DNA of 64,000 bases from positions 2,590,539 through 2,654,538 of the forward strand of contig NZ_FXXA01000002.1 in NCBI RefSeq assembly GCF_900184265.1, in the 5' to 3' direction. The position numbers were made by a program, and so were the translations under genes. The notes beneath the pieces are model-generated. The model saw only the letters and a program-made list of their open reading frames with translations, was not told the DNA's origin and searched no databases. How positions within the stretch are numbered: position 1 is the stretch's first letter; every line of letters starts with the position of its first letter. The DNA comes from Eggerthella timonensis (lineage in GTDB: Bacteria; Actinomycetota; Coriobacteriia; Coriobacteriales; Eggerthellaceae). Below are positions 1 to 64,000 of this stretch, piece by piece.

Positions 1-1905
1 CCAGGTGAGCATGATCTTGCACTGGTAGGGGTACTGGTTGATCGCGGACATGAGCGCCTGGCTGTCCGACTGCGGGGCGTTCGCGAACCAGGGCAGCTTC
101 GGCTTGGGGTCCTTCTCGCCGGCCGCCACGCGGTTCGCGTACTCGTCGGTCTTCTCCCACGCCCTGCTGCCGCGCGAGATCATCGCGGCGTTCTTCATGC
201 TCACGTCGGGCGCCCCCTCGACTGCGGCCAGGTCGTAGCGCACGCCCTTGCCGTCGGTCACCGGCCCGCCCGTGGGGAACGATCCGCCCCTCATCTGGTT
301 CGAGCCGATGAGCGCGCGCAGCACCTCGCGGCCGTTCGGCGTGTCGAAGCCGTTGACGCCGGCCGTGGACGCGGCGGCCGCGTTGACCGTGGCCTTCACG
401 CCGTGGGAGGCGTACTCCTTCGCCATCCGCTCGATCTCGGATGCGGGGATGCCGGTGATGTCGGCGTACTCCTCGATGGTGCGGCTGCCGATGGTGTCCT
501 GCATGCACGAGAATCCCGTGCGCACCTTGACGCCGTTCACCTCGCCCTCGAAGTCGATCACGCCGCGCTCGCACGCATCGTGCGCCGCGGGCTCGTTCGT
601 CGCCGCGTCGATGACCACGTAGTGCTGCACAGGCGTCGCGCCTGCGGCGACCTCTTCCTCGGGCACCTCGATGCCGGCGTCGGCCGCGCGCATGAGCTTG
701 CGGTAGTTCGGATGGCCCTCGTCGACGATCACGAGGTAGCTCGCGTTCGTGAAGGCGCCGTAGCCCGCCGCCTCCGCCGCCTTCTGCGTGGTGAACGACA
801 GCACGTCGGCGTTGTAGGTCTTGTCGCGCACCATGATCTGCGCGATGGCGGCGTACAGGGCGCCGTTGGTGGTGGGCTTGATGGGCACCCAGGTGATGCC
901 CGGCATCGTCGGCGTCACCGCGCCGCTTGCCAAGGTGGGATCGACCACGTCGATCTTGAGCTTGCCCGTGCGCAGCCTCTCCGTGACGTGCTTGCTGATG
1001 AACTGAAAGTTCGACCCGTTCCCGCCCGGGAACGCACCGCTCCAGAGGATGTACTCCGCTTCGTCGATGTCGACGCCGCAGCCGTTCTTAGCATTCGTGT
1101 AGAGCGAACTCGCTCCGCCGGCAGCGCCTCAACTGGAGTTGTGACTGAACGAGTTCAGCGTACCGAACGACTTGGCGAAGCGCGCGTTCAGCTGACGGCG
1201 ACCGTCGGCGCGCGTGTTCCACACGATGATCTGGTTCGACTTGGGACCCAGGTCGGGCTGCTCGGGGTTCATCGGCGTCTCGGGATCGTGCACCTGCTTG
1301 AACCCCTCGATCACCGTGTCCTCGCCGATGTCGGCGAACAGCTTGCCGCCCTCGCACACCTCTTTCATCAGCTGGTCCCAGCCGATGGGCTTCCACTTGC
1401 CCTCGCCGCGCTTGCCGGCGCGCTTGAGCGGCACCGTGATGCGCTCGGGCTGGCTGACGGCGTCGAGCGTGCCGTTGCCGCGCCCGCACACCGTGCCGCG
1501 CGTGACGTTGCCGCCGCCGTTCGCGTAGCTCATCGAGCGGTACGCGTCCTCGAGCGGCGCGCCGAACTCGAGCGGCGAGCTCGCGCACGCGGGGTTGTAC
1601 GGGTTGCCGCCCACGCCGAGCACGCTGCCCGTCTCGCGGTCGAGCTTGATGCGGTTGCCGCAGGCGCTGTAGCAGCCCACGCAGCCCGAGTAGCGCACGA
1701 TCACGTCCTCGTTGACGGACACCGCGCCCGTCTTGGGATCGACCGCGGCCTCGATGGGCTTGCCCGTCCGGGGCGCCGGGAACTCCGACTCCGCGGCCAC
1801 CGCCACGGACGGCAGGGCCCCCACGCCCGCGCCGGCGACCGACAGGGTGCCCAAGGCGCCGAGCGCCTCGACGAACGTCCTTCGATCCATGTTCGCTTGT
1901 CCCAT
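1..1905 (-). CDS. Sec-containing TtrA/PhsA-like molybdopterin oxidoreductase, catalytic subunit (partial)
   Basis: Exported bis-MGD molybdoenzyme of the DMSO reductase superfamily; the closest recalled relatives are tetrathionate/thiosulfate reductase catalytic chains. The start at 1905 has AGGAGGAGG just upstream. A twin-arginine signal (RRTFV, residues 8-12) is followed by an Fe-S motif Cys75-x2-Cys78-x3-Cys82 with Cys140. An in-frame TGA at 1131-1129 (codon 259) is followed by an uninterrupted same-frame stretch to the window edge (about 376 codons) that reads as protein (DEAEYILWSGAFPGGNGSNF). The TGA falls where this superfamily carries its molybdenum ligand (Cys, Sec or Ser). A hairpin GAGCG-AGTT-CGCTC lies 13 nt after it. 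With a full Sec apparatus in the window, Sec is the best reading; a nonsense mutation is the alternative. The C-terminus lies outside, the substrate is unknown, and a LuxR regulator is divergent. Confidence 0.82.
1102..1131 (-). promoter_or_regulatory. Candidate UGA/bSECIS of the TtrA-like reductase
   Basis: UGA at 1131-1129, then 13 nt, then a 5-bp stem GAGCG/CGCTC closing the loop AGTT (1115-1102 on the minus strand). Spacing is close to the fdhA element in this window (12 nt), but the loop lacks GGTCT, so this is weaker than the fdhA call. Confidence 0.5.
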
Positions 1906-2019
1906 ATCCTCCTCCTTGCTTTCTTCTCGTCTGATAGCACGACGGGAAAAGCGTACGGGGCGATCGTGCGCGGATCATCACCTGATCAAGGCGTTTTAGT
2001 GCTCCGCAACCGCGAAAAC

Positions 2020-2077
2020 CGTCTCACCTTAATCCGGTGAAATTTCGATAACCGCAGTTCGCAAGCGAGGTGAGACG
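2020..2077. promoter_or_regulatory. Divergent promoter region with 10-bp inverted repeat
   Basis: CGTCTCACCT (2020-2029) is repeated inverted as AGGTGAGACG (2068-2077) between the divergent TtrA-like gene and a LuxR gene. A TATACT box follows at 2112-2117, before the luxR start. The spacing suits looped operator half-sites for the adjacent regulator; that role is inferred. Confidence 0.4.
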
Positions 2078-2140
2078 TAACTATGACCGGCACGCCCCAC
2101 CGGTGGCACGCTATACTGGTACCCGTACGAGGGAGGGCGT

Positions 2141-3649
2141 ATGATCGATCATTTCCGACAGAACTTGACGAACCATTGGCGCGAGACCGTCGGTTTCGCG
2201 CTGCTTCTCGCGTGGGTGTACTGCACGCTGTTCGGCTGCGGCCTGGCCACCGTCGACGACACCATCGCGTGCGCGCCTTCGTCGTACGGTCTGGAGTACA
2301 TCTGGATGATGTGCGGGCTGTTCGAGGCGCTCGGGGCCGTCGCCGGCATCGCCGTCGCGCGCAAGCTGCCGCGCGCCGACGAGCTGCTGCAGGATCGGCG
2401 CGTGGCCGTCGCAGCAGCCGTCGGCGCCGCGACGGGATGCTTCTTCGTCTGGCTCGCCTGGTACGACCGCTCGCTGTTCGACCTATTCTACGTCATCGGG
2501 AGCGCGTTCACGGGCCTGGCCATCGTGCTGTACGGAGCGATTTGGAGCGCGCGGTTGCGCACGCTCAACGAAGCGCGGCTCGAGTTCGTCATCCCCTGCT
2601 CGTTCACCATCTCGTTTCTGCTGTACTTCGTGATCCTGCTGACCAAGGAGAGCGGGCTCGTCGTGCTGCTCCTCGTGGTGGCGATGGTGTTCGCATCCGT
2701 GCGGTTCGCGCGCTGCGAGGCCGCCGTTCCCCAGCCCGCCCCGTGCGACAAGGAGCCGATGCCGGGCAACCCGGGCGTGCGCTCGTTCGCCATCCTCGCC
2801 TTCGCCTCGTGGGTGCAGATCGCGTTCTTCCGCGTGCTGTCCACGCCCGCGATGTCGGGCAACCGGTTCACCCACTACCTCATCCCGTTCTCGTTCGCCT
2901 GCGTGCTGTCGCTGGCCATGCTGCTGCTGTGCATCCGCATGTCGCGCTACCTGAACGTGTCGCTGGCCTACCGCTGGAGCCTGCCGCTGTTCATGCTGAG
3001 CTACGTGCCCGTCGTCATCGACTACGGCAACGCCAACCTGCGCATCCTGGCCTACGCCATCAACTTCCTCGGCATGTTCGGCGTGCAGTTCGGGTGCTGG
3101 ATCGGCGCGTGCAAGTTCCTGCGCCGAAGCGGCTGCGGAACGATCGCGCTCGTGAGCCGCTACGCGCTCGGCGAGGGCGCGGGCATCTTCGTCGGCAGCC
3201 TCATCGGGCTCGCCGCGGTGCGGATGCTCGACTCCCAGGGCATCATGACCATGTCGTTCGTGCTCATGTCGCTCGTGATCTTCGTGGCGATGGCCACGGG
3301 GTTCAACCCCAGCTGGGTGTTCCAGCGCGGCCCGTCGCCGCGCAGGCGGCCCGCCGGGACGTCCGAGGAGGACGCGAACCCGTGCGCCGACCTCGAGGCC
3401 ATCTTCCAAGGCGAGGCGACCGCCCTCCAAAGCCGCTTCGGGCTGACCGAGCGCGAGACCGACGTGGCCGCGCTGCTGCTGGCGGGCCGCAGCCGCCCGT
3501 TCATCCGCGACGAGCTGACGGTGTCCATCAACACGGTGAGCTCGCACGTGCGCAGCATCTTCTCGAAGTGCGGCGTGCACTCGCAGCAGGAGCTCATCGA
3601 CCTCGCCCGCAACGGCGCGGCCCCCAAGCCCGCCCCGGAAGCCGAGTGA
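2141..3649 (+). CDS. Membrane-embedded LuxR-family transcriptional regulator
   Basis: 502 aa. The N-terminal 390 residues are a series of hydrophobic segments, probably about 12 membrane helices (first near residues 17-35), and the last 75 residues are a LuxR/GerE helix-turn-helix (LTERETDVAALLLAGRSRPF, then NTVSSHVRSIFSKCGVHSQQ). This architecture is typical of the many membrane LuxR regulators of Eggerthellaceae, which often sit beside the reductase they control. Start chosen for GAGGGAGG upstream. It is divergent from the Sec molybdoenzyme and convergent with the next luxR (stops 1 nt apart). The membrane part may sense a substrate, but no ligand can be inferred. Confidence 0.88.
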   Translation: MIDHFRQNLTNHWRETVGFALLLAWVYCTLFGCGLATVDDTIACAPSSYGLEYIWMMCGLFEALGAVAGIAVARKLPRADELLQDRRVAVAAAVGAATGCFFVWLAWYDRSLFDLFYVIGSAFTGLAIVLYGAIWSARLRTLNEARLEFVIPCSFTISFLLYFVILLTKESGLVVLLLVVAMVFASVRFARCEAAVPQPAPCDKEPMPGNPGVRSFAILAFASWVQIAFFRVLSTPAMSGNRFTHYLIPFSFACVLSLAMLLLCIRMSRYLNVSLAYRWSLPLFMLSYVPVVIDYGNANLRILAYAINFLGMFGVQFGCWIGACKFLRRSGCGTIALVSRYALGEGAGIFVGSLIGLAAVRMLDSQGIMTMSFVLMSLVIFVAMATGFNPSWVFQRGPSPRRRPAGTSEEDANPCADLEAIFQGEATALQSRFGLTERETDVAALLLAGRSRPFIRDELTVSINTVSSHVRSIFSKCGVHSQQELIDLARNGAAPKPAPEAE

Positions 3650-3650
3650 G

Positions 3651-5114
3651 CTACCCCCGATCGAGGGGGACGCGATCGAGGAGGTCGAGCAGCTCCTGCT
3701 TCGAGTGGATCCTCAGCTTCCGGTAGATGCTCTTGCTGTGCGAGCGGACGGTGTTCTCCGATATGAACAGCTGCTTGGCGATGCTGGGGACGTCCCTGCC
3801 CCTTGCCAGCACCAGGAGGATGTCGCGCTCGCGCTTCGTGAGCCCCGCTTCCTCCGCCAGCACCGCGCAGCGCTGGGCGACCTCGTCGACCACCGCGGGC
3901 GCCGCCGTCGCGGCAACACCTTCCGCGGCACCTGCGGCACCATGCTCGTCCTGGCCCCTCTTGCGCGCCTGGATCGCCGCGTAGGACATCGCCAGGATGT
4001 AGAACACCACGAGCACGATGACGGGCAAGGTGGCCGCGCCGAAGCTTCGCGGGTAGTACACCCACGCGCCCAGCGCCGTCGCACCGGCGAACACGAAGTA
4101 GGTGGCGCCCGCGAACGCGCCGTACACGTAGGGAGACCACAGCCCGTGGCGCTGCGCGATGGTGACGCTCGTCGACATCATGAACACCGCGACGAACGAG
4201 AACAGCACGTACGCCAGGGTGGCCACGGGAAGGGCGAGCGCGTCCCCCGCAATCGAAAGCGCCAGCAGCGCCGTCACGATGACGGGGAAGAACATGCGGT
4301 ACAGCCCCAGTATGCTCAGCTTCCTGAAGACGGACCGCTTCCCGCCGGGCACGTACCAGGCCGCGTACAGGACGAGAGAGGCGGCGATGATGCACCCGCT
4401 GGCGACGAGGTTGATCGTGTCGGAATTCTCGATCCCGTCGAGCGTGATGGTCCTCGTCAGGGCGACCGCGAACGCGATGGCGCACACGCAGATCAGCGGG
4501 CTGCCGACCTCCTTCGCCAAATCGCGCAGCCCGGCTTTGCGACCGCCTTGCCGCTCGGCATCGCCAGGCGCGGGCGTCGGCGCGCGCAGGGCCATCAGGC
4601 TAAGCGCGACCGCCGCGGCGACGAGCGCGGGGAACGCGGTCCAGAGGCGCCCGCCGAGGACCGCGGACAGGAGCAGGTACTCCGCCGAGCCCATGGCCAG
4701 CGAGAGCAGCAGGGTCTTGGTCATCTCGTCGAACGAGAGCCGCGAGAGCACGTGCTGCCACGCAAGCGAGAACAGGCCGTAGCCGATGCCGACGAGGACG
4801 GAGGACGTGCCCGCAACGAGCGCTCTGTCGAGCGCGCCCGATCCGGCGAGCAACAGGGCGTAGCCGCCGCCCACGAAAGCGCCCGCCAGCAACGCGACCG
4901 CGGCGAGAAAGCGTGCCGAGGGCATGCTGCGCTTCAGGAGAACCGCGCCCAGCGTGAGTCCGAGCGCGATCGACAGGGGGATGGACCAGCACTTCAGTAT
5001 CTCCGACAGCCCCAGCTGCGTCAGCGCGCCGAGCGGCAGCCCGCCCCAGATGGTGAGCACCCCGACGAGCAGAACCGAGGACAAGCCGAGACACCTGACC
5101 GCACGATCCTTCAC
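3651..5114 (-). CDS. Membrane-embedded LuxR-family transcriptional regulator
   Basis: 487 aa, same plan as the neighbour: about 12 hydrophobic segments up to roughly residue 385, a charged alanine-rich linker, then a C-terminal LuxR HTH (LTKRERDILLVLARGRDVPS; NTVRSHSKSIYRKLRIHSKQ). The two membrane parts are clearly different, so this is not a recent tandem duplicate. It is divergent from the flavoprotein gene at 5419 across a 304-bp region full of inverted repeats, which makes that gene its likely target. Confidence 0.88.
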   Translation of the reverse strand: MKDRAVRCLGLSSVLLVGVLTIWGGLPLGALTQLGLSEILKCWSIPLSIALGLTLGAVLLKRSMPSARFLAAVALLAGAFVGGGYALLLAGSGALDRALVAGTSSVLVGIGYGLFSLAWQHVLSRLSFDEMTKTLLLSLAMGSAEYLLLSAVLGGRLWTAFPALVAAAVALSLMALRAPTPAPGDAERQGGRKAGLRDLAKEVGSPLICVCAIAFAVALTRTITLDGIENSDTINLVASGCIIAASLVLYAAWYVPGGKRSVFRKLSILGLYRMFFPVIVTALLALSIAGDALALPVATLAYVLFSFVAVFMMSTSVTIAQRHGLWSPYVYGAFAGATYFVFAGATALGAWVYYPRSFGAATLPVIVLVVFYILAMSYAAIQARKRGQDEHGAAGAAEGVAATAAPAVVDEVAQRCAVLAEEAGLTKRERDILLVLARGRDVPSIAKQLFISENTVRSHSKSIYRKLRIHSKQELLDLLDRVPLDRG

Positions 5115-5203
5115 GCTACCCCCTCTGCCCCTTCGCGTATCCCTTGCAGGCCCTCGGCGCCGACCGCGCGCGGGGCCCCTCCCCGCATGCTTTTTCCTTC
5201 CGG

Positions 5204-5303
5204 TGCCACATTGTAGCGCCTCTTCGCGAAATCGCCCGCGCCATGTGGCAAATCAGGGCGCGGCATCCCCTATTTCACATGGCGTATGTGAGGCGATTTC
5301 GCG
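5204..5303. promoter_or_regulatory. Nested inverted repeats between luxR and flavoprotein gene
   Basis: The 304-bp gap 5115-5418 holds no gene. It contains a perfect 12-bp inverted repeat, CGCGAAATCGCC (5225-5236) and GGCGATTTCGCG (5292-5303). Inside lies TCACAT-ggcgt-ATGTGA (5275-5291), and TGCCACAT near 5204 is matched inverted by ATGTGGCA (5243-5250). The symmetry suggests several operator half-sites for the adjacent LuxR regulator. Confidence 0.5.
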
Positions 5304-5418
5304 TCCCGTCGCCTAGCCTGTACCTGTCGCCAGGGGCGATGGACGACGTCTTCCGGCCGTCGCGGCTATGCGGCGGAAGCGGAGGAGACGTTTTCCGACT
5401 GCAACCGAAGGAGGATAT

Positions 5419-7641
5419 ATGGGAACCGAAGTATCAAGGCGAAGCTTTCTTGCGGGCCTCGGAGCGGCGGGCATCGCCGTCGCGGGAGCCGGGCTGGCCG
5501 GCTGCGCGCCGAGCGCGGGAACCGGGGCCAAGACGGCGGGCGAGGCTGGCGCGGGGGCCGGCGCATCGGAGGGCGCCGAGCTCATCTCGGCCGCGTACCT
5601 CAACCCGCAGGATTACGACTACCGGCAGAACACGACCGACTTCTCGACGCTCTTCTCGCCCGTGAAGATCGGCTCCATGGAATCGAGCCACCGCATGATC
5701 AAGTCGGCCGCCGGATCGGCGACGTACCTGGGCGGGCTCACCGACGAGTTCTTCCAGTACTACGTGAACCTGGCGAAGGGCGGCGTCGAGATCATCTGGA
5801 TCGAAGGCGAGCTCGTGTCGCTGATCACCGGGGAGACCGCGGCGCCCAACGCGGAGGAGTTCTGCAAGCGCCTCGTCGACGAATGCGCCCGGTACGGCGC
5901 CTCGCTCGGCCTGCAATGGGCCCAGTTCGCGCCCGACGTGGCCGAGCTCTCCGTCGATGAGATCCTCGCCTTCGAGGACGTCGCCGTGAACCTCGCGACA
6001 ACCATCCAGGGCATGGGCTTCAAGGCGCTCGAGATCAACGCGGCCGGCTTCAACATCGGCGAGCACTTCCTCTCGCGCTTCCACAACACGCGCACGGACC
6101 GCTACGGCACCGGCAGCCTCGAGGACCGCGCCCGCTTCGCCACCGAATGCATCGAGAAGATCAAGCAAGCGTGCGGCGACGACTTCGTCGTGCAGATGCT
6201 CATCGACTGCGTCGAGGAGAACGACAACCTCACCAACAACGCGACGCTCATGGACCTCGACAACACCTTGACCGCGCCGAGCAACCTCGTCATCACCATC
6301 GAGGAGGGCATCGAGTTCGCGAAGCTCTTCGAGGCCGCCGGCTGCGACTCCATGCACCTGCGCCTCGGGCCGCTGGGCAACCACCCCTGCCAGTTCGCAA
6401 GCGACCTCTACTTCATCCTGTACGGCATCGAGGGCGCCACGGGCTACGGCACGCAATGGGATTTCAGCCGTCATTTCCAAGGATCGCTCATCGCCGACCA
6501 CAGCGGCGCGGGCATGCTCATCGACGTCGTCGCGCGCTACAAGGAAGCCGTCTCCATCCCCTGCGGCGCCGTCACGTACATGGACCCGGCGCACGCCCCC
6601 GACTTCTTCGAACAGGCGCTCGCCGACGGCAAGGTCGACTTCTTCATGATGACCCGCCCCTTGACCGTGGACAACGAGTACGTCGCCAAGCTTCGCGACG
6701 GGCGTGCCGACGAGATCGCCCCCTGCACGCGCTGCTTGCACTGCCATATCGGCAGCAACCAGCTGAACCGCGCGATGGGCTACTGCCGCGTGAACGCCCT
6801 CACTCAGCGCGTCATGACCGACAACGGGCCGGCCTCCTACGAGCTCGAGCCCGCGTCCTCGCCCAAAAAGGTCATGGTGGTCGGCGGCGGCCCCGCCGGC
6901 ATGGAGGCGGCGCGCATCGCCGCGGCCCGCGGGCACGAGGTGTCGCTCTACGAGAAGGGCAGCACGCTGGGAGGCCTCCTGTCGTTCGCGAGCATGGTGA
7001 AGGGGCCCCACGAAAACCTCGACGACCTCGCCGCCTACCTCAAGCGCCAGCTCGAGGTCACGGGCGTGCGGGTGACCACCGGCAAGGAGATCGACCAGGC
7101 GTTCATCGAGTCCGAGGCTCCCGACGCCGTCATCTTGGCGGTAGGCGGGACGCGCGACAAAGCCGACATCGCCGGAGACGTGCCCATCGTCGACTTCGAC
7201 TCGTTCATGACGGCCGACCTGGGCGACAACGTCGTAGTGTACGGTTCGAACGCCCAGGCCTTCGACTGCGCGCTGTGGCTGACCGTGCGCAAGAAGCGCG
7301 TCACCATCGTCACGCCCCACGCCAACGCGGACCTCGACATGCAGCAATCGCAGCACGCCATGCGCTTCATGACCACGGCGCTGTACTCCCTGGGCGTGAA
7401 GGTGTGGCCGAGCGCCTCGATCAAGGAGGCCAAGGACGGCAAGGCGATCATCGCAACCGAGGTGGGGACCGAGGTGACCGTCGACTGCGACGCGATCGTC
7501 GACGGCGCCGAGATGGTGCCGAACACATCGTTGCTCGATGGGCTGTCGGTTGCGGAAACCTACGCGATCGGCGACTGCGACGCACCGTTCAACATCGCGC
7601 TCGCCATCCGCGCCGGCAACGACGTCGGCCGCGCCATCTGA
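5419..7641 (+). CDS. Secreted old-yellow-enzyme-type FAD/FMN/[4Fe-4S] oxidoreductase
   Basis: 740 aa, related to 2,4-dienoyl-CoA reductase/NADH:flavin oxidoreductases. The start at 5419 has AAGGAGG upstream. A twin-arginine signal (RRSFL, residues 7-11) ends in a lipobox-like LAGC (Cys29), suggesting an exported lipoprotein. Residues 60-430 match an FMN-binding TIM barrel. Cys436, Cys439, Cys442 and Cys456 form the Fe-S motif, slightly tighter than the usual CxxCxxxC. From about residue 484, KKVMVVGGGPAGMEAA starts an FAD/NAD(P)-type Rossmann domain. Export is odd for an enzyme family that usually takes electrons from cytoplasmic NAD(P)H, so a membrane electron donor is plausible. Substrate unknown; such enzymes often reduce enoates. 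Confidence 0.85.
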   Translation: MGTEVSRRSFLAGLGAAGIAVAGAGLAGCAPSAGTGAKTAGEAGAGAGASEGAELISAAYLNPQDYDYRQNTTDFSTLFSPVKIGSMESSHRMIKSAAGSATYLGGLTDEFFQYYVNLAKGGVEIIWIEGELVSLITGETAAPNAEEFCKRLVDECARYGASLGLQWAQFAPDVAELSVDEILAFEDVAVNLATTIQGMGFKALEINAAGFNIGEHFLSRFHNTRTDRYGTGSLEDRARFATECIEKIKQACGDDFVVQMLIDCVEENDNLTNNATLMDLDNTLTAPSNLVITIEEGIEFAKLFEAAGCDSMHLRLGPLGNHPCQFASDLYFILYGIEGATGYGTQWDFSRHFQGSLIADHSGAGMLIDVVARYKEAVSIPCGAVTYMDPAHAPDFFEQALADGKVDFFMMTRPLTVDNEYVAKLRDGRADEIAPCTRCLHCHIGSNQLNRAMGYCRVNALTQRVMTDNGPASYELEPASSPKKVMVVGGGPAGMEAARIAAARGHEVSLYEKGSTLGGLLSFASMVKGPHENLDDLAAYLKRQLEVTGVRVTTGKEIDQAFIESEAPDAVILAVGGTRDKADIAGDVPIVDFDSFMTADLGDNVVVYGSNAQAFDCALWLTVRKKRVTIVTPHANADLDMQQSQHAMRFMTTALYSLGVKVWPSASIKEAKDGKAIIATEVGTEVTVDCDAIVDGAEMVPNTSLLDGLSVAETYAIGDCDAPFNIALAIRAGNDVGRAI

Positions 7642-7688
7642 GCACGCGTTCCCCGCTTCGTGCCGCGTTGATTGCGGCCCCTCCCCTG

Positions 7689-7716
7689 CCCGCCGACGAA
7701 CCCTCCCGTCGGCGGG
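7689..7716 (+). terminator. Hairpin downstream of the flavoprotein gene
   Basis: CCCGCCGACG (7689-7698) pairs perfectly with CGTCGGCGGG (7707-7716) across an 8-nt loop, 48 nt after the stop codon. The T-tract is poor, so a terminator or 3' stabilising hairpin is inferred. Confidence 0.5.
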
Positions 7717-7989
7717 CGCATTTGCGTCCCGCGCGCTTGCGTGCACGGCTCTTCACGCAATGTTGCGTTTTTCAATCTGCATCGACGTGCGCCGAGAAAG
7801 GGCGCTATGCAACACCCGGCTATCGGGACGCTCCTCGTCCCGCCAACCCCCAACGCGACTCCGGTCGCATCGTTCGCGGAGGCACCCTCATGTCCCGACC
7901 CGCCGTCAGAGGGCATGGCCGATGAAAATCGATCGTAGCGGGCCGGCACATCAGCCCCGCAGACGACGGACGATCGGCTGCAGAGCTGC

Positions 7990-8197
7990 TACGGTAACGG
8001 ATTCGGAATTTTTCTTCGATATTTTACCGAAGCTCGGGGCCTCGCGCCCGGAGCGCGCCTTAGGCCGCCCCGATTCCGGCTTTTCCCACCGCGCGGGGCG
8101 GTTTTCGGGCGGTTTCCCCGCTTTCGAAGGGGGTTTCGGAGCCTTGATTGTCTGATACGGTAAAATATCGAAAAATTCCTCCGGTTTTATTACCGTA
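7990..8197. repeat. 208-bp intergenic element with imperfect terminal inverted repeats
   Basis: Outer arms TACGGTAA (7990-7997) and TTACCGTA (8190-8197) enclose a longer AT-rich inverted repeat (8005-8029 against 8158-8179): 22 of 22 bases match apart from a 3-nt insertion in the left arm. The middle is GC-rich and has no convincing reading frame. The arms' composition differs sharply from the surroundings, which fits a MITE-like or structured mobile remnant. The rest of the gap 7717-8205 shows nothing I can identify. Confidence 0.6.
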
Positions 8198-8205
8198 TTC
8201 GCACC

Positions 8206-8477
8206 ATGCAAGTTGGGCACAACCCTAGCAACGGCAGAACGGCCAAGCACGCCTTCGCCATCACGAACCGCAACGGGAACGAGTACCGATCCAAGCGCTA
8301 GGGAAGCGTCTGGGACTGCGGTCGGTGCTATCCGGCCGAGGTCTACGAGCAACGCACCAACGCGCCGAGCTCATGGGGCAGGAGGCGCTCTCGGGCGCGC
8401 TCGGCGATGCGGCCGAGAACATCGATTGCACCATCATCAATGTCGAGTTCATGCCGGAAGACTGCAGACCGCGGTAA
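8206..8477 (+). pseudogene. Decayed small gene of unknown function
   Basis: An ATG at 8206 opens a 31-codon frame (HAFAITNRNGNEYRSKR) ended by TAG at 8299-8301. Same-frame sequence after the stop still looks like protein (VWDCGRCYPAEVYEQRTN). The signal then shifts by one frame to ELMGQEALSGALGDAAENID and INVEFMPEDCRPR, ending at TAA 8475-8477. One stop plus one frameshift suggests a broken gene of roughly 90 residues. I do not recognise the family. The inverted-repeat element ends 8 nt before the start, so insertion may have separated it from its promoter. Confidence 0.4.
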
Positions 8478-8480
8478 ACG

Positions 8481-8507
8481 ACGGGGCCCGACATCGTCGG
8501 GCCCCGT
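8481..8507 (-). terminator. Strong hairpin at the end of the pyr operon
   Basis: Perfect 12-bp stem ACGGGGCCCGAC/GTCGGGCCCCGT with loop ATC, 33 nt beyond the pyrC stop. It is also just after the decayed gene on the other strand, so it could serve both directions. Only short T stretches flank it. Confidence 0.6.
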
Positions 8508-8539
8508 TGGCGCATGCCGTCGTCAAGCTCGCGAAGCGT

Positions 8540-9832
8540 CTACTCGACGATCGCGCCATCCTCGAGGGTGGCGTAGCCGCCCACGTAGACGTCGGTGGCG
8601 CGGCCCGTGAGCTCGGCGCCGATGAAGCCCGAGTTCACGGCCTTCGAGAGGAAGTCGGCCGCGTCCACCGTCCAGGCGGCGTCCGGGTCGATGACCGTGA
8701 GGTCGGCCGTCGCGCCCGGCTCGAGCGCCACGCGCTCGACGCGCAGGATCTCGCGGGGCTTCGCGGCCATGAGCTCGACGGCGCGCTCCCAGCTGATGAT
8801 ACCGGGCGCGACCAGATTCGTGATGACGAGGGCGAGCGACGTCTCCAGGCCGATCATGCCGAAGGGAGCCAGCTCGAACTCGGCGTTCTTCTCGAAGTCG
8901 TTGTGCGGCGCGTGGTCGGTGACGATGGCGTCCACCGTGCCGTCCTTCACGCCCTCGACGAGCGCGGCGGCGTCGTCGGCCGTGCGCAGCGGCGGGTTCA
9001 CCTTGAGGAAGGTGTTGTAGTCGTCGCCGATGGCGTCCTCGGTGAGGAACAGGTGGTGCGGCGTGACCTCGCAGGTGACGGGCAGGCCCTCGGCCTTCGC
9101 GGCGCGCACGAGCTCGAGCCCGCGGGCGGTGGTGAGGTGCTGCACGTGCAGCGGGCAGCCCGTGAGGCGGCAAATGGCGATGTCGCGGGCGATCTGGATC
9201 TCCTCGCCCTCCGCCGGCCAGCCCAGCATCCCGAGGCGCGTGGACACGACGCCTTCGTTCACCTGGCCGGCGCCGACGAGGTCCTCGTCCTGGCAGTGGC
9301 TCATCACCACGCGGTCGAACTGCGCGGCGTAGTCCATGACGCGGCGCATCATGCCCGCGCCCTGCACGCCGCGGCCGTCGTCGGTGAAGGCGACGGCGCC
9401 GTGGGCCACCATGTCGCCCATCTCGGACAGCGTGTCGCCCGCGAGGCCCTGCGAGCAGGAGCCGGCCACGTGCACGCGGCACTTGCCGACGGCCGCGGCG
9501 CGGGCCTTGATGTACTCGACGCCCACCGCGTTGTCGATGACGGGCTTCGTGTTCGGCATGCAGCACACCGCCGTGAAGCCGCCGTGGGCCGCGGCGCGCG
9601 TGCCGGACGCGATGTCTTCCTTCGTCTCGTAGCCGGGCTCGCGCAGGTGCACGTGGATGTCGACGAGGCCGGGGACGACGATCTTTCCGCCCAGGTCGCG
9701 CTCGACGCCCTTCTCCATCGCGAGGTTCTGGCCGATCTCGACGATCTTGCCGTCGCGCACGAGGATGTCAGCCGTTTCGTTCAGACCGACCTGCGGGTCG
9801 ATCACATGGGCGTTCTTAAGCAGTAAGGCCAT
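8540..9832 (-). CDS. pyrC: Dihydroorotase
   Basis: 430 aa, the size of type I dihydroorotases. It catalyses reversible cyclisation of N-carbamoyl-L-aspartate to dihydroorotate, step three of pyrimidine synthesis, in the cytoplasm. The metal-binding motif VDIHVHLREPG places His60 and His62, and the second signature TDHAPHNDFEKN lies near residue 305. The start overlaps the pyrB stop by 17 nt, so the genes are translationally coupled. It is last in the pyrRBC operon and presumably under PyrR attenuation. Confidence 0.97.
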   Translation of the reverse strand: MALLLKNAHVIDPQVGLNETADILVRDGKIVEIGQNLAMEKGVERDLGGKIVVPGLVDIHVHLREPGYETKEDIASGTRAAAHGGFTAVCCMPNTKPVIDNAVGVEYIKARAAAVGKCRVHVAGSCSQGLAGDTLSEMGDMVAHGAVAFTDDGRGVQGAGMMRRVMDYAAQFDRVVMSHCQDEDLVGAGQVNEGVVSTRLGMLGWPAEGEEIQIARDIAICRLTGCPLHVQHLTTARGLELVRAAKAEGLPVTCEVTPHHLFLTEDAIGDDYNTFLKVNPPLRTADDAAALVEGVKDGTVDAIVTDHAPHNDFEKNAEFELAPFGMIGLETSLALVITNLVAPGIISWERAVELMAAKPREILRVERVALEPGATADLTVIDPDAAWTVDAADFLSKAVNSGFIGAELTGRATDVYVGGYATLEDGAIVE

Positions 9833-10760
9833 CTTCGCTCCCTCCCAGAAGAAGATACATTTCCGCCATGCGCGTGAGGATGCCGGCGTAGACTTGATCG
9901 AGAATGACCGAGCGCTTCGGATGGTCGGCCATGTAGCTGTCCAGCTCGACGCCGCGGTTGATGGGGCCGGGATGGCAGATGAGGGCGTCGGGCTTCATGA
10001 GGGGCTCGCGCTCCTTCGTGAGGCCGTACAGCATGTTGTACTCGCGCAGCGACGGGTACGGCGCGCCTTCGAGGCGCTCGCGCTGGATGCGCAGCATGTA
10101 CACCACGTCGAGGTCGGGCAGCACTTCGTCGAGCTTCGTGGTGACGTGGTCGGCGCCGAGGATGTCGGGGCGCGCCGGCAGCAGCGTCGGCGGGGCAACC
10201 ACCGTCACCTCGCAGCCCATGATCTTGAGCGCGGGGATGAGCGAGCCGCACACGCGGGAGTGGCCGATGTCGCCCACGACGCCCACCTTAAGGCCGGCCA
10301 GGTCGCCCTTGACCTCCCAGATGGAGTACAGGTCCAACAGCGCCTGCGTCGGGTGCTGGTGCTTGCCGTCGCCCGCGTCGATGACGTGCGCGCCGGAGAC
10401 GTCGGCGATCTTGCGGGGCACGCCCGCGTGCTTGTCGCGGACGATGATCATGTCGATCTTGTAGGCGCACAGCGTCTCCACCGTGTCCACGAGGCTCTCG
10501 CCCTTCACCGTGGAGGTGGAGCTGCCGCCGAAGTTCAGGCTGTTGGCGGAGAGGCGCTTCTCGGCGATCTCGAACGAGGAGCGCGTGCGGGTGGACGGCT
10601 CGTTGAACATGTTCACGACCGTGACGCCCTTGAGCGTGGGGACCTGCTTGATGCGGCGCTCGTTGACTTCCTTGAAGCGCGTGGCCGTCTCGAGGACGGT
10701 CATGATATCCTCGGCGGAGTACTCCGTGATATCGATCAGATGCTTGTGATTGAAGGCCAT
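9816..10760 (-). CDS. pyrB: Aspartate carbamoyltransferase, catalytic subunit
   Basis: 314 aa, normal length. It forms carbamoyl-aspartate from carbamoyl phosphate and aspartate. The carbamoyl-phosphate loop STRTRSSFE is near residue 55, HPTQALLDL lies in the middle, and the C-terminus holds the aspartate-binding region (MLRIQRER). It starts 3 nt after pyrR stops and overlaps pyrC. No pyrI is seen, as usual in operons regulated by PyrR. Confidence 0.97.
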   Translation of the reverse strand: MAFNHKHLIDITEYSAEDIMTVLETATRFKEVNERRIKQVPTLKGVTVVNMFNEPSTRTRSSFEIAEKRLSANSLNFGGSSTSTVKGESLVDTVETLCAYKIDMIIVRDKHAGVPRKIADVSGAHVIDAGDGKHQHPTQALLDLYSIWEVKGDLAGLKVGVVGDIGHSRVCGSLIPALKIMGCEVTVVAPPTLLPARPDILGADHVTTKLDEVLPDLDVVYMLRIQRERLEGAPYPSLREYNMLYGLTKEREPLMKPDALICHPGPINRGVELDSYMADHPKRSVILDQVYAGILTRMAEMYLLLGGSEDGLTA

Positions 10761-10763
10761 GCC

Positions 10764-11540
<777 letters not shown>

Positions 11541-11580
11541 CTACCTTGTCGGTCTCTCTGTACCGCTTTTAAAGGACTGC
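11541..11580 (-). promoter_or_regulatory. PyrR-binding RNA element
   Basis: The leader reads AGTCC at its 5' end and then CAGAGAGACC followed by CAAGG, matching the known PyrR loop pattern with CAGAGAG in the apical part. It begins at the predicted transcription start and precedes the attenuator, so PyrR binding would prevent the antiterminator from forming. Confidence 0.8.
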
Positions 11581-11584
11581 TCGC

Positions 11585-11613
11585 AGTATATGCGGTTCGA
11601 ACCTGATATGTAA
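11585..11613 (-). promoter_or_regulatory. pyr operon promoter
   Basis: On the minus strand, TTACAT (-35, 11613-11608) and TATACT (-10, 11590-11585) are separated by 17 nt. Transcription would start near 11578, at the first base of the PyrR element. Confidence 0.7.
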
Positions 11614-11654
11614 CCCCTTTTATGCAGAAACTTACAAGAATTTGCATAGACGAA

Positions 11655-11680
11655 CGAAGGATCCCTCGCGGGATCCTTCG
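11655..11680 (-). terminator. Terminator hairpin after the sortase substrate gene
   Basis: Perfect 11-bp stem CGAAGGATCCC/GGGATCCTTCG with loop TCGC, 44 nt beyond the stop at 11724 and upstream of the pyr promoter, separating the two transcription units. Confidence 0.65.
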
Positions 11681-11723
11681 ACGGCGCGCCTTGCGGGGCT
11701 TCACTCGGAATGGCTGGTCGTGA

Positions 11724-12449
11724 TTACTTCGCGAGCTTGCGGCGCAGTGCAAAGGCCACGGCTCCGGCGGCGACCAGCATGCCGAAAGAGGCGCTCGCCG
11801 GCGCGCCGGCGTCCATGCCGGTCTTGGGCGAGGTCGCGCCCGTGTCGGCGCCGGACGGCAGCGCAGCCGGCGTATCGGCAGCAGGCTCGACGGCGGCCGG
11901 TTCGTCCGCATCCACCTTCGAGGGGACGAACGTCACGACGAAGTCGGCGTTGTAGGAAGCATCGCCCGTTTGGTCGCCGAGGTTGAACATCTCGGACGTG
12001 AAGTTGAAGCTGCTCTGGTTGACGGCCCTCGTCACCTCGAACGACTTGGCGACGCCGGCGCTGCCCGCACTCGGCTTCACGTGCACTTCGAGCTTGTTGC
12101 ATCCGGCGTACGCCCCGCCCGCCAGAAGCGCCACGCCGAAATCGATCTTCTTGGTCGCGTTCTCGGCAACCACCCTGAACGAGGGCATGCCGTCCAAGGC
12201 GCCGTCGGCCGTCTCGCTCGTAGCGATGACGGCGAACGAGGACGCCCTCGTCTCGCCAGAGAGGACGCACGAGCCGTCCTCGTTCGACGCGCTCTCCTGC
12301 CACGGCTCGATCGAGCGGGTCGCCGCTCCCGTCTCCTGCGCGGTCGCCTGATCCGCCGTCGGCTCAGCCGCCTCGTCGGCCCACGCGAGCGCGGGGAGCG
12401 CGCTCGCGATCATCGCAGCGCACAAAAGCGCGTCCAGCTTCTTCTTCAT
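11724..12449 (-). CDS. Secreted cell-wall-anchored protein, likely sortase substrate
   Basis: 241 aa, no recognised enzyme domain. It has an N-terminal signal peptide (MKKK, then a hydrophobic stretch ending ALAWA near residue 23), a soluble middle of about 150 residues that looks beta-rich, and an acidic Ala/Pro-rich stalk. The C-terminus is a sorting signal: SPKTG, a hydrophobic segment (SFGMLVAAGAVAFAL) and the basic tail RRKLAK. SPKTG departs from LPxTG and is nearer the NPxTx-type motifs of class B sortases. The sortase gene lies immediately upstream on the same strand, so enzyme and substrate are probably dedicated. The start at 12449 has GAGAGG upstream. Confidence 0.75.
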   Translation of the reverse strand: MKKKLDALLCAAMIASALPALAWADEAAEPTADQATAQETGAATRSIEPWQESASNEDGSCVLSGETRASSFAVIATSETADGALDGMPSFRVVAENATKKIDFGVALLAGGAYAGCNKLEVHVKPSAGSAGVAKSFEVTRAVNQSSFNFTSEMFNLGDQTGDASYNADFVVTFVPSKVDADEPAAVEPAADTPAALPSGADTGATSPKTGMDAGAPASASFGMLVAAGAVAFALRRKLAK

Positions 12450-12585
12450 ATCAGCACCTCTCTCGTCGATGCGCCCCGGAAAGGGCGCGTGCGTTCCACA
12501 GCCCCTCCATGCTACGGCACGAAGGCGCGCCGTTCGACCCGTTGAGCGAAAGCGGCGCTCCTCGCTGCGAAACCGGAAGCGCATC

Positions 12586-13383
12586 TCAAGCCGCAGGCTC
12601 CTCGCCCACGAGCACGGCCGTGACGATATAGCGCACCGGGTCGTTCGTCCACGCCGAACGGCACGTGCTAAGCTGCACGATGCGGTCGTCGGCGTCGAGC
12701 TGCGCGCCGTCGCGCACGTTCGCCTTCGGGTCGTCGGGCGCGAGCACCGATGCGAAGTAGCCCGCTCGCACGGCGGGGTCGGAGAAGTCGAACGAGTTGA
12801 GGATGTGCCGGTCGTCGTACTCGTAGGCCGCCACCACCTCGTAGGCGAGGATACGATCGGGCAGGTAGACGTGCAGGTCGGAATTGTCGGCGAAGAACGC
12901 CGGGTCCTCGTAGGCGTGCAACGTGGCGAACATCGCATCGTTCACGATGTTGTGGCCGTACAGCACGGTGACGGGATCGGAGAAGTCGGTCGCGTTCGCC
13001 ATCTGCGAGAACACCGCGCCTTCGACGGCCGGCTCGCCGTAGCGGTCATGGTCGAGGTAGAAGAAGTCGTCGCCCGGGCGCTGCAGCACGGGAAGGTTGA
13101 CGTTCGTGTTCGGCACGTAGAGCCACGCGTAAACATCGGGGTTCTCCTGGCGCAGCTCCTCGAAGTCGATGGGGTTCTCCCGCGGTCCGTCCGCAGGCGC
13201 ATCGTAGGCGCGCTCCGCCGTCGGCAGCGGTGTGCGCTCGATCGCGCGCACCGCATCGGCCGCGTGCTGCTGTTGCCAGACGAGATAGCCGAACCCCGCC
13301 GCCGCCCCGGCGAACAGCAGCGCCAGCAGCACGACGAGCGCCATCGCGCTCGGATTGCGTCGTACGCGCCTGGAATGCCCCAA
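12586..13383 (-). CDS. Class B-like sortase
   Basis: 265 aa. Membrane transpeptidase that would cleave the sorting motif of the neighbouring surface protein and attach it to the cell wall. There is an N-terminal membrane anchor (residues 13-36). The catalytic domain has VLYGHNIV (His), QLSTC with Cys241, and Arg251 in NDPVRYIV. The ENPDVYAWLYVPNTNVNLPV start of the fold resembles class B enzymes. It lies 136 nt upstream of its presumed substrate. The 166-bp region upstream (13384-13549) has CGCCGAAAC repeated three times and no gene. Confidence 0.88.
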   Translation of the reverse strand: MGHSRRVRRNPSAMALVVLLALLFAGAAAGFGYLVWQQQHAADAVRAIERTPLPTAERAYDAPADGPRENPIDFEELRQENPDVYAWLYVPNTNVNLPVLQRPGDDFFYLDHDRYGEPAVEGAVFSQMANATDFSDPVTVLYGHNIVNDAMFATLHAYEDPAFFADNSDLHVYLPDRILAYEVVAAYEYDDRHILNSFDFSDPAVRAGYFASVLAPDDPKANVRDGAQLDADDRIVQLSTCRSAWTNDPVRYIVTAVLVGEEPAA

Positions 13384-13549
13384 AGGAAGCCCTTTCTCGT
13401 TCGGGCGCGCCTACGCGCCGCGCGCCGTCCCGGCAATTCAAAGGCAATCGGCAAGCGCGGTCAAGGCGCGCGCCGAAACCGGGCGCCCCTACGCCGAAAC
13501 CGGACAGGGACACGCCACCTTGCCGCCGAAACGGTCGACGGCCCGCTCC

Positions 13550-14302
13550 CTACCCGATGATGCGCTCGGGGCGCGACAGCACGCGCACGCGGCCGTCGCG
13601 GCAGTGCGAAACGAGGGTGACGCCGAGGGCCTCGGCGCGGGCCACGGCCTCGTCGGTGGCCGACTTGCGGCTGACGAGCACGGAGCAGCCGGCCCGGTAG
13701 GCCTTGAGCGCCATCTCGCAGCTGATGCGCCCCGTGATGAACAGCGCCTTGTCGCGCACGTCCACGCGGTCGAGCCATGCCTGGCCCACGAGCTTGTCCA
13801 TGGCGTTGTGGCGCCCGATGTCCTCGCGCACGAGCAAGAGGGAGCCCTCGCCCGCCGCCCCCAGCCCGCAGCCGTGCACGCACTCGCCGGTGTTGCGGCG
13901 CGGGCTGCGCTCGCACAGCTCGTCCATGCAGGCCAAGAGGTCGTCGGCGTCGAATCGGGCCGTCGTCTCGAGCACGCGCGGCTCTTCCACGCGCCGCGCG
14001 TCGCGCAAAAGCGCCGAGCTCGCGCAGCCGGCCGACGTGACGCGGTGCAGGGGCACGTAGCCCTCCGCGGCGCACTCGCCGCTGGCCACGTACACGGCAG
14101 CCTCCTCGGGCACGGCGGTCACCTCGACGAAGCACTCGCGGTCGGCGATGAGGCCCTCGGACAGCAGGTAGCCCACGGCGAGCTCGGGCAGCCCGAAGGG
14201 GCTGCCCTGGCTCACCGCCACGGGCACGTCGTTCAGGTAGATGCGGATGGGCCGCTCGGCCGATTCGCTGCGCGCGGGTGCGGGGTACTCCACGATGGCC
14301 AT
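13550..14302 (-). CDS. fdhD: Formate dehydrogenase accessory sulfurtransferase FdhD
   Basis: 250 aa. FdhD moves sulfur from IscS-type desulfurases to the molybdenum cofactor so that formate dehydrogenase becomes active. The family core REDIGRHNAMDKLVGQ and the segment ITGRISCEMALKAYRAG are present. In E. coli the sulfur-carrying loop has a CxxC; here the aligned site reads GCASS (Cys93, second Cys replaced by Ser). Extra cysteines occur in ECVHGCGLG. It is last in the operon, 4 nt after fdhE. Confidence 0.92.
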   Translation of the reverse strand: MAIVEYPAPARSESAERPIRIYLNDVPVAVSQGSPFGLPELAVGYLLSEGLIADRECFVEVTAVPEEAAVYVASGECAAEGYVPLHRVTSAGCASSALLRDARRVEEPRVLETTARFDADDLLACMDELCERSPRRNTGECVHGCGLGAAGEGSLLLVREDIGRHNAMDKLVGQAWLDRVDVRDKALFITGRISCEMALKAYRAGCSVLVSRKSATDEAVARAEALGVTLVSHCRDGRVRVLSRPERIIG

Positions 14303-14306
14303 GGCG

Positions 14307-15245
14307 CTACCCCCGCGCCGGCGCTTCGACGGCTTCGGCTCCCTCGCCGGCCGCAGCCGCGTCGGCGGCGGCGCGCTGGTAGGCCACGAGGTCGAGCTTC
14401 GCCATGAGCACGTCCTCCACCTCGAACGAGAAGGGCGCGAGCGCGTCGGCCTGGTACACGGTGCGCGTGTAGCCGCCGCACTCGTCGCAGGTGGCCAGGC
14501 GGTGCGCCTCGTCGCCTTCGAGGTTGAAGTAGTGCAGGTGCCCCTGGTTCTGCGTGCCGCAGCGCGCGCAGCGCACGCGCTCGAAGTCCCACACGCAGCC
14601 GCAATGGCCGCACCACAGGCGCTTGCCGCGCCCCTGCCCCGCCGGCGCTCCGCTCACCTGCGCCACGGCGGCCTCGCCTCCGCATACGGGGCAGCGCACG
14701 CTGTGCGGCTCGTCGGCGCCCGCCGCGCGGCGCGCCTGCTCGATGGCCGCAGCCGGGCCCTCCAGCAGCGCGCGCAGCGCGAGCGCCGCGGCGGCGGCGC
14801 CGATGCGGGCCGCGTCCTCGTCCATGCCGTCGTCTTCCAAGAGCGCGGCGAACGACTCGACGTAGGCTGCCGGATCGCTGCCGGCCAGCGCGAGGTCGCT
14901 CGCCGTCGCCATGCGCTCCCAGTTCGTGCGCGACAGCGCCTCGCTCGTCGACGCCGCGAAGCCGCCGTGCTCGGCCATGAGCGCGGCCACCCGCCCCACC
15001 GCGCCCGCCAGCGCGTCGGCCTCGAGCGCGACCGGCGCCTGCGCGAGCACGGGCTCGCCCGCCCGCGCCCATGCGCGCAGGCTGTCCGCGTCGGGCAGCG
15101 GGTAGGCTGCGGCCGTATCGGCGCTCGCGGCGGCCTCGTCGGCCGCGCCCCACAGCTCGCGGAAGAACGCGAGTCGCGCGTTGTCGGCGTCGTCGAGGTT
15201 CGTACGGTACGCGGCGATGGCCGCGTCGATGGCTTTGAGGTTCAT
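14307..15245 (-). CDS. fdhE: Formate dehydrogenase accessory protein FdhE
   Basis: 312 aa. Cytoplasmic rubredoxin-like maturation factor that binds the formate dehydrogenase catalytic subunit. An alpha-helical N-terminal half precedes a cysteine-rich C-terminal half with four CxxC pairs (CPVCGG, CGHCG, CARCGT, CDECGG), as in the family. The start at 15245 is chosen because MNLKAIDAAIAAYRTNLDDA begins the domain; upstream residues read as spacer. It follows fdhI after 114 bp. Confidence 0.88.
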   Translation of the reverse strand: MNLKAIDAAIAAYRTNLDDADNARLAFFRELWGAADEAAASADTAAAYPLPDADSLRAWARAGEPVLAQAPVALEADALAGAVGRVAALMAEHGGFAASTSEALSRTNWERMATASDLALAGSDPAAYVESFAALLEDDGMDEDAARIGAAAAALALRALLEGPAAAIEQARRAAGADEPHSVRCPVCGGEAAVAQVSGAPAGQGRGKRLWCGHCGCVWDFERVRCARCGTQNQGHLHYFNLEGDEAHRLATCDECGGYTRTVYQADALAPFSFEVEDVLMAKLDLVAYQRAAADAAAAGEGAEAVEAPARG

Positions 15246-15359
15246 ATGCTTGCATCCTATCGATTCGGTGTCCCTGCCCGCGCCGCGCATGCCGCGCGGG
15301 CAGGACGTTCGTGCCGCCGCGCAGGGCGGCGGCACGAACAGGCCGTCTTGCAATCGTGC

Positions 15360-16124
15360 TTACTTCGTCTTCTCCACCACGTTCTGGCCGGTGGCGATCT
15401 CCTCGCGAGCCCAGTGGCCCCAGTGGTACAGGGCGTCGGACTCGGACACGGTGCCGTCGCCGAACATGAGCTTGGCCGTGCCGCGGTACGGCTGGAAGAT
15501 GCCGGCGCCCAGGAAGATGTGCGCGAGCGCGAACACCGCGATCAGCAGGAAGCCCACGTCGTGCAGGAACAGGAAGATGCCCTGCGCCCCGCCGAAGTCG
15601 ACCACCGTCGAGCCCAGCAGCAACAGCACGCCCGTGATGCCCATGAGCGCGCCGGCGAACCACAGCATGCCGTCGGCGAAACGCTGGCCGCTCTTGACCT
15701 CGCCCTGGTCGGGCATGTGGATCCACTTGGCCATGAACAGGTACGGGAAGAACAGGATCATCCACTTCTTGTCGTCGGAGTCCCACTTCGCGAACAGGTT
15801 CTTGAAGATGTGGGCCACGCCCTTCGGCGCCATGATGGCGCTGACGAGGGGCACGGCGACGAAGACGACGCCGATGACGCGGTGCGACATGCGGATGAGC
15901 CACACGGCGTCCGGGCCGGCCATCGCGGCGAGCGCCGGGACGAACACGAACAGCCCCGAGATGGCCAGCAGGATGCACGCGATGATGGTGACGTCGTGCG
16001 TGACGCGCGCCTGCAGCGAGTGGCGCTTGATATAGCGCTCCTTGCCGCTCTTCGCCATGCCTTCCAAGAACGCCTGGTTCTTGGCGGCCTCCTCAGCGGA
16101 GACCATGACGGGTCCCTTATTCAT
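15360..16124 (-). CDS. fdhI: Formate dehydrogenase cytochrome b gamma subunit
   Basis: 254 aa integral membrane protein that takes electrons from the Fe-S subunit and would pass them to the quinone pool. Four hydrophobic spans lie roughly at residues 45-65, 80-105, 150-175 and 188-210, with candidate haem ligands at His43, in MSHRVIG, and in FLHDVGF and LAHIFLG. The start overlaps the end of fdhB by 8 nt. Its presence shows that this formate dehydrogenase is of the membrane, respiratory FdnG/FdoG type. Confidence 0.9.
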   Translation of the reverse strand: MNKGPVMVSAEEAAKNQAFLEGMAKSGKERYIKRHSLQARVTHDVTIIACILLAISGLFVFVPALAAMAGPDAVWLIRMSHRVIGVVFVAVPLVSAIMAPKGVAHIFKNLFAKWDSDDKKWMILFFPYLFMAKWIHMPDQGEVKSGQRFADGMLWFAGALMGITGVLLLLGSTVVDFGGAQGIFLFLHDVGFLLIAVFALAHIFLGAGIFQPYRGTAKLMFGDGTVSESDALYHWGHWAREEIATGQNVVEKTK

Positions 16125-17043
16125 CGTTGCCTCCCTTCTTGCCGCCCAGGTTCTCGAAGATGTGCTCCTTCACCGATTCGGTGTCCTGGCCGTCGCCGTG
16201 CTTGACCACCGCTCCGGTGTCCACGTCGATGGTGTCCTCGGTCTCGGCATTGTACGCCAGCTTGTCGCGCTTGTAGCCGACGCCGAGGGCGAACATGGCA
16301 GCCAGGCCGGCCACCGTCACGCCCGTGGCCACCGCCGTGACCGGCTTCATGATCTGCGTCAGGCCGACGATCGGGTTGACCTGCGGGTTCTCGACCTGGC
16401 CATGAGCGGCCACGCCGTGCTTGAGCACCTGGACGACGTGCAGGCCGCCCACCTGGTCCTCGCCGTACACGGCGGCGTCGGCGTAGCCCTTGCCTTGCAG
16501 GTAGCTCACGCGCTCCTTGGCCTGGGCCAGCAGCTCGTCGCGATCGCCGAACACGAGCGCGCCGGGCTGGCACGTCGTGACGCACGCAGGGGACAGGCCC
16601 TGCTCGATGCGGTCGAGGCAGCCCGTGCACTTGTTCATGCGACCGTTGTCCTCGCGGTACTGCGGCACGTCGAACGGGCAGGCCGTGGAGCAGTACTTGC
16701 AGCCGATGCACTTGGAGTCGTCCACGCTCACGAGCCCCGTGGCCTCGTCCTTGAACACCGCGCCCGCCGGGCAGATGGTGGCGCAGGGGGCATCGGTGCA
16801 GTGCTGGCAGCTCCGGCGCCCGAAGGCCCACTTCACACCCTTGTCGCCGCCGGCCTCCTCGTGGAAGCTGATCAGGATGCGCGTGGCGCCGTTCAGGTCC
16901 ATCGGGCTTTGGTAGGAGCCCGTCGAGGGGTTCCCGTTCTTCTCGAGGGTGGACGGCAAGCCGTTCCAGCACTTGCAGGCCACCTGGCAGCCGCGGCACG
17001 CGGTGCAGCGGGAGGAGTCGAACAATATGGCTTTCTCACTCAT
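16117..17043 (-). CDS. fdhB: Formate dehydrogenase iron-sulfur beta subunit
   Basis: 308 aa. Four [4Fe-4S] motifs: CTACRGCQVAC, CQHCTDAPCATIC, CIGCKYCSTACPF and CTGCLDRIEQGLSPACVTTC. A hydrophobic helix near residues 228-250 is the C-terminal membrane anchor usual in FdnH-type subunits, followed by a charged tail. It relays electrons from FdhA to the cytochrome b subunit. It lies 12 nt after fdhA. Confidence 0.95.
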   Translation of the reverse strand: MSEKAILFDSSRCTACRGCQVACKCWNGLPSTLEKNGNPSTGSYQSPMDLNGATRILISFHEEAGGDKGVKWAFGRRSCQHCTDAPCATICPAGAVFKDEATGLVSVDDSKCIGCKYCSTACPFDVPQYREDNGRMNKCTGCLDRIEQGLSPACVTTCQPGALVFGDRDELLAQAKERVSYLQGKGYADAAVYGEDQVGGLHVVQVLKHGVAAHGQVENPQVNPIVGLTQIMKPVTAVATGVTVAGLAAMFALGVGYKRDKLAYNAETEDTIDVDTGAVVKHGDGQDTESVKEHIFENLGGKKGGNDE

Positions 17044-17055
17044 AGCTCACCCCTC

Positions 17056-20000
17056 CTATGCTTTCTCGATATCGACCAGGAACGCCTTGTACTCGGGAAC
17101 CCAGCAGTTCGGGTCGCCCACGTTCGGCGGCAGGTCGTTGACGATGTCGCCCGTGGCGAAATCGCCCGCCCAGCCGAAGTGGTGCGTCATGCCCACCTGG
17201 TGCACCGTCTCGCCGTTCACCTTGAACGGCTTGAAGCGCGGCGTCACCAGCGCCATGACCTCCACCGAGCCGCGGTTGTTGAACACGCGGACGCGCTCGC
17301 CGTTCTCGATGCCCTTCTCGGCTGCCAGCTCGACCGACATCTCGACGAACTGCTCGGGCATGGCCTCGTTGAGCGCGGGGCACGTGCGGGTCTGGCCGCC
17401 AGTCTGCCAGTGCTCGGTGACCGAGTAGGTGGTCACCGCGATGGGGTACTGGCTGCGGTCGCCGCGCTTGACCGACTCGAACTCGGCGAAGCGGACGCAC
17501 GGCGAGTTCTGCCGGCCGTTCATCTGGTTGTCGGCCGGGCTCTCGAAGGGCTCGTAGTGCTCGGGCAGCGGCCCGTCGCCCATGCCGTAGCTCTCCAGGC
17601 GCGCGTTCTGCTCCCACAGCATCATGAAGGCCTTGTTGTTCGGGGGAACCGGCGTGCCGTTGGACACGGCCACGAAGTCGCCGACGTCGTTTTGCACCCA
17701 CTTGTCGCCCGTCCACTCGACGAGCACCCGGTTCGGGTTCCAGGGCTTGCCCTCCATGTCGGCCGAGGCGCGGTTGTAGATGACGCGGCGGTTGAGCGGC
17801 CAGGCGAAGGAGAACTTCGGATGCAGGCCCAGCCCCGAGGGATCCTCGGTGTTGCGCCCGCCGGCGGCCTGCTCGGCCGGATCGAGCGGCGCGTCGTTGT
17901 TGGCCCAGAAGCCGGTGTAGATCCACATGCCGCAAGCCGTGGAGCCGTCGGCCTTGAGGTTCGCGAACGACGAGAGCAGCTCGGTCTTCGGGGCGGCCGA
18001 GGTCGTGTTGCACTCGGTGCCTTCGTACACGTAGCCGTTCAGGGCCCAGTTCACGGGGCGCGGATCGATCTTGCCGTCCACGTAGTAGTCCCACTTCGTG
18101 TTCAGAATGGGCTCGGGCGCCACGCCGCCTTCCTTCTTGTACACGTCGACGATGGCCGTCCACAGCACGTCGCAGATCTCGTAGTCGGGCTTGGCCTCTT
18201 CCCACGGCTCGACGGCCTGGAAGCGCCACTGCAGCCAGCGGCCCGAGTTCGCGATGATGCCGGGCTTCTCGTAGATGAGGGCCGCGGGCAGGAAGTACAC
18301 CGTGGTGTCGACGTCGGCCGGGTTCATGTCGGGGGCCTTCCAGAAGGTGGCGGACTCCGTCTCCACCCAGTCGGCCACCACGAGCCAGTCGAGGTTCGCC
18401 ATGGCGCGGCGCACGTTGCTCGCGTTCGGCGCCGAATGGCAGGGGTTCATGCCCCAGTTGAAGTAGCCCTTGATGACGCCTTGGCTCATGAGCTCGAACG
18501 AGCCGATGATGGAGTAGTCGGGGCTCTTCGGCACCTTCGGCCACCAGTCGTAGCCGTAGTCGTTGTCCACCGTGGCCGCGTCGCCGAACCACTCCTTGAG
18601 CGCGGAGACGATGAACTTCGGCTTGTTGGTGTAGTAGCCGTCGGAATAGGTTTCCTTCTCGCACCATTTGCGCAGAGACGGGGTGCCGTACTCGGTGGGC
18701 CAGTTCAGGTACCCGGGCTGGTTCGCCACGAGCATGCCCATGTCGGTGGCTCCCTGCACGTTCGGCTCGCCGCGCAGCGCGTTCACGCCGCCGCCGGCCA
18801 CGCCGACGTTGCCCAGCAGAAGCTGTAGGATGCCCATGGAGCGGCAGTTCTGCGCGCCGTAGGTGTGCTGCGTCTGGCCGAGGGCATACAGGATGGTGCC
18901 GGACTTGTCGGGAGCGCCCGTGGAGGCGTAGGTGGCGTACACCTTCTCCAGCAGGTCCTTGTCCATGCCGCACACGCTGGACACGGCGTCCAGGTCGTAG
19001 CGGGAGTAGTGCTTCTTCATCTGCTGGAACACGCACATCGGGTCCTGCAGGGTCATGTCGCGCTTCGGCACCTCGACGGTGGGAGGCGTGAACGCGGGCA
19101 CGCCCTCGGCCGCGGCCCAGGCGTAGGCGCCGCCCTCGGAGGTGTCCCATTCTTTCGTGGACTCGACCTGGTAGTGCCAGGTCTTCGCGTCGTAGGTGGC
19201 GCTGTCCTCGTCGAAGCCCGAGAAGATGCCCGCCTCCACGTCGAAGGAGTACTCCTCGTCGAGCAGGTAGGAGGCGTTCGTGTAGTTCAGCACGTACTCG
19301 TGCTGCCACAGGTCGTGCTCGATGATGTAGTTGAACAGGCCGCCGTAGAAGGCGATGTCGGTGCCCGAGCGGATGGGGCAGTAGATGTCCGCCATCTCGG
19401 CCGAGCGCGTGTAGCGCGGGTCGACGACGATCCACGTCGCGCCGTTATCGAGCGCCTTCTGCACCCACTTGGAGGACACGGGATGGTTCTCGACGTTGTT
19501 GGAGCCGATCGTCATGATGACGTCGGCGTTCTGCATGTCGCAATAGTGGTTCGTCATGGAACCGCGACCGAATGTTGCTGCCAGACCGGCAACCGTGGGG
19601 CTGTGTCAAACACGAGCCTGGTTGTCGATGGCTATCACCCCTAACGAGCGCATCATCTTGTTGATGAGGTACTCTTCCTCGGAGTTCTGCTGGCTGCCGC
19701 CCAGGCTGGCGATGCCGTGGCACCGGTTCACCGTGATGCCGTTGGCCACCGTCTCGAACGTCTCGTCGCGGGTCTTCTTGACCCACTTCGCGATCTCGGC
19801 GACGGCATCGTCCCAGGTGATGTCCTCCCACTCGGAGGCGCCGGGACGGCGCACCATCGGCTTGGTCCGGCGGTTCGGGTTCTTGATCACCTCGCGCGTG
19901 GCAGGATCCACCACGTTGCGCAGCTGGAACATCGTGGCGCCCTTCGGGCACAGACCGCCCTGGTTGATGGGGTGGTCGGGATCGCCTTCGATGTTCACCA

Positions 20001-20205
20001 GCTCGCCGTCGCGGGTGGAGCAGATCACGCCGCATCCGCCCGAGCAGTAGCAGCAGATGTTCGTGTACTCCTCCGTGTTCACGAGCTTCCAGTCGGCTGC
20101 GGGCTCGACGGCCAGCGCCTCCGACTGTGAGGACAGCTCGAACGCCATGGTAGTGGCGAACGCGGCACCGGCGGCTTTGAAGAAGCCCCTGCGTGACAGG
20201 TTCAT
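17056..20205 (-). CDS. fdhA: Formate dehydrogenase catalytic subunit, selenocysteine-containing
   Basis: 1049 aa including Sec. It oxidises formate to CO2 at a bis-MGD Mo/W centre outside the membrane. The start at 20205 has AAGGAG upstream and opens a twin-arginine signal (SRRGFFK). The [4Fe-4S] site uses Cys51 or 52, Cys54, Cys58 and Cys86. TGA at 19608-19606 is codon 200 in the context NQARV-U-HSPTVAGLAATFG, the classic formate dehydrogenase Sec site, and is followed by a recognisable bSECIS. Reading through joins two frames of 199 and about 849 codons into one full-length protein. It is first in fdhABIED, and selD starts divergently 455 bp away. Confidence 0.97.
19568..19608 (-). promoter_or_regulatory. 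bSECIS element of fdhA
   Basis: UGA at 19608-19606 is followed after 12 nt by the stem GTTGCC/GGCAGC (one G-U pair) enclosing loop GGTCT. From memory, stem position and loop closely match the E. coli fdhF element, whose GGUCU loop binds SelB. Confidence 0.9.
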
Positions 20206-20660
20206 GTCCTCGTTCTCCTTCCTTCTCGTCCGTTGAGAATCATGCCCGAGACCAGCGGGAGAACGTCGCCGAGGGCATGGGAGACGTCGTCCTGCTCGTG
20301 GTGCCGGATTGCATGGTGTGCCGGGACGGCAGCCCTCCACCGCCCGACGACCGCGATCTTAGCAAGCGCGCCAAGATGCGACGTAATCAGTTTCTGATGA
20401 TATGGGTCGTTTTATGCGCAAACGCTCAAGATTCATTCGTGGAATATTCGGTAAACGACACCCCGCCGGAAAAGCGGCAGAGCGAGCGGTCGCTTTCCCC
20501 TGGTGGGCGGCGACCCGTCTCCGGTAGACGGTACGTTTGAGGCACCGCTACGGTATCGACGAGCGGCGCGGATAACGCGTAGGCGGCAGGATGATCGACG
20601 GGTGCGCAGGACTGTTATACTGGATGCAGCAACCATCGCGTCCATGCGGAAGGAACGGCC
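20206..20660. other. fdhA-selD divergent intergenic region
   Basis: 455 bp without a gene. It contains the selD promoter (20613-20621) and an imperfect hairpin around 20468-20500 (GGAAAAGCG against CGCTTTCC). I see no clear -10/-35 for fdhA and no recognisable riboswitch. Confidence 0.5.
20613..20621 (+). promoter_or_regulatory. Extended -10 promoter of selD
   Basis: TGT-TATACT is an extended -10 (TGnTATAAT type), 39 nt before the selD ATG. There is no good -35, as expected for extended -10 promoters. The same form occurs upstream of selA. Confidence 0.5.
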
Positions 20661-21719
20661 ATGAGCGAGACCGAGCGCATACGCCTCACCCACCTCACCG
20701 AGAAGGGCGGTTGAGCGGCGAAGTGGGGTCCGGGCGACCTCGAAGAGATATTGAAGGACATCGCGCCGCCTCCCGACGCCGACCTGCTGCTGGGCTTCGA
20801 CACCTCCGACGACGCCGCCGTCTACCGGTTGAACGACGAGACGGCCGCCGTGCTGACGCTCGACTTCTTCACGCCGGTGGTGGACGATCCCTACGAGTTC
20901 GGCGCCATCGCCGCGGCGAACGCGCTGTCCGACGTGTTCGCCATGGGCGCGAAGCCGCTGACCGCGCTCAACATCCTCGCGTTCCCCTGCAGCCTCGGCA
21001 CCGACGTGGTGGGCGAGGTGCTGCGCGGCGGGGCAGACAAGGTGGCCGAGGCGGGCGCGTTCGTGGTGGGCGGCCACTCCATCGAGGACGACGAGCCCAA
21101 GTACGGGCTGTCGGTGTTCGGCACCGTGCACCCCGACCGCATCGTCAGAAACGGCGGGGCGCTGCCGGGCGACGTGCTGTTCTACACGAAGACCATCGGC
21201 TCGGGGCTCATGAACTCGGCGTTCCGCGCCGGGTTCGAGGACGACGAGGGCATGCGCCCCGTCATCGACTCCATGATGGAGCTCAACCGTGCGGGCGCCG
21301 AGGCGATGGCGAGCGTGCACGCGCATGCCGCCACCGACGTGACGGGCTTCGGGCTGGCGGGCCACCTCCACGAGATGCTCGACGCCTCGGGCGCCTCGGC
21401 CGAGCTCTTCTGGGACGACCTGCCCCTGTTCGAGGGCGCCTACGCGTACTCGTGCGACTTCTGCCGCCCCGCCAAGACGTTCGGCATCGTGGATTGGGCG
21501 CGCGCCTTCGTGGAGCAGGGCGCGCTCGACGACGAGGAGTTCGAGAACCGCATGGGCGTGCTGTGCGACCCGCAGACGTCGGGCGGCCTGCTCGTGGCCG
21601 TGGCGAGCGAGGAGGCCGACGCGTTCGCGGAGGCGTTCGTGCGCGCCGCCGGACGCCGCCCCGCGCTGATCGGGCGCGTGCGGGACGGAAAGAGCGGAAC
21701 CATCGCGATGCGCGCGTGA
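20661..21719 (+). CDS. selD: Selenide, water dikinase, selenocysteine-containing
   Basis: 352 aa including Sec. SelD makes selenophosphate from selenide and ATP, the donor for tRNA-Sec charging. The ATG at 20661 follows GGAAGGAA. An in-frame TGA at 20712-20714 (codon 18) sits in KGG-U-AAKWGPGDL, where SelD proteins carry the catalytic Cys or Sec before Ala-Lys. Downstream, GFDTSDDAAVYRL and TSGGLLVAV are family motifs. A hairpin GGGGTC-CGGGC-GACCTC begins 10 nt after the UGA. A start downstream of the UGA would remove the active site, so read-through is the only sensible model. The protein needs Sec to make Sec, a known autocatalytic arrangement. Confidence 0.95.
20712..20741 (+). promoter_or_regulatory. 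Candidate bSECIS of selD
   Basis: UGA at 20712-20714, then 10 nt, then a 6-bp stem GGGGTC/GACCTC (20725-20741, one G-U pair) with loop CGGGC containing Gs, as bacterial SECIS loops do. Confidence 0.6.
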
Positions 21720-21741
21720 GGATGTCCCAAAGGGCCCACGT

Positions 21742-21770
21742 GTCCCAAAGGGGCCAGGCCCCTTTGGGAC
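21742..21770 (+). terminator. selD terminator hairpin
   Basis: GTCCCAAAGGGGCC pairs with GGCCCCTTTGGGAC, a 14-bp arm that must open a few bases to form a loop, 22 nt after the selD stop. Its left half GTCCCAAAGGG is also repeated directly at 21724. No T-tract follows. Confidence 0.6.
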
Positions 21771-21794
21771 ATAACGGCGGACTGCATGCCTGCT

Positions 21795-21932
21795 GGACAA
21801 AAACGCGAGTTTTCTTTATCTTTTTTCCAGTATAATCTAAACTTCGACGCTTTGACCTCGGGTTATTGGAGCCGCCCGCGACCGAGGCTCGCTACAGGGT
21901 AGAAAATCTAGAGAAAACCCGCGTTTTTGTCC
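21795..21932. repeat. Intergenic 138-bp element with 21-bp inverted arms
   Basis: The arms at 21795-21815 and 21912-21932 match inverted at 20 of 21 positions (core ACAAAAACGCG). Inside are a consensus TATAAT (21831-21836) and potential hairpins CCTCGG/CCGAGG and GAGCC/GGCTC. It lies between the convergent ends of selD and the activase gene. It could be a mobile remnant or encode a small RNA of about 90 nt. Confidence 0.55.
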
Positions 21933-21951
21933 ATGACCTTCACCATAATGG

Positions 21952-22713
21952 TTATCGGACGGACATCGCCAGCAGCGCGGCGCCCACCGCGCCGGCATAG
22001 CGCGCCCGCGCGTCGGTGGCCACGGGCGAGCCGAGGCGCACTCCCAAGCGCTCGACGAAGTACCCGTTCTCGCACAGGCCGCCCGTCAGGTAGTACGGCG
22101 CGCCCTTGCCCTGCGCCGCGAGCACCGACACCCTCTCCACCACCGACTCGATCACGCCGTACGCGATGTCCTCGCGGGGCGTGCCGGTGCCGATGAGGCT
22201 GATGACCTCGGATTCCGCGAACACCGTGCACATGGACGAGATGGACGTGGGAGCGCCCGCCTGCGCGAGGCGCGCGAGCTCTCCCTGGCTGACGCCGAGG
22301 CGGTTCGCCATGACCTCGAGGAACTTGCCCGTGCCGGCCGAGCACTTGTCGTTCATCGCGAACTTCGCCACCTTGCCGCCGCGCAGCACGATGACCTTCG
22401 TGTCCTGGCCGCCCACGTCCACCACGGTGCCCTCGCCTCCGAACAGGAAACCGGCGCCCTTGCCGTGGCAGGTGATCTCGGTGACCACGCGGTTCGCGTA
22501 GGGAACGGCGACGCGCCCGTAGCCGGTGGCCACGCAGGGCGCGTCGAGCGGGTCGAAGCCCCGGGCGCGCAGCTGCTCGGCCAGGCGCTCGGCTGCGTCC
22601 ACGCTGCTGTACCCCGTCGGGCACACGAACGTCGCGACGAGCTCGCAGCCCTCGAGCACCGCAGCTTTCGCCGCCGTGCTGCCTATGTCGATGCCGATAG
22701 CGGGCATGGGCAA
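21952..22713 (-). CDS. ATP-dependent activase of the HgdC/BadF family
   Basis: 253 aa. An ASKHA-fold ATPase with a [4Fe-4S] cluster that passes low-potential electrons to 2-hydroxyacyl-CoA dehydratase or double-cubane proteins. IGIDIGSTAAK is the phosphate loop; DKCSAGTGKFLE and SISSMCTVFAESEV carry the cluster cysteines; VVDVGGQDTKVI is the second nucleotide motif. Its likely partner is the HgdB-like protein at 25322-26596, four genes upstream on the same strand. No acyl-CoA transferase or dehydratase alpha/beta pair is present, so hydroxyacid fermentation is unlikely. Confidence 0.9.
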   Translation of the reverse strand: MPMPAIGIDIGSTAAKAAVLEGCELVATFVCPTGYSSVDAAERLAEQLRARGFDPLDAPCVATGYGRVAVPYANRVVTEITCHGKGAGFLFGGEGTVVDVGGQDTKVIVLRGGKVAKFAMNDKCSAGTGKFLEVMANRLGVSQGELARLAQAGAPTSISSMCTVFAESEVISLIGTGTPREDIAYGVIESVVERVSVLAAQGKGAPYYLTGGLCENGYFVERLGVRLGSPVATDARARYAGAVGAALLAMSVR

Positions 22714-22857
22714 GATCCTTTCATTTTCTCTCTTGGCGCGGAGAAGAGCGTGCCTATCGCGCGGCGCATCGGAGCCGATGAGAGAACCCGCAGGTCGTCT
22801 CAGCGGCGCGGATGCGCCGCGGCGCCCACGTCCTCCTCCAAGCCAGGGGGCGTCGGC

Positions 22858-23097
22858 CTAGTACAGCTCCACCTCGTGCACGGCCTCGTACGCGAGCGCG
22901 CCGTCGGCGAAGGCGGCGAGCAGCGCGTCGCGTTCCTCGGCGGGAACGCACCAGGCGAGGCCGCAGCCGGCGGATATCTCGGACGGTATGGGGATCATCC
23001 TGCCTGGGAAGCCCGCCTCGCGGGCAGCGGCCTCAACGGCCATCGCATCGCTCGTGGACGCGAACGTCACCACGGCTTTCGGCGTCTTTCTGCGCAC
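22858..23097 (-). CDS. DUF3343 (putative Se/S carrier-like) protein
   Basis: 79 aa cytoplasmic protein. The short alpha/beta fold ends with a conserved cysteine in SEISAGCGLAWCVP. DUF3343 is described in Pfam as a putative Se/S-carrier-like domain and tends to occur near selD and yedF. It starts 3 nt after the cysteine desulfurase stops, so a hand-off of persulfide or selenide from that enzyme is plausible. The biochemical role is not established. A second copy occurs at 25016. Confidence 0.75.
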   Translation of the reverse strand: MRRKTPKAVVTFASTSDAMAVEAAAREAGFPGRMIPIPSEISAGCGLAWCVPAEERDALLAAFADGALAYEAVHEVELY

Positions 23098-23100
23098 GGC

Positions 23101-24243
23101 TCACGCCTCCTCGGCGATGGCGGCCACGGCGGCGATGCCGGCGTCCACCTCGTCTTCGGCGTTGAAGCTGCTGAAGCTGAACCGCACCGCGCCCTGGTTC
23201 TGGGTGCCCAGCGCCTCGTGCATGAGCGGCGCGCAGTGGGCGCCGGCGCGCGTGCAGATGCCGAACTCGGCGTTGAGCGCATCGCCCACCGCCGCGGAGT
23301 CCAGCTCGCCCACGTTGAGCGCCACGATGCCGCAACGACCCGCGTCGCCGCCCCCTCCCAGCACCCGCACGCCCTCGATGCCGCGCACGCCGCGCTCGAA
23401 CCGCTCGGCCAGGGCCCGCACCCGCGCGCCCATCTCCTCGACGCCGCGCTCCTCGATGTAGGCGAGCCCCGCGCCCAGGCCGGCGATGCCGTGGGCGTTG
23501 AGCGTGCCCGCCTCCAGCCGCTCGGGCATGCGCACGGGGTGGCGCCGGTCGTAGCTGTGCACGCCTGAGCCGCCCACCTTGAGCGGCTCCACGTCCACGC
23601 CCTCCGCCACGGCGAGGCCGCCCGTGCCCTGCGGGCCGTACAGGCTCTTGTGCCCCGTGAACGCCACGAGGTCGAGCCCGTCGCGCCCCATGTCGATGGG
23701 CACGACGCCGGCCGTCTGGGCGGCGTCCACCAGCAGCAGCACGCCGCGCTCGCGGCAGATGCGGGCGATGCGGGCGATATCGTACACGTCGCCCGTCAGG
23801 TTCGAGGCGTGGGTGACGACCGCGAGGCGCACGTTCGGCTCGAGCGCCGCGTCGAGCGCTTCGTAGTCGAGCGCCCCGCGCGCGTCGTGCGGCACCACGG
23901 TCAGCTTGCATCCGCGCTCGTCGACCGCGCGGTACAGCGGGCGCAGCACCGAGTTGTGCGACGCGGCCGTGGTCACGAGCGCATCGCCCGGGCGCACGAG
24001 CCCGTTGACGGCCGTGTTGAGCGCCTCGGTGGCGTTGCCGGCGAACGCCACGCGCGCAGGATCGCCCGCGCCGAACAGGCGCGCGAGCTGCTGGCGCGCA
24101 CGGAACACGGCATAGCCCGCGTCGAGGGACGCCTCGTGCACGCCGCGGCCCACGCCGCCGAACCCGTTGATGGCGCGCGCCACCGTCTCGGCCACCGCCG
24201 GCGGCTTGGATGCGGTGGTGGCCGCGTTGTCGAAGTAGATCAT
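23101..24243 (-). CDS. Cysteine desulfurase / selenocysteine lyase-type PLP aminotransferase (EF2568-like family)
   Basis: 380 aa class V PLP enzyme. The start at 24243 (MIYFDNAATT) is the usual N-terminus of the family. AFTGHKSLYGPQGTGGL carries the PLP lysine, SNLTGDVYDIARI lies in the core, and RAGAHCAPLMHEALGT contains the presumed reactive Cys. It would release sulfur or selenium from (seleno)cysteine. It sits between yedF and DUF3343, and this trio with selD is a known conserved neighbourhood, favouring a selenium role over general Fe-S assembly. Confidence 0.88.
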   Translation of the reverse strand: MIYFDNAATTASKPPAVAETVARAINGFGGVGRGVHEASLDAGYAVFRARQQLARLFGAGDPARVAFAGNATEALNTAVNGLVRPGDALVTTAASHNSVLRPLYRAVDERGCKLTVVPHDARGALDYEALDAALEPNVRLAVVTHASNLTGDVYDIARIARICRERGVLLLVDAAQTAGVVPIDMGRDGLDLVAFTGHKSLYGPQGTGGLAVAEGVDVEPLKVGGSGVHSYDRRHPVRMPERLEAGTLNAHGIAGLGAGLAYIEERGVEEMGARVRALAERFERGVRGIEGVRVLGGGGDAGRCGIVALNVGELDSAAVGDALNAEFGICTRAGAHCAPLMHEALGTQNQGAVRFSFSSFNAEDEVDAGIAAVAAIAEEA

Positions 24244-24278
24244 AGCTCCACGGTCCTTGTCCTCGCGCGTCTTCGACC

Positions 24279-24893
24279 CTACGGGCGGACGATGCCGCGC
24301 GCGTTCGCCTGCTTCTCCACGATCACGTACATGTTCGTGGCCTCGCCTACTTCCAGCTGCTCGGCCAACCCGTAATGGTTCAGGCACGTGCCGCAGCTCA
24401 TGACCTCCACGCCGGCCTCGGCCAGCGCGCGCAGGTCGTCGAGCGACGAGGAGCCGGCGCACGCCAGCTTCACGCCGCCGTTGTACATGAGCACCGTTTC
24501 CGGCAGCTCGTCGAGCTGGGTGAGGGCGAACACGAAGCCCTTCATGAGCACCGCCCCCAGCTCGTCGTCGCCCGACCCCATGAACTCGGACGGGATCACC
24601 GCCACGACGCCGCCCGTCGGGGTCGCCTGGACGGCCGGGCACGCGGCGTCTTGGGCAGCCGCAGCCGCGACGCTCGCCGCGCCCTTCGCGAACGTCACCG
24701 CGAACGTCGACGCCCCGCGCTCCTCGCCGGACGCCTCCACCTTGAGCGTCTTGCCGAGCGCCTCGAGGTTGTGCACCGCGGTCTCGTTGTCAACGAGCAC
24801 TTCGAGCACGCCCTCCCCCATGGCCGCGAGCGCCTTCTTGGCGCGCACCACGGGAAGCGGGCACGCCTGGCCCCGCGCGTCGATTCTCTCCAT
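24279..24893 (-). CDS. yedF: YedF-type selenium-metabolism sulfurtransferase-like protein
   Basis: 204 aa in two domains. Residues 1-75 are TusA/SirA-like with the signature GQACPLPVVRAKKAL (Cys in CPLP). Residues 100-204 are DsrE-like with VMSCGTCLNHYGL. This fusion is the family annotated as selenium metabolism protein YedF, which co-occurs with SelD. The start at 24893 has AAGGGA upstream. It would carry persulfide or perselenide; its exact reaction is unknown. Confidence 0.88.
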   Translation of the reverse strand: MERIDARGQACPLPVVRAKKALAAMGEGVLEVLVDNETAVHNLEALGKTLKVEASGEERGASTFAVTFAKGAASVAAAAAQDAACPAVQATPTGGVVAVIPSEFMGSGDDELGAVLMKGFVFALTQLDELPETVLMYNGGVKLACAGSSSLDDLRALAEAGVEVMSCGTCLNHYGLAEQLEVGEATNMYVIVEKQANARGIVRP

Positions 24894-25015
24894 CGCGATC
24901 CCTTCTTTCTCCGTCGTGCCCTTCGGCTCGCGCCGCAGGGGCTCCTTCGACTCCGACCTGCGGCCGCCGCCCGTGACGGCGAATCCCGGGCGGCCTCCGC
25001 TTGTGACGGCGCCTG

Positions 25016-25312
25016 TCAGCAAAACGTATCGCGCCGCGCGTTGAGCTGGCGCGGCAGCCGGGCGACTCCTTCGAGCGGGATGCCCTCCTCCTGCGCGAGG
25101 CGCTCGAGCAGCTCCACGTCGTCGCACGACGCAAGCAGCGACACCCCGCAGGATGCGCGCGCGGCGCGGGGTGTGGGCGATATGCGCACCGTGCGCCCCG
25201 CATCGCGCGCCGCTTCGTACAGCCGCCAACCGTCGGTATGGCTCGAGAACAGGATATAGCAATCCACGGGCCGCGGGCCCTCGTTCACCGTATCGGCAGC
25301 GTCTTGTTGCAC
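25016..25312 (-). CDS. DUF3343 (putative Se/S carrier-like) protein, second copy
   Basis: 98 aa. Same family as the protein at 22858 but divergent: the conserved cysteine lies in RASCGVSLLASCDD, and a basic C-terminal extension ends in Cys (RRDTFC). It starts 9 nt after the HgdB-like gene stops and is 122 nt upstream of yedF. Two different DUF3343 copies in one operon suggest non-redundant carriers or a heteromeric arrangement. Confidence 0.7.
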   Translation of the reverse strand: MQQDAADTVNEGPRPVDCYILFSSHTDGWRLYEAARDAGRTVRISPTPRAARASCGVSLLASCDDVELLERLAQEEGIPLEGVARLPRQLNARRDTFC

Positions 25313-25321
25313 TGATCCGCC

Positions 25322-26596
25322 CTACGCGTCCAGCATCTCGACGAACGCGCCGATACGCGTGCGCAGCTGCTCGGCGTCGTTGTCGGCGTAGTCCGTCTCG
25401 AGGCCCAGGCACGGGATGCCCTCCTCGGCGAGCGCGTCGGCCAACGAGCCCTTCTCCACGTCGTAGAGCGTGCAGAACTTGAGGTTCGCGTCGATCACGC
25501 CGTCCACCTGGTACTCCTTCGCCATGCGCACCACGTCGGCGACGCGACCCGGGTTCGGCGTGAAGCACGCGCAGTTGTTCTTCATGTAGCGCTCGGACAG
25601 CGCCTGGAACATGCCGTCGAGCGTGTCGGCGCCCTCGTCTACCTCGTTCTCGAAGTAGCGCGTGCCCGTGCACATCTCCTCGCACACCACCACGGCGCCG
25701 CTCGTCTCGATGAGGTGGTGCAGCTTCCAGTTCGGGATGGCCAGCGGCGTGCCCGTGACGAGGATGCGCTTCGTGCCGGCCGGCGCCGCGCCCTCGCCGC
25801 GCTCGATGCGCTCCTCCAGCTCGTCGGCCAGCTTGTTGGCCGTCTCGGCACAGCGCGCCGGGTCGTCGAAGAACGCGATCTGCATCATGAGCAAGGCGTC
25901 CTTGCCGCTGATGGGCACCGGGTCGGCCTTGCGGGCCTCGTACACGCGCGCCAGCGCGCGGCGCTTCTCGTTGATGAGGCGGATGGCCCGGGCCAGGTTC
26001 TCCTCGGTCAACTCGTTGCCCGTGACCGCTTCCACCTTCTTCGCGAACAGGGCGATCTCGTCCTTCCACGCCGCGATGTCCTTGGCGCGCTTCACCTGCG
26101 GAACGTCCATGACGTACGTCTCTTTGTCGGCCCCGAGGATCTCGTAAGCCTTCTTCTTGCCGTCGCACGTGGTCTCGCCCACGTACAGATCCGCCACGCT
26201 GAAGTACGGGCAGGTCCGGCCGAAGTGCGCGCCGAGCGACGCCTTGATCAGCGGGCAGATGCCGCTCGGCAGCACCTTCTCGCCTTCGGGCACCCAGAAC
26301 TGCGAGCCGCCGCACAAGCCGGTGACCGCGCCGCCGCAGGCGACGACCACCTCGTCGGGCACGAACACGCAGAACGTGCCGAACACCTTGCCCCCGCGGC
26401 TTTGCAGCTCGATGAGCTCGGCCGGGCGCACGCCGTGGATCTCGGACACCACGAAGTCGTAGAACGCCATGTTCTCCGGTCGGTTCTCCTGCGTGAGGTA
26501 CGTGTCGCCGAACGCCATCGGCAGCACGGCGCACAGCTGGTCGTGCGTTTCCAGGTCCATACCCAGGTCTTTCCACATAGCCTGATAATCAGCCAT
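25322..26596 (-). CDS. HgdB-family double-cubane-type reductase component (2-hydroxyacyl-CoA dehydratase D-like)
   Basis: 424 aa, close in length to E. coli YjiM and double-cubane cluster proteins. Many conserved cysteines: FGTFCVFVPDE, ACGGAVTGLCGG, SGICPLIKASLG, GRTCPYFSV, VCEEMCTG, NNCACF and KFCTLYD. These proteins receive electrons from an ATP-driven activase and perform difficult low-potential two-electron reductions; physiological substrates are mostly unknown. It is first of a minus-strand block with DUF3343, yedF, desulfurase, DUF3343 and activase. That context, not its sequence, suggests a selenium- or sulfur-linked substrate. Confidence 0.85.
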   Translation of the reverse strand: MADYQAMWKDLGMDLETHDQLCAVLPMAFGDTYLTQENRPENMAFYDFVVSEIHGVRPAELIELQSRGGKVFGTFCVFVPDEVVVACGGAVTGLCGGSQFWVPEGEKVLPSGICPLIKASLGAHFGRTCPYFSVADLYVGETTCDGKKKAYEILGADKETYVMDVPQVKRAKDIAAWKDEIALFAKKVEAVTGNELTEENLARAIRLINEKRRALARVYEARKADPVPISGKDALLMMQIAFFDDPARCAETANKLADELEERIERGEGAAPAGTKRILVTGTPLAIPNWKLHHLIETSGAVVVCEEMCTGTRYFENEVDEGADTLDGMFQALSERYMKNNCACFTPNPGRVADVVRMAKEYQVDGVIDANLKFCTLYDVEKGSLADALAEEGIPCLGLETDYADNDAEQLRTRIGAFVEMLDA

Positions 26597-26885
26597 GAAG
26601 GCCCCCTTCGATACCGGTCGATGAGCAAGCTTGCGTCGCGAGACGGCATGCTTGCGGCACTATTCGATTGCGATGCAGAATGGATGGAACAGCGCCGCCG
26701 GACGCGCGCAGAGGCGCATGCGGGACGCGATGAGGTGCGCGGAAGCGAAGCGCCGCCCCGCATGCAGAAATGGCACCCGCGCAGAAGTCGTGCCAATGCG
26801 AAGCAACGCCGTAATGATACCGTATGTCGGCCGCCCGTCGCAATCATCGATTCCATGATCGGCGAGCGGTCGGCGGCGAGGCCCT

Positions 26886-27713
26886 TTACCTGCTCGCGGC
26901 CTTTTGCCGATGGACGAACCAGAACGCGAGCCCCACTGCGACGCCGCCGACGATGTTGCCGAGCGTGGCCGCCGACAGGTTCGCGGCGAGGCCGCCGAGC
27001 GTGACCGCGTCGGGAGCGCCCACGCCCATCGAGTTGAGCAGCAGCCCCATGGGAAGGAAGAACATGTTGGCGACGCAGTGCTCGAACCCGCAGGCGACGA
27101 AGGCCGAGATGGGCAGGATGATGCCGATGACCTTGTCGACGACGGTGCGCGCCGAGAAGCCGATCCATACCGCCAGGCACACGAGGATGTTGCACATGAC
27201 GCCTTTGAAGAACAGCGTGGCCCAATCGGGAGCGACCTTGCCCGCCGCCACGCTGACGAACGCCTCGCCGACCGCCCCGCCGTTCATGGCGGCGACGTTG
27301 GCGAGGAAGACGAGCGCGAGCGCGACGAGCGCTCCCGCAAGGTTGCCGATCCAGACGATCGCCCAGTTCCGCAGCAAGAGCGCCCACCCGATCCGCTTCG
27401 ACGCCTTGGCGCATACCATGAGGATGTTGCCGGTGAACAGCTCGGCCCCGCAGCACAGCACGAGCACGAGGCCGAGGCAGAAGCAGACGCCGCCCACCAT
27501 GCGCTGCACGGCGAACGGCATGGTCGGATCGCCGAGGAACACGCAGAAGTACAGCGCGCCGAACGCGATGAACGCGCCGGCGAGCATGGAGGACGCGAAG
27601 CACCTCGCCGACGGAATGGCCGCTTTCGCCTCCCCGACGGCCTCGGCCTTCGCAGCGGTCTCGGCCGGCGAGAGCGCGTCCGGCTTGAGCGTTTTGATTT
27701 CGTCTGGCGTCAT
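26886..27713 (-). CDS. focA: Formate/nitrite transporter (FNT) family channel
   Basis: 275 aa with six membrane spans, forming pentameric channels for small anions. The motifs GALYFCVFLGDP, CCGAELFTGN and FVACGFEHCVANMFFLP (selectivity-filter region and central His) match FNT proteins. Formate is the likely substrate because the formate dehydrogenase operon and Sec genes are close; nitrite or hydrosulfide cannot be excluded by sequence. It lies 290 bp downstream of its neighbour's start and is divergent from selA. Confidence 0.88.
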   Translation of the reverse strand: MTPDEIKTLKPDALSPAETAAKAEAVGEAKAAIPSARCFASSMLAGAFIAFGALYFCVFLGDPTMPFAVQRMVGGVCFCLGLVLVLCCGAELFTGNILMVCAKASKRIGWALLLRNWAIVWIGNLAGALVALALVFLANVAAMNGGAVGEAFVSVAAGKVAPDWATLFFKGVMCNILVCLAVWIGFSARTVVDKVIGIILPISAFVACGFEHCVANMFFLPMGLLLNSMGVGAPDAVTLGGLAANLSAATLGNIVGGVAVGLAFWFVHRQKAASR

Positions 27714-27910
27714 GATTGAGCCCTTTTCCTTCCCTGTCTCGTCCCGGCCCCGATCCTCGTCCCCTTCGAAGCCGCAGGGTATGGTACCTCAACTCGCCGC
27801 CTCGAGGCGAAACAATAGTCTTTTCCTCGACAATTTCCCCATCGCAGCGCCCCGCGCCGGGGTTCTCCGCGAATGTTCCCGGGTCGTTCGCCCACCGCGG
27901 CGCGGAGGGC

Positions 27911-27919
27911 TGGTATACT
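27911..27919 (+). promoter_or_regulatory. Extended -10 promoter of selAB
   Basis: TGG-TATACT, an extended -10, lies 59 nt before the selA ATG. No convincing -35 is seen. It shares the form of the selD promoter. Confidence 0.5.
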
Positions 27920-27978
27920 TTGGAGCGCGGCCGCATCGGCCGCGCGCTCCCGCACCCAAGCACGAGAAAGGCGCTCTT

Positions 27979-29457
27979 ATGGCGAATCCGTCACGCACCG
28001 ACCTGCTCCGCGCGCTCCCGCAGGTGGAGGAAATGCTCCAGCTGCCCGAGGTGAGCGCGCTTCTGTCGCTCGTTCCCCGCAGCGTGCTCGCCGACTGCGT
28101 GCGCGAGGCCGTCGACGAGCTGCGCCAGGCGGTGCTCGCCGACGCCTGCGACGAGGTGGACGTCCATGCGCTGGCCGACGCCGTGCGCGCCCGTGCGCTG
28201 GCCAAGGCGCGGCCCTCGCTGCGCCGCGTGATCAACGCCACCGGCATCGTCGTGCACACGAACCTCGGGCGCAGCCCGCTGGCCGACGAGGCCGTGCGCG
28301 CCGTGGAGGACGTTGCGCGCGGCTACTCCACGCTGGAGTACGACACCGAGGCCATGGCGCGCGGCAGCCGCCACGACCATGTCGAGCGCCTCGTGTGCAC
28401 GCTCACCGGCGCCGAGGCGGCGCTGGCCGTGAACAACAACGCGGCGGCCGTCATGATGGTGCTCCACGAGTTCGCGCGCGGCCACGAGGCGGTCGTGTCG
28501 CGCGGCGAGCTCGTGGAGATCGGCGGGTCGTTCCGCATCCCCGACATCATGGAGCTGTCGCAGGCCCGCATGGTAGAGGTGGGCACCACGAACAAGACGC
28601 ACGCCGTGGATTACGAGCGGGCCATCGGCGCCGACACCTCGATGGTGCTCAAGGTGCATCCCTCCAACTACCGCGTGGTGGGCTTCACCGAAGGCGTGGC
28701 CGCAGGCGATTTGCGCGCGCTGGCCGACGCCGAGAACGCGCGCCGCGCCGCAGCCGGCGAGCCGGGCGCGGGCGAGCTGCTCGTGTACGAGGACCAGGGG
28801 TCGGGCGCGTTTCTGAACCTCGAGGCGTTCGGGGCGTACGCCGAGCCCACCGTCGCCGAGTCGCTGCAGGCGGGCTGCGACCTCGTGTCGTTCTCGGGCG
28901 ACAAGCTTTTGGGCGGGCCGCAGGCGGGCATCATCGTGGGCGCGAAGCGGTTCATCGACCGCCTGAAGAAGAACCCCTACGCCCGCGCCATGCGCCTCGA
29001 CAAGATGACGCTGGCCGCGCTCGAGGCCACGCTGCGCCTCTACCTCGACCCTGCCGCAGCGCTCGAGCGCATCCCCGCGCTGCGCATGCTGTCCGAGTCG
29101 GGCGAGGCCGTGCGCGAGCGCGCCGAGCAGCTGGCAGCGGCCGTCGAGGCGGCGCTGCCCGCGGGCGCGGCGCGCGTCGGCGTCGTCCCGGAAACGGCGC
29201 GGGCGGGCGGCGGCGCGCTGCCGCTGTGCGACATCGAATCGCACGCAGTGCGCATCGAGTTTCTGCGCGGGGACGCACAGGGGTGCGAGACGTTCCTCGT
29301 CTCGCGGCGCGACGTGCCCGTGGTGGGCCGTATCAAGCACGACGCCGTGCTGCTGGACGCGCGCACCGTGGCCGAGGACGAGCTGGCCGAGGCTGCCGAG
29401 GCCGTGCGCGCCTACTTCGACGCGCTCGACGCCGAGGCCGAGAGGGGCCGGGCATGA
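27979..29457 (+). CDS. selA: L-seryl-tRNA(Sec) selenium transferase
   Basis: 492 aa, slightly longer than E. coli SelA (463). A PLP enzyme that converts Ser-tRNA-Sec to Sec-tRNA-Sec using selenophosphate. RVINATGIVVHTNLGRSPL is the family signature, and SFSGDKLLGGPQAGII carries the PLP lysine. The start at 27979 follows GAGAAAGGCG and begins the N-terminal tRNA-binding domain (RTDLLRALPQVEEML). The stop overlaps the selB start (ATGA), so the pair is co-translated. Confidence 0.97.
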   Translation: MANPSRTDLLRALPQVEEMLQLPEVSALLSLVPRSVLADCVREAVDELRQAVLADACDEVDVHALADAVRARALAKARPSLRRVINATGIVVHTNLGRSPLADEAVRAVEDVARGYSTLEYDTEAMARGSRHDHVERLVCTLTGAEAALAVNNNAAAVMMVLHEFARGHEAVVSRGELVEIGGSFRIPDIMELSQARMVEVGTTNKTHAVDYERAIGADTSMVLKVHPSNYRVVGFTEGVAAGDLRALADAENARRAAAGEPGAGELLVYEDQGSGAFLNLEAFGAYAEPTVAESLQAGCDLVSFSGDKLLGGPQAGIIVGAKRFIDRLKKNPYARAMRLDKMTLAALEATLRLYLDPAAALERIPALRMLSESGEAVRERAEQLAAAVEAALPAGAARVGVVPETARAGGGALPLCDIESHAVRIEFLRGDAQGCETFLVSRRDVPVVGRIKHDAVLLDARTVAEDELAEAAEAVRAYFDALDAEAERGRA

Positions 29458-31391
29458 GCGAGGCGACGCAGACCGACCTCGTGCTGGGCACGGCCGGCCA
29501 CATCGACCACGGCAAGTCGTCGCTCGTGCTGGCGCTGACCGGCACCGACCCCGATCGTCTGGCCGAGGAGAAGCAGCGCGGCATCACCATCGAGCTGGGC
29601 TTCGCCCGCCTCGACCTGCCGGACGGCACGAAGCTCGGCGTGGTGGACGTGCCGGGCCACGAGCGGTTCGTGCGCCAGATGATCGCGGGGTCGACGGGCA
29701 TCGACCTGGCGCTTCTGTGCATCGCCGTCGACGACGGCGTCATGCCGCAGACGGTGGAGCACCTCGCCGTGCTCGAGCTGCTGGGCATCCGCACCTGCGT
29801 GGTGGCGCTCACGAAGACCGATCTCGTGGACGAGGAATGGGCGCTGTTCATGGCCGAGGAGGTGCGGGGGCGCCTGGCGGGCACGCCCTACGCCGAAGCC
29901 GAGATCGTCCCCGTGTCCAGCCGCACGGGCGCCGGCCTGCCCGAGCTGCGCTCGGCGCTCTCGCGCGCCGCGCGCACGACGCGCCGCGCGAAGGCGGGCA
30001 CGCGCCTGCGCCTGCCCGTCGACCGCGTGTTCAGCATCAAGGGCGCCGGCACCGTGGTCACGGGCACCCTGTGGAGCGGGTCGGCGCAGGTGGGCGACGA
30101 GGTGGAGGTGCACCCCTCCGGCCTGCGCACGCGCGTGCGCAGCGTGCAGGTGCATGGCGCGCCCGTCGAGCGCGCCGAGGCCGGGCACCGCGTGGCCCTC
30201 AACCTGAACGCGGTGTCCGTCGACGAGGTGCGCCCCGGCGACTTCCTTGCCGCGCCGGGCGCCGCGAGCGCCACCGACCGCTTCGACGCATCGCTTTCCT
30301 ACCTGGGCGTTCCCGGAAAGGGCAAGCCGCTCGCCAGCGGCGCGCGCGTGCACGTGGCGCACGGGACGCGCGAGGTGACGGGGCGCGTGCTGCTCATGGA
30401 CGGCCGGGAATCGCTCGCCGCGGGCGAGCGCGCCTACGCGCAGGTCCGCCTCGACGAGCCGCTGCCCGTGGCCTGGCGCGACCGCTTCGTCGTGCGCTCG
30501 TACTCGCCGGTGCACGTCATCGGCGGCGGCGAGGTGCTGCGCGCCCGCCCGCGTCGCACCACCACGCTCGCGCCCGGGGCGGCCGAGCTGCTCGACGCGC
30601 TGCGCGCGGGAGACGAGGCGGCCGTGGCGCGATCCGCGTTCGCGTTGGCCGCCGCGCCCGTCACCGCCGCCGAGCTGGCCGCGCTTTCGGGGCTCGAGGA
30701 GGACGCGGCCGCGCGCGAGCTCGAGGCGCTGGCCGCGGGCAACGCCGCGGTGCGCCTCGGAGGCGACGGCGGGCGCGCGGTGCGCTACGCGGCGGCCTCC
30801 GTGCTGCAGAAGCAGCGCTCCGCAATCGAGAACGCGCTTTTGAAGTTCCACGCCGAGAACCCGTCGGCCACCGGCATCTCGAAGGACGCGCTGCGCGGGC
30901 GCTGCCTGCCGCGCCTGGACGCGAGCTGCTTCGACGTGCTGCTGGACGACGCCGTCGCCCGGGGCCTGGCCGTGGTTGACGGCGGCGAGGCGAGCCACCC
31001 GAAGGCGGGCGCCGGGGCGCGCAAGCTGGAGGAGCAGGCGGCGGCGCGGCTGCGCGAGACGCTGGCCGCCGCGGCAGGAGCGCCGCCTTCCACGAGCGAG
31101 CTCGTCGCGACGAGCGGCCTGGACGCCTCGCTCGTCCACCGCGTGCTGGGCGGCCTCGAGAAGCAGGGGCTCGTGCGCCGCATCGGCGCGGACTTCTACT
31201 TCGATGCGACGGCGCTCGCCGCCTTCGAGCAGGCCGTGCGCGCCCGCCTCGCCGATGGCCCCGCCACGGCGGCAGAGCTCAAGGACGCGATGGGCACGAG
31301 CAGGAAGTACGCCATCCCCCTGCTCGAGTTCTTTGACGCCCAAGCCGTCACCCGCCGAGAGGGGGACGTGCGCGTGCTGGGCGGAAGGTAG
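29454..31391 (+). CDS. selB: Selenocysteine-specific elongation factor SelB
   Basis: 645 aa. The GTPase brings Sec-tRNA to UGA codons next to a bSECIS. G1 motif GTAGHIDHGKSSL at residues 13-25, DVPGHERF (G3), TKTD (G4), then the EF-Tu-like barrels and, from about residue 380, winged-helix domains (GLEEDAAAREL; LDASLVHRVLGGLEKQG) that bind the SECIS loop. The start overlaps selA by 4 nt. It is convergent with tRNA-Sec. Confidence 0.97.
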   Translation: MSEATQTDLVLGTAGHIDHGKSSLVLALTGTDPDRLAEEKQRGITIELGFARLDLPDGTKLGVVDVPGHERFVRQMIAGSTGIDLALLCIAVDDGVMPQTVEHLAVLELLGIRTCVVALTKTDLVDEEWALFMAEEVRGRLAGTPYAEAEIVPVSSRTGAGLPELRSALSRAARTTRRAKAGTRLRLPVDRVFSIKGAGTVVTGTLWSGSAQVGDEVEVHPSGLRTRVRSVQVHGAPVERAEAGHRVALNLNAVSVDEVRPGDFLAAPGAASATDRFDASLSYLGVPGKGKPLASGARVHVAHGTREVTGRVLLMDGRESLAAGERAYAQVRLDEPLPVAWRDRFVVRSYSPVHVIGGGEVLRARPRRTTTLAPGAAELLDALRAGDEAAVARSAFALAAAPVTAAELAALSGLEEDAAARELEALAAGNAAVRLGGDGGRAVRYAAASVLQKQRSAIENALLKFHAENPSATGISKDALRGRCLPRLDASCFDVLLDDAVARGLAVVDGGEASHPKAGAGARKLEEQAAARLRETLAAAAGAPPSTSELVATSGLDASLVHRVLGGLEKQGLVRRIGADFYFDATALAAFEQAVRARLADGPATAAELKDAMGTSRKYAIPLLEFFDAQAVTRREGDVRVLGGR

Positions 31392-31392
31392 G

Positions 31393-31416
31393 ACGCTTCC
31401 GTTCGGAGCGTTTCTC
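31393..31416 (+). terminator. selAB terminator
   Basis: ACGCTTCC and GGAGCGT (31393-31411) form a 7-bp stem with one G-U pair, followed by TTTCT, immediately after the selB stop. Confidence 0.65.
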
Positions 31417-31420
31417 AGAC

Positions 31421-31446
31421 GAAAAAAGCGCCCCTTCGGGGGCGCT
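31421..31446 (-). terminator. tRNA-Sec terminator
   Basis: Stem AGCGCCCC/GGGGCGCT, loop of 4 nt, followed on the minus strand by six Ts, 10 nt beyond the tRNA 3' end. A textbook intrinsic terminator. Confidence 0.85.
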
Positions 31447-31455
31447 TCGCGTATC

Positions 31456-31552
31456 TGGCGGAGATGTGTGCGAATCGAACACACCCGAGACGTTCTGCAC
31501 GCCTCACAGCGGCTTTGAAGGCCGTGGGGCCCACCAGGACCCATCCATCTCC
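31456..31552 (-). tRNA. selC: tRNA-Sec (anticodon TCA)
   Basis: 97 nt including encoded CCA. The 5' GGAGATG pairs with CATCTCC before G-CCA; the anticodon loop is CTTCAAA with TCA (CGGCC/GGCCG-type arm); there is a long variable arm; the T arm has GTGTG-TTCGATT-CGCAC. Length and anticodon identify tRNA-Sec, which decodes the UGA codons of fdhA, selD and the left-edge reductase. Upstream GGTACTAT near 31580 may be its -10, and GGTGCC-GAC-GGCACC forms a small hairpin in the leader. Confidence 0.95.
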
Positions 31553-31755
31553 AATAAGAAGGTGCCGTCGGCACCGTTGATATAGTACCGCATTTGCCGG
31601 CGTCGCGGCCGCGCGTTCCGAAATGTTGCGAATCATTCAGCAATTCCCCAAAACCGCGAGCGCGCAGCGCAGGCCGGGTGCGCCACGGCTGGCGTAGCAC
31701 GGGATCCTTCGGCTCGCTCGAATAACGAGTTGAACTGCGGTATGCCGCTCCATAG

Positions 31756-31918
31756 TAAACCACCGTTGACACGTACTGGCGTTCGCCCGCGAATCGGCTC
31801 AGCTGCTTGCGATCGGGCCCGATCGCAAGCCCTCCTTGCCGCTGCAGCATGCATGGGGGGGGGGGCGGCTCGACCCCGCCGGTCCCGGTATGGCCTGGCG
31901 TATGTCAACGGTGGTTTA
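31756..31918. repeat. Inverted repeat pair with a G11 run inside
   Basis: TAAACCACCGTTGAC (31756-31770) and its inverse GTCAACGGTGGTTTA (31904-31918) enclose about 135 bp. The interior has GCGATCGGGCCCGATCGC, an 18-bp palindrome, and a run of 11 Gs at 31855-31865. No reading frame is convincing. It is part of a 776-bp gene-free gap (31553-32328). Confidence 0.6.
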
Positions 31919-32138
31919 ACGTAGAGATTCTCGTTTCGCGGCCGTTTTCGACGGATATACGTCCCCGTTCAAAGCATCTCGCGGCGCGGGAAAATGCACC
32001 AAGCCGCTGAACTGGCCCTTTGAAAAACGTTCTCCTATGATCGGTACGCGCGTTCGAACGAAGCTCTTCCGAACGACGTATACCCGTCGAAAACGGCCAC
32101 GACCGGAGGAACTCTATGTCGATGGTGGTTTAACGTAG
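31901..32138 (+). repeat. 24-bp direct repeat, two copies
   Basis: Copies at 31901-31924 and 32115-32138 differ at 2 of 24 positions and share GGTGGTTTAACGTAG. The first copy overlaps the right arm of the preceding inverted repeat. The intervening 190 bp shows no gene. The pattern resembles ends of a lost insertion sequence, but no transposase is present. Confidence 0.55.
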
Positions 32139-32152
32139 GGGTATGCCGATGG

Positions 32153-32304
32153 TGGCAGGTTTCGACGTTTATCCGCCTTCGGGCGGGGCAACGGGAGGAG
32201 CATTCACCGCAAACCCTGGGGAAACGCCTGGTCGAGGGAGGGCCTTTTCGTCGTCTAGCGGCAGAAGCGGGAAAGCGATCGCGGTTTTCCGTCGAAACCT
32301 GCCA
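32153..32304. repeat. 152-bp element with 15-bp inverted arms beside amrS
   Basis: TGGCAGGTTTCGACG (32153-32167) is inverted at 32290-32304. The interior contains the hairpin CCGCC-TTCG-GGCGG and the palindrome GCGATCGC. It ends 25 nt beyond the amrS stop. The arm edge CTTCTGGCAG is shared with the element at 38369. Confidence 0.55.
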
Positions 32305-32328
32305 GAAGCGAGCGCCGCGCCCGTCCGC

Positions 32329-33267
32329 TCAGCAATTCCCCACGAGCACGTCGTCCAGGTGGCGGCGCGCCACGTCGGCGAGCGCGCGCAGGGCGGGCAC
32401 GGGCGTCGGGGGCCGATCGAGCATGCGGTGGCAGGGAAAGAACCGCGTGAGATGGTACGGGATGCACGGATCGAGCGATGCCAGCCAGGCCGCCGCCGCG
32501 TCGATCTCGTCGGGATCGTCGTTGAGGCCGGGGATCACGAGGGTCGTCACCTCGAGATGACACGCCGGATCGGCGGCCAGCGTCTCGATGGTGCGCTTGA
32601 CGGCGGTCAGATCGCCGCCCGCCAGGTCGTAGAACCCCTGCGTGAACCCCTTGAGGTCGATGTTGGCCGCGTCCACGACGCCGAGGAGCTCGGCGAGCGG
32701 CTCTTCGTTCACCATCCCGTTGCTCACCAGCACGTTCACGAGGCCCGCCTCGTGCGCGAGACGTCCCGCGTCGCGCACGTACTCGTAGCCCACGAGCGGC
32801 TCGTTGTAGGTGTAGGCGATGCCGACGCACCCGTCGTCGCACGCGCCGGCGGCCAGGCGCACCGCCTCCTCGGGGGAAAGCTCGCGCCATGCCGCATCGT
32901 CGGCCCCCGCGCACGCGATGCTCGCGTTCTGGCAGAACGGGCAGCGCAGGTTGCAGCCGTAGCTGCCCAGCGACAGCACCGTCGAGCCCGGGCGGAACCG
33001 CGCGAGCGGCTTTTTCTCCACCGGGTCGAGCGCGATCGAGGTGACGCGCCCGTAGTTCTCGTCCACCACGCGCCCGCCGCGCGCCACGCGCGCCCGGCAG
33101 ATGCCGCGCGCTCCCTCGGCGAGCGTGCACGCGTGCGGGCACACGCCGCAGACGGCGCGCGGGGAAGCGCCCCAGAACCGCACGGGATCCTTCGACTCCG
33201 CGCTGTCCCTTCCGCTCGGGACGGCGCCCTTGCCGTCAGCCACGGCGCGCCTCTCCCCCGCGTTCAT
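32329..33267 (-). CDS. amrS: AmmeMemoRadiSam system radical SAM enzyme
   Basis: 312 aa. The radical SAM cluster motif is CNLRCPFCQN, preceded by another cysteine motif (CGVCPHACTL), as in AmrS proteins. The family always travels with AMMECR1 and Memo proteins; its reaction is unknown. The start overlaps the preceding Memo-AMMECR1 gene by 32 nt, giving tight coupling. A later start would cut the CGVCPHAC motif, so the upstream ATG is kept. Confidence 0.92.
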   Translation of the reverse strand: MNAGERRAVADGKGAVPSGRDSAESKDPVRFWGASPRAVCGVCPHACTLAEGARGICRARVARGGRVVDENYGRVTSIALDPVEKKPLARFRPGSTVLSLGSYGCNLRCPFCQNASIACAGADDAAWRELSPEEAVRLAAGACDDGCVGIAYTYNEPLVGYEYVRDAGRLAHEAGLVNVLVSNGMVNEEPLAELLGVVDAANIDLKGFTQGFYDLAGGDLTAVKRTIETLAADPACHLEVTTLVIPGLNDDPDEIDAAAAWLASLDPCIPYHLTRFFPCHRMLDRPPTPVPALRALADVARRHLDDVLVGNC

Positions 33268-34660
33268 GGCGCACCACCTCGAACCGTTCGAGCTCCACGT
33301 CGTCGTCGAACAGGTCGATGCCGGCCTTGCGCTTCGCGATGTCCACCTGCTGCTGCGCCGAGTCCACGCCCTCGAGGTTCGGCAGCAGCAAACCGCGCTT
33401 CCACCCTTTCGTCACGATCACGCCGTAGCGCGCGGGATCGAGCTCGTCCACCGAGTCGATGGGCATGGGCGTGAGCAAGACGTCCACCGAGTACGACAGC
33501 GCATCCAGCTCTTCGGGCCGCACGGGCGGGAAGCGCGGGTCCTCGGAGGCCGCCGCCACGCCGTTGCGCACGATCTCGGCCGCCACGCTGCCGGTGACGG
33601 GAGCGACGGTGCCGATGCACCCGCGCAGCTCGCCGCGCTCGTGCAGCGACACGAACACGCCGGCTCGCTCGTCGGCCAGCTCGGGCGGCAGGTCGTCCGG
33701 CAGCGCGATGGGGCTTCTCGTGCGCACGAAGCCCTCGACGCTCGCCCGCGCCAGCGCCACGTACGGATCGACGCGCGCGCCGTCGGCCGCGGCGTCCTCG
33801 GCGTCGAGCGCGTCGGCGCGCTCGTCGATGCCCGAGCGCACGGCCCCGTCGCCGGATGCGCCCTGCACCTCGAAGGCGGCCACGGCGTAGCCCACGCCGA
33901 ACGGCCCCTCGTAACTGAGCAGCTCGTGCGAGAACGGTCGGCCCTCCAGCGCGCCGGCCATGATCCAGAACGCCCGCAGACCGCATTCGGCCGCTTCCTC
34001 GGCGAACGCCTCGTCGATGTCGATCAACCCGTCCAGGTCGCCCGCATCGAACAGCGCGGTCACCGTACGGTCGAACACGGGTCCTTGCGGCGCATAGCCG
34101 TACGGGCCCTCGGCCGCCAGCTTGTGGGACAGATCGCCGCTCGCGACCAGCACGCAGGTGCGGTCGAGGTCGTCGGCCGCCTCGGCGATGCAGCGCCCCA
34201 TGGCGAGATGCGTCTCGGGCGACAGGCCCGAAAGCCCGATGCGCACCACCTCGTAGCCGGTGTAGGCCTCGTTCACGAAATGCAGCGGCACGAAGGTGGC
34301 GTGATCGAGTTCGCCGTCGCGCATGCCGCTGCCGCACAGCGGCACCGTGTGCTTGCGCGCGCAGGCGGCTATGGAGGCGCCCATCGCGCCGTCGTAGGGC
34401 ACGGTGACGGACGCGTCCCATGCCCCGAACCTTCCCATGTCGCCGTGCCCGGCCTCGCCGGTGGACACGTGGAAGCAGTCGCGGAACAGCGGCGCATGGG
34501 GCGAGACGACCACGATGGTATCGGGAGCGTGCGCGGCGATACGGCGCGCCACCTCGCGGTACGCGTCTACGGTGTCCTGGATGGCGCGCTCCTGCCCCCG
34601 ACCCACAGCGGGCACGATGAGCGGCGGGTGCGGCACGGCGTACGCGGCGACGATTCCCAT
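33236..34660 (-). CDS. Memo (LigB-like) and AMMECR1 fusion protein
   Basis: 474 aa. Residues 1-270 are the Memo/class III extradiol dioxygenase-like domain (YAVPHPPLIVPAVGRG; VVVSPHAPLF; VLVASGDLSHKLA). Residues 300-470 are AMMECR1 (LHERGELRGCIGTVAPVTGS; SEDPRFPPVRPEELD). The start at 34660 has GGAAGGGAG upstream. In many bacteria the two domains are separate or fused as here, and they accompany the radical SAM gene downstream. Function unknown; RNA or small-molecule modification has been guessed. Confidence 0.92.
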   Translation of the reverse strand: MGIVAAYAVPHPPLIVPAVGRGQERAIQDTVDAYREVARRIAAHAPDTIVVVSPHAPLFRDCFHVSTGEAGHGDMGRFGAWDASVTVPYDGAMGASIAACARKHTVPLCGSGMRDGELDHATFVPLHFVNEAYTGYEVVRIGLSGLSPETHLAMGRCIAEAADDLDRTCVLVASGDLSHKLAAEGPYGYAPQGPVFDRTVTALFDAGDLDGLIDIDEAFAEEAAECGLRAFWIMAGALEGRPFSHELLSYEGPFGVGYAVAAFEVQGASGDGAVRSGIDERADALDAEDAAADGARVDPYVALARASVEGFVRTRSPIALPDDLPPELADERAGVFVSLHERGELRGCIGTVAPVTGSVAAEIVRNGVAAASEDPRFPPVRPEELDALSYSVDVLLTPMPIDSVDELDPARYGVIVTKGWKRGLLLPNLEGVDSAQQQVDIAKRKAGIDLFDDDVELERFEVVRHERGGEARRG

Positions 34661-34817
34661 GAGAAACTCCCTTCCACGGCGTTGACCGAGAGCGCCCGAA
34701 CGCGGGCGCGCATGCGTTTTCGGCCATTGTACACCGCCGTGCCCCGCCGCCGCGACGCCTGGCCGCCCATCCGGCACGCAAGCGTTGCCGGATGCACGCA
34801 TCGGGCTCGCCCCCCCC

Positions 34818-35540
34818 CTACGCGCCCCCGCGCTTCTCGCACAAGGCGTCGACGAAGTACCGGTGATAGGCTTCGTGCATCTTGCGGCGCTCCTTCACGC
34901 GCACCGGCACGCACGTTCCGTCGCGCAGGACGAAATCGTCGTGCACGTCGGCGATGTAGTCCATGTTCACCAGGCAGCTGCGGTGGCAGCGCAGGAAACG
35001 AGGGTCGTCCAGATCCCGTTGCACGTCGTCGAGCTTCGCCAGCCCGCGATGGCAGGAACCGTCGGCGATATGCAGCAGCACCGCATGGTCGCGGCTTTCG
35101 AGGTACATGATGTCGCCGAAGGCGAAATAGCGCCGCGACGCGCCCACCCTGAACGCCAGTCGGGGCTTATGGGCCGGAAGGACCCGATCGAGGACGCGCT
35201 CGATGGCGGTCGGATCGAGCGGTTTCATCAGGTAGTCGGTTGCGCGCACCTCGTAGCTCTCCACCGCGTGCTCGCGCGAGACCGTGAGGAAGACGATGGG
35301 CACCGCCGCGTCCACGGCGCGCAACGCGCGAGCCGCCGACACGCCGTCCTCACCTTCGAGATAGACGTCGAGGAACACCAAATCGAAAGGCTCGCCCTCC
35401 GCCGCGGCGGCCACCAGGCGCTCGCCGGCGGTGTACTCCTGGTACCGCGCCCGAACGTTTCGCCCAGCCAGCGACCGGTCCAGCGCGCTGCGCAGACCGC
35501 TTCGAAGCGCTCCGTCATCATCGCAGATCGCTATCCTCAA
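34818..35540 (-). CDS. LytTR-family response regulator
   Basis: 240 aa. The N-terminal receiver domain (ICDDD acid cluster; FLDVYLEGEDG with the phospho-acceptor Asp; VFLTVS) is followed by a C-terminal LytTR DNA-binding domain (ILE-type: YFAFGDIMYLESRDHAV; FLRCHRSCLVNMDYI). No ATG precedes the receiver. I chose TTG at 35540 because AGGAGG sits 7 nt upstream. No histidine kinase lies nearby, so its partner is elsewhere or the APC permease upstream is its target. Confidence 0.85.
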   Translation of the reverse strand: MRIAICDDDGALRSGLRSALDRSLAGRNVRARYQEYTAGERLVAAAAEGEPFDLVFLDVYLEGEDGVSAARALRAVDAAVPIVFLTVSREHAVESYEVRATDYLMKPLDPTAIERVLDRVLPAHKPRLAFRVGASRRYFAFGDIMYLESRDHAVLLHIADGSCHRGLAKLDDVQRDLDDPRFLRCHRSCLVNMDYIADVHDDFVLRDGTCVPVRVKERRKMHEAYHRYFVDALCEKRGGA

Positions 35541-35692
35541 ACCGCAACCTCCTCGTGCATGCTTTCGTTTTTGACCGTGTTGATCTATTTTCCGACGAAG
35601 AGGGTGACGTTGTCTAGAACCGGTTACGACGCACAGCGCGCCGTTTTCGCAGCTGAGCAGTTCGACGGCTCCCACGATGCGCGCAGGTGCGC

Positions 35693-37084
35693 CTAGCCGT
35701 CCAGCTTCACGTCGCGCTTCAAACCGTAGTGCAGCACGAGGTAGTACACGATTCCCAAGGCCATCCAAACGAGGCCGAGCACCTTCGCCGGCACGTCGAG
35801 GCTCCACCACGTGTAGCCGATCACCGCGATGCCGCACAAAGGCGACAGCAGGTGTGCCACCCAGCGTCCGTCCCGCTTCTTGACGAAGAAGTACCCGATG
35901 ACGGTGACGTGCAGCATGAGGAACGCCGTGAGCGCGCCGAAGTTCACGAACAGCGAGATGGTATCGGTGCCCAGCTGCCCGAACGTCAGCACGAGCACGA
36001 GCGTGAGCGCGCCCACGAACAGCGACGCGACGTAGGGCGTGCGGTACTTCGGGTGGACCTTGGCCAACGGCTTCGGCAGCCCGCCCGCGCGGCCCATGGC
36101 GAAGAGTATCCGCGACACGGCCGTCTGCGCGGCCAGCGCCGTGAAGATGCCCCAGGCCAGCGCCGTCGCCACCGCGCACACGACGTACAGCCAGCGCCCG
36201 CCCACGAGCTGCGCCACGAGGTAGAAGGCGTTGCTCGAATCGCCCGCGAACGCGGCGCCGTCGGGGCTGATGCAGCCGGCGATGTAGGTTTGCAGCACGA
36301 ACAGGCTTCCCACGATGGCAAGCGACGCCATCATGGCGCGCCCCGGTCCGCGGCGGCCGTCCTTCGCCTCCTCCGACAAGGTCGCGATGCCGTCGAAGCC
36401 CAAAAACGACAGCACGCCCAGCGATACGGCGCTCATGACGAGGTTCGGATCGAACGTGGACGGGTTGAAGAAGGGATCGAGCGAGAAACCGTGCGATGCA
36501 GGATCGGTGAGCAGCCACCGGACGCCGAGCACGACGAAGATAAGCAGCACGAGGATCTCCAGCACGAGCGCGATGCGGTTCACGATGTCGGTGAGGCCGA
36601 TGCCGCGCACGTTCACGAACGTGTTCGCCACCACGAACACCACGGCGAACGCCCATGCGGGCACCTCGGGCACGAGGCTTGAGAGCGCCGTCGAGGCCAC
36701 CACGTACATGAGCAGGGGGATCAGCAGGTAGTCGAGCAGAAGCGTCCAGCCCGTCACGAAGCCGATGCCCTTGCCGAGGCCGCGCGAGGTGTAGGCGTAC
36801 ACCGATCCCGCCACGGGCCACTCGCGGATGAGCATGCCGTAGGACAGCGCCGTGAACACCATGGCCAGCGTGCCCACGAGGTACACGAGCGCAGGCATAC
36901 CGCCCGAATCGCCGAACACGCCGCCGTAGATGCCCATCGGCGCGATCGGCACCATGAAGATGAGCCCGTACACGACCATGTCCGGCACGCTGAGCACGCG
37001 CGCGAGCTTCTGCTTGCCCGGCTTCCCGCCGGCGCTCGCATCAGACGAGGCGCGGTTCGCGCCGCTGTGAGCGTTATCGACCAT
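35693..37084 (-). CDS. APC-family amino acid permease
   Basis: 463 aa with about 12 membrane helices. The N-terminal region (VPDMVVYGLIFMVPIAPMGI) and GFDGIATLSEEAKDGRRGPG match amino acid-polyamine-organocation permeases. Substrate not predictable. It lies 152 bp upstream of the lytTR gene on the same strand. Confidence 0.88.
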   Translation of the reverse strand: MVDNAHSGANRASSDASAGGKPGKQKLARVLSVPDMVVYGLIFMVPIAPMGIYGGVFGDSGGMPALVYLVGTLAMVFTALSYGMLIREWPVAGSVYAYTSRGLGKGIGFVTGWTLLLDYLLIPLLMYVVASTALSSLVPEVPAWAFAVVFVVANTFVNVRGIGLTDIVNRIALVLEILVLLIFVVLGVRWLLTDPASHGFSLDPFFNPSTFDPNLVMSAVSLGVLSFLGFDGIATLSEEAKDGRRGPGRAMMASLAIVGSLFVLQTYIAGCISPDGAAFAGDSSNAFYLVAQLVGGRWLYVVCAVATALAWGIFTALAAQTAVSRILFAMGRAGGLPKPLAKVHPKYRTPYVASLFVGALTLVLVLTFGQLGTDTISLFVNFGALTAFLMLHVTVIGYFFVKKRDGRWVAHLLSPLCGIAVIGYTWWSLDVPAKVLGLVWMALGIVYYLVLHYGLKRDVKLDG

Positions 37085-37248
37085 GCTGATGCTCCTTATC
37101 GGGGGTCGCTTCGAGGCGCGCTCGGCGCGCTTGCGTCCAGACGTACCCGATACACCCTACGGGAGAACCCCGCCGGCGCATGCGGGGCCGCGCGGACCTT
37201 GCCAACGCGTTGCCCGCCCGTCGGCCATGCGTTGCGCTCCACTACAAG

Positions 37249-37274
37249 AGAAAGCCCGCATCAGCGGGCTTTCT
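37249..37274 (-). terminator. Terminator after the aldo/keto reductase
   Basis: AGAAAGCCCGC/GCGGGCTTTCT stem with loop ATCA, 15 nt beyond the stop at 37289; TTTCTCTTG follows on the minus strand. Confidence 0.75.
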
Positions 37275-37288
37275 ACGGGTGCGTGCGC

Positions 37289-38149
37289 TTAGAAGTCGAC
37301 GGTGTCGGGGTCGAGGCCGCTTTGGCCGAGCGGGTCCAGCTCGTCGATGCGTTGCAGGTCCTCGTCGGTGATGTTGAACCAGAAAATGCGCGCGTTCTCG
37401 GCGATGCGCGCCGGGTCCGTGGACTTGGGCAGCGGGATGGCGCGGCGCTGGAGGCACCAACGCAGGCACAGCTGCGCCACCGTGCAACCGTAGCTGGCCG
37501 CGATGTCGATGAGCAGCTGGTTCTCCAGCACGCGGCCCGAGCCGAGCGGCGACCAGGCCTCCACCACGATGTCGTGGCGGTTGCAGAACTCGCGCGTGAC
37601 CTCCTGGTTGCAGCCGGGATGCAGCTCGATCTGATCCACCATCGGCAGGATGTCGGCAGCGTCCATGAGCGGCTCGAGGTGATGGGGCTTGAAGTTGCTC
37701 ACGCCGATCGCGCGCACCTTCCCGTCGAGATACAGCGTCTCGAGCGCGCGCCACGTCTCCTGGTTCGTGCGCTGCCACTCCGATTCGGCGCCCTTCGCAG
37801 CGGGCCAATGGATGAGGTAGAGGTCGACGTAGTCGAGATGCAGCCTCGTGCGCGATTCCTCGAACGCCTTGAGCGTGGCGTCGTAGCCGCGATCGGTGTT
37901 CCACACCTTCGTGGTGACGAACATATCTTCGCGCGACACGCCGCCCGTGGCGAGCGCCTTGCCCACCGTGCCTTCGTTGTCGTAGGCTTGAGCCGTGTCG
38001 ACGTGGCGATACCCGTCATGAAGCGCCTGATGAACGGCGTCGATTCCCACTTCCCCGTCGGGCATCTTCCACGTGCCGAACCCCAAACACGGAATGCCGT
38101 AGCCGTTTCGCAGGGTGATCCGGTCCTTCGGACTTTGCAAATCCGCCAT
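37289..38149 (-). CDS. Aldo/keto reductase
   Basis: 286 aa, normal AKR length; NAD(P)H-dependent carbonyl reductase with a TIM barrel. The catalytic tetrad is visible: Asp and Tyr in VDTAQAYDNE, Lys in FVTTKVWN, His in YLIHWPA. The cofactor-binding segment is IPLPKSTDPARIAENA. It appears to be a single-gene unit with its own terminator. Substrate unknown; most resembles the 2,5-diketogluconate/methylglyoxal reductase branch. Confidence 0.93.
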   Translation of the reverse strand: MADLQSPKDRITLRNGYGIPCLGFGTWKMPDGEVGIDAVHQALHDGYRHVDTAQAYDNEGTVGKALATGGVSREDMFVTTKVWNTDRGYDATLKAFEESRTRLHLDYVDLYLIHWPAAKGAESEWQRTNQETWRALETLYLDGKVRAIGVSNFKPHHLEPLMDAADILPMVDQIELHPGCNQEVTREFCNRHDIVVEAWSPLGSGRVLENQLLIDIAASYGCTVAQLCLRWCLQRRAIPLPKSTDPARIAENARIFWFNITDEDLQRIDELDPLGQSGLDPDTVDF

Positions 38150-38368
38150 GCGCGTGCTCCTTATCGCTGATACGCCGCCCGCAGACGACGCAAACCGTCA
38201 TAACGAGTTCACGATACGCCCGAGCAGCGCCCGGTCACCGAACCGTCGCAGGTTCGTAGCAGGAGGGACACGCAAGCGTTACCCGTGGTAGTGTGCGGAC
38301 GGCTTTCGCGCCTGCCCGGCCGCCGCGCGACCGCAACAGGGGGCGCACGCCAAAGAAACCCCCTCTTC

Positions 38369-38541
38369 TGGCAGAAAACGCGAGAAATTCGTCGTTTTTC
38401 CCCGCCGTTTCGGCCGGGGTGGCAGAGGGGCAACCGGCGCTGTTTCGTTTCGCCTGCTCAAAGAGGGGGCTTCGAAACCGCCCTGGACAAATCGTCGCTT
38501 GCGACGGTAGTGCGACGACGAATTTCTCGCGTTTTCTGCCA
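38369..38541. repeat. 173-bp intergenic element with perfect 26-27 bp inverted arms
   Basis: Arms 38369-38395 and 38515-38541 are perfectly inverted (edge TGGCAGAAAACGCGAG). Between them lie the smaller palindromes GTCGC-TT-GCGAC and CCGCC. The rest of the gap 38150-38617 shows no gene. Shared bits with the elements near 32153 (CTTCTGGCAG) and 21795 (AAAACGCGAG) suggest a dispersed family. Confidence 0.65.
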
Positions 38542-38617
38542 CGAATCGCAGCTGCGAAGGCCCGGCCGTGCGAGAAAGCGGCATCCACGGCGGGCATGCG
38601 CCGACAGGCCGACCGCG

Positions 38618-38992
38618 CTACTCGTCGACGCGGCCGCGCTGGGACTTCGTCTGGGAGCGATGGCGCTTCTCGGCGAGGCGGCGCTCCTTGGAAGCGCGCG
38701 TCGCCTTCGTGGCCCGGCGCACCTTCGGCGGGACGGCCTTGCGCGCGAACTGGTCGCGCAGCTTCTGCACGCACAGCTGGCGGTTGCGGAACTGGCTGCG
38801 CGACTCGCGGGACGTCGCCGTCATGCCGCTGGGCACGTGCGTCATGCGCACCGCCGAGTCGGTGGTGTTCACGCACTGCCCGCCCGGGCCGCTCGCGCGG
38901 AACGCCTGCACGTCGCAATCGCGCGCGATCTCCTCGAGCGATTGGCGCGCCCAACGGGCGTAGTCGCGATATGTCGGCTCATGCGGGTCCAT
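38618..38992 (-). CDS. Class I release-factor-like protein (ArfB/YaeJ type)
   Basis: 124 aa. It carries the catalytic GGQ motif (FRASGPGGQCVNTTDSAVRM) and a basic C-terminal tail (RATKATRASKERRLAEKRHR) that, in ArfB, enters the empty mRNA channel. It lacks the stop-codon-recognition domain of RF1/RF2, so rescue of stalled ribosomes is the likely role. ATG at 38992 is chosen over a GTG six codons earlier; neither has a strong RBS. It is 47 nt downstream of an acyl-CoA synthetase gene. Confidence 0.85.
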   Translation of the reverse strand: MDPHEPTYRDYARWARQSLEEIARDCDVQAFRASGPGGQCVNTTDSAVRMTHVPSGMTATSRESRSQFRNRQLCVQKLRDQFARKAVPPKVRRATKATRASKERRLAEKRHRSQTKSQRGRVDE

Positions 38993-39039
38993 GAGCTGAC
39001 ATGATAGCACGATCCCCGCGCCCGCGTCGGCGCGCCCCG

Positions 39040-40713
39040 TTAATCCTCGATGCCGTCCTGGTTGCGGATGAGCTTGCGCTTGATCTTGCCGCCGATGGTC
39101 TTCGGCAGCTCGTCCACGAACTCGACGATGCGGGGGTACTTATACGGCGCCGTCGTCTTCTTCACGTGGTTCTGCAGCTCTTTGACCAGCTCATCGGAGG
39201 GTTCCCAGCCCTTTGCCAGCACGATCGTGGCCTTCACCACTTTGCCGCGGATGGGGTCGGGCGCGGCCGTGACCGCGCACTCCACCACGGCGTCGTGCTC
39301 GATGAGCGCGCTCTCCACCTCGAAGGGGCCGATGCGGTAGCCCGAGCACTTGATGACGTCGTCGTTGCGGCCCACGAAGAAGCAGTAGCCGTCCGAGTCG
39401 CGCCACGCCATGTCGTGCAGGTTGTAGTATTCCCCGCCCACGGCCTCGCGCGTGCGCTCCGGCTCGCGGTAGTAGCCCGTGAACAGGCCCGGCGGGTACG
39501 CCTCCTTGAGGCCCGTGACGCAGATGGCGCCCTCCTCGCCGTCGGGCACCTCGTTGCCGTCGTCGTCGAGCAGCTTGATGTTGAGCAGCGGCGAGGGCTT
39601 GCCCATGGAGCCCGGGCGCGGGTCGACCCACGGGAAGGTGGCCAGCAGCACGGGGCCCTCGGTCTGCCCGAAGCCCTCGCGGATGTTCTTGCCGGTCAAA
39701 CGCTTCCACGCGATGGTGACCTCGGCGTTGAGCGGCTCGCCCGCCGTGGCGAAGTTGTGCACGCTCGACAGGTCGTAGGCGCTCACGTCCTCCTGCAGCA
39801 TGAAGCGGTACATCGTCGGCGGCGCGCAGAACGTGGTCAGCCGGTAGTCCTGGATCTTCTGCAACAGCTTCGTGGGCACGAACTTGTCCATGTCGTAGGC
39901 GAAGACGGTGGCACCGGCGATCCACTGGCCGTAGATCTTGCCCCAGCCGAACTTCGCCCAGCCGCTGTCGGTCACGCTCATGTGCAGCGCGTCCTCCTCC
40001 ACCTGCTGCCAGTACTTCGCCGTGATGATATGGCCCAGCGGATGCGCGAAGTTGTGGCACACGGCCTTCGCCATGCCGGTGGTGCCCGACGTGAAGTAGA
40101 TGAGCATGGTGTCCTTGCTCGTGACGCCGGCAGGGCCGCACGGGCGCTCGAACTCGTCCGACTCGCCCTCGATCAGCTCGTCGAACGGCGTCCAGCCCTC
40201 GCGCTCGCCCGCAACGATGATGCGGTTCTCGATGGACGGCGATTCGGGCAGCGCAAGCTCCATCTGGCCGCACACGTAGTCGTCGTCGACGCAGACGACG
40301 GCCTTCACGCTCGCGCTGTCGGCGCGGTAGACGATGTCCTTCTTCGTCAGCTGTAACGACGCCGGGATGATGGTGGCGCCCAGCTTGCACAGCGCCACGG
40401 CGCACACCCAATACTCCCAGCGGCGACGCAGGATCATCATGACCACGTCGCCCTTGCCGATGCCGAGCTTGCGAAATGCGTTGGCCGCCTGGTTCGACAG
40501 GCGCGACAGGTCGGTGAACGTGAAGGTGCGCTCCTCGTCGTGGTCGTCGCACCACACGAGCGCGCGCTTCTCGGGCTCGACGCGCGCCCACTCGTCGACG
40601 ACGTCGAAGCCGAAGTTGAACGCCTCAGGCACGTCGATGCGGAAGTTCTCGAAGAAGTCCTCGTAGGAGTCGAACTCGATGCGGGGGCAGTATTTTTTCA
40701 GGATATGGTTCAC
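39040..40713 (-). CDS. AMP-forming acyl-CoA synthetase
   Basis: 557 aa, ANL superfamily; activates a carboxylic acid with ATP and CoA. A3 motif IYFTSGTTGMAKA, GFGQTEG (A5), YRIGPFEVES and the C-terminal catalytic lysine in PKTIGGKIKRK. The sequence is closest in feel to medium-chain/aryl acyl-CoA synthetases; the acid is not predictable. It follows an XRE-cupin regulator gene by 12 nt, a pairing repeated at 44981-47467. Confidence 0.93.
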   Translation of the reverse strand: MNHILKKYCPRIEFDSYEDFFENFRIDVPEAFNFGFDVVDEWARVEPEKRALVWCDDHDEERTFTFTDLSRLSNQAANAFRKLGIGKGDVVMMILRRRWEYWVCAVALCKLGATIIPASLQLTKKDIVYRADSASVKAVVCVDDDYVCGQMELALPESPSIENRIIVAGEREGWTPFDELIEGESDEFERPCGPAGVTSKDTMLIYFTSGTTGMAKAVCHNFAHPLGHIITAKYWQQVEEDALHMSVTDSGWAKFGWGKIYGQWIAGATVFAYDMDKFVPTKLLQKIQDYRLTTFCAPPTMYRFMLQEDVSAYDLSSVHNFATAGEPLNAEVTIAWKRLTGKNIREGFGQTEGPVLLATFPWVDPRPGSMGKPSPLLNIKLLDDDGNEVPDGEEGAICVTGLKEAYPPGLFTGYYREPERTREAVGGEYYNLHDMAWRDSDGYCFFVGRNDDVIKCSGYRIGPFEVESALIEHDAVVECAVTAAPDPIRGKVVKATIVLAKGWEPSDELVKELQNHVKKTTAPYKYPRIVEFVDELPKTIGGKIKRKLIRNQDGIED

Positions 40714-40725
40714 GGGTCGCGCTTC

Positions 40726-41277
40726 CTACTCTGCGATGATGGTCACGAATTTCGCGGGCACGTCGCCGCCGCAGCGTTGGCCGTGCGGGTGCTCGGGGTT
40801 GAAGTAGATGCTGTCGCCGGCGTTGAGCTCGAACTCCTTGTCCGCCCAGGTGACCACGACGGTGCCCTCGATGACGAGGTTGAACTCCTGGCCTGTGTGG
40901 GTGACGAGCTTCGCCGGCTCGTCGGACGGGTCGAGCACCACGAGCAGCGGCTGCATGATCTTGCCGGTGTAGCGCCACGCGAGGTCCTCGAAGTGGTAGC
41001 CCGGATAGCGGTCCACCTCGCGCCCCTCGCCCCAGCGCACCACCTGGTACGTGTCGAGCTTCGCCGCGGTTCCGGTGAGGATCTCGGTGAACTCCACGCC
41101 GAAGTGGTGGGCCATGTGGTAGATGGCCGAGATGGGAACGTCGTCGCCGGTCTCCTCCCAGCGTACGTAGGTTTCCAGCGGCACCTCCAGCTCGGCCGCC
41201 ATGTCCTCGCGCGAGACGTCGCACGCCTCGCGCAGACCCTTGATGCGCAGGCCGATCTCGGCCAGTTCAGCTACCAT
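40726..41277 (-). CDS. XRE-family regulator with C-terminal cupin
   Basis: 183 aa. HTH in residues 1-65 (LRIKGLREACDVSREDMAAE), cupin_2 domain in residues 105-183 (TGQEFNLVIEGTVVVTWADK; YFNPEHPHGQRC) likely binding a small effector. It is directly upstream of an acyl-CoA synthetase gene, whose substrate or product may be that effector. Confidence 0.9.
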   Translation of the reverse strand: MVAELAEIGLRIKGLREACDVSREDMAAELEVPLETYVRWEETGDDVPISAIYHMAHHFGVEFTEILTGTAAKLDTYQVVRWGEGREVDRYPGYHFEDLAWRYTGKIMQPLLVVLDPSDEPAKLVTHTGQEFNLVIEGTVVVTWADKEFELNAGDSIYFNPEHPHGQRCGGDVPAKFVTIIAE

Positions 41278-41439
41278 GCGAATCCTACACTTTCTATCGC
41301 GTACATTTCCAAATCGGTCAGCGAGGCTTTCCGTGGTGCCCGAGATTGGCGTGAAAGCCCGAGGAAGCGCGCCTCGGGCACGCGACGAGGGCTTGGAGCG
41401 CCAAGCTCGAGCGCCACGGACGGCCGCAGCGTCGGCATG

Positions 41440-41464
41440 TTCCGCCGTTCGAAGAACGGCGGAA
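41440..41464 (-). terminator. Hairpin ending the 2-oxoacid oxidoreductase operon
   Basis: Perfect 11-bp stem TTCCGCCGTTC/GAACGGCGGAA with a 3-nt loop, directly after the gamma-subunit stop. No T-tract. Confidence 0.6.
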
Positions 41465-41466
41465 CC

Positions 41467-42003
41467 CTATGCGTCGATTCCCAGTTGCAGCGCCCGCTTG
41501 TTCATGTCGAGCATCTCCGCCTTCTTGGCGGGCACGCACTTCTCGATGGCCTTCCACAGGGTCGCTTCCTCGCAGAAGCCCGTCTCGGCGAACAGCTTGC
41601 CGGCCAGGATGATGTTCGCGAGCTTCTTGAAGCCCGCCTCCTCGGCCATGGCCGTCGCGGGGATGGCGCACATGCGCACGCCCTCGATCTCGGGGATGCG
41701 CTGGATGAGCGTGGAGTCGGCCACCACGACGCCGCCCTTCGCCACGCTGTGCTCGAACTTGTCGAGCGACGGCTGGTTCATGGCCACGAGCACGTCGGGC
41801 TCCAGCACGAGGGGGCTTCCGATGGGGTCGTCCGACACGCACACGCTGCAGTTCGCGGTGCCGCCGCGCATCTCGGGACCGTAGGAGGGCAGCCACGACA
41901 CCTCGCGGTCCTCCAACAGGCCGGCGTAGGCGATCAGCTTGCCGGCGAACAGCACGCCCTGGCCGCCGAAGCCGGCCAGCACCATATTGACGGAGCGGCT
42001 CAT
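41467..42003 (-). CDS. vorC: 2-oxoacid:ferredoxin oxidoreductase gamma subunit
   Basis: 178 aa, the usual separate gamma chain. LAGFGGQGVLFAGKLIAYAG is the signature; PSYGPEMRGGTANCSVCVS is also conserved. It binds part of the active-site assembly in the hetero-oligomer that converts 2-oxoacid plus CoA to acyl-CoA, CO2 and reduced ferredoxin. Start overlaps the beta stop (ATGA). The symbol is given by analogy; substrate range is uncertain. Confidence 0.9.
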   Translation of the reverse strand: MSRSVNMVLAGFGGQGVLFAGKLIAYAGLLEDREVSWLPSYGPEMRGGTANCSVCVSDDPIGSPLVLEPDVLVAMNQPSLDKFEHSVAKGGVVVADSTLIQRIPEIEGVRMCAIPATAMAEEAGFKKLANIILAGKLFAETGFCEEATLWKAIEKCVPAKKAEMLDMNKRALQLGIDA

Positions 42004-42848
42004 CGCGCGCCTCCTTCCGCCTGCGGGGCAGGGTTCGCAATGGGGCAGTCGGCGTTGCGCGCGGCGGCGGCCTCGGCCGCGTTCGCGTAGCCCTCGGCCA
42101 CCACGTCCTTGTAGACGCCCAACGGGTAGTACGGCAGCATGTTCTCGTTCATCCACGCGAAGGAGTCCTGCGGCGTCATGCCCCAGTTCGTCGGGCACGT
42201 GCCCACGATCTCGACGAGCGAGTAGCCGCGCCCGTCGATCTGGGTCTGGAACGCCTTCTTGATGGCCTTTTTCGCCTTGCGCACGTTCTTCGGGCAGTCG
42301 ACGGTGACGCGCTCCAGGTACGCCACGCCGTCGAGCGAGCTCAGAAGCTCGCACACGCGGATGGGGAAGCCGGCCGTCTCGGTGTCGCGGCCGTAGGGGC
42401 TCGTCTGCGTCACCTGGTTCGGCAGGCTCGTGGGGGCCATCTGGCCGCCCGTCATGCCGTAGATGGCGTTGTTGACGAAGATGACGGTGATGTTCTCGCC
42501 GCGGGTGGCAGCGTGCACGGTCTCGGCCATGCCGATGGACGCGAGGTCGCCGTCGCCCTGGTAGGCGAACACGACGCCGCCGGGCAGCACGCGCTTGACG
42601 GCGGTGGCCACCGCCGGCGCGCGCCCGTGCGCGGCCTCGATCATGTCGCAGCCGTAGAAGTCGTAGGACGTGACGGTGCAGCCGACGGGGGCCACGCCCA
42701 CCGTGGAGCCTTCCACGTCCAGCTCGTCGAGGCACTCGGCCACGAGGCGGTTGACGATGCCGTGGGAGCACCCGGGGCAGTAGTTCGTCACGACGGGCAA
42801 GAGCGCATGGGGTCGTTCGAACACGACTTTCATTTCCTTCTCGGCCAT
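42000..42848 (-). CDS. vorA: 2-oxoacid:ferredoxin oxidoreductase beta (TPP) subunit
   Basis: 282 aa. Thiamine diphosphate-binding chain: YCPGCSHGIVNRLVAE, GDGDLASIGMAE and NNAIYGMTGGQMAPTS. It holds the catalytic TPP with Mg. It is 3 nt after the alpha gene. The four-gene split (alpha, beta, gamma, ferredoxin) is typical of ketoisovalerate/2-ketoglutarate-type enzymes rather than the fused pyruvate enzymes. Confidence 0.92.
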   Translation of the reverse strand: MAEKEMKVVFERPHALLPVVTNYCPGCSHGIVNRLVAECLDELDVEGSTVGVAPVGCTVTSYDFYGCDMIEAAHGRAPAVATAVKRVLPGGVVFAYQGDGDLASIGMAETVHAATRGENITVIFVNNAIYGMTGGQMAPTSLPNQVTQTSPYGRDTETAGFPIRVCELLSSLDGVAYLERVTVDCPKNVRKAKKAIKKAFQTQIDGRGYSLVEIVGTCPTNWGMTPQDSFAWMNENMLPYYPLGVYKDVVAEGYANAAEAAAARNADCPIANPAPQAEGGAR

Positions 42849-42851
42849 GGC

Positions 42852-43934
42852 CTACTCCCCTCCTTTCGCGGACGCAGCGAGTTCTTCGTTCATCGATTCC
42901 AGCTTGGCCAGCACCTCCACGGGCGTCGGGATGACGCCGCCGGTGCGGCCGTAGAACTCCACCGGACGGCGGCCGGCGACGGTCAGGCGCACGTCGTCCA
43001 CCATCTGGCCCATGTTCATCTCCACCGACAGGTACGCCTTCGCGGTGGGAACCGTGGCCTCGATGGCGTCCACGGGGAACGGCCACAGGGTGATGGGCCG
43101 GATGAGGCCGGCCTTGATGCCCTGCTCGCGCGCCGCGACCACCGCGCTGCGCGCCACGCGGGCGCTCGCGCCGAACGCGACGACCACGATGTCGGCATCG
43201 TCGCACATGAACGACTCGGCGCGCTGCTCGTCGCGCTCGATGGCGGCGTAGCGCTCGTAGCGCTCCACGTTGAGGTCCTCGAGGGCCTCGGCCGTCAGGT
43301 ACAGCGAGTTCACCACGTTGTGGGCGCGCTCGTGCCGGTGGCCGTTCGTGGCCCAGGGCTTGTCGGGAAGCGCGTCCACGGGCTCGGGCATGACCACGGG
43401 CTCCATCATCTGGCCGAGCATGCCGTCGGCAAGGATCATGACGGGCGTGCGGTACTTGTCGGCCACGTCGAACGCGGAGTACACGTAGTCGGCCATCTCC
43501 TGCACGGTGGACGGCGCGTACACGACCACGCGGAAGTCGCCGTGGCCGAGCGCGCGGGTGGCCTGCCAGTAATCGGCCTGGGACGGCTGGATGCCGCCGA
43601 GGCCCGGGCCGCCGCGCTGCACGTTGATGATGACGCCCGGCAGGTCGGCGCCGGCCATGTAGGAGATGCCCTCGCCCTTGAGCGAGATGCCCGGCGACGA
43701 CGACGACGTCATGACGCGCGCGCCGGCGGCCGCGGCGCCGTACACCATGTTGATGGCCGCGATCTCGCTCTCTGCCTGCAGGAAGGTGCCGCCCACCTTC
43801 GGCATGCGCTTGGACATGTATGCCGCGAGCTCGGTCTGCGGCGTGATGGGGTAGCCGAAGAAGAAGCGGCAGCCGGCGCGCAGGGCGCTCTCCGCCAAAG
43901 CCTCGTTACCCTTCATGAGCACTTTCTCTGCCAT
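42852..43934 (-). CDS. vorB: 2-oxoacid:ferredoxin oxidoreductase alpha subunit
   Basis: 360 aa. Pyrimidine-binding chain of the TPP enzyme: [40 protein letters not shown] and [14 protein letters not shown]. It resembles VorB (3-methyl-2-oxobutanoate dehydrogenase subunit), but KorA-type activity on 2-oxoglutarate or aryl pyruvates is not excluded. It follows the small ferredoxin gene by 3 nt. Confidence 0.92.
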
Positions 43935-43937
43935 GGT

Positions 43938-44144
43938 CTACCTCTCTACCGTGATCGCAACGTCAGGGCACATCGTCGCGCAAGACATGCAGCCCGTGCA
44001 CGCGTCCATGTCGGTGCAGTACGCGGGGTGGTAGCCCTTCGCGGTGATTTTGTCGTGGTCGAGCGCCATGATCTGCTCGGGGCATGCGTCAACGCACAGG
44101 CCGCACCCCTTGCAGAAGGAGTCGTCTACGCTGATTCTCGCCAT
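43938..44144 (-). CDS. vorD: 2-oxoacid:ferredoxin oxidoreductase delta subunit (2[4Fe-4S] ferredoxin)
   Basis: 68 aa. Two cluster motifs, CKGCGLCVDACP and CTGCMSCATMCP, and no other domain. It carries electrons from the TPP site to free ferredoxin. It is first of the vor block, 72 nt downstream of the P-loop gene. Confidence 0.93.
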   Translation of the reverse strand: MARISVDDSFCKGCGLCVDACPEQIMALDHDKITAKGYHPAYCTDMDACTGCMSCATMCPDVAITVER

Positions 44145-44216
44145 GATTCGCCTTCCTCGTCTCGTCTGAATGCATGAACGGCCGGACGAAAAGCGTCCGG
44201 CACGCAGCTCTCTTGC

Positions 44217-44981
44217 CTATTCCCAGGGAGTTCTTACATATACTTGCACAGGATAGTACGTTTGCCGATCCCCATTCGGCGCGCGGTGGGTAGTTTCCCG
44301 GTCGGCGACCTGCTGGGCCAGCGCAGCGGGCACGGTCGTACACGCCAGGGGCAGCCCGGCCGCCTGCGCGACGGCGCGCGCGAACGGCACGCCCTGCTCC
44401 ACCACCGCCTCGTCGGTGTCGCCCTGCAAGTGCGTGTTGTTCACGACGCACGTGGCCCCGAGGCCCGACTTCAGCTCGATCTCGCGCAGCACCTCGACGG
44501 CCTCGCCCGGCTCCTGCGTGAGGTTGCGGCTGCGGTTCACCACGTACAGCATGGCGTAGGGGGCCTGCGACACCGTGCGCGCGAAGCGGCCGAGCGCCGT
44601 CGCGCCCACGTCGTCGCCGCCCGCGTCGATCACGACGAGCGGGCGTTCGTCGCCCGTGCGCCAGGCGCGCTGCGCGCCGTCGATGGCCGGCTCGATGGTG
44701 CCCGACAGGCTGGGCCCGTCGAGGTTCGTGCCCGCGAACACGGGCGCGACGAGGCGGATGCCGCGCTCGTCGAGCAGCGCGCGGTAGTCGCTCGAGCGGA
44801 AGAAGGGGTTCACCACGTCCAGGTCGATCACCGTGACCGCGCGCCCCGCCTCGGCCGCGTCGAGCGCGACGTTGAGCGACAGGTTCGTCTTGCCCACCCC
44901 GTAATGGCCGCATACCACGGCCACGGGCACGTCGAGGGCGAGCGGGCCGCGCGCGGAGCGCTCCGGGTCGTCGGCCGCCAT
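44217..44981 (-). CDS. P-loop ATPase of MinD/CobQ type, function unknown
   Basis: 254 aa. The P-loop VCGHYGVGKTNLSLNVALDA is followed by VIDLDVVNPFFRSSDYR and VIDAGGDDVGA (Walker B-like), resembling the SIMIBI class that includes MinD and nucleotide-dependent metal-cluster carriers. No cysteine pair marks it as an Fe-S scaffold. It is translationally coupled to the acyl-CoA synthetase upstream (TGATG overlap) and precedes the vor genes. A maturation or regulatory role for the oxidoreductase is possible but unproven. Confidence 0.8.
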   Translation of the reverse strand: MAADDPERSARGPLALDVPVAVVCGHYGVGKTNLSLNVALDAAEAGRAVTVIDLDVVNPFFRSSDYRALLDERGIRLVAPVFAGTNLDGPSLSGTIEPAIDGAQRAWRTGDERPLVVIDAGGDDVGATALGRFARTVSQAPYAMLYVVNRSRNLTQEPGEAVEVLREIELKSGLGATCVVNNTHLQGDTDEAVVEQGVPFARAVAQAAGLPLACTTVPAALAQQVADRETTHRAPNGDRQTYYPVQVYVRTPWE

Positions 44982-46759
44982 CACACGAGCCCTTCGGGCG
45001 CCGCGGCGGCCTCGTCCGTCTCGCGGATTGCCGCGCGGCGGATCTTGCCGTTCACGGTTTTCGGCAGCGCCTCGACGTACTCCACGATGCGGGGGTACTT
45101 GTACGGCGCGGTCTTGTGCTTCACCCAGGTCTGCAGCTCGCGCGTGAGCTCGGAGGAGCCCGCGAAGCCCTCGGCCAGCACGATGGTGGCCTTCACGGCC
45201 TTGCCGCGCGTGGGGTCGGGCACGCCGGTGACGGCGCACTCGCGCACCGCCTCGTGCTCGAGCAGGACGCTCTCGATCTCGAAGGGGCCGATGCGGTAGC
45301 CGCTCGACTTGATGACGTCGTCGTTGCGGCCGACGTACCAGAAGTAGCCGTCCTCGTCGCACCAGGCCGTGTCGCCGGTATGGTACCAGCCGCACGTCAT
45401 GGCGGCCGCGGTCTTCTCGGGATCGCGGTAGTACTCCAGCATGATGCCGGCGGCCTTCTCGTGGATGTCGATGCACACCTCGCCCGTCTCGCCTACGGCG
45501 CAGCGGGTGCCGTCGTCGCGCTGGATCTCCACGTTGTACAGCGGCACCGGCTTGCCCATGGAGCCGGGGCGCGGAGTGGAGTTCGTGAGGTTCGCGATGG
45601 TGAGCGGCGTCTCGGTCTGCCCGAACCCTTCGTAGATGGTGAGCCCCGTGTGCTCCTTCCAGAAGTCGAACAGGTCGGGATTCAGCGCCTCGCCCGCCGT
45701 CGTGGAGTACACGAGCGTGCTCAGGTCGAAGGCGTCGATGTCCTCGGTCATCATCATGCGGTACATCGTGGGCGGGCAGCACAGCGTGGTGATGCCGTAG
45801 CGCCCGATGAGCGACAGGATGTCGGAGGGGCGGAAGCGGTCGTAGTCGTACGTGAACACGCACGCCTCCATGAGCCACTGGCCGTAGTACTTGCCCCACA
45901 CGGCCTTGCCCCACCCCGTGTCGGCGATGGTGAAGTGCAGGCCGTCGGGCTCCACGTTGTGCCAGTGCTTGGCCGTCACGAGGTGCGCGATGGCGTACTC
46001 GGAATCGTGCAGCACCATCTTGGGGTTGCCCGACGTGCCGGACGAGAAGTACATGAGCATGGGGTCGGCGGCGGCCGTCTCGCGACGCTCGAAGTCCTCG
46101 GAGGCGGCGCGCACGCCCGCGTTGAAGTCGAGCCAGCCGTCGCGCTCGGCCGAAGCCGCGCACACGCCCTCGGGGCCGGACAAGGCGGGCCCGATGAGCT
46201 CGCCTTCGGGCAGCACGATGGCGCCGTGCTCGTCTTCGGGCGACAGCCCGCCGCCCGCGCCGTTCACGAGGATGCGGCATGCCAGCGTGGGGCACGCCCC
46301 CGCCACGTTGTCCACCACGTCGGCGATGTCGCCGAGCGACGTGGCGATGACGGCCTTGATGGAGGCGCCGTTCAGGCGGTACTCCAGGTCGTGCTCCTTG
46401 AGCATGAACGTGGCGGGCACCATGACGGCGCCCAGCTTCGCGAGCGCGGTGGCCACGAACCAGAACTGGTAGTGGCGACGCAGGATGACCATGACCATGT
46501 CGCCGCGCCCGACGCCCGCCTCGGCCAGGAAGCTCGCCGTCTTGTCCGACCAGCGCTTCATGTCGGCGAAGGTGAACACGTGCTCCTCGCCTTCGGGGTT
46601 GCACCACACCATGGCGCGCCGATCGGGATCGTTCACGGCGATGTCGTCGACCACGTCGTAGCCGAAGTTGAAGTCGGCCGGGCAGTTCACCTCGAACGAG
46701 GCGAGCACCCCGTCCTCGTCGTAGGATTCGTTCACGTAACGGAGGTTGATGTTTCTCAT
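44981..46759 (-). CDS. AMP-forming acyl-CoA synthetase, second paralog
   Basis: 592 aa. Motifs MYFSSGTSGNPKM, GFGQTETP, YRIGPFEIES and catalytic Lys in PKTVNGKIRR. It is clearly paralogous to the enzyme at 39040 but longer between residues 125 and 215. Start at 46759 begins the homologous region; 21 upstream codons are in frame but lack an RBS. It lies in the operon XRE-cupin, synthetase, P-loop ATPase, vorDBAC, so it probably makes or uses the acyl-CoA of the oxidoreductase. Confidence 0.92.
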   Translation of the reverse strand: MRNINLRYVNESYDEDGVLASFEVNCPADFNFGYDVVDDIAVNDPDRRAMVWCNPEGEEHVFTFADMKRWSDKTASFLAEAGVGRGDMVMVILRRHYQFWFVATALAKLGAVMVPATFMLKEHDLEYRLNGASIKAVIATSLGDIADVVDNVAGACPTLACRILVNGAGGGLSPEDEHGAIVLPEGELIGPALSGPEGVCAASAERDGWLDFNAGVRAASEDFERRETAAADPMLMYFSSGTSGNPKMVLHDSEYAIAHLVTAKHWHNVEPDGLHFTIADTGWGKAVWGKYYGQWLMEACVFTYDYDRFRPSDILSLIGRYGITTLCCPPTMYRMMMTEDIDAFDLSTLVYSTTAGEALNPDLFDFWKEHTGLTIYEGFGQTETPLTIANLTNSTPRPGSMGKPVPLYNVEIQRDDGTRCAVGETGEVCIDIHEKAAGIMLEYYRDPEKTAAAMTCGWYHTGDTAWCDEDGYFWYVGRNDDVIKSSGYRIGPFEIESVLLEHEAVRECAVTGVPDPTRGKAVKATIVLAEGFAGSSELTRELQTWVKHKTAPYKYPRIVEYVEALPKTVNGKIRRAAIRETDEAAAAPEGLV

Positions 46760-46885
46760 GATGATGTCTTTCTGGGGAATCGATGCGGCGGGAACTATCC
46801 GCCGCGAGACGGATGGGATCATCGAATGCGAGGCGCATGCGCCCGGGTTCCGCGCGGTTGGACGCCGCGCGCCGGGGAGCAGCGC

Positions 46886-47467
46886 CTAGATAATCTCCCC
46901 GTTCGGCTTCATGACGACCGCGAGGAACGTGCACGGCTCGCCGCCGGTGGCGATCATGCCGTGGCCGCGGCTGGAATCGTACATGAGCAGGTCGCCCGCC
47001 TCGAGCTCCTCGACGTGGTCCTCGTAGGCGAAGCGCATGCGGCCCGAGATGATGTAGTCGAGCTCCTGGCCCTTGTGGTAGGACAGGTGGATGGGCTCGC
47101 TCTGCTCCTCCTCCAGGTACGGCGCCGTCACCAGGAAGGGCTCGGCCAGCTTGTTCTTGAAGTGCGGGGCCTTGTGCAGGTACTCGAAGCCCGCACGGCG
47201 CTTGATGGACAGCCCCTCGGCGGCGCGCGTCAGCGAATAGCCCGAAAGATGCGGGTCCTCGCCGGTCAAAAGCTCGATGACGTCGACGCCCAAGCGCTGC
47301 GCGCACTTGTACAGAAACGTGAACGACAGGTCCTGCCGCCCCGATTCCTGCGCGGCGTACTCGGCCACCGAGCGGCCCGTCGCGTCTGCCATCTCCTGCA
47401 TGGTGATGTCGAGGTCTTCGCGCAGCGCCCGAATACGTCCAGCCACCTCTTCGATGTTCGGCTCCAT
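46886..47467 (-). CDS. XRE-family regulator with C-terminal cupin, second paralog
   Basis: 193 aa. N-terminal HTH (IRALREDLDITMQEMADATG) and C-terminal cupin (GQELDYIISGRMRFAYEDHV; DSSRGHGMIATGG). Same architecture as the protein at 40726. It lies 126 nt upstream of the second acyl-CoA synthetase and probably regulates this operon. A minus-strand promoter-like TATACA lies near 47520. Confidence 0.9.
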   Translation of the reverse strand: MEPNIEEVAGRIRALREDLDITMQEMADATGRSVAEYAAQESGRQDLSFTFLYKCAQRLGVDVIELLTGEDPHLSGYSLTRAAEGLSIKRRAGFEYLHKAPHFKNKLAEPFLVTAPYLEEEQSEPIHLSYHKGQELDYIISGRMRFAYEDHVEELEAGDLLMYDSSRGHGMIATGGEPCTFLAVVMKPNGEII

Positions 47468-47564
47468 GCTCGCTTGACCTCCTTCTTGTATGTTGTCGGA
47501 ATAAAAGTCTACCTATTGTATAGCAAACCGCTTCGATTCATACGATGACGAAATCATTTGGAAA

Positions 47565-47594
47565 CAAAAAAGCGGCCCGGTGGTTCCGGGCCGC
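47565..47594 (-). terminator. Intrinsic terminator of the radical SAM gene
   Basis: Stem GCGGCCCGG/CCGGGCCGC, loop of 5 nt, followed by TTTTTTG on the minus strand, about 45 nt after the stop at 47640. Confidence 0.85.
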
Positions 47595-47639
47595 CTGCCA
47601 TGGGCGTCGGTTCGCGCGTCGTCGACGCGCGCGGGCTCC

Positions 47640-48965
47640 CTACGCGGGGACGCCCTCGCCGAACAAGAGCTCGCGCTCCGGGCCCGTCAGCGCGGCGCGC
47701 GCCTGGTCGCGCAGGTTGTTCATGCCGCTGAGGAACTGGCGGTACATGACGACGACCAGGTAGCGGCCCTTCGGCGTGAGCGTCAGCTCGTCGGCGTTGT
47801 CCGTGGCGAACGCCCCGTTCAAGCGCATGAACGCCATCTCCATGGGAAGGCCGCGCTCGATGGTGCAGCCGAAATCGCGCGCGAAGGCCCGCTTGTCGAG
47901 GCGCAGCTTGTACAGATCGAGCAGGAACCGGTAGCGCATGAGGTCGGGCTTGCTCATCACCGTCTTGCCCATGATGGACATGCGCCCGCTCTCGATGGCG
48001 GCGTTGTAGTCCTTGATGCTGAAGTTGTTGACGTACAGACAGCCGTTCAGGTGCGTGATGGAGCCGCTGCCGATGGCCGGGTACTCGTCGTAGTTCACCT
48101 GGTACTCGTCGATCTGCGGCGCGTCGACCGGCTTCTCGCCCTCGCCGTCGCGCGTGAACGTCCACAGCGTGGTGCGGTCGAACAGGGGGTCGTCGCCGCC
48201 GGCCAGCACCCCGTCGATGATCTGGTAGTAGCGGTACTCGCGCTCGTAGTCCATCTTGCCCAGCACCGACACCATCTTGCGCGTGGTGGCCGACGACACG
48301 TACAGCGGCGAGAACGTGGTCTGACGGCAGCCGGACAGCACGATCTTCTCGAGGTCGGCCATCAGCACGTCCTCGGTCTGCGAGGGGAAGTTGAAGATCA
48401 TGTCCACGTTGAGCGAGTCGAAGTACGGCTCGGCCTCGGCGATGCGCTCGAGGATCTCGTCGCCGCTGCCGTACTTCTCGTAGCGGTCCATCTGCTTGAG
48501 CAGGTCGTCGTCGAAGCTCTGCACGCCTACGGACAGGCGCTGCACGCGGCCGTGCAGCTTGTCGAGCCACGGCTGCGTCAGGTGGTTCGGGTTGGTCTCG
48601 GAAGCCACTTCCCTGATGCTGAAGTTGTCGCGAGCCATATCGAGGGTCTCGCACAGCTCGTCGATCATGACGGTGGGCGTGCCGCCGCCCACGTAGATGC
48701 TCTCGAAGTCGTAGCCCAAATCCTTGAGCATCATCATTTCCTTGCGCATGTTCGCGAAGTAGGGCGCGGCCACCTCGGCACGGAACGGGTAGCGGTTGAA
48801 GCTGCAGTAGGGGCAGAGCCGTTCGCAGAAGGGCACGTGCATGTACAGCATGTACTTCTGCCCGGGGTTCGCGGGCGGCATCATGGTCTCGTCGGTCGGC
48901 CGCAGGGTCAACTCGCGTTTGGTCATGGTATGGATCAGGCGCGAAAGCATGCGCTCGGAAAGCAT
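47640..48965 (-). CDS. Coproporphyrinogen-oxidase-like (HemN/HemW family) radical SAM protein
   Basis: 441 aa. The cluster motif is MHVPFCERLCPYCSF (CxxxCxxC), with IYVGGGTPTVM, RLSVGVQSFDDDLL and VDMIFNFPSQTEDVL, all typical of the HemN/HemW family. The C-terminal part differs from canonical HemW, so oxidase, haem chaperone or a haem-degrading methyltransferase role cannot be separated. The start has AAGGAG 5 nt upstream. Ends with its own terminator. Confidence 0.85.
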   Translation of the reverse strand: MLSERMLSRLIHTMTKRELTLRPTDETMMPPANPGQKYMLYMHVPFCERLCPYCSFNRYPFRAEVAAPYFANMRKEMMMLKDLGYDFESIYVGGGTPTVMIDELCETLDMARDNFSIREVASETNPNHLTQPWLDKLHGRVQRLSVGVQSFDDDLLKQMDRYEKYGSGDEILERIAEAEPYFDSLNVDMIFNFPSQTEDVLMADLEKIVLSGCRQTTFSPLYVSSATTRKMVSVLGKMDYEREYRYYQIIDGVLAGGDDPLFDRTTLWTFTRDGEGEKPVDAPQIDEYQVNYDEYPAIGSGSITHLNGCLYVNNFSIKDYNAAIESGRMSIMGKTVMSKPDLMRYRFLLDLYKLRLDKRAFARDFGCTIERGLPMEMAFMRLNGAFATDNADELTLTPKGRYLVVVMYRQFLSGMNNLRDQARAALTGPERELLFGEGVPA

Positions 48966-49004
48966 AGGGTCTCCTTTTCGTTTCGATTCGGGGTGCGGCG
49001 TGCG

Positions 49005-50426
49005 TCAGGCGGTGCGGACGAACCGGACGGCGAAGTGGGCGTCCGACGATCCGGGGCGCAGGCGCGTGGCGACGCAGGAGCGGCCGTTGACGGGCGCCAG
49101 CTCGAAGCCCGCGCCGGCGGGGCTGTCGAGGAAGGCCTTCACCACGCCGTTGTTCTCCTCGCGCGTCACCGTGCACGTGGCGTAGGCCAGCGTGCCGCCG
49201 ACGGCCACGTGAGGCGCCGCGGACTGGAGCATGCCCAGCTGCACGCGCGCGAACTCCGCGACGTCGGCCGGCGTGATGCGCCAGCGGATCTCGGGGTGGC
49301 GGCGCAGCGTGCCCAGGCCGGAGCAGGGCGCGTCGATGAATATCTCGTCGAACTGCCGCTCCCCCACCACGGCGTCCAGCTCGAGCGCATCGCCCGTGAG
49401 CGCCTCGGCCACCTGCGCGTTGTAGCGGTCGGCACGCTCTTTGAGCAGCCGCGTCTTGAACGCATGGTTGTCGAGCGCCGTGAGCGCGAGCTGCGAGCCG
49501 TAGGCACGCTGGGCGTCGCTTTGCAGCAGGATGGTCTTCGTGGCGCGCCCGGCGCCCACCTCCAGCAACGTTTCCGGCTTCCGCTCGGGCAGCACCGAGG
49601 CGGCCACGAGCTGCGAAGCGGCGTCGGACACGAGTATCTTGCCTTGGCCGAACAGGCGCTTCACCTCGGGCAGCAGCAGAGCGCGCGTATCGAGCACGCG
49701 GTAGCAGCCGGGAACGCGCACGTCGTCGATCGCCACCGGGTCGAGCCCCTCGTCGAGCTTCTCGAACGCGGCCACGAGGGCCTCGTCGCTCGTCTTCGCG
49801 GCGTTGACGGCGATGAACAGCGGCGCCTGCTCGTTCGAGGCGCGCATGAAGTCGAGGGCCGCCTGCGGCCCCAGGTCGGCGATGAGCTTGCGCGCGAGCC
49901 ACAGCGGGAACGCGTGCAGGCGCGCGAGCGCCTCGAGGTCGCGCATCGGATCGCCGAAGGGGAACGACGCGCGCAGGGCCACGATCTTGCGCAGCACCGC
50001 GTTCGCCAAGCCCGACGCGCTCACCGCGAACGAGCGCACGAGCTCGACGCCCTGGTCGACGGCCGCATGCGGGCTCTTGCCCAAGAAGATGATCTCGTAG
50101 GTGCTCAGGCGCAGGGCGTCGCGCACGTCGGGCTTCACGTCGTCAGGCTTGTTGAGCGCGCGGTCGATGACCTCGTCGAGCGTGCCGCTGGCGCTGACCG
50201 TACCGAGCGCCAGCTTCGTGGCGAAGGCGCGGTCCTCCGAGGAGAGGTCCGAGCGGTCGATGCGCGTGCCGATGACGTCCTGTGCGAACGCGTCGCGCTC
50301 GCGCACGGCGCGCACCACGTCGAGCGCGGCGAGGCGCGCGGGGCTCGCCTTGGAGCGCGGCCTCTTCGGCGGGTTCTTGGGTCCCGCGTAGCCTTTCGGC
50401 TCGCGCTTCTCGGATGGTTCAGGCAT
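49005..50426 (-). CDS. rsmB: 16S rRNA (cytosine-5) methyltransferase RsmB
   Basis: 473 aa. Residues 20-150 are a NusB-like domain (ALDVVRAVRERDAFAQDVIG); residues 270-470 the SAM methyltransferase: VGAGRATKTILLQSDAQR, IDAPCSGLGTLRRHPEIRW and LAYATCTVTREENNGVV, with the two catalytic cysteines in PC and TC. Starts inside the fmt end (8-nt overlap). Confidence 0.95.
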   Translation of the reverse strand: MPEPSEKREPKGYAGPKNPPKRPRSKASPARLAALDVVRAVRERDAFAQDVIGTRIDRSDLSSEDRAFATKLALGTVSASGTLDEVIDRALNKPDDVKPDVRDALRLSTYEIIFLGKSPHAAVDQGVELVRSFAVSASGLANAVLRKIVALRASFPFGDPMRDLEALARLHAFPLWLARKLIADLGPQAALDFMRASNEQAPLFIAVNAAKTSDEALVAAFEKLDEGLDPVAIDDVRVPGCYRVLDTRALLLPEVKRLFGQGKILVSDAASQLVAASVLPERKPETLLEVGAGRATKTILLQSDAQRAYGSQLALTALDNHAFKTRLLKERADRYNAQVAEALTGDALELDAVVGERQFDEIFIDAPCSGLGTLRRHPEIRWRITPADVAEFARVQLGMLQSAAPHVAVGGTLAYATCTVTREENNGVVKAFLDSPAGAGFELAPVNGRSCVATRLRPGSSDAHFAVRFVRTA

Positions 50427-51375
50427 GCGTTTCCTCCCACGTCAGGCCGCCGTCTTTGATTCCCTGGATGCCCGCGGCGAACGAACGCGCATCCATGGCC
50501 TGCTTGCCGTCAGGTTTGAGTTCGAGCGCCTCGAGGACGCCGTCTGCCATGCCGAGGAACAGGCGCTTGCCCGCGAACCGCACCGATCCGGGCGCGAGGC
50601 CCGCCGCAAGCTCGCCGCCCTGCGCGTCCTCGACGGCGCGCGCCTCGAGCACGGTGACGCCGCGTCCCGCGACCGTCGCGCGCGACGGATGCGCCGCGCG
50701 CGACGCCTGCACCTTGCGCGACGCCGTCAAGGCGTCGTCGGCCGGCGACAGGTCCAGCTCGCGCTTCTCGATCTTCGACGCGTAGGTCACGAGCGCCTCG
50801 TCCTGCTCCGTCCACTCGGCGGCGCCGCGCTCGACGTGCACGAGGGCGGTGAGCAGGGCGTGCGAGCCCAGGTCGGCCAGTTCCTCGGTGAGCTCTGCGG
50901 CGCTCTTGCCCTCGACGGAGGCTGTGCGGCACACGCAGTACGCGCCCGTGTCGAGGCCCTCCTCCATGCGCATGATGCACACGCCCGCCTCGGCGTCGCC
51001 CGCCAGGATGGCGCGCTCGATGGGCGCGGCGCCGCGCCAGCGCGGCAGCAGCGAGGCGTGAACGTTGAGGCAGCCGAAGCGCGGGATGTCGAGCACGGCC
51101 TTCGGCAGGATGGCGCCGTAGGCCGCCACGCAGACGACGTCGGGCGCGAAGGACGCCAGCTCGCGCTGCGCCTCTTCGTCGCGCAGGGTGCGCGGCGTCA
51201 GCACGCGCAGGCCGTGGCGCTCGGCCACGGCCTTCACCGGCGAGGGCTCGAGGCGCTTGCCGCGGCCGCGCACCGCGTCGGGGCGCGTGTACACCGCCAC
51301 CACGTCGTGCTGCTCCACGAGGTCGTCGAGTATGGTCGCCGCGAACTCCGGCGTGCCCATGAACACGACGCGCAT
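50419..51375 (-). CDS. fmt: Methionyl-tRNA formyltransferase
   Basis: 318 aa, family length. Formylates initiator Met-tRNA. Motif LNVHASLLPRWRGAAPIERA with the catalytic His, and VFMGTPEFA at the N-terminus. ATG at 51375 is chosen since MRVVFMGTPEFA is the usual start. It follows def, its functional partner, after 1 nt. Confidence 0.97.
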   Translation of the reverse strand: MRVVFMGTPEFAATILDDLVEQHDVVAVYTRPDAVRGRGKRLEPSPVKAVAERHGLRVLTPRTLRDEEAQRELASFAPDVVCVAAYGAILPKAVLDIPRFGCLNVHASLLPRWRGAAPIERAILAGDAEAGVCIMRMEEGLDTGAYCVCRTASVEGKSAAELTEELADLGSHALLTALVHVERGAAEWTEQDEALVTYASKIEKRELDLSPADDALTASRKVQASRAAHPSRATVAGRGVTVLEARAVEDAQGGELAAGLAPGSVRFAGKRLFLGMADGVLEALELKPDGKQAMDARSFAAGIQGIKDGGLTWEETHA

Positions 51376-51376
51376 G

Positions 51377-51925
51377 TCAGCGCACCCGCGCTTCAAGCGA
51401 GGTCTCCCCCGGCTTCGCGCCGGAGGCCACCGCGATCTCGTAGTCGCGCAGCGCCTGGATGCGCACGAGCGGGTCGCAGCGCTCGAACATGGTGATGCCG
51501 TCGAGGTGGTCGAGCTCGTGCTGCAGGCAGCGGCCCAGAAGATCGTCGCCCTCGATCTCCCACTCCTCGCCGTCGAGGTCGAAGTAGCGCACGCGCGCGA
51601 ACGGCGGGCGCGCGATGGGCACCGAGATGCCGGGGCACGACAGGCACCCCTCGCCCGCCACGACGGGGTCGCCCTGCGTGTCCACGAGCACGGGGTTCAC
51701 GAGCACGATGGGGTTCTGCTCGCCCTCGTCCTGGTCGCAATCGATCACCACGAGGCGCTTCGTCACGCCCAGCTGCGGCGCGGCGAGGCCGCAGCCGTCG
51801 TTCTTGTACATGGCCTTCGCCATCTGCTTGGCCAGCTTCTTCAGGCTCTTGTCGTCCAGATCGCACGGTTCGCACATCTGGTTCAAGATGGGGTTGGGGG
51901 ACTGCACGATGGAAATCACGGTCAA
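51377..51925 (-). CDS. def: Peptide deformylase
   Basis: 182 aa. Removes the formyl group from nascent proteins. Motif 1 GCGLAAPQLGV, motif 2 EGCLSCPG and motif 3 QHELDHLDG (metal-binding Cys and two His). No ATG fits; TTG at 51925 has AAGG 5 nt upstream, while GTG at 51928 or 51919 are alternatives. It is coupled to fmt. Confidence 0.95.
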   Translation of the reverse strand: MTVISIVQSPNPILNQMCEPCDLDDKSLKKLAKQMAKAMYKNDGCGLAAPQLGVTKRLVVIDCDQDEGEQNPIVLVNPVLVDTQGDPVVAGEGCLSCPGISVPIARPPFARVRYFDLDGEEWEIEGDDLLGRCLQHELDHLDGITMFERCDPLVRIQALRDYEIAVASGAKPGETSLEARVR

Positions 51926-52064
51926 CACGTCCTTCTTGCTTCTATGGGACGCGCCGCCCGTGGTCGGGGCGGCGCGGGTTATCGTCGGGTTCGTATTGTC
52001 CGGTTTCGGGCGCGCCTTGTCTAGCGGTCTTCCGAAAGCTCCACAAAACGCGAGGTGGGAAGCG

Positions 52065-53009
52065 CTATTCCTGCTTGTCCACGACGATTTCCTTGAGCGA
52101 GGCGGCAAGGCCCGCCATGCCCTGGATCTCGGAGGGGATGATGAGCTTCGTGGCCTGGCCGTCGGCCACCTTCTTGAGCGCCTCGAACGCCTGCAGCGTG
52201 AGCACCGCGCTGTCCGCGCCGGCCTCGCGCACCATGCGGATGCCGTCGGCCGTGGCCTGCTGCACGTTCAGGATGGCCGCCGCCTCGCCCTCGGCCTCGC
52301 GCATCTGCTTCTCCTTCTCGGCCTCGGCGGCGAGGATCACCTGCTGCTTCGCGGCCTCGGCGGACAGGATCTGAGCCTGCTTGTTGCCCTCGGCGATGGT
52401 GATGGCGGCCTGCTTCTCGCCCTCGGCCAGAAGCACGGCCTCGCGCTTCTCGCGCTCGGCCTTCATCTGCTTCTCCATGGCCTGCTGGATGGCGGCGGGC
52501 GGCGTGATGTTCTTCACCTCGACGCGGTTCACCTTGATGCCCCACGCGTCGGTGGCCTCGTCGAGGATGGCGCGCATCTTCGCGTTGATGGTGTCACGCG
52601 AGGTGAGCGTCGTGTCGAGGTCCAGATCGCCGATGATGTTGCGCAGCGTGGTGGCCGACAGGTTCTCGATGGCGATGATGGGGTTCTCCACGCCGTAGCA
52701 GTACAGCTTCGGGTCCATGATCCGGAAGAACACGACCGTGTCGATGGACATGGTGACGTTGTCCTTCGTGATGACGGGCTGCGGCGGGAAGTCGAACACC
52801 TGCTCCTTGAGCGAGATGTAGGGGCGCACGCGATCGATGAAGGGCACCTTGACGTGCAGGCCGTTGTTCCACGTGGCCAGGTACGAGCCGAGGCGCTCGA
52901 CGATGGCTGCCTCGGCCTGCGGGACGATTTTGATGCACGTGACCGAGAACAGCACCACGAGCACGACGATCACGATGATGGCGATCATGAGCGGATCGAG
53001 GGTGAACAT
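52065..53009 (-). CDS. SPFH/Band 7 (stomatin-like) membrane protein
   Basis: 314 aa. An N-terminal membrane helix (residues 5-25), then the Band 7 domain (VPQAEAAIVERLGSYLATWN), then a long Ala/Glu-rich coiled coil (residues 185-265) and a hydrophobic C-terminal part. Such proteins form membrane rings and partner with NfeD proteins; the NfeD gene is immediately upstream (1-nt gap). Similar to E. coli QmcA. Confidence 0.92.
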   Translation of the reverse strand: MFTLDPLMIAIIVIVVLVVLFSVTCIKIVPQAEAAIVERLGSYLATWNNGLHVKVPFIDRVRPYISLKEQVFDFPPQPVITKDNVTMSIDTVVFFRIMDPKLYCYGVENPIIAIENLSATTLRNIIGDLDLDTTLTSRDTINAKMRAILDEATDAWGIKVNRVEVKNITPPAAIQQAMEKQMKAEREKREAVLLAEGEKQAAITIAEGNKQAQILSAEAAKQQVILAAEAEKEKQMREAEGEAAAILNVQQATADGIRMVREAGADSAVLTLQAFEALKKVADGQATKLIIPSEIQGMAGLAASLKEIVVDKQE

Positions 53010-53010
53010 G

Positions 53011-53439
53011 TCAGGACACCTTCCTTTCGACGATGAGCTTCACGCTCTCCTGCCCCACGATGCGCACCACAGCGCCCTGGGGGATGAACGAGCCGTCCGC
53101 GGAGCGCGCGGCCCAGGTCATGCGGTTGTCGGTTTCCACGCGACCGGTGAGGCCCTCGTTGTCGACGTCCTCCACCACGATGGCGGTCTGCCCGACATGG
53201 GTGGGTTCCTCCTGCTTTCCGCGATCGCGGTACTTCACGAACACGGGGCGCAGGGCGACGAGGCACACGACGGACACGATCAGGAACACGACGATCTGCA
53301 CGAGCAGGTCGGCGCCGAGCAGGTTCGCGCCGAACGCCACGAGGGCGCCCACGACGAACCACATGGTGATGAGGCCGAACGACGCCACTTCGGCGAGCGC
53401 CATGACGGCGGCGACGGCCAACCAGATGAAGGGGCTCAC
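53011..53439 (-). CDS. NfeD-family membrane protein
   Basis: 142 aa. Three or four helices in residues 3-75, then a soluble OB-fold domain (HVGQTAIVVEDVDNEGLTGR; IVGQESVKLIVER). No protease domain, so the short NfeD type. GTG at 53439 has AAAGGAGG upstream; an earlier ATG lacks an RBS. It is the partner of the SPFH protein. Confidence 0.9.
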   Translation of the reverse strand: MSPFIWLAVAAVMALAEVASFGLITMWFVVGALVAFGANLLGADLLVQIVVFLIVSVVCLVALRPVFVKYRDRGKQEEPTHVGQTAIVVEDVDNEGLTGRVETDNRMTWAARSADGSFIPQGAVVRIVGQESVKLIVERKVS

Positions 53440-53463
53440 GGGCTCCTCCTTTCTCCTGCTTCG

Positions 53464-53472
53464 AGTATACCA
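53464..53472 (-). promoter_or_regulatory. Extended -10 promoter before nfeD
   Basis: On the minus strand TGG-TATACT lies 25 nt before the GTG start of the nfeD gene, between it and dnaG. It would serve the nfeD-SPFH unit and possibly def-fmt-rsmB. Confidence 0.5.
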
Positions 53473-53511
53473 TTCCATGCGCCGTCCCGCGCGCGAGGGG
53501 CGCGAGCCCGA

Positions 53512-55380
53512 TCAGGACAGCGGCTTGTGGGCGGCGCGACGGCGCTTGAGGTCCTGCTGCATGGCGGCCACCGTCTCGTACAGCATCTCCAGCTCGTCGG
53601 GATCGAGGCGCGAGGGGTCGGCGATCTGGGCGCGCAGGGCCCCCACCGCGTCCTCGGCGTCGCCGATGGCGAGCTCCTCCACGAGGAAGGAGGCCAGGTG
53701 CTCGGGCGTCGACGTTTCGGACACGGTTCCCGACGTCAGCACGCTCGCCGCCGCAGGCAGCGCGCGCGACGCCTGCGCCACGAGGCGTGCCGAGGAGGAT
53801 GCAGGATCCTCGGCCAGCGTGTCGAGCATGCTCTGCGCGATCACGGCGTGCGCCTGCTCGTGCCACTGGGTCTGGGCGAGGGCGTCGGCGTGCAGGAGCG
53901 CGAGGTCGGGGCGGCGCGCGGCCAGCGTGAGCAGCTGGCGCTCGAAGCGGCGGCGGTTGATCTCGGCGCGCGGCAGGCTGCGGCTCGGCCGCGGCGGCGC
54001 TGCCGCGGGCGCGCCGTCGGCGGCGCCCGCCTCGTCGCGCTCGCCTTCGGCCTTCGGCGCCTTCAGATGCTCCAGCTGGTCGATCACGTCCTGCTCGCGG
54101 GCGCGCACGCTCGTGGCGATCTGCACCGCGTAGTCGCGCGCGAGCATGGAGTCCTTGATGGGGGCCAGCACCTGCAGCGCGTCGGCGAGCGCCGCGGCGC
54201 GCCCTTCGGCGCGGCCGAGGTCGTGGCGGGCAAGGCGACGCTCGATGCCGTACTTCAGCAGCGGCTGGGCCTGCGCGATGAGCTTCTGCAGCTCCTCGGC
54301 CCCGCGCTGGGCCACGAAATCCGCCGGGTCGAGGTTGTCCGGCAGCGTGACGGCGGCCAGCTCGATGCGGCTCTTGCCCGCCTCGGGCGTCATGGAGTCG
54401 TCGATGAACGCGAGCGCGCGGTCGGCGGCGCGCTGGCCCGCCTCGTCGCCGTCGAACAGGTACACGATGGCATGCTGCGCATGGCGCGACAGCAGGCGGA
54501 TATGGCGCATGGTGAGCGCGGTGCCCAACGTGGCCACGGCGTTCTTCACGCCCGACTCGTGCAGGGCGATCACGTCGGTGTACCCCTCCACCACCACGGC
54601 CACGCCCGTCGAGGCCATGGCGGCCTTCGCCTTGTCCATGCCGTACAGCACCTGCGACTTGTGGAACAGGGGCGTCTCCTGCGAGTTCAGGTACTTCGGC
54701 TCGCCCTTGCCCACCACGCGCCCGCCGAAGGCGATGCACTCGCCCTGCGGGTCGTTGATGGGGAACATGATGCGGTTGTAGAAGCGGTCGCGCAGCTTGC
54801 CGCCGTCGCCCGACAGCGCCACGTTGGCCTGCACCATCTCGTCGGGTTTGAAGCCCTTCGCCGACAGGTGGCGCACGAGCTGACCGCGCCCCGGCGCGAA
54901 GCCGAGCTGCCAGGTCTTCGGCACCTCGCCGCCCAGGCCGCGCGCGCCCAGGTAGCTGCGCGCCGCCGACGCGTCGGGGCCGGGATTGCGCATGAGCTGG
55001 GCGTGGTAGAACTGCGCGGCCTCGTCGCAGACGGCCTTGAGGCGCGCCTTGCGGCTGCTGCCGATGCTCTTGCGGCCGCCGCTCTCGGCGATGTCGATGT
55101 GCGCGCGCTCGGCCAGCCGGCGGACGGCCTCGGGAAACGACAGGTCCTCGGTCTTCATGACGAAGCCGAACACGTCGCCGCCCTCGCCGCAGCCGAAGCA
55201 ATGCCACAGCTGCAGGGAAGGGTCGATCTTGAACGACGGCGTCTTCTCGTTGTGCAGGGGGCAGCAGCACCAGAAATCGCGCCCGCGCTGCTTCACGGGC
55301 GTGCGCTCGCCGATGACCGCGACGAGATCGCTGGCCTCGCGTACCTTCTGAATGTCCTCTTCGCTGATGCCGCCCGCCAC
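53512..55380 (-). CDS. dnaG: DNA primase
   Basis: 622 aa. CHC2 zinc domain (CPLHNEKTPSF, WHCFGCGEGGD), RNA-polymerase core (residues 120-250; NRIMFPINDPQGECIAFGGR), Toprim domain (VVVEGYTDVIALHESGVKN; YLFDGDEAGQRAADRAL) and a helicase-binding C-terminus. Makes primers at the replication fork. Confidence 0.97.
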   Translation of the reverse strand: MAGGISEEDIQKVREASDLVAVIGERTPVKQRGRDFWCCCPLHNEKTPSFKIDPSLQLWHCFGCGEGGDVFGFVMKTEDLSFPEAVRRLAERAHIDIAESGGRKSIGSSRKARLKAVCDEAAQFYHAQLMRNPGPDASAARSYLGARGLGGEVPKTWQLGFAPGRGQLVRHLSAKGFKPDEMVQANVALSGDGGKLRDRFYNRIMFPINDPQGECIAFGGRVVGKGEPKYLNSQETPLFHKSQVLYGMDKAKAAMASTGVAVVVEGYTDVIALHESGVKNAVATLGTALTMRHIRLLSRHAQHAIVYLFDGDEAGQRAADRALAFIDDSMTPEAGKSRIELAAVTLPDNLDPADFVAQRGAEELQKLIAQAQPLLKYGIERRLARHDLGRAEGRAAALADALQVLAPIKDSMLARDYAVQIATSVRAREQDVIDQLEHLKAPKAEGERDEAGAADGAPAAAPPRPSRSLPRAEINRRRFERQLLTLAARRPDLALLHADALAQTQWHEQAHAVIAQSMLDTLAEDPASSSARLVAQASRALPAAASVLTSGTVSETSTPEHLASFLVEELAIGDAEDAVGALRAQIADPSRLDPDELEMLYETVAAMQQDLKRRRAAHKPLS

Positions 55381-55389
55381 GGTGCGCCC

Positions 55390-55581
55390 CTACCTTCGCC
55401 TGTTCTGCTTTGCCAGCACGACGTTCACGAGAAACACGAAGGCGAGCGCGAGCGACGGCCCCAGCTCGGCCAGCCCGACGCCCTCCTCGCCCGCGTTCAT
55501 GTACGTGAGCACGAGGCTGCCCGTCATGAGCACGAAGCTCAGCGCTCCGATCGCCGCGAATATCCACTGCCTGTTCTGCAT
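55390..55581 (-). CDS. Small two-helix membrane protein
   Basis: 63 aa. Two hydrophobic segments (IFAAIGALSFVLMTGSLVLTY and LGPSLALAFVFLVNVVLA) with a basic end (KQNRRR). ATG at 55581 has AAAGGGAG upstream, and TATACT at 55616-55611 (minus) may be its -10. It is 9 nt upstream of dnaG. No family recognised. Confidence 0.65.
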   Translation of the reverse strand: MQNRQWIFAAIGALSFVLMTGSLVLTYMNAGEEGVGLAELGPSLALAFVFLVNVVLAKQNRRR

Positions 55582-55790
55582 GCGCTCCCTTTCCGCGTTC
55601 GTCGCCGTCCAGTATAGCGCATGCGCGCCCCCGCGTCGGCAAGGCGGAAGCGCGCGGGCCAATCAGCAGAACGCCAACCGAATCCTGACAAAACCGCAGC
55701 AGCATCGGCCGCGCTCGGAGCCGCTGCTATGCTGGATCGGCCGGCGGCCCCCGTCGGCTTCCGCACGATCATCGACAAGAGAGGTTTGCC

Positions 55791-56960
55791 ATGAACGACG
55801 ACATCAGCATTTTGGCGGACTTCGATTCTGCGCTCTACGAGCAGGTCGAGCCGCCCCTCGTATCGCTCTACCTGCCAACGCACGGGCGCGTGCCCGGCGA
55901 CGACCGGGACCGCATCGAGTTCAAGGCCCTGGTCGAGCAGGCGCGCGAGAAGCTCGCCCAAGAGCGCGAGCGCCGCGAGTACACGGGCGTCGACGAGCGC
56001 CTCGACCAGGTAGCGGCGCGCCTCGACGAACTTGCGAGCCCCGCGCCCGGCGGCAGCCTCGCCGTGCTCGTGGGCAACGACCGCACCTATATATACCAGC
56101 TGGGCTACGAGGCGGGGCCGCTCGCGTTCGTAGGCGAGCGGTTCTACGTGCGCCCGCTGCTCAAGAACTTCCAGTTCGGCTCGCGCTACTTCCTGCTGGG
56201 CCTGTCGGCCGACCGCTTCGCGTTCGTCCACGGCGACTTCGGCTCGCTCGAGCGCGTCGAGCTGCCCCAGGACGTGCTCGACGAGTTCAGCGAGGAGTTC
56301 CCGCTCGTCTACGACGGCCACGAGGGCGCCCTCGACTACGAGTCGCTCGAGAACCATATGCCGCCCTACCACGGCTACAAGTCGCGCAACGACGTGAGGA
56401 AGGAGGAGGCCGAGAAGTTCTTCCAGTACGTGAACCGGGCGGTGACCGACCATCTCGTGCAGGGCACCGAGCTGCCGGTCATCCTCGTGAGCCTGCCCGA
56501 GCATCAAACGGCGTTCCGCCGCATCTCCACCATCCCCCACCTGCTGAACGAGGGCATCGAGAAGGATATCGGCGGCATCGAGGCGCCCGAGCTCTTGGCC
56601 GATGCCAAGGCCGTCATCGAGCACGTGCGCGAGGCGCGGGCGGACGAGCTGCTCGAGAAGCTCGGCGACGCGGAGCCCCACGGCGGCGGCTCGACCGGCC
56701 TCGAGGCCATCGGGCTGGCGCTCGTGGAGCGCAAGGTGCGCGCGCTGTTCGTGGCGGAGGGCGCCTACATCCCCGGCGGCTTCGACGACGAGACGGGCGA
56801 AGTCCATCTGTTCGAGCGCGAGCCGCACGGCCGCTTCCAGGGTCCCGAGCTGGCCGACCAGTTCGCTCGGGCCGCTTTGGCCCAAGATGCAGAGGTGTTC
56901 GAGCTCGCCCCGGAGAAGATCCCCGGCGAATCCGGCATGGCTGCGCTGTACCGCTACTGA
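55791..56960 (+). CDS. Bacterial archaeo-eukaryotic release factor-like (baeRF) protein
   Basis: 389 aa. Resembles baeRF families: N-terminal VSLYLPTHGRVPGDDRDRIEFK, a middle domain (LLGLSADRFAFVHGDFGSLE) and a C-terminal Pelota/eRF1-like part with VERKVRALFVAEGAYIPGG. It does not show an intact GGQ. Such proteins are proposed ribosome-rescue or hibernation factors. The start has AGAGAGG upstream. Stands alone. Confidence 0.8.
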   Translation: MNDDISILADFDSALYEQVEPPLVSLYLPTHGRVPGDDRDRIEFKALVEQAREKLAQERERREYTGVDERLDQVAARLDELASPAPGGSLAVLVGNDRTYIYQLGYEAGPLAFVGERFYVRPLLKNFQFGSRYFLLGLSADRFAFVHGDFGSLERVELPQDVLDEFSEEFPLVYDGHEGALDYESLENHMPPYHGYKSRNDVRKEEAEKFFQYVNRAVTDHLVQGTELPVILVSLPEHQTAFRRISTIPHLLNEGIEKDIGGIEAPELLADAKAVIEHVREARADELLEKLGDAEPHGGGSTGLEAIGLALVERKVRALFVAEGAYIPGGFDDETGEVHLFEREPHGRFQGPELADQFARAALAQDAEVFELAPEKIPGESGMAALYRY

Positions 56961-56998
56961 TCCGCTCAGAAGCCATCGGCACCGATCCGCTTCGTTAA

Positions 56999-57061
56999 TG
57001 CACGCTTTTGACAAGCTTTCATGCGTATGAAAGGCTGTTTTACTTGTCAAAAGCGTGCATG
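56999..57061. repeat. 63-bp nested inverted repeat
   Basis: ATGCACGCTTTTGACAAG (56999-57016) is perfectly inverted at 57044-57061, and CTTTCAT/ATGAAAG (57017-57034) forms an inner stem. It lies 38 nt after the baeRF stop. It may be a terminator-like structure, although no T-tract follows. Confidence 0.65.
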
Positions 57062-57200
57062 AGCGGAATGCAGCCGCTCGGGGTCGGCGCATGCGCTCGC
57101 TCGCCGACCCCTTCGCCGTACGCGGCTCCATGCGCTACAATGTCCTCGATGCACACGATGCGTGCCGCTCGCGCGGCGCGCCGCACAGCAGAGGACGCAT

Positions 57201-58427
57201 ATGGATCACGCGAACATCCCCTACCTCACGCTCGACGCGGACATCGAGGCGGCCATCCGCGCCGATCGCGCCGCGGGCCGGCTGCACCCGCACCGCTTCG
57301 ACGACGCGGGCGTCGTGCGCCGCGAGCGCAACCCGCACGACGATGCCACGCTCACGCGCCCCGCGTTCGCGCGCGACATCGAGAAGATCCTCAACGTGCC
57401 GGCGTACAACCGCTACGCCGACAAGACGCAGGTGTTCTCGTTCGTGGAGAACGACGATATCAGCCGCCGCGGGCTGCACGTGCAGCTGGTCAGCCGCGTG
57501 GCGCGCGGCATCGGATCGCTGCTGGGGCTGAACTGCGAGCTCATCGAGGCCATCGCGCTCGGCCACGACGTGGGGCACACGCCCTTCGGCCATGCCGGCG
57601 AGCGGTATCTCAGCGCCTGCTACCACGCGCGCACGGGACGCTACTTCAACCACAACGTGCATTCGGTGCGCGTGCTCGACCAGCTGTACCGCCGCAACGT
57701 GAGCCTGCAGACCCTCGACGGCGTGCTGTGCCACAACGGCGAGTTCGCCCAGCAGGTGCTGCGCATGGGCGACACGGCCGACTTCGCCGCGCTCGACGGG
57801 CTCGTGGAAGCCTGCACCGCCGACGAGCGCGCCATCAAGACGCTGCGCCCTTCGACGCTGGAAGGCTGCGTCGTGCGCGTCGCCGACATGATCGCCTACG
57901 TGGGCAAGGATCGCGCCGACGCGCTCGACATGGGCGTCATCGACACGCTCGACGTGTTCGACAGCGCGGTCATCGGCCGCGACAACGCGCGCATCATCAA
58001 CAACCTCACCGTCGACCTCGTCAATTCGAGCTACGGAACCGACCGCATCGCGCTCAGCGAGGAGGTGTTCGCCGACCTCAAACGGGCCAAGCGCCAGAAC
58101 TACGAGCTCATCTACGAACGCGAGGGCATCGTGAACGGCTCGGGCAACATCGTGGGCGAGATGTTCGAGGACATGTACGAACGGTTGCTGTCCGACCTGC
58201 GCGCAGGAGACGAGAGCTCGCCGGTGTTCAAGCACCATGCGGCCTCGCTCGCGGCCAAGTCGCGCACGGTTCGCATCGACGACTACCTCGCCTCCGACGC
58301 GAACCAGGTGGTGGTCGACTACATGGCCTCGATGACCGACAGCTACTTCATGGCGCTCTACGCCCACCTGTTCCCGGGAAGCGACCGGCGCATCGTCGGG
58401 CGCGGCTACTGCGCCGACTTGGGCTGA
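57201..58427 (+). CDS. HD-domain dNTP triphosphohydrolase-like protein
   Basis: 408 aa. HD residues: GLHVQLVSRVARGIG, ALGHDVGHTPFGHAGE (His-Asp), HNGEFAQQV and RVADMIAYVGKDRADAL (metal-binding Asp). Similar to dGTPase family members that control dNTP pools. ATG at 57201 has AGAGGA upstream. Its 3' end overlaps the convergent luxR by 22 nt. Confidence 0.9.
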   Translation: MDHANIPYLTLDADIEAAIRADRAAGRLHPHRFDDAGVVRRERNPHDDATLTRPAFARDIEKILNVPAYNRYADKTQVFSFVENDDISRRGLHVQLVSRVARGIGSLLGLNCELIEAIALGHDVGHTPFGHAGERYLSACYHARTGRYFNHNVHSVRVLDQLYRRNVSLQTLDGVLCHNGEFAQQVLRMGDTADFAALDGLVEACTADERAIKTLRPSTLEGCVVRVADMIAYVGKDRADALDMGVIDTLDVFDSAVIGRDNARIINNLTVDLVNSSYGTDRIALSEEVFADLKRAKRQNYELIYEREGIVNGSGNIVGEMFEDMYERLLSDLRAGDESSPVFKHHAASLAAKSRTVRIDDYLASDANQVVVDYMASMTDSYFMALYAHLFPGSDRRIVGRGYCADLG

Positions 58428-59863
58428 GGGCGCTCGAGCAGGTCGATGAGCTCCTGCTTGTCGTGCACGTCGAGCTTGCGGTACAGGTGCGCAAGATGCG
58501 TGTTCACCGTGCCCGCCGTCAGCCCGAGCGCATCTTGGATGCGCGGCGTCGAGCGTCCCTTCGCGACGAGCTCCATGATCTCCTCCTCGCGCGGCGTGAG
58601 GTCGTAGTCGCGCGCCACGCGCTCGCAGCGCTCGCGGAACGGGCGCCGCCCGCCGCCGAGGCGCACGCCTAACAAGCTCGTCATCGAGCGGTCGGTGAAC
58701 AGGAACAGATACGCCAGGAACAGCAGGCACACGCATCCGAGCTCGACGATGCTCAGCACGCGCGGCGCCAGCTCCACGAACGAGCCCAACAGGGCGCCGC
58801 CGAACGTGCCCGCCAGAGACCCTGCCACGTGCGCGCCCCACCCCACGCCGATCGAGAACAGCGCCACGAGCCCGTAGAGCCCCGTGATGCGCACAAGCAC
58901 GATCCACACGAGCAGCGTCACCGTGGCGTACATGGTGAGCGCCACGATGTCGGCGGGCAGCGATCCCAAGTCGAGAATGGGCAGCAACAGGAACATGAAC
59001 CCGAGCGCGAGCACCGCCGCGCGGTACGCGGCCGCCACGTCCAGCTCGTCGGAGGAGAACAGCGGCACGCACACGAGCGCGATGGACGCCATCGTGGCCA
59101 CGAGGAACAGCCAGGGGTAGCTTCCCTCGCTGATGATGGGCGAGGCGTTGAAGAACAGCGCCCGGATGAACGACTCGGCGAACGACAGCACGCCGAGCGA
59201 CAGCAGCGCGCGCAGCGAGAAGGCGCCGCGCCTCAGCGTCGCGGGCGCCGCGTCCTCGCCGCCCCTCCACACGCCCACCTTCGCGAACAGGATGAACCCC
59301 ACCGCCATGGGCATGAGCACCGTCGCCGCGACGCTCACCGGGCGCGGCAGCGCCACCACGAGGGCGAACAGGATGGCGGCCAGAAGAAACGACGAGGCCG
59401 TTTTCACCACGGCCTGCGCCGGAGCGAGCCGACGGAACTCCTCGCCCCAGGCCAGGTACAGCACGCCGAGCCCCGCGCCCGCCGCCGTCGAGAAAAGGGA
59501 GCACCACGGCTGCGTGAAGAAGTTGAGGTCGATGACGACGAGCACGACGGTGGACACCGCCATGACCGCCGGCGCGAGCGCGCGCATCGCGGGCGCTCGC
59601 ATGACGCGGGCGAAGCGCTTCGGCCCGAGCGCGCCCAGGAGCAGCACGGCCAGCGTGCCCACGCTCGAGAAGCCCACGACGCTGTTGAAATGGCTCACGT
59701 CGTTGCGCGTCGAGAAATGTACGGTGGTGCTGAAGAACACGATGGACGCCCATGCGAGCGTCAGCGCGAATCCCAGCGCCCGTACGTCGAACACATCGGC
59801 CAGCGTCACGGCCTTCAGATGCGCCTTCAGCGCGGCCATGCGCGCCACGATCCCCGCTTCCAT
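58406..59863 (-). CDS. Membrane-embedded LuxR-family transcriptional regulator
   Basis: 485 aa. About 12 hydrophobic segments over residues 25-400, then a LuxR HTH (LTPREEEIMELVAKGRSTPR; GTVNTHLAHLYRKLDVHDKQ). Divergent from the molybdoenzyme operon at 60152, its probable target. ATG at 59863 has AAGGGG upstream; an earlier in-frame ATG lacks an RBS. A minus-strand TACAAT near 59910 may be its -10. Confidence 0.88.
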   Translation of the reverse strand: MEAGIVARMAALKAHLKAVTLADVFDVRALGFALTLAWASIVFFSTTVHFSTRNDVSHFNSVVGFSSVGTLAVLLLGALGPKRFARVMRAPAMRALAPAVMAVSTVVLVVIDLNFFTQPWCSLFSTAAGAGLGVLYLAWGEEFRRLAPAQAVVKTASSFLLAAILFALVVALPRPVSVAATVLMPMAVGFILFAKVGVWRGGEDAAPATLRRGAFSLRALLSLGVLSFAESFIRALFFNASPIISEGSYPWLFLVATMASIALVCVPLFSSDELDVAAAYRAAVLALGFMFLLLPILDLGSLPADIVALTMYATVTLLVWIVLVRITGLYGLVALFSIGVGWGAHVAGSLAGTFGGALLGSFVELAPRVLSIVELGCVCLLFLAYLFLFTDRSMTSLLGVRLGGGRRPFRERCERVARDYDLTPREEEIMELVAKGRSTPRIQDALGLTAGTVNTHLAHLYRKLDVHDKQELIDLLERPQPKSAQ

Positions 59864-59954
59864 GGCGACCCCTTCCCCCCGTGCCGCGTGCGCGGCTGCC
59901 ATGTAGGCGGCTATTGTACCGCAAACCGACCTCATATAAAACCTATGTTCAACC

Positions 59955-59980
59955 AGGTGGGAAACTGATTTTTCCCACCT
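59955..59980. promoter_or_regulatory. Operator-like 10-bp inverted repeat
   Basis: AGGTGGGAAA and TTTCCCACCT with a 6-nt spacer lie in the 288-bp divergent region between the third luxR and the molybdoenzyme operon. ACCTATG also occurs just before and after. A likely regulator-binding site. Confidence 0.55.
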
Positions 59981-60151
59981 ATGAAACCTACGATTTCAAA
60001 CGGCCGGCAACCTGCATAAAGTGAACCCATCGCATAAGCGATCCTGGCACGAAGCGCGGGGAAACGTCGGGTGCGTGCACGGAGGAGGGGAAGGCTTGGC
60101 ACGGGCCGACGGGCGCTGGATGCGAGGGGAACCGATCCAAGAGGAGGGATC

Positions 60152-62557
60152 ATGTCAGAACTGACGAGGAGAACGTTCTTCAAAGGCGCCGCCGCGCTCG
60201 GCGCCGCCGCGATGCTGGGCGGATGCGCCCCGCAGGAGATGAAGGAATCCGACGGCGCTGACGGCGCCGGCGAGGCCGGCAAGGACGCCGTCGTCGAGGT
60301 CAAGCACGCCTGGTGCAAGATGTGCGGACCCGCCCGCACGCATTGCTCCACCCTGTGCACTATCAAGGACGGCCGCTGGACGAACGTCGAGGGCAACCCC
60401 GAGGCCGGCAACAACTACGGCCGCGGCTCGCGGACGCTCTGCGCCAAGGGCAACGCCGCCATGCACACGGTGTACTCGCCCACGCGCCTGCTGTACCCCA
60501 TGAAGCGCACCGGCGAGAAGGGCGAGGGCAAGTTCGAGCAGATCACCTGGGACGAGGCGCTCGACACCATCGCCGCCAAGCTCAAGGAGCAGAAGGAGCA
60601 GTACGGCGCCGAGTCCTACGGCGTGCTCAGCCCGCAGTTCTACGCCGTGCTCGGCAGCCTCGGCCGCCGGTTCCTCAACGTGCACGGCTCGCCGAACTAC
60701 CTGCACTCCGCCATCTGCAACTCGCAGCGCATGTTCTCGCGTCTCGTGACCATCGGCGGCCCCGAGCACGCCAAGGCCACCGACACCGCGCCCGGGCAGC
60801 TCGACAAGACGAAGCTTTTGGTGGTGTGGGGCTACAACTCCGAGAACTCGGCCATCAACCAGGGCAACCCGTACAAGCGCATGGACGCCAAGGAAGCCGG
60901 TATGCAGATCGTCGACATCCGCCCGATGCAGGAGGGCCTCGGCGCGCACGCCGACTACTGGCTGCCCGTGCGTCCCGGCACCGACACGGCGCTCGCGCTC
61001 GCGTTCCTCAACGTCATCATCGGCGAGGATCTCTACGATCACGACTTCGTCGAGAACTGGACGACCGGCTTCGACGAGCTTGCCGAGCACGTGAAGCAGT
61101 TCCCGCCCTCCTGGGCCGCCGAGATCACCGGCCTGCCGGAAGAGCAGATCACGGAGGTCGCCCGTCTCATGGGCACCGTCAAGCCCATGGGCATCAACTG
61201 CGGCAACGGCATCGGCGACCAGGCCAACGACGGCCACTGGACCGTCGCGTGCGCCTGCATCATCGAGGCCATCACCGGCAACCTCGGCATCGCGGGCGGC
61301 GGCGGGGCCGGCATGGTCATGCCGGAACCCCTCATCAAGACGAAGGGCATCGACCTTTTGAGCGACCGTCTGCCGGAAAGCGACGAGGACAAGGCAAACG
61401 GCTGGATGGCCGGCGTGTCCAAGCTCGTGGCGCCCGAGACGCCGCGCTGGTTCCAGGACATGGTGACCCAGGAGTCCGGCCCGACGAGCGCCTACAACAA
61501 GGGCCTCCAGTCCATCCTGACCGAGGATCCCTATCCGCTGCGCTTCGTGTTCGGCCAGTCCTCGAACCCGATGTCGGCCACCCGCCAGCCCAAGACCATC
61601 GCCGAGGCGCTCAAGAAGCTCGACTACTACGTGGTCATGGACACGGCGTGGAACTCGTCGTGCGACTACGCCGACATCGTGCTGCCGGCCACCACGCAGT
61701 ACGAATCGGCCGACCAGTTCGCCACGAAGAACTCCCCCGCCGGCACGTTCATCGGCATCAACCAGGTGATCTCCGAGCCTCCGGGAGAGACGCGCTCCGA
61801 CTGGCAGTACTACCTCGACCTGGCCGTGAAGATGGGCTACGGCGCGGACTTCTGGGACGGCGACATCGACAAGATGCTGAACGAGCAGCTGGACGGCTCG
61901 GGCGTGACGCTCGAGGAGCTGCGCGAGAAGGGCTACGTGTTCAAGGAGCGCACCGACGGCGCCAAGCCGACCGAGCCCGCGTACCAGGACTACGAGAAGA
62001 TGTTCGCGAACCTGCCCGGCGGCAAGGTGCAGTGCGTCAACGAGTGGATCGGCGACAAGCCCAACGCCATGGACACCGGCACCATCGAGCGCCTGCCCGT
62101 GTACAAGGGCGCGCCCGAGAGCCTCGACGGAACGCCCGACATCGCCGCGGAGTACCCGCTCGTCATCTCCGACGTGCATGCCTACCGCCTGTGCAACCAC
62201 AGCTACTACCACGACGTCCCCTACTTGCGCGAGCTGCAGCCCGAGCCCTGGGTGAAGATCAACCCGGCCACGGGCGCGAAGTACGGCATCGCTGACGGCG
62301 ACTGGATGACGGTGGAATCGCCCCACGGCTCCATCAAGATGGTGGCGCGCTACTTCGAGGCCATCGCGCCCGACGTCCTCATGACGAAGCGCGGCTGGTG
62401 GGAGCCGTGCGAGGAGCTGGGCCTGCCCGGCTACGGAACCCTGGACGGCGGCAGCGAGGTCAACGTCCTGTACGACGACAACATGGACAATTTCGACGGG
62501 TTCACCTCGGCGATGGCCAAGCAGACGCTCGTCAAGATCTCGAAGAGTGAGGGGTAA
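60152..62557 (+). CDS. Tat-exported molybdopterin oxidoreductase (DMSO reductase family)
   Basis: 801 aa. Twin-arginine signal (TRRTFFK, residues 5-11) with a lipobox-like GGC (MLGGCAP). Fe-S cysteines in WCKMCGPARTHCSTLC, then LCAKG. The likely Mo ligand is Cys189 in LHSAICNSQRM, in contrast to Sec in the other two molybdoenzymes. Typical bis-MGD segments: VVWGYNSENSAINQ, YADIVLPATTQYE and a C-terminal domain (DGDWMTVESPHG). It heads an operon with an Fe-S subunit and TorD chaperone. Physiological substrate unknown; Eggerthella relatives include dehydroxylases and S-/N-oxide reductases. Confidence 0.92.
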   Translation: MSELTRRTFFKGAAALGAAAMLGGCAPQEMKESDGADGAGEAGKDAVVEVKHAWCKMCGPARTHCSTLCTIKDGRWTNVEGNPEAGNNYGRGSRTLCAKGNAAMHTVYSPTRLLYPMKRTGEKGEGKFEQITWDEALDTIAAKLKEQKEQYGAESYGVLSPQFYAVLGSLGRRFLNVHGSPNYLHSAICNSQRMFSRLVTIGGPEHAKATDTAPGQLDKTKLLVVWGYNSENSAINQGNPYKRMDAKEAGMQIVDIRPMQEGLGAHADYWLPVRPGTDTALALAFLNVIIGEDLYDHDFVENWTTGFDELAEHVKQFPPSWAAEITGLPEEQITEVARLMGTVKPMGINCGNGIGDQANDGHWTVACACIIEAITGNLGIAGGGGAGMVMPEPLIKTKGIDLLSDRLPESDEDKANGWMAGVSKLVAPETPRWFQDMVTQESGPTSAYNKGLQSILTEDPYPLRFVFGQSSNPMSATRQPKTIAEALKKLDYYVVMDTAWNSSCDYADIVLPATTQYESADQFATKNSPAGTFIGINQVISEPPGETRSDWQYYLDLAVKMGYGADFWDGDIDKMLNEQLDGSGVTLEELREKGYVFKERTDGAKPTEPAYQDYEKMFANLPGGKVQCVNEWIGDKPNAMDTGTIERLPVYKGAPESLDGTPDIAAEYPLVISDVHAYRLCNHSYYHDVPYLRELQPEPWVKINPATGAKYGIADGDWMTVESPHGSIKMVARYFEAIAPDVLMTKRGWWEPCEELGLPGYGTLDGGSEVNVLYDDNMDNFDGFTSAMAKQTLVKISKSEG

Positions 62558-62560
62558 ATC

Positions 62561-63100
62561 ATGGCTGAGCAGTACGGATTCTACGTCGATACGAGCCGCT
62601 GCATCAAATGCTGGGCCTGCCAGGTGGCATGCAAGCAGTGGCACGGGATCGAGGCCGGCACCGTGTCGCGCCGCAACGTGCAGGAGACGGTCGACGGCAC
62701 GTTCCCCAACGTGAAGCGCTCGTTCGAATCGCTGTCGTGCATGCATTGCGAAGACCCCGCATGCTTCGCGAAGTGCCCGCAGGGCGCCATCAGCAAGCGC
62801 GAGGAAGACGGCATCGTGGTGGTGGACGACGAGAAGTGCATCGGATGCAAGACCTGCTCGCTGGCTTGCCCGTTCGACGTGCCGCAGTACCGCGAGGTGG
62901 AGGGCGGCGGCCTCAAGATGGACAAGTGCGACACGTGCCTGTCCATCGAGCGCACCGAGGAGGGCGACCCGCACTGCGTGGCGGCGTGCCCCATGAAGGC
63001 CCTGCATTTCGGCCCGCTCTCCGAGATGGAGCAGCAGGCGACCGGGCGCGGCGGCGCGCGCATGGGGGGCGAGACGAACCCCAGCGTGTACGTGTCCTAG
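62561..63100 (+). CDS. Four-cluster ferredoxin-type electron-transfer subunit (DmsB-like)
   Basis: 179 aa. Four cysteine sets: CIKCWACQVAC, CMHCEDPACFAKCP, CIGCKTCSLACPF and CDTCLSIERTEEGDPHCVAACP. Delivers electrons to the molybdoenzyme 3 nt upstream. No membrane anchor gene follows, so its electron source is not evident in this operon. Confidence 0.93.
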   Translation: MAEQYGFYVDTSRCIKCWACQVACKQWHGIEAGTVSRRNVQETVDGTFPNVKRSFESLSCMHCEDPACFAKCPQGAISKREEDGIVVVDDEKCIGCKTCSLACPFDVPQYREVEGGGLKMDKCDTCLSIERTEEGDPHCVAACPMKALHFGPLSEMEQQATGRGGARMGGETNPSVYVS

Positions 63101-63114
63101 ACCCGCGACCACCC

Positions 63115-63179
63115 GGGGGCCGCGCCTCCCCGCGGCCCCCTTCCCTCCCTTGCCCGAAGGGCGCTTCGGCGCCCTTCGG
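63115..63179 (+). terminator. Two tandem hairpins between the Fe-S subunit and torD-like gene
   Basis: GGGGGCCGCG/CGCGGCCCCC (63115-63140) and CCGAAGGGCGC-TTCG-GCGCCCTTCGG (63154-63179) occupy most of the 113-bp gap. They may reduce read-through so less chaperone than enzyme is made. No T-tract. Confidence 0.55.
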
Positions 63180-63213
63180 CACCACGTTCACCGCCGACCA
63201 CGAGGAGCACTCC

Positions 63214-63861
63214 ATGGATACCGACGACCGCAACCTCATCGAGCTCATGGGCGAACGCGCCCTCGCCTACCGCTTCCTCTCGCGCGCCTACCGCACGGCC
63301 CCCGACGCGGCGTTCGTCGCCGCGCTGCGCGCCGCATCCTCGGACCGTCCCGCCGACGACCCGCTCGCGCCCTTCTTCGCGGAGCTGGCGTCCGCCGACG
63401 CGTCCGACGACGAGGCGCTGCGCATCGACCTCGCCGCCGATTACAACCGGCTGTTCCTCGGGATGGGACCCCATCCCGTGCCGCCGTACGAGTCGGTGTA
63501 CACGAGCCCCGAGCACCTGCTCATGCAGGATGCCCGCGACGAGGTGCTGGCCGCGTACCGCGCGCAGGGGCTCGACGCGCCCGACGACTTCAACCTTCCC
63601 GAAGACCATCTGGCGCTCGAATGCGCGTTCGCGGCCGAGCTGGCCGCGCGCACGGCAGACGCCTGCGAGCGCGGCGACCGGGAAGCCGCCGACGAGCTCG
63701 TCGCCTCCCAGCGCGCGTTCGTCGAGGAGCACCTGGCGGCGTGGGTGCCCGCGTTCTGCGACGATGCAGAAGAGCGCGCTCGCACGTCGTTCTACCGCGG
63801 CCTGGCCGCGCTCACGCGCGAGCAGGTGGAAGCCGACCGCGCCGTGCTGGCCGAGCTGTAG
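63214..63861 (+). CDS. TorD/DmsD-family molybdoenzyme chaperone
   Basis: 215 aa all-helical cytoplasmic protein. DYNRLFLGMGPHPVPPYESVY and LPEDHLALECAFAAEL are typical of the family. It would bind the Tat signal of the molybdoenzyme and hold it until cofactor insertion. The start has GAGGAG upstream. Confidence 0.92.
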   Translation: MDTDDRNLIELMGERALAYRFLSRAYRTAPDAAFVAALRAASSDRPADDPLAPFFAELASADASDDEALRIDLAADYNRLFLGMGPHPVPPYESVYTSPEHLLMQDARDEVLAAYRAQGLDAPDDFNLPEDHLALECAFAAELAARTADACERGDREAADELVASQRAFVEEHLAAWVPAFCDDAEERARTSFYRGLAALTREQVEADRAVLAEL

Positions 63862-63924
63862 GGCGCAGGTCGCGCGCACGGGCCGTTTGCGCTACACTGG
63901 CACGACCGATCGAAAGGAACGCCC

Positions 63925-64000
63925 GTGAAGCTGCTCATCGCATCCGACCTGCACGGCTCCGCCCCAGCCGTGCGCGCGCTCCTCGAGCGCGTCGAGGCCG
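63925..64000 (+). CDS. YfcE/MJ0936-type metallophosphoesterase (N-terminal fragment)
   Basis: Begins at GTG 63925 after GAAAGGAA and reads VKLLIASDLHGSAPAVRALL, the metal-binding SDLHG start of calcineurin-like phosphodiesterases, then runs off the window. TACACT near 63892 could be its -10. Family assignment rests on 25 residues. Confidence 0.75.
   Translation, partial: MKLLIASDLHGSAPAVRALLERVEA

Follow-up and report, generated by a model that had tools for sequence, protein, structure and literature searches.

The double-cubane-cluster protein (DCCP) family of HgdB-like reductases is almost confined to selenium-using microbes in a survey of approximately 570 genomes. Its link to selenium is strongly supported by genome-wide co-occurrence with selD and by operon contexts, and DCCP probably prepares selenium for use. 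The core of the module consists of DCCP, its activase, and a DUF3343 carrier. In the window (the whole 64,000-nucleotide stretch of Eggerthella timonensis DNA analyzed here), these genes are part of a tightly packed six-gene operon on the minus strand. The host is a gut-type anaerobe. The operon order is DCCP, DUF3343 a, YedF, EF2568-type desulfurase, DUF3343 b, and activase, with intergenic gaps, from the DCCP end to the activase end, of about 9, 122, 35, 3, and 144 bp. All six genes of the initial annotation are confirmed at its coordinates beside selD, and family profiles bear out their identities. The operon, flanked by selD and selA-selB, resides in a Sec/formate dehydrogenase island that also carries tRNA-Sec and a SECIS element.

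17056..20229, minus strand: fdhA, a formate dehydrogenase with Sec (stretch read through; TGA at codon 208)
19553-19611: SECIS element of fdhA (RF01989, 66.7 bits)
20661..21719, plus strand: selD, with Sec at residue 18 (TIGR00476)
21952..22713, minus strand: HgdC-like activase, an ASKHA ATPase (TIGR00241, 225.7 bits; cutoff, 125.4)
22858..23097, minus strand: DUF3343 Se/S carrier b, adjoining the desulfurase (PF11823, 79.8 bits, E = 1.1e-22)
23101..24243, minus strand: EF2568-type class V aminotransferase/cysteine desulfurase, selenocysteine lyase-like (TIGR01977, 397.8 bits; cutoff, 377)
24279..24893, minus strand: YedF, a TusA domain with CPxP plus a DsrE-like domain (TIGR03527, 198.7 bits; cutoff, 110)
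25016..25312, minus strand: DUF3343 Se/S carrier a, adjoining DCCP and proposed as its dedicated carrier (PF11823, 65.2 bits, E = 3.6e-18)
25322..26596, minus strand: DCCP, type A, 424 amino acids, operon gene 1 (NF040772, 482.8 bits; curated cutoff, 350; PF06050, 409 bits)
26886..27713, minus strand: FocA-family formate transporter, located upstream of the operon (PF01226, 232.5 bits)
27979..29457, plus strand: putative selA; it recovers selA homologues at other loci
29454..31391, plus strand: putative selB; it recovers selB homologues at other loci
31456..31552, minus strand: selC, tRNA-Sec (ARAGORN; RF01852, 69.9 bits)

The selD and activase genes are convergent. The true start of selD is at position 20661, and its codon 18 is an in-frame TGA (MSETERIRLTHLTEKGG-U-AAKW), so that SelD is itself a selenoprotein; the TIGR00476 score rises from 335 bits on the short open reading frame to 358.6 bits with one TGA inside. 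Rfam models show no SECIS at selD. The ATG of fdhA lies about 24 bp inside the upstream end of the stretch read, and codon 208 is counted along that stretch.

The window DCCP is 51% identical to the DCCP of Carboxydothermus hydrogenoformans (PDB 6ENO; further DCCP/DCCP-R entries, 7YYL, 7YZM, and 7YZQ) and shares with it all eight conserved cysteines (C76, C95, C114, C129, C144, C309, C342, and C375). These cysteines are retained in 97 to 100% of 143 type A sequences and in all of 42 type B sequences. In a quick tree, type B forms a clade with support of 0.957; the type A clade is poorly supported (0.157) but includes no foreign sequence. Two HGD-D proteins (genomes G232 and G355), with DCCP profile scores of 258 and 292 bits, each lack one of the eight cysteines and were therefore counted as non-DCCP. 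Matches in phages are distant relatives only.

The activase contains the motifs MNDKCSAGTG and SSMCTVFAESEV, and its relatives in the PDB include 1HUX, 9GAI, and 7YYL_E. It resembles the partner activase of C. hydrogenoformans, DCCP-R, in being an ASKHA protein of similar size, but its sequence is nearer to those of MbdQ and HgdC. It is encoded in the same operon as DCCP, and 132 of 163 DCCP loci have an activase gene no more than 3 kb away. The YedF match covers model positions 1 to 194 and both domains. The desulfurase falls short of the model for the selenocysteine lyase SclA, scoring 302.7 bits against a cutoff of 525 (NF040779).

In the Clostridia sample (n = 196), selD is present in all 24 DCCP genomes versus 26 of the 172 lacking DCCP (50/196 overall), an association with a Fisher P value of 3e-17 in a test that ignores phylogeny; conversely, DCCP is found in 0 of the 146 genomes without selD. 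Clostridial genomes with type A DCCP all encode selA (15/15, versus 37/196 overall). The same co-occurrence with selD is seen in Coriobacteriia (67 of 68 DCCP genomes) and among other type A genomes from many phyla (47/48). As a specificity control, genomes with related non-DCCP HGD-D genes show no enrichment, with selD in 10 of 30. The genomes with DCCP fall almost strictly within the set that has selD, including where the two genes are unlinked; the five genomes with DCCP and no detected selD comprise four of type A (G130, G169, G489, and G490) and one of type B (G485). DCCP is missing from about half of the selD genomes (52/119 in Coriobacteriia and 26/50 in Clostridia) and is therefore dispensable. 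The Desulfobacterota sample is uninformative because selD is nearly universal there (165/178).

Gene neighborhoods point in the same direction. DCCP adjoins selD, selA/selB, or yedF in Clostridia, Desulfobacterota, Chloroflexi, Halanaerobiia, WOR-3, other Actinobacteria, and Bathyarchaeota; a linkage spanning so many phyla rules out confinement to this lineage and strengthens the selenium connection proposed in the initial annotation. Among the 67 Coriobacteriia with both genes, 30 encode DCCP within 10 kb of selD, versus about 0.8 expected. In a neighbor census made with no preset gene list, the genes most commonly found near DCCP, after the activase, include those for the desulfurase, SelD, YedF, DUF3343, a LysR regulator, a YedE-like transporter, and SelB. 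In 36 of 163 loci, no more than 400 bp separate DUF3343 from DCCP, and the core triad DCCP-DUF3343-activase is found in Clostridia, with yjiM-yjiL-ytiA as its Escherichia coli counterpart. About half of DCCP loci, including those of deep-branching Coriobacteriia, consist of DCCP and activase with no selenium genes nearby.

Only three DCCP genomes contain selD and lack selA. Two of these, both Clostridia, carry a type B DCCP with its activase beside selD in a selenium cofactor operon, yqeC-yqeB-yedF-selD-DCCP-activase-mocA. Such Se-dependent molybdenum hydroxylase operons and the EF2568/SelD region share YedF, DUF3343, desulfurase, and SelD as neighbors with the window; the window differs in having Sec machinery, and neither yqeB nor yqeC is seen beside its operon. 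The presence of DCCP-activase in these operons without selA suggests a role common to Sec and selenium cofactor users and places DCCP at or upstream of SelD. It also argues against dedication to formate dehydrogenase, an idea prompted by the surrounding fdh island, and against a part in Sec insertion, even though every clostridial genome with type A has selA. The phylogenetic profile accordingly predicts that DCCP serves both kinds of selenium users.

The term "undescribed system" in the initial annotation is too strong. The genes that Lin et al. 2015 assign to selenium homeostasis (YedE, YedF, DUF3343, LysR_Se, and Sec lyase) are the same neighbors as in the window, and Table 1 of that paper lists an identical run around SelD/YedF in Slackia heliotrinireducens (Shel_25420-25470), with an activase and a 2-hydroxyglutaryl-CoA dehydratase subunit (PMC5322559). 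The HgdB and activase rows stand in the table only; the passages of the text on those terms give no selenium role (PMC5322559). A 2023 preprint describes DCCP as "provisionally linked to selenium metabolism" and draws DCCP and DCCP reductase in Type I mlp gene clusters as putative selenium metabolism genes (PMC10418091). To this, the present analysis adds a controlled genome-wide association and the DCCP-DUF3343-activase triad. The C. hydrogenoformans DCCP has in vitro activities on small molecules only (acetylene, hydrazine, and azide) and no assigned physiology, its physiological role being an open question (PMC11971306); the DCCP and activase of the window differ in being embedded in a selenium operon.

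Taken together with the neighborhoods, the profile favors, with some confidence, a reading in which an ATP-driven low-potential reductase, made up of DCCP, its activase, and a dedicated DUF3343 protein, works in the selenium supply branch either at SelD or upstream of it. The Sec lyase-like desulfurase and YedF would make and carry zero-valent selenium as perselenide, and the DUF3343 protein beside DCCP would offer this perselenide, or a small oxidized selenium species, to DCCP. The activase would spend ATP to drive electrons, presumably from ferredoxin, onto the predicted double-cubane cluster, and DCCP would reduce the selenium to selenide, which SelD would then phosphorylate. As the substrate, we slightly prefer zero-valent or perselenide selenium over selenite. 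Older values of the Se(0)/selenide potential differ from -0.23 V. With this published standard potential for HSe-/Se(0) (PMC3544706), ferredoxin alone could suffice and ATP would not be required, so the argument that the couple is too negative for ferredoxin was dropped. The Km of SelD for selenide is 20 to 46 µM, and the final reduction of thioredoxin-bound, selenite-derived selenium to selenide for SelD has been stated to be open (PMC8538045). The profile thus joins two questions across many phyla, the role of DCCP and the last reductive step that gives SelD its selenide.

DCCP might instead be a salvage enzyme that releases selenide by cleaving the C-Se (or C-S) bonds of methylselenol, dimethylselenide, or selenosugars. 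Such inert bonds suit ATP-driven electrons better than Se-S bonds do, the patchy occurrence of DCCP fits dependence on a particular selenium source, and the Type I mlp clusters that include DCCP and DCCP reductase center on corrinoid Se/S-methyltransferases (PMC10418091). This role is nevertheless unlikely: the neighbors of DCCP are inorganic Se/S carriers and a desulfurase, and corrinoid methyltransferases are absent from its recurrent neighbors as annotated in the census, which did not search for them by name. It is improbable that DCCP is a selenium consumer, with selenium in its cluster or as a bridging chalcogenide in vivo and YedF and DUF3343 as loading factors. The nearly strict subset relation, which holds for unlinked genes, is expected of a selenium user, and members of the family occur beside yqeB and yqeC in a selenium cofactor operon. 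However, the desulfurase, DUF3343, and YedF are supply-type neighbors, selD was not detected in five of the genomes with DCCP, and the solved proteins have been reported as [8Fe-9S] rather than selenium proteins. A selenide bridge between the two cubanes, loaded by DUF3343/YedF from SelD-dependent selenium, is a similarly long shot; if it is true, Sec, selenouridine, selenoneine, and the labile selenium of molybdenum hydroxylases would be joined by a new class of selenium cofactor.

A sulfur module, which would reduce persulfide or sulfane sulfur on carriers or keep sulfur off selenium carriers with selenium being incidental, is slightly harder still to credit. The DUF3343 and TusA families also handle sulfur, and Lin et al. 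2015 identified no branch of DUF3343 specific to selenium (PMC5322559); yet DCCP should then be common in selD-negative anaerobes, contrary to its near exclusivity to selD genomes and its absence from selD-negative Clostridia. Membership in the superfamily of HadBC and Bzd could indicate an acyl-CoA reaction of the 2-hydroxyacyl-CoA dehydratase or benzoyl-CoA reductase type, with the gene sitting here by chance. HadBC and HgdAB need two different HGD-D subunits, whereas the one HGD-D protein encoded in this genome lacks a second subunit and has DCCP as its closest relative of known structure, which makes such a role very unlikely. The HadC score (108.5 bits; cutoff, 700) and the score against BzdN are far below the cutoffs, and the non-DCCP relatives have no link to selD.

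The reductase role in selenium supply, and the role of DCCP in general, can be tested directly at a named place, the yjiM-yjiL-ytiA operon of E. coli K-12, with a standard formate dehydrogenase assay. As in the window, a DCCP (here of type B), an activase, and DUF3343 are encoded in one operon of a Sec-decoding host. The E. coli DCCP is 38% identical to that of the window, and its operon differs in not adjoining sel genes and in including neither the desulfurase nor YedF.

The HgdB-like double-cubane-cluster reductase (DCCP; NF040772) of the window (G000:C2:2590539-2654538, from a genome of 3.9 Mb) is encoded in an operon of six minus-strand genes, all of which the initial annotation had named and placed correctly and all of which pass the NCBIfam or Pfam cut-offs. 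The operon is flanked by selD on one side and, on the other, by a FocA-family transporter gene followed by selA, selB, and tRNA-Sec.

Features of the window around the DCCP operon
17056-20229, minus strand: fdhA, Sec-containing formate dehydrogenase, past selD; SECIS element (SECIS_3) at 19553-19611
20661-21719, plus strand: selD, in-frame TGA at codon 18
21952-22713, minus strand: activase, the HgdC-like ATPase partner of DCCP (curated NCBIfam cut-off)
22858-23097, minus strand: second DUF3343 carrier protein (Pfam cut-off)
23101-24243, minus strand: EF2568-type desulfurase (curated NCBIfam cut-off)
24279-24893, minus strand: YedF (curated NCBIfam cut-off)
25016-25312, minus strand: DUF3343 carrier protein next to DCCP (Pfam cut-off)
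25322-26596, minus strand: DCCP (curated NCBIfam cut-off)
26886-27713, minus strand: FocA-family formate transporter, between the operon and selA
27979-29457: selA, placed from sequence alone
29454-31391: selB, placed likewise
31456-31552, minus strand: tRNA-Sec, beyond selB

The true start of selD is at 20661, the start in the ORF list (20751) being too late. Codon 18 is an in-frame TGA in the context GG-U-AAKW, which makes SelD a selenoprotein, a form also found in most selD-containing genomes searched here; SECIS models gave no match at selD in the window. ORF callers break the FdhA reading frame at its TGA, and apparent genes for electron-transfer and membrane subunits and fdhE/fdhD lie downstream of fdhA. 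Directly beyond tRNA-Sec, the AmmeMemoRadiSam system, made up of an AMMECR1-MEMO fusion and a partner radical SAM protein, occupies 32329-34660 on the minus strand.

The window DCCP is 51% identical to the Carboxydothermus double-cubane protein (6ENO) over its length, and its relationship to BzdN and HadC, members of the same superfamily (HGD-D), is distant. Eight of its cysteines are kept in 97-100% of 143 homologues of this type (type A) and in 42/42 homologues of type B, a shorter group that includes Escherichia coli YjiM. Searches found no second HGD-D protein in the genome, so a two-subunit hydroxyacyl-CoA dehydratase is not a tenable reading.

DCCP is found almost exclusively in genomes that encode selD. 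In an evenly drawn sample of 196 Clostridia, selD is present in all 24 genomes with DCCP versus 50/196 overall (Fisher p 3e-17, the Fisher tests here being uncorrected for phylogeny), and none of the 146 selD-negative genomes has DCCP. As a control, Clostridia with related HGD-D genes but without DCCP have selD in 10/30 cases, not above chance (p 0.2). Among 149 Coriobacteriia, DCCP passes the cut-off in 68 genomes, 67 of them with selD (119/149 overall); 48 further genomes from many phyla, selected solely for encoding type A DCCP, have it in 47 cases. Co-occurrence in Desulfobacterota is uninformative because selD is almost universal there (165/178). Of 14 control genomes, E. coli and M. jannaschii alone match DCCP, and they are likewise the only two to match DUF3343 and selD (over cut-off). 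Type A DCCP without detectable selD is seen at loci L082 (G130:C14), L258 (genome G489), L259 (G490), and L144 (G169); G130 is ~99% complete; in the other three, selD may fall in a gap, or selenium use may have been lost recently.

DCCP adjoins selD, selA/selB, or yedF at loci of Desulfosporosinus (L107), Halanaerobium (L121), Syntrophaceae (L151), Lachnospiraceae (L176), and several Desulfobacterota (L246-L254), as well as in MAGs of Dehalococcoidia and another Chloroflexi (L132, L135), WOR-3 (L129), two Actinobacteria (L133, L177), and a Bathyarchaeota (L152). The co-localization that the initial annotation had singled out for counting thus extends across Clostridia, Chloroflexi, Halanaerobium, WOR-3, Desulfobacterota, and Bathyarchaeota and is not confined to one lineage. 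Among 163 loci, partly hand-picked and many on contigs that end nearby, selD/A/B or yedF lies within 10 kb of DCCP in 50, or in 83 if desulfurase and DUF3343 are counted too. In genomes drawn regardless of context, DCCP is within 10 kb of selD in 30/67 Coriobacteriia (~0.8 expected) and 3/24 Clostridia (~0.2 expected). A census of neighbors that used no preset gene list shows, among the commonest after the activase, the desulfurase, an ABC ATPase, SelD, YedF, DUF3343, a LysR regulator, a YedE-like transporter, and SelB. Apart from a GGDEF protein, a LarC-like protein, and prephenate dehydratase, which represent lineage synteny, this is the selenium-homeostasis set proposed by Lin et al. 2015. 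In deep-branching Coriobacteriia (L045, L058, L062, and similar loci), DCCP-activase has no selenium genes nearby; GGDEF, LarC-like, or prephenate dehydratase genes adjoin it in conserved synteny, and selD is elsewhere in the genome.

The DCCP module is therefore real, broad, and selenium-linked. The initial annotation had called it the best candidate for an undescribed system; its proposed role gains new support, but the enzyme family is known and the module had been provisionally noticed. A STRING table in Lin et al. 2015 gives the same six genes in Slackia heliotrinireducens, and a term search of that paper's text found no discussion of a role for HgdB or the activase; PMC10418091 depicts both DCCP and its reductase as putative selenium genes, with references to Lin 2015 and Haft & Gwadz 2023. 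Beyond Lin et al. 2015 and PMC10418091, this analysis adds figures for how far DCCP is restricted to selD genomes, with a control from within the superfamily; the finding of DCCP-activase in Sec-less Se-cofactor operons; a DCCP-activase-DUF3343 triad that also exists in E. coli; and the observation that DCCP and activase tend to be lost together.

Clostridia with type A DCCP have selA in 15/15 genomes (37/196 overall). Nine genomes have type B without type A, and three of these (G256, G298, G342) have selD without selA. The gene order in G256 and G342 is yqeC-yqeB-yedF-selD-DCCP-activase-mocA, continuing with an xdhC-like gene or xanthine dehydrogenase, which is the operon type of selenium-dependent molybdenum hydroxylases. 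DCCP-activase is thus next to selD both in a Sec island, as in the window, and in a Sec-less Se-cofactor operon, as in G256 and G342. The step that the two settings share lies at or before SelD. DCCP is probably a selenium-supply reductase acting at or upstream of SelD. Zero-valent selenium would be kept on the desulfurase and carriers, the activase would charge DCCP using ATP, and DCCP would convert this selenium or another small oxidized selenium species to selenide for SelD. The final reduction step of selenite assimilation has been described as open, and the Km of SelD for selenide lies in the toxic range (PMC8538045), so controlled on-site production of selenide would make sense. Selenite, perselenide, and methylated selenium are all possible substrates, any single one being a much less secure assignment than the supply role itself. 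The one HSe-/Se(0) potential found in the literature searched, -0.23 V (PMC3544706), does not demand ATP, leaving a thermodynamic requirement for it uncertain. Alternatively, DCCP might consume selenium as part of its own cluster; we consider this improbable, even though it accounts for the strict confinement of DCCP to a subset of selD genomes as well as selenium supply does.

The order (desulfurase)-DCCP-DUF3343-activase is frequent in Lachnospiraceae, Clostridium, and Peptostreptococcaceae, and E. coli K-12 yjiM-yjiL-ytiA corresponds to DCCP-activase-DUF3343; we propose that the adjoining DUF3343 is the dedicated carrier of DCCP. Twelve yedF-bearing Coriobacteriales loci come from genomes without DCCP (L084-L087, L089-L095, L100). 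None has an intact activase and 9/12 retain desulfurase and selD; loss thus tends to affect DCCP and activase jointly, and selenium use does not depend on them. Loss of DCCP is in progress at L088 (G126:C1:144000-162000), where two short pieces (model positions 1-76 and 280-372) remain beside intact yedF, DUF3343, selD, activase, and desulfurase. At L073, L075, and L080 and similar loci (the last in family f3, genus g22), adjacent type A and type B DCCP genes share a selenium operon and its only activase, possibly a heteromeric or two-substrate arrangement.
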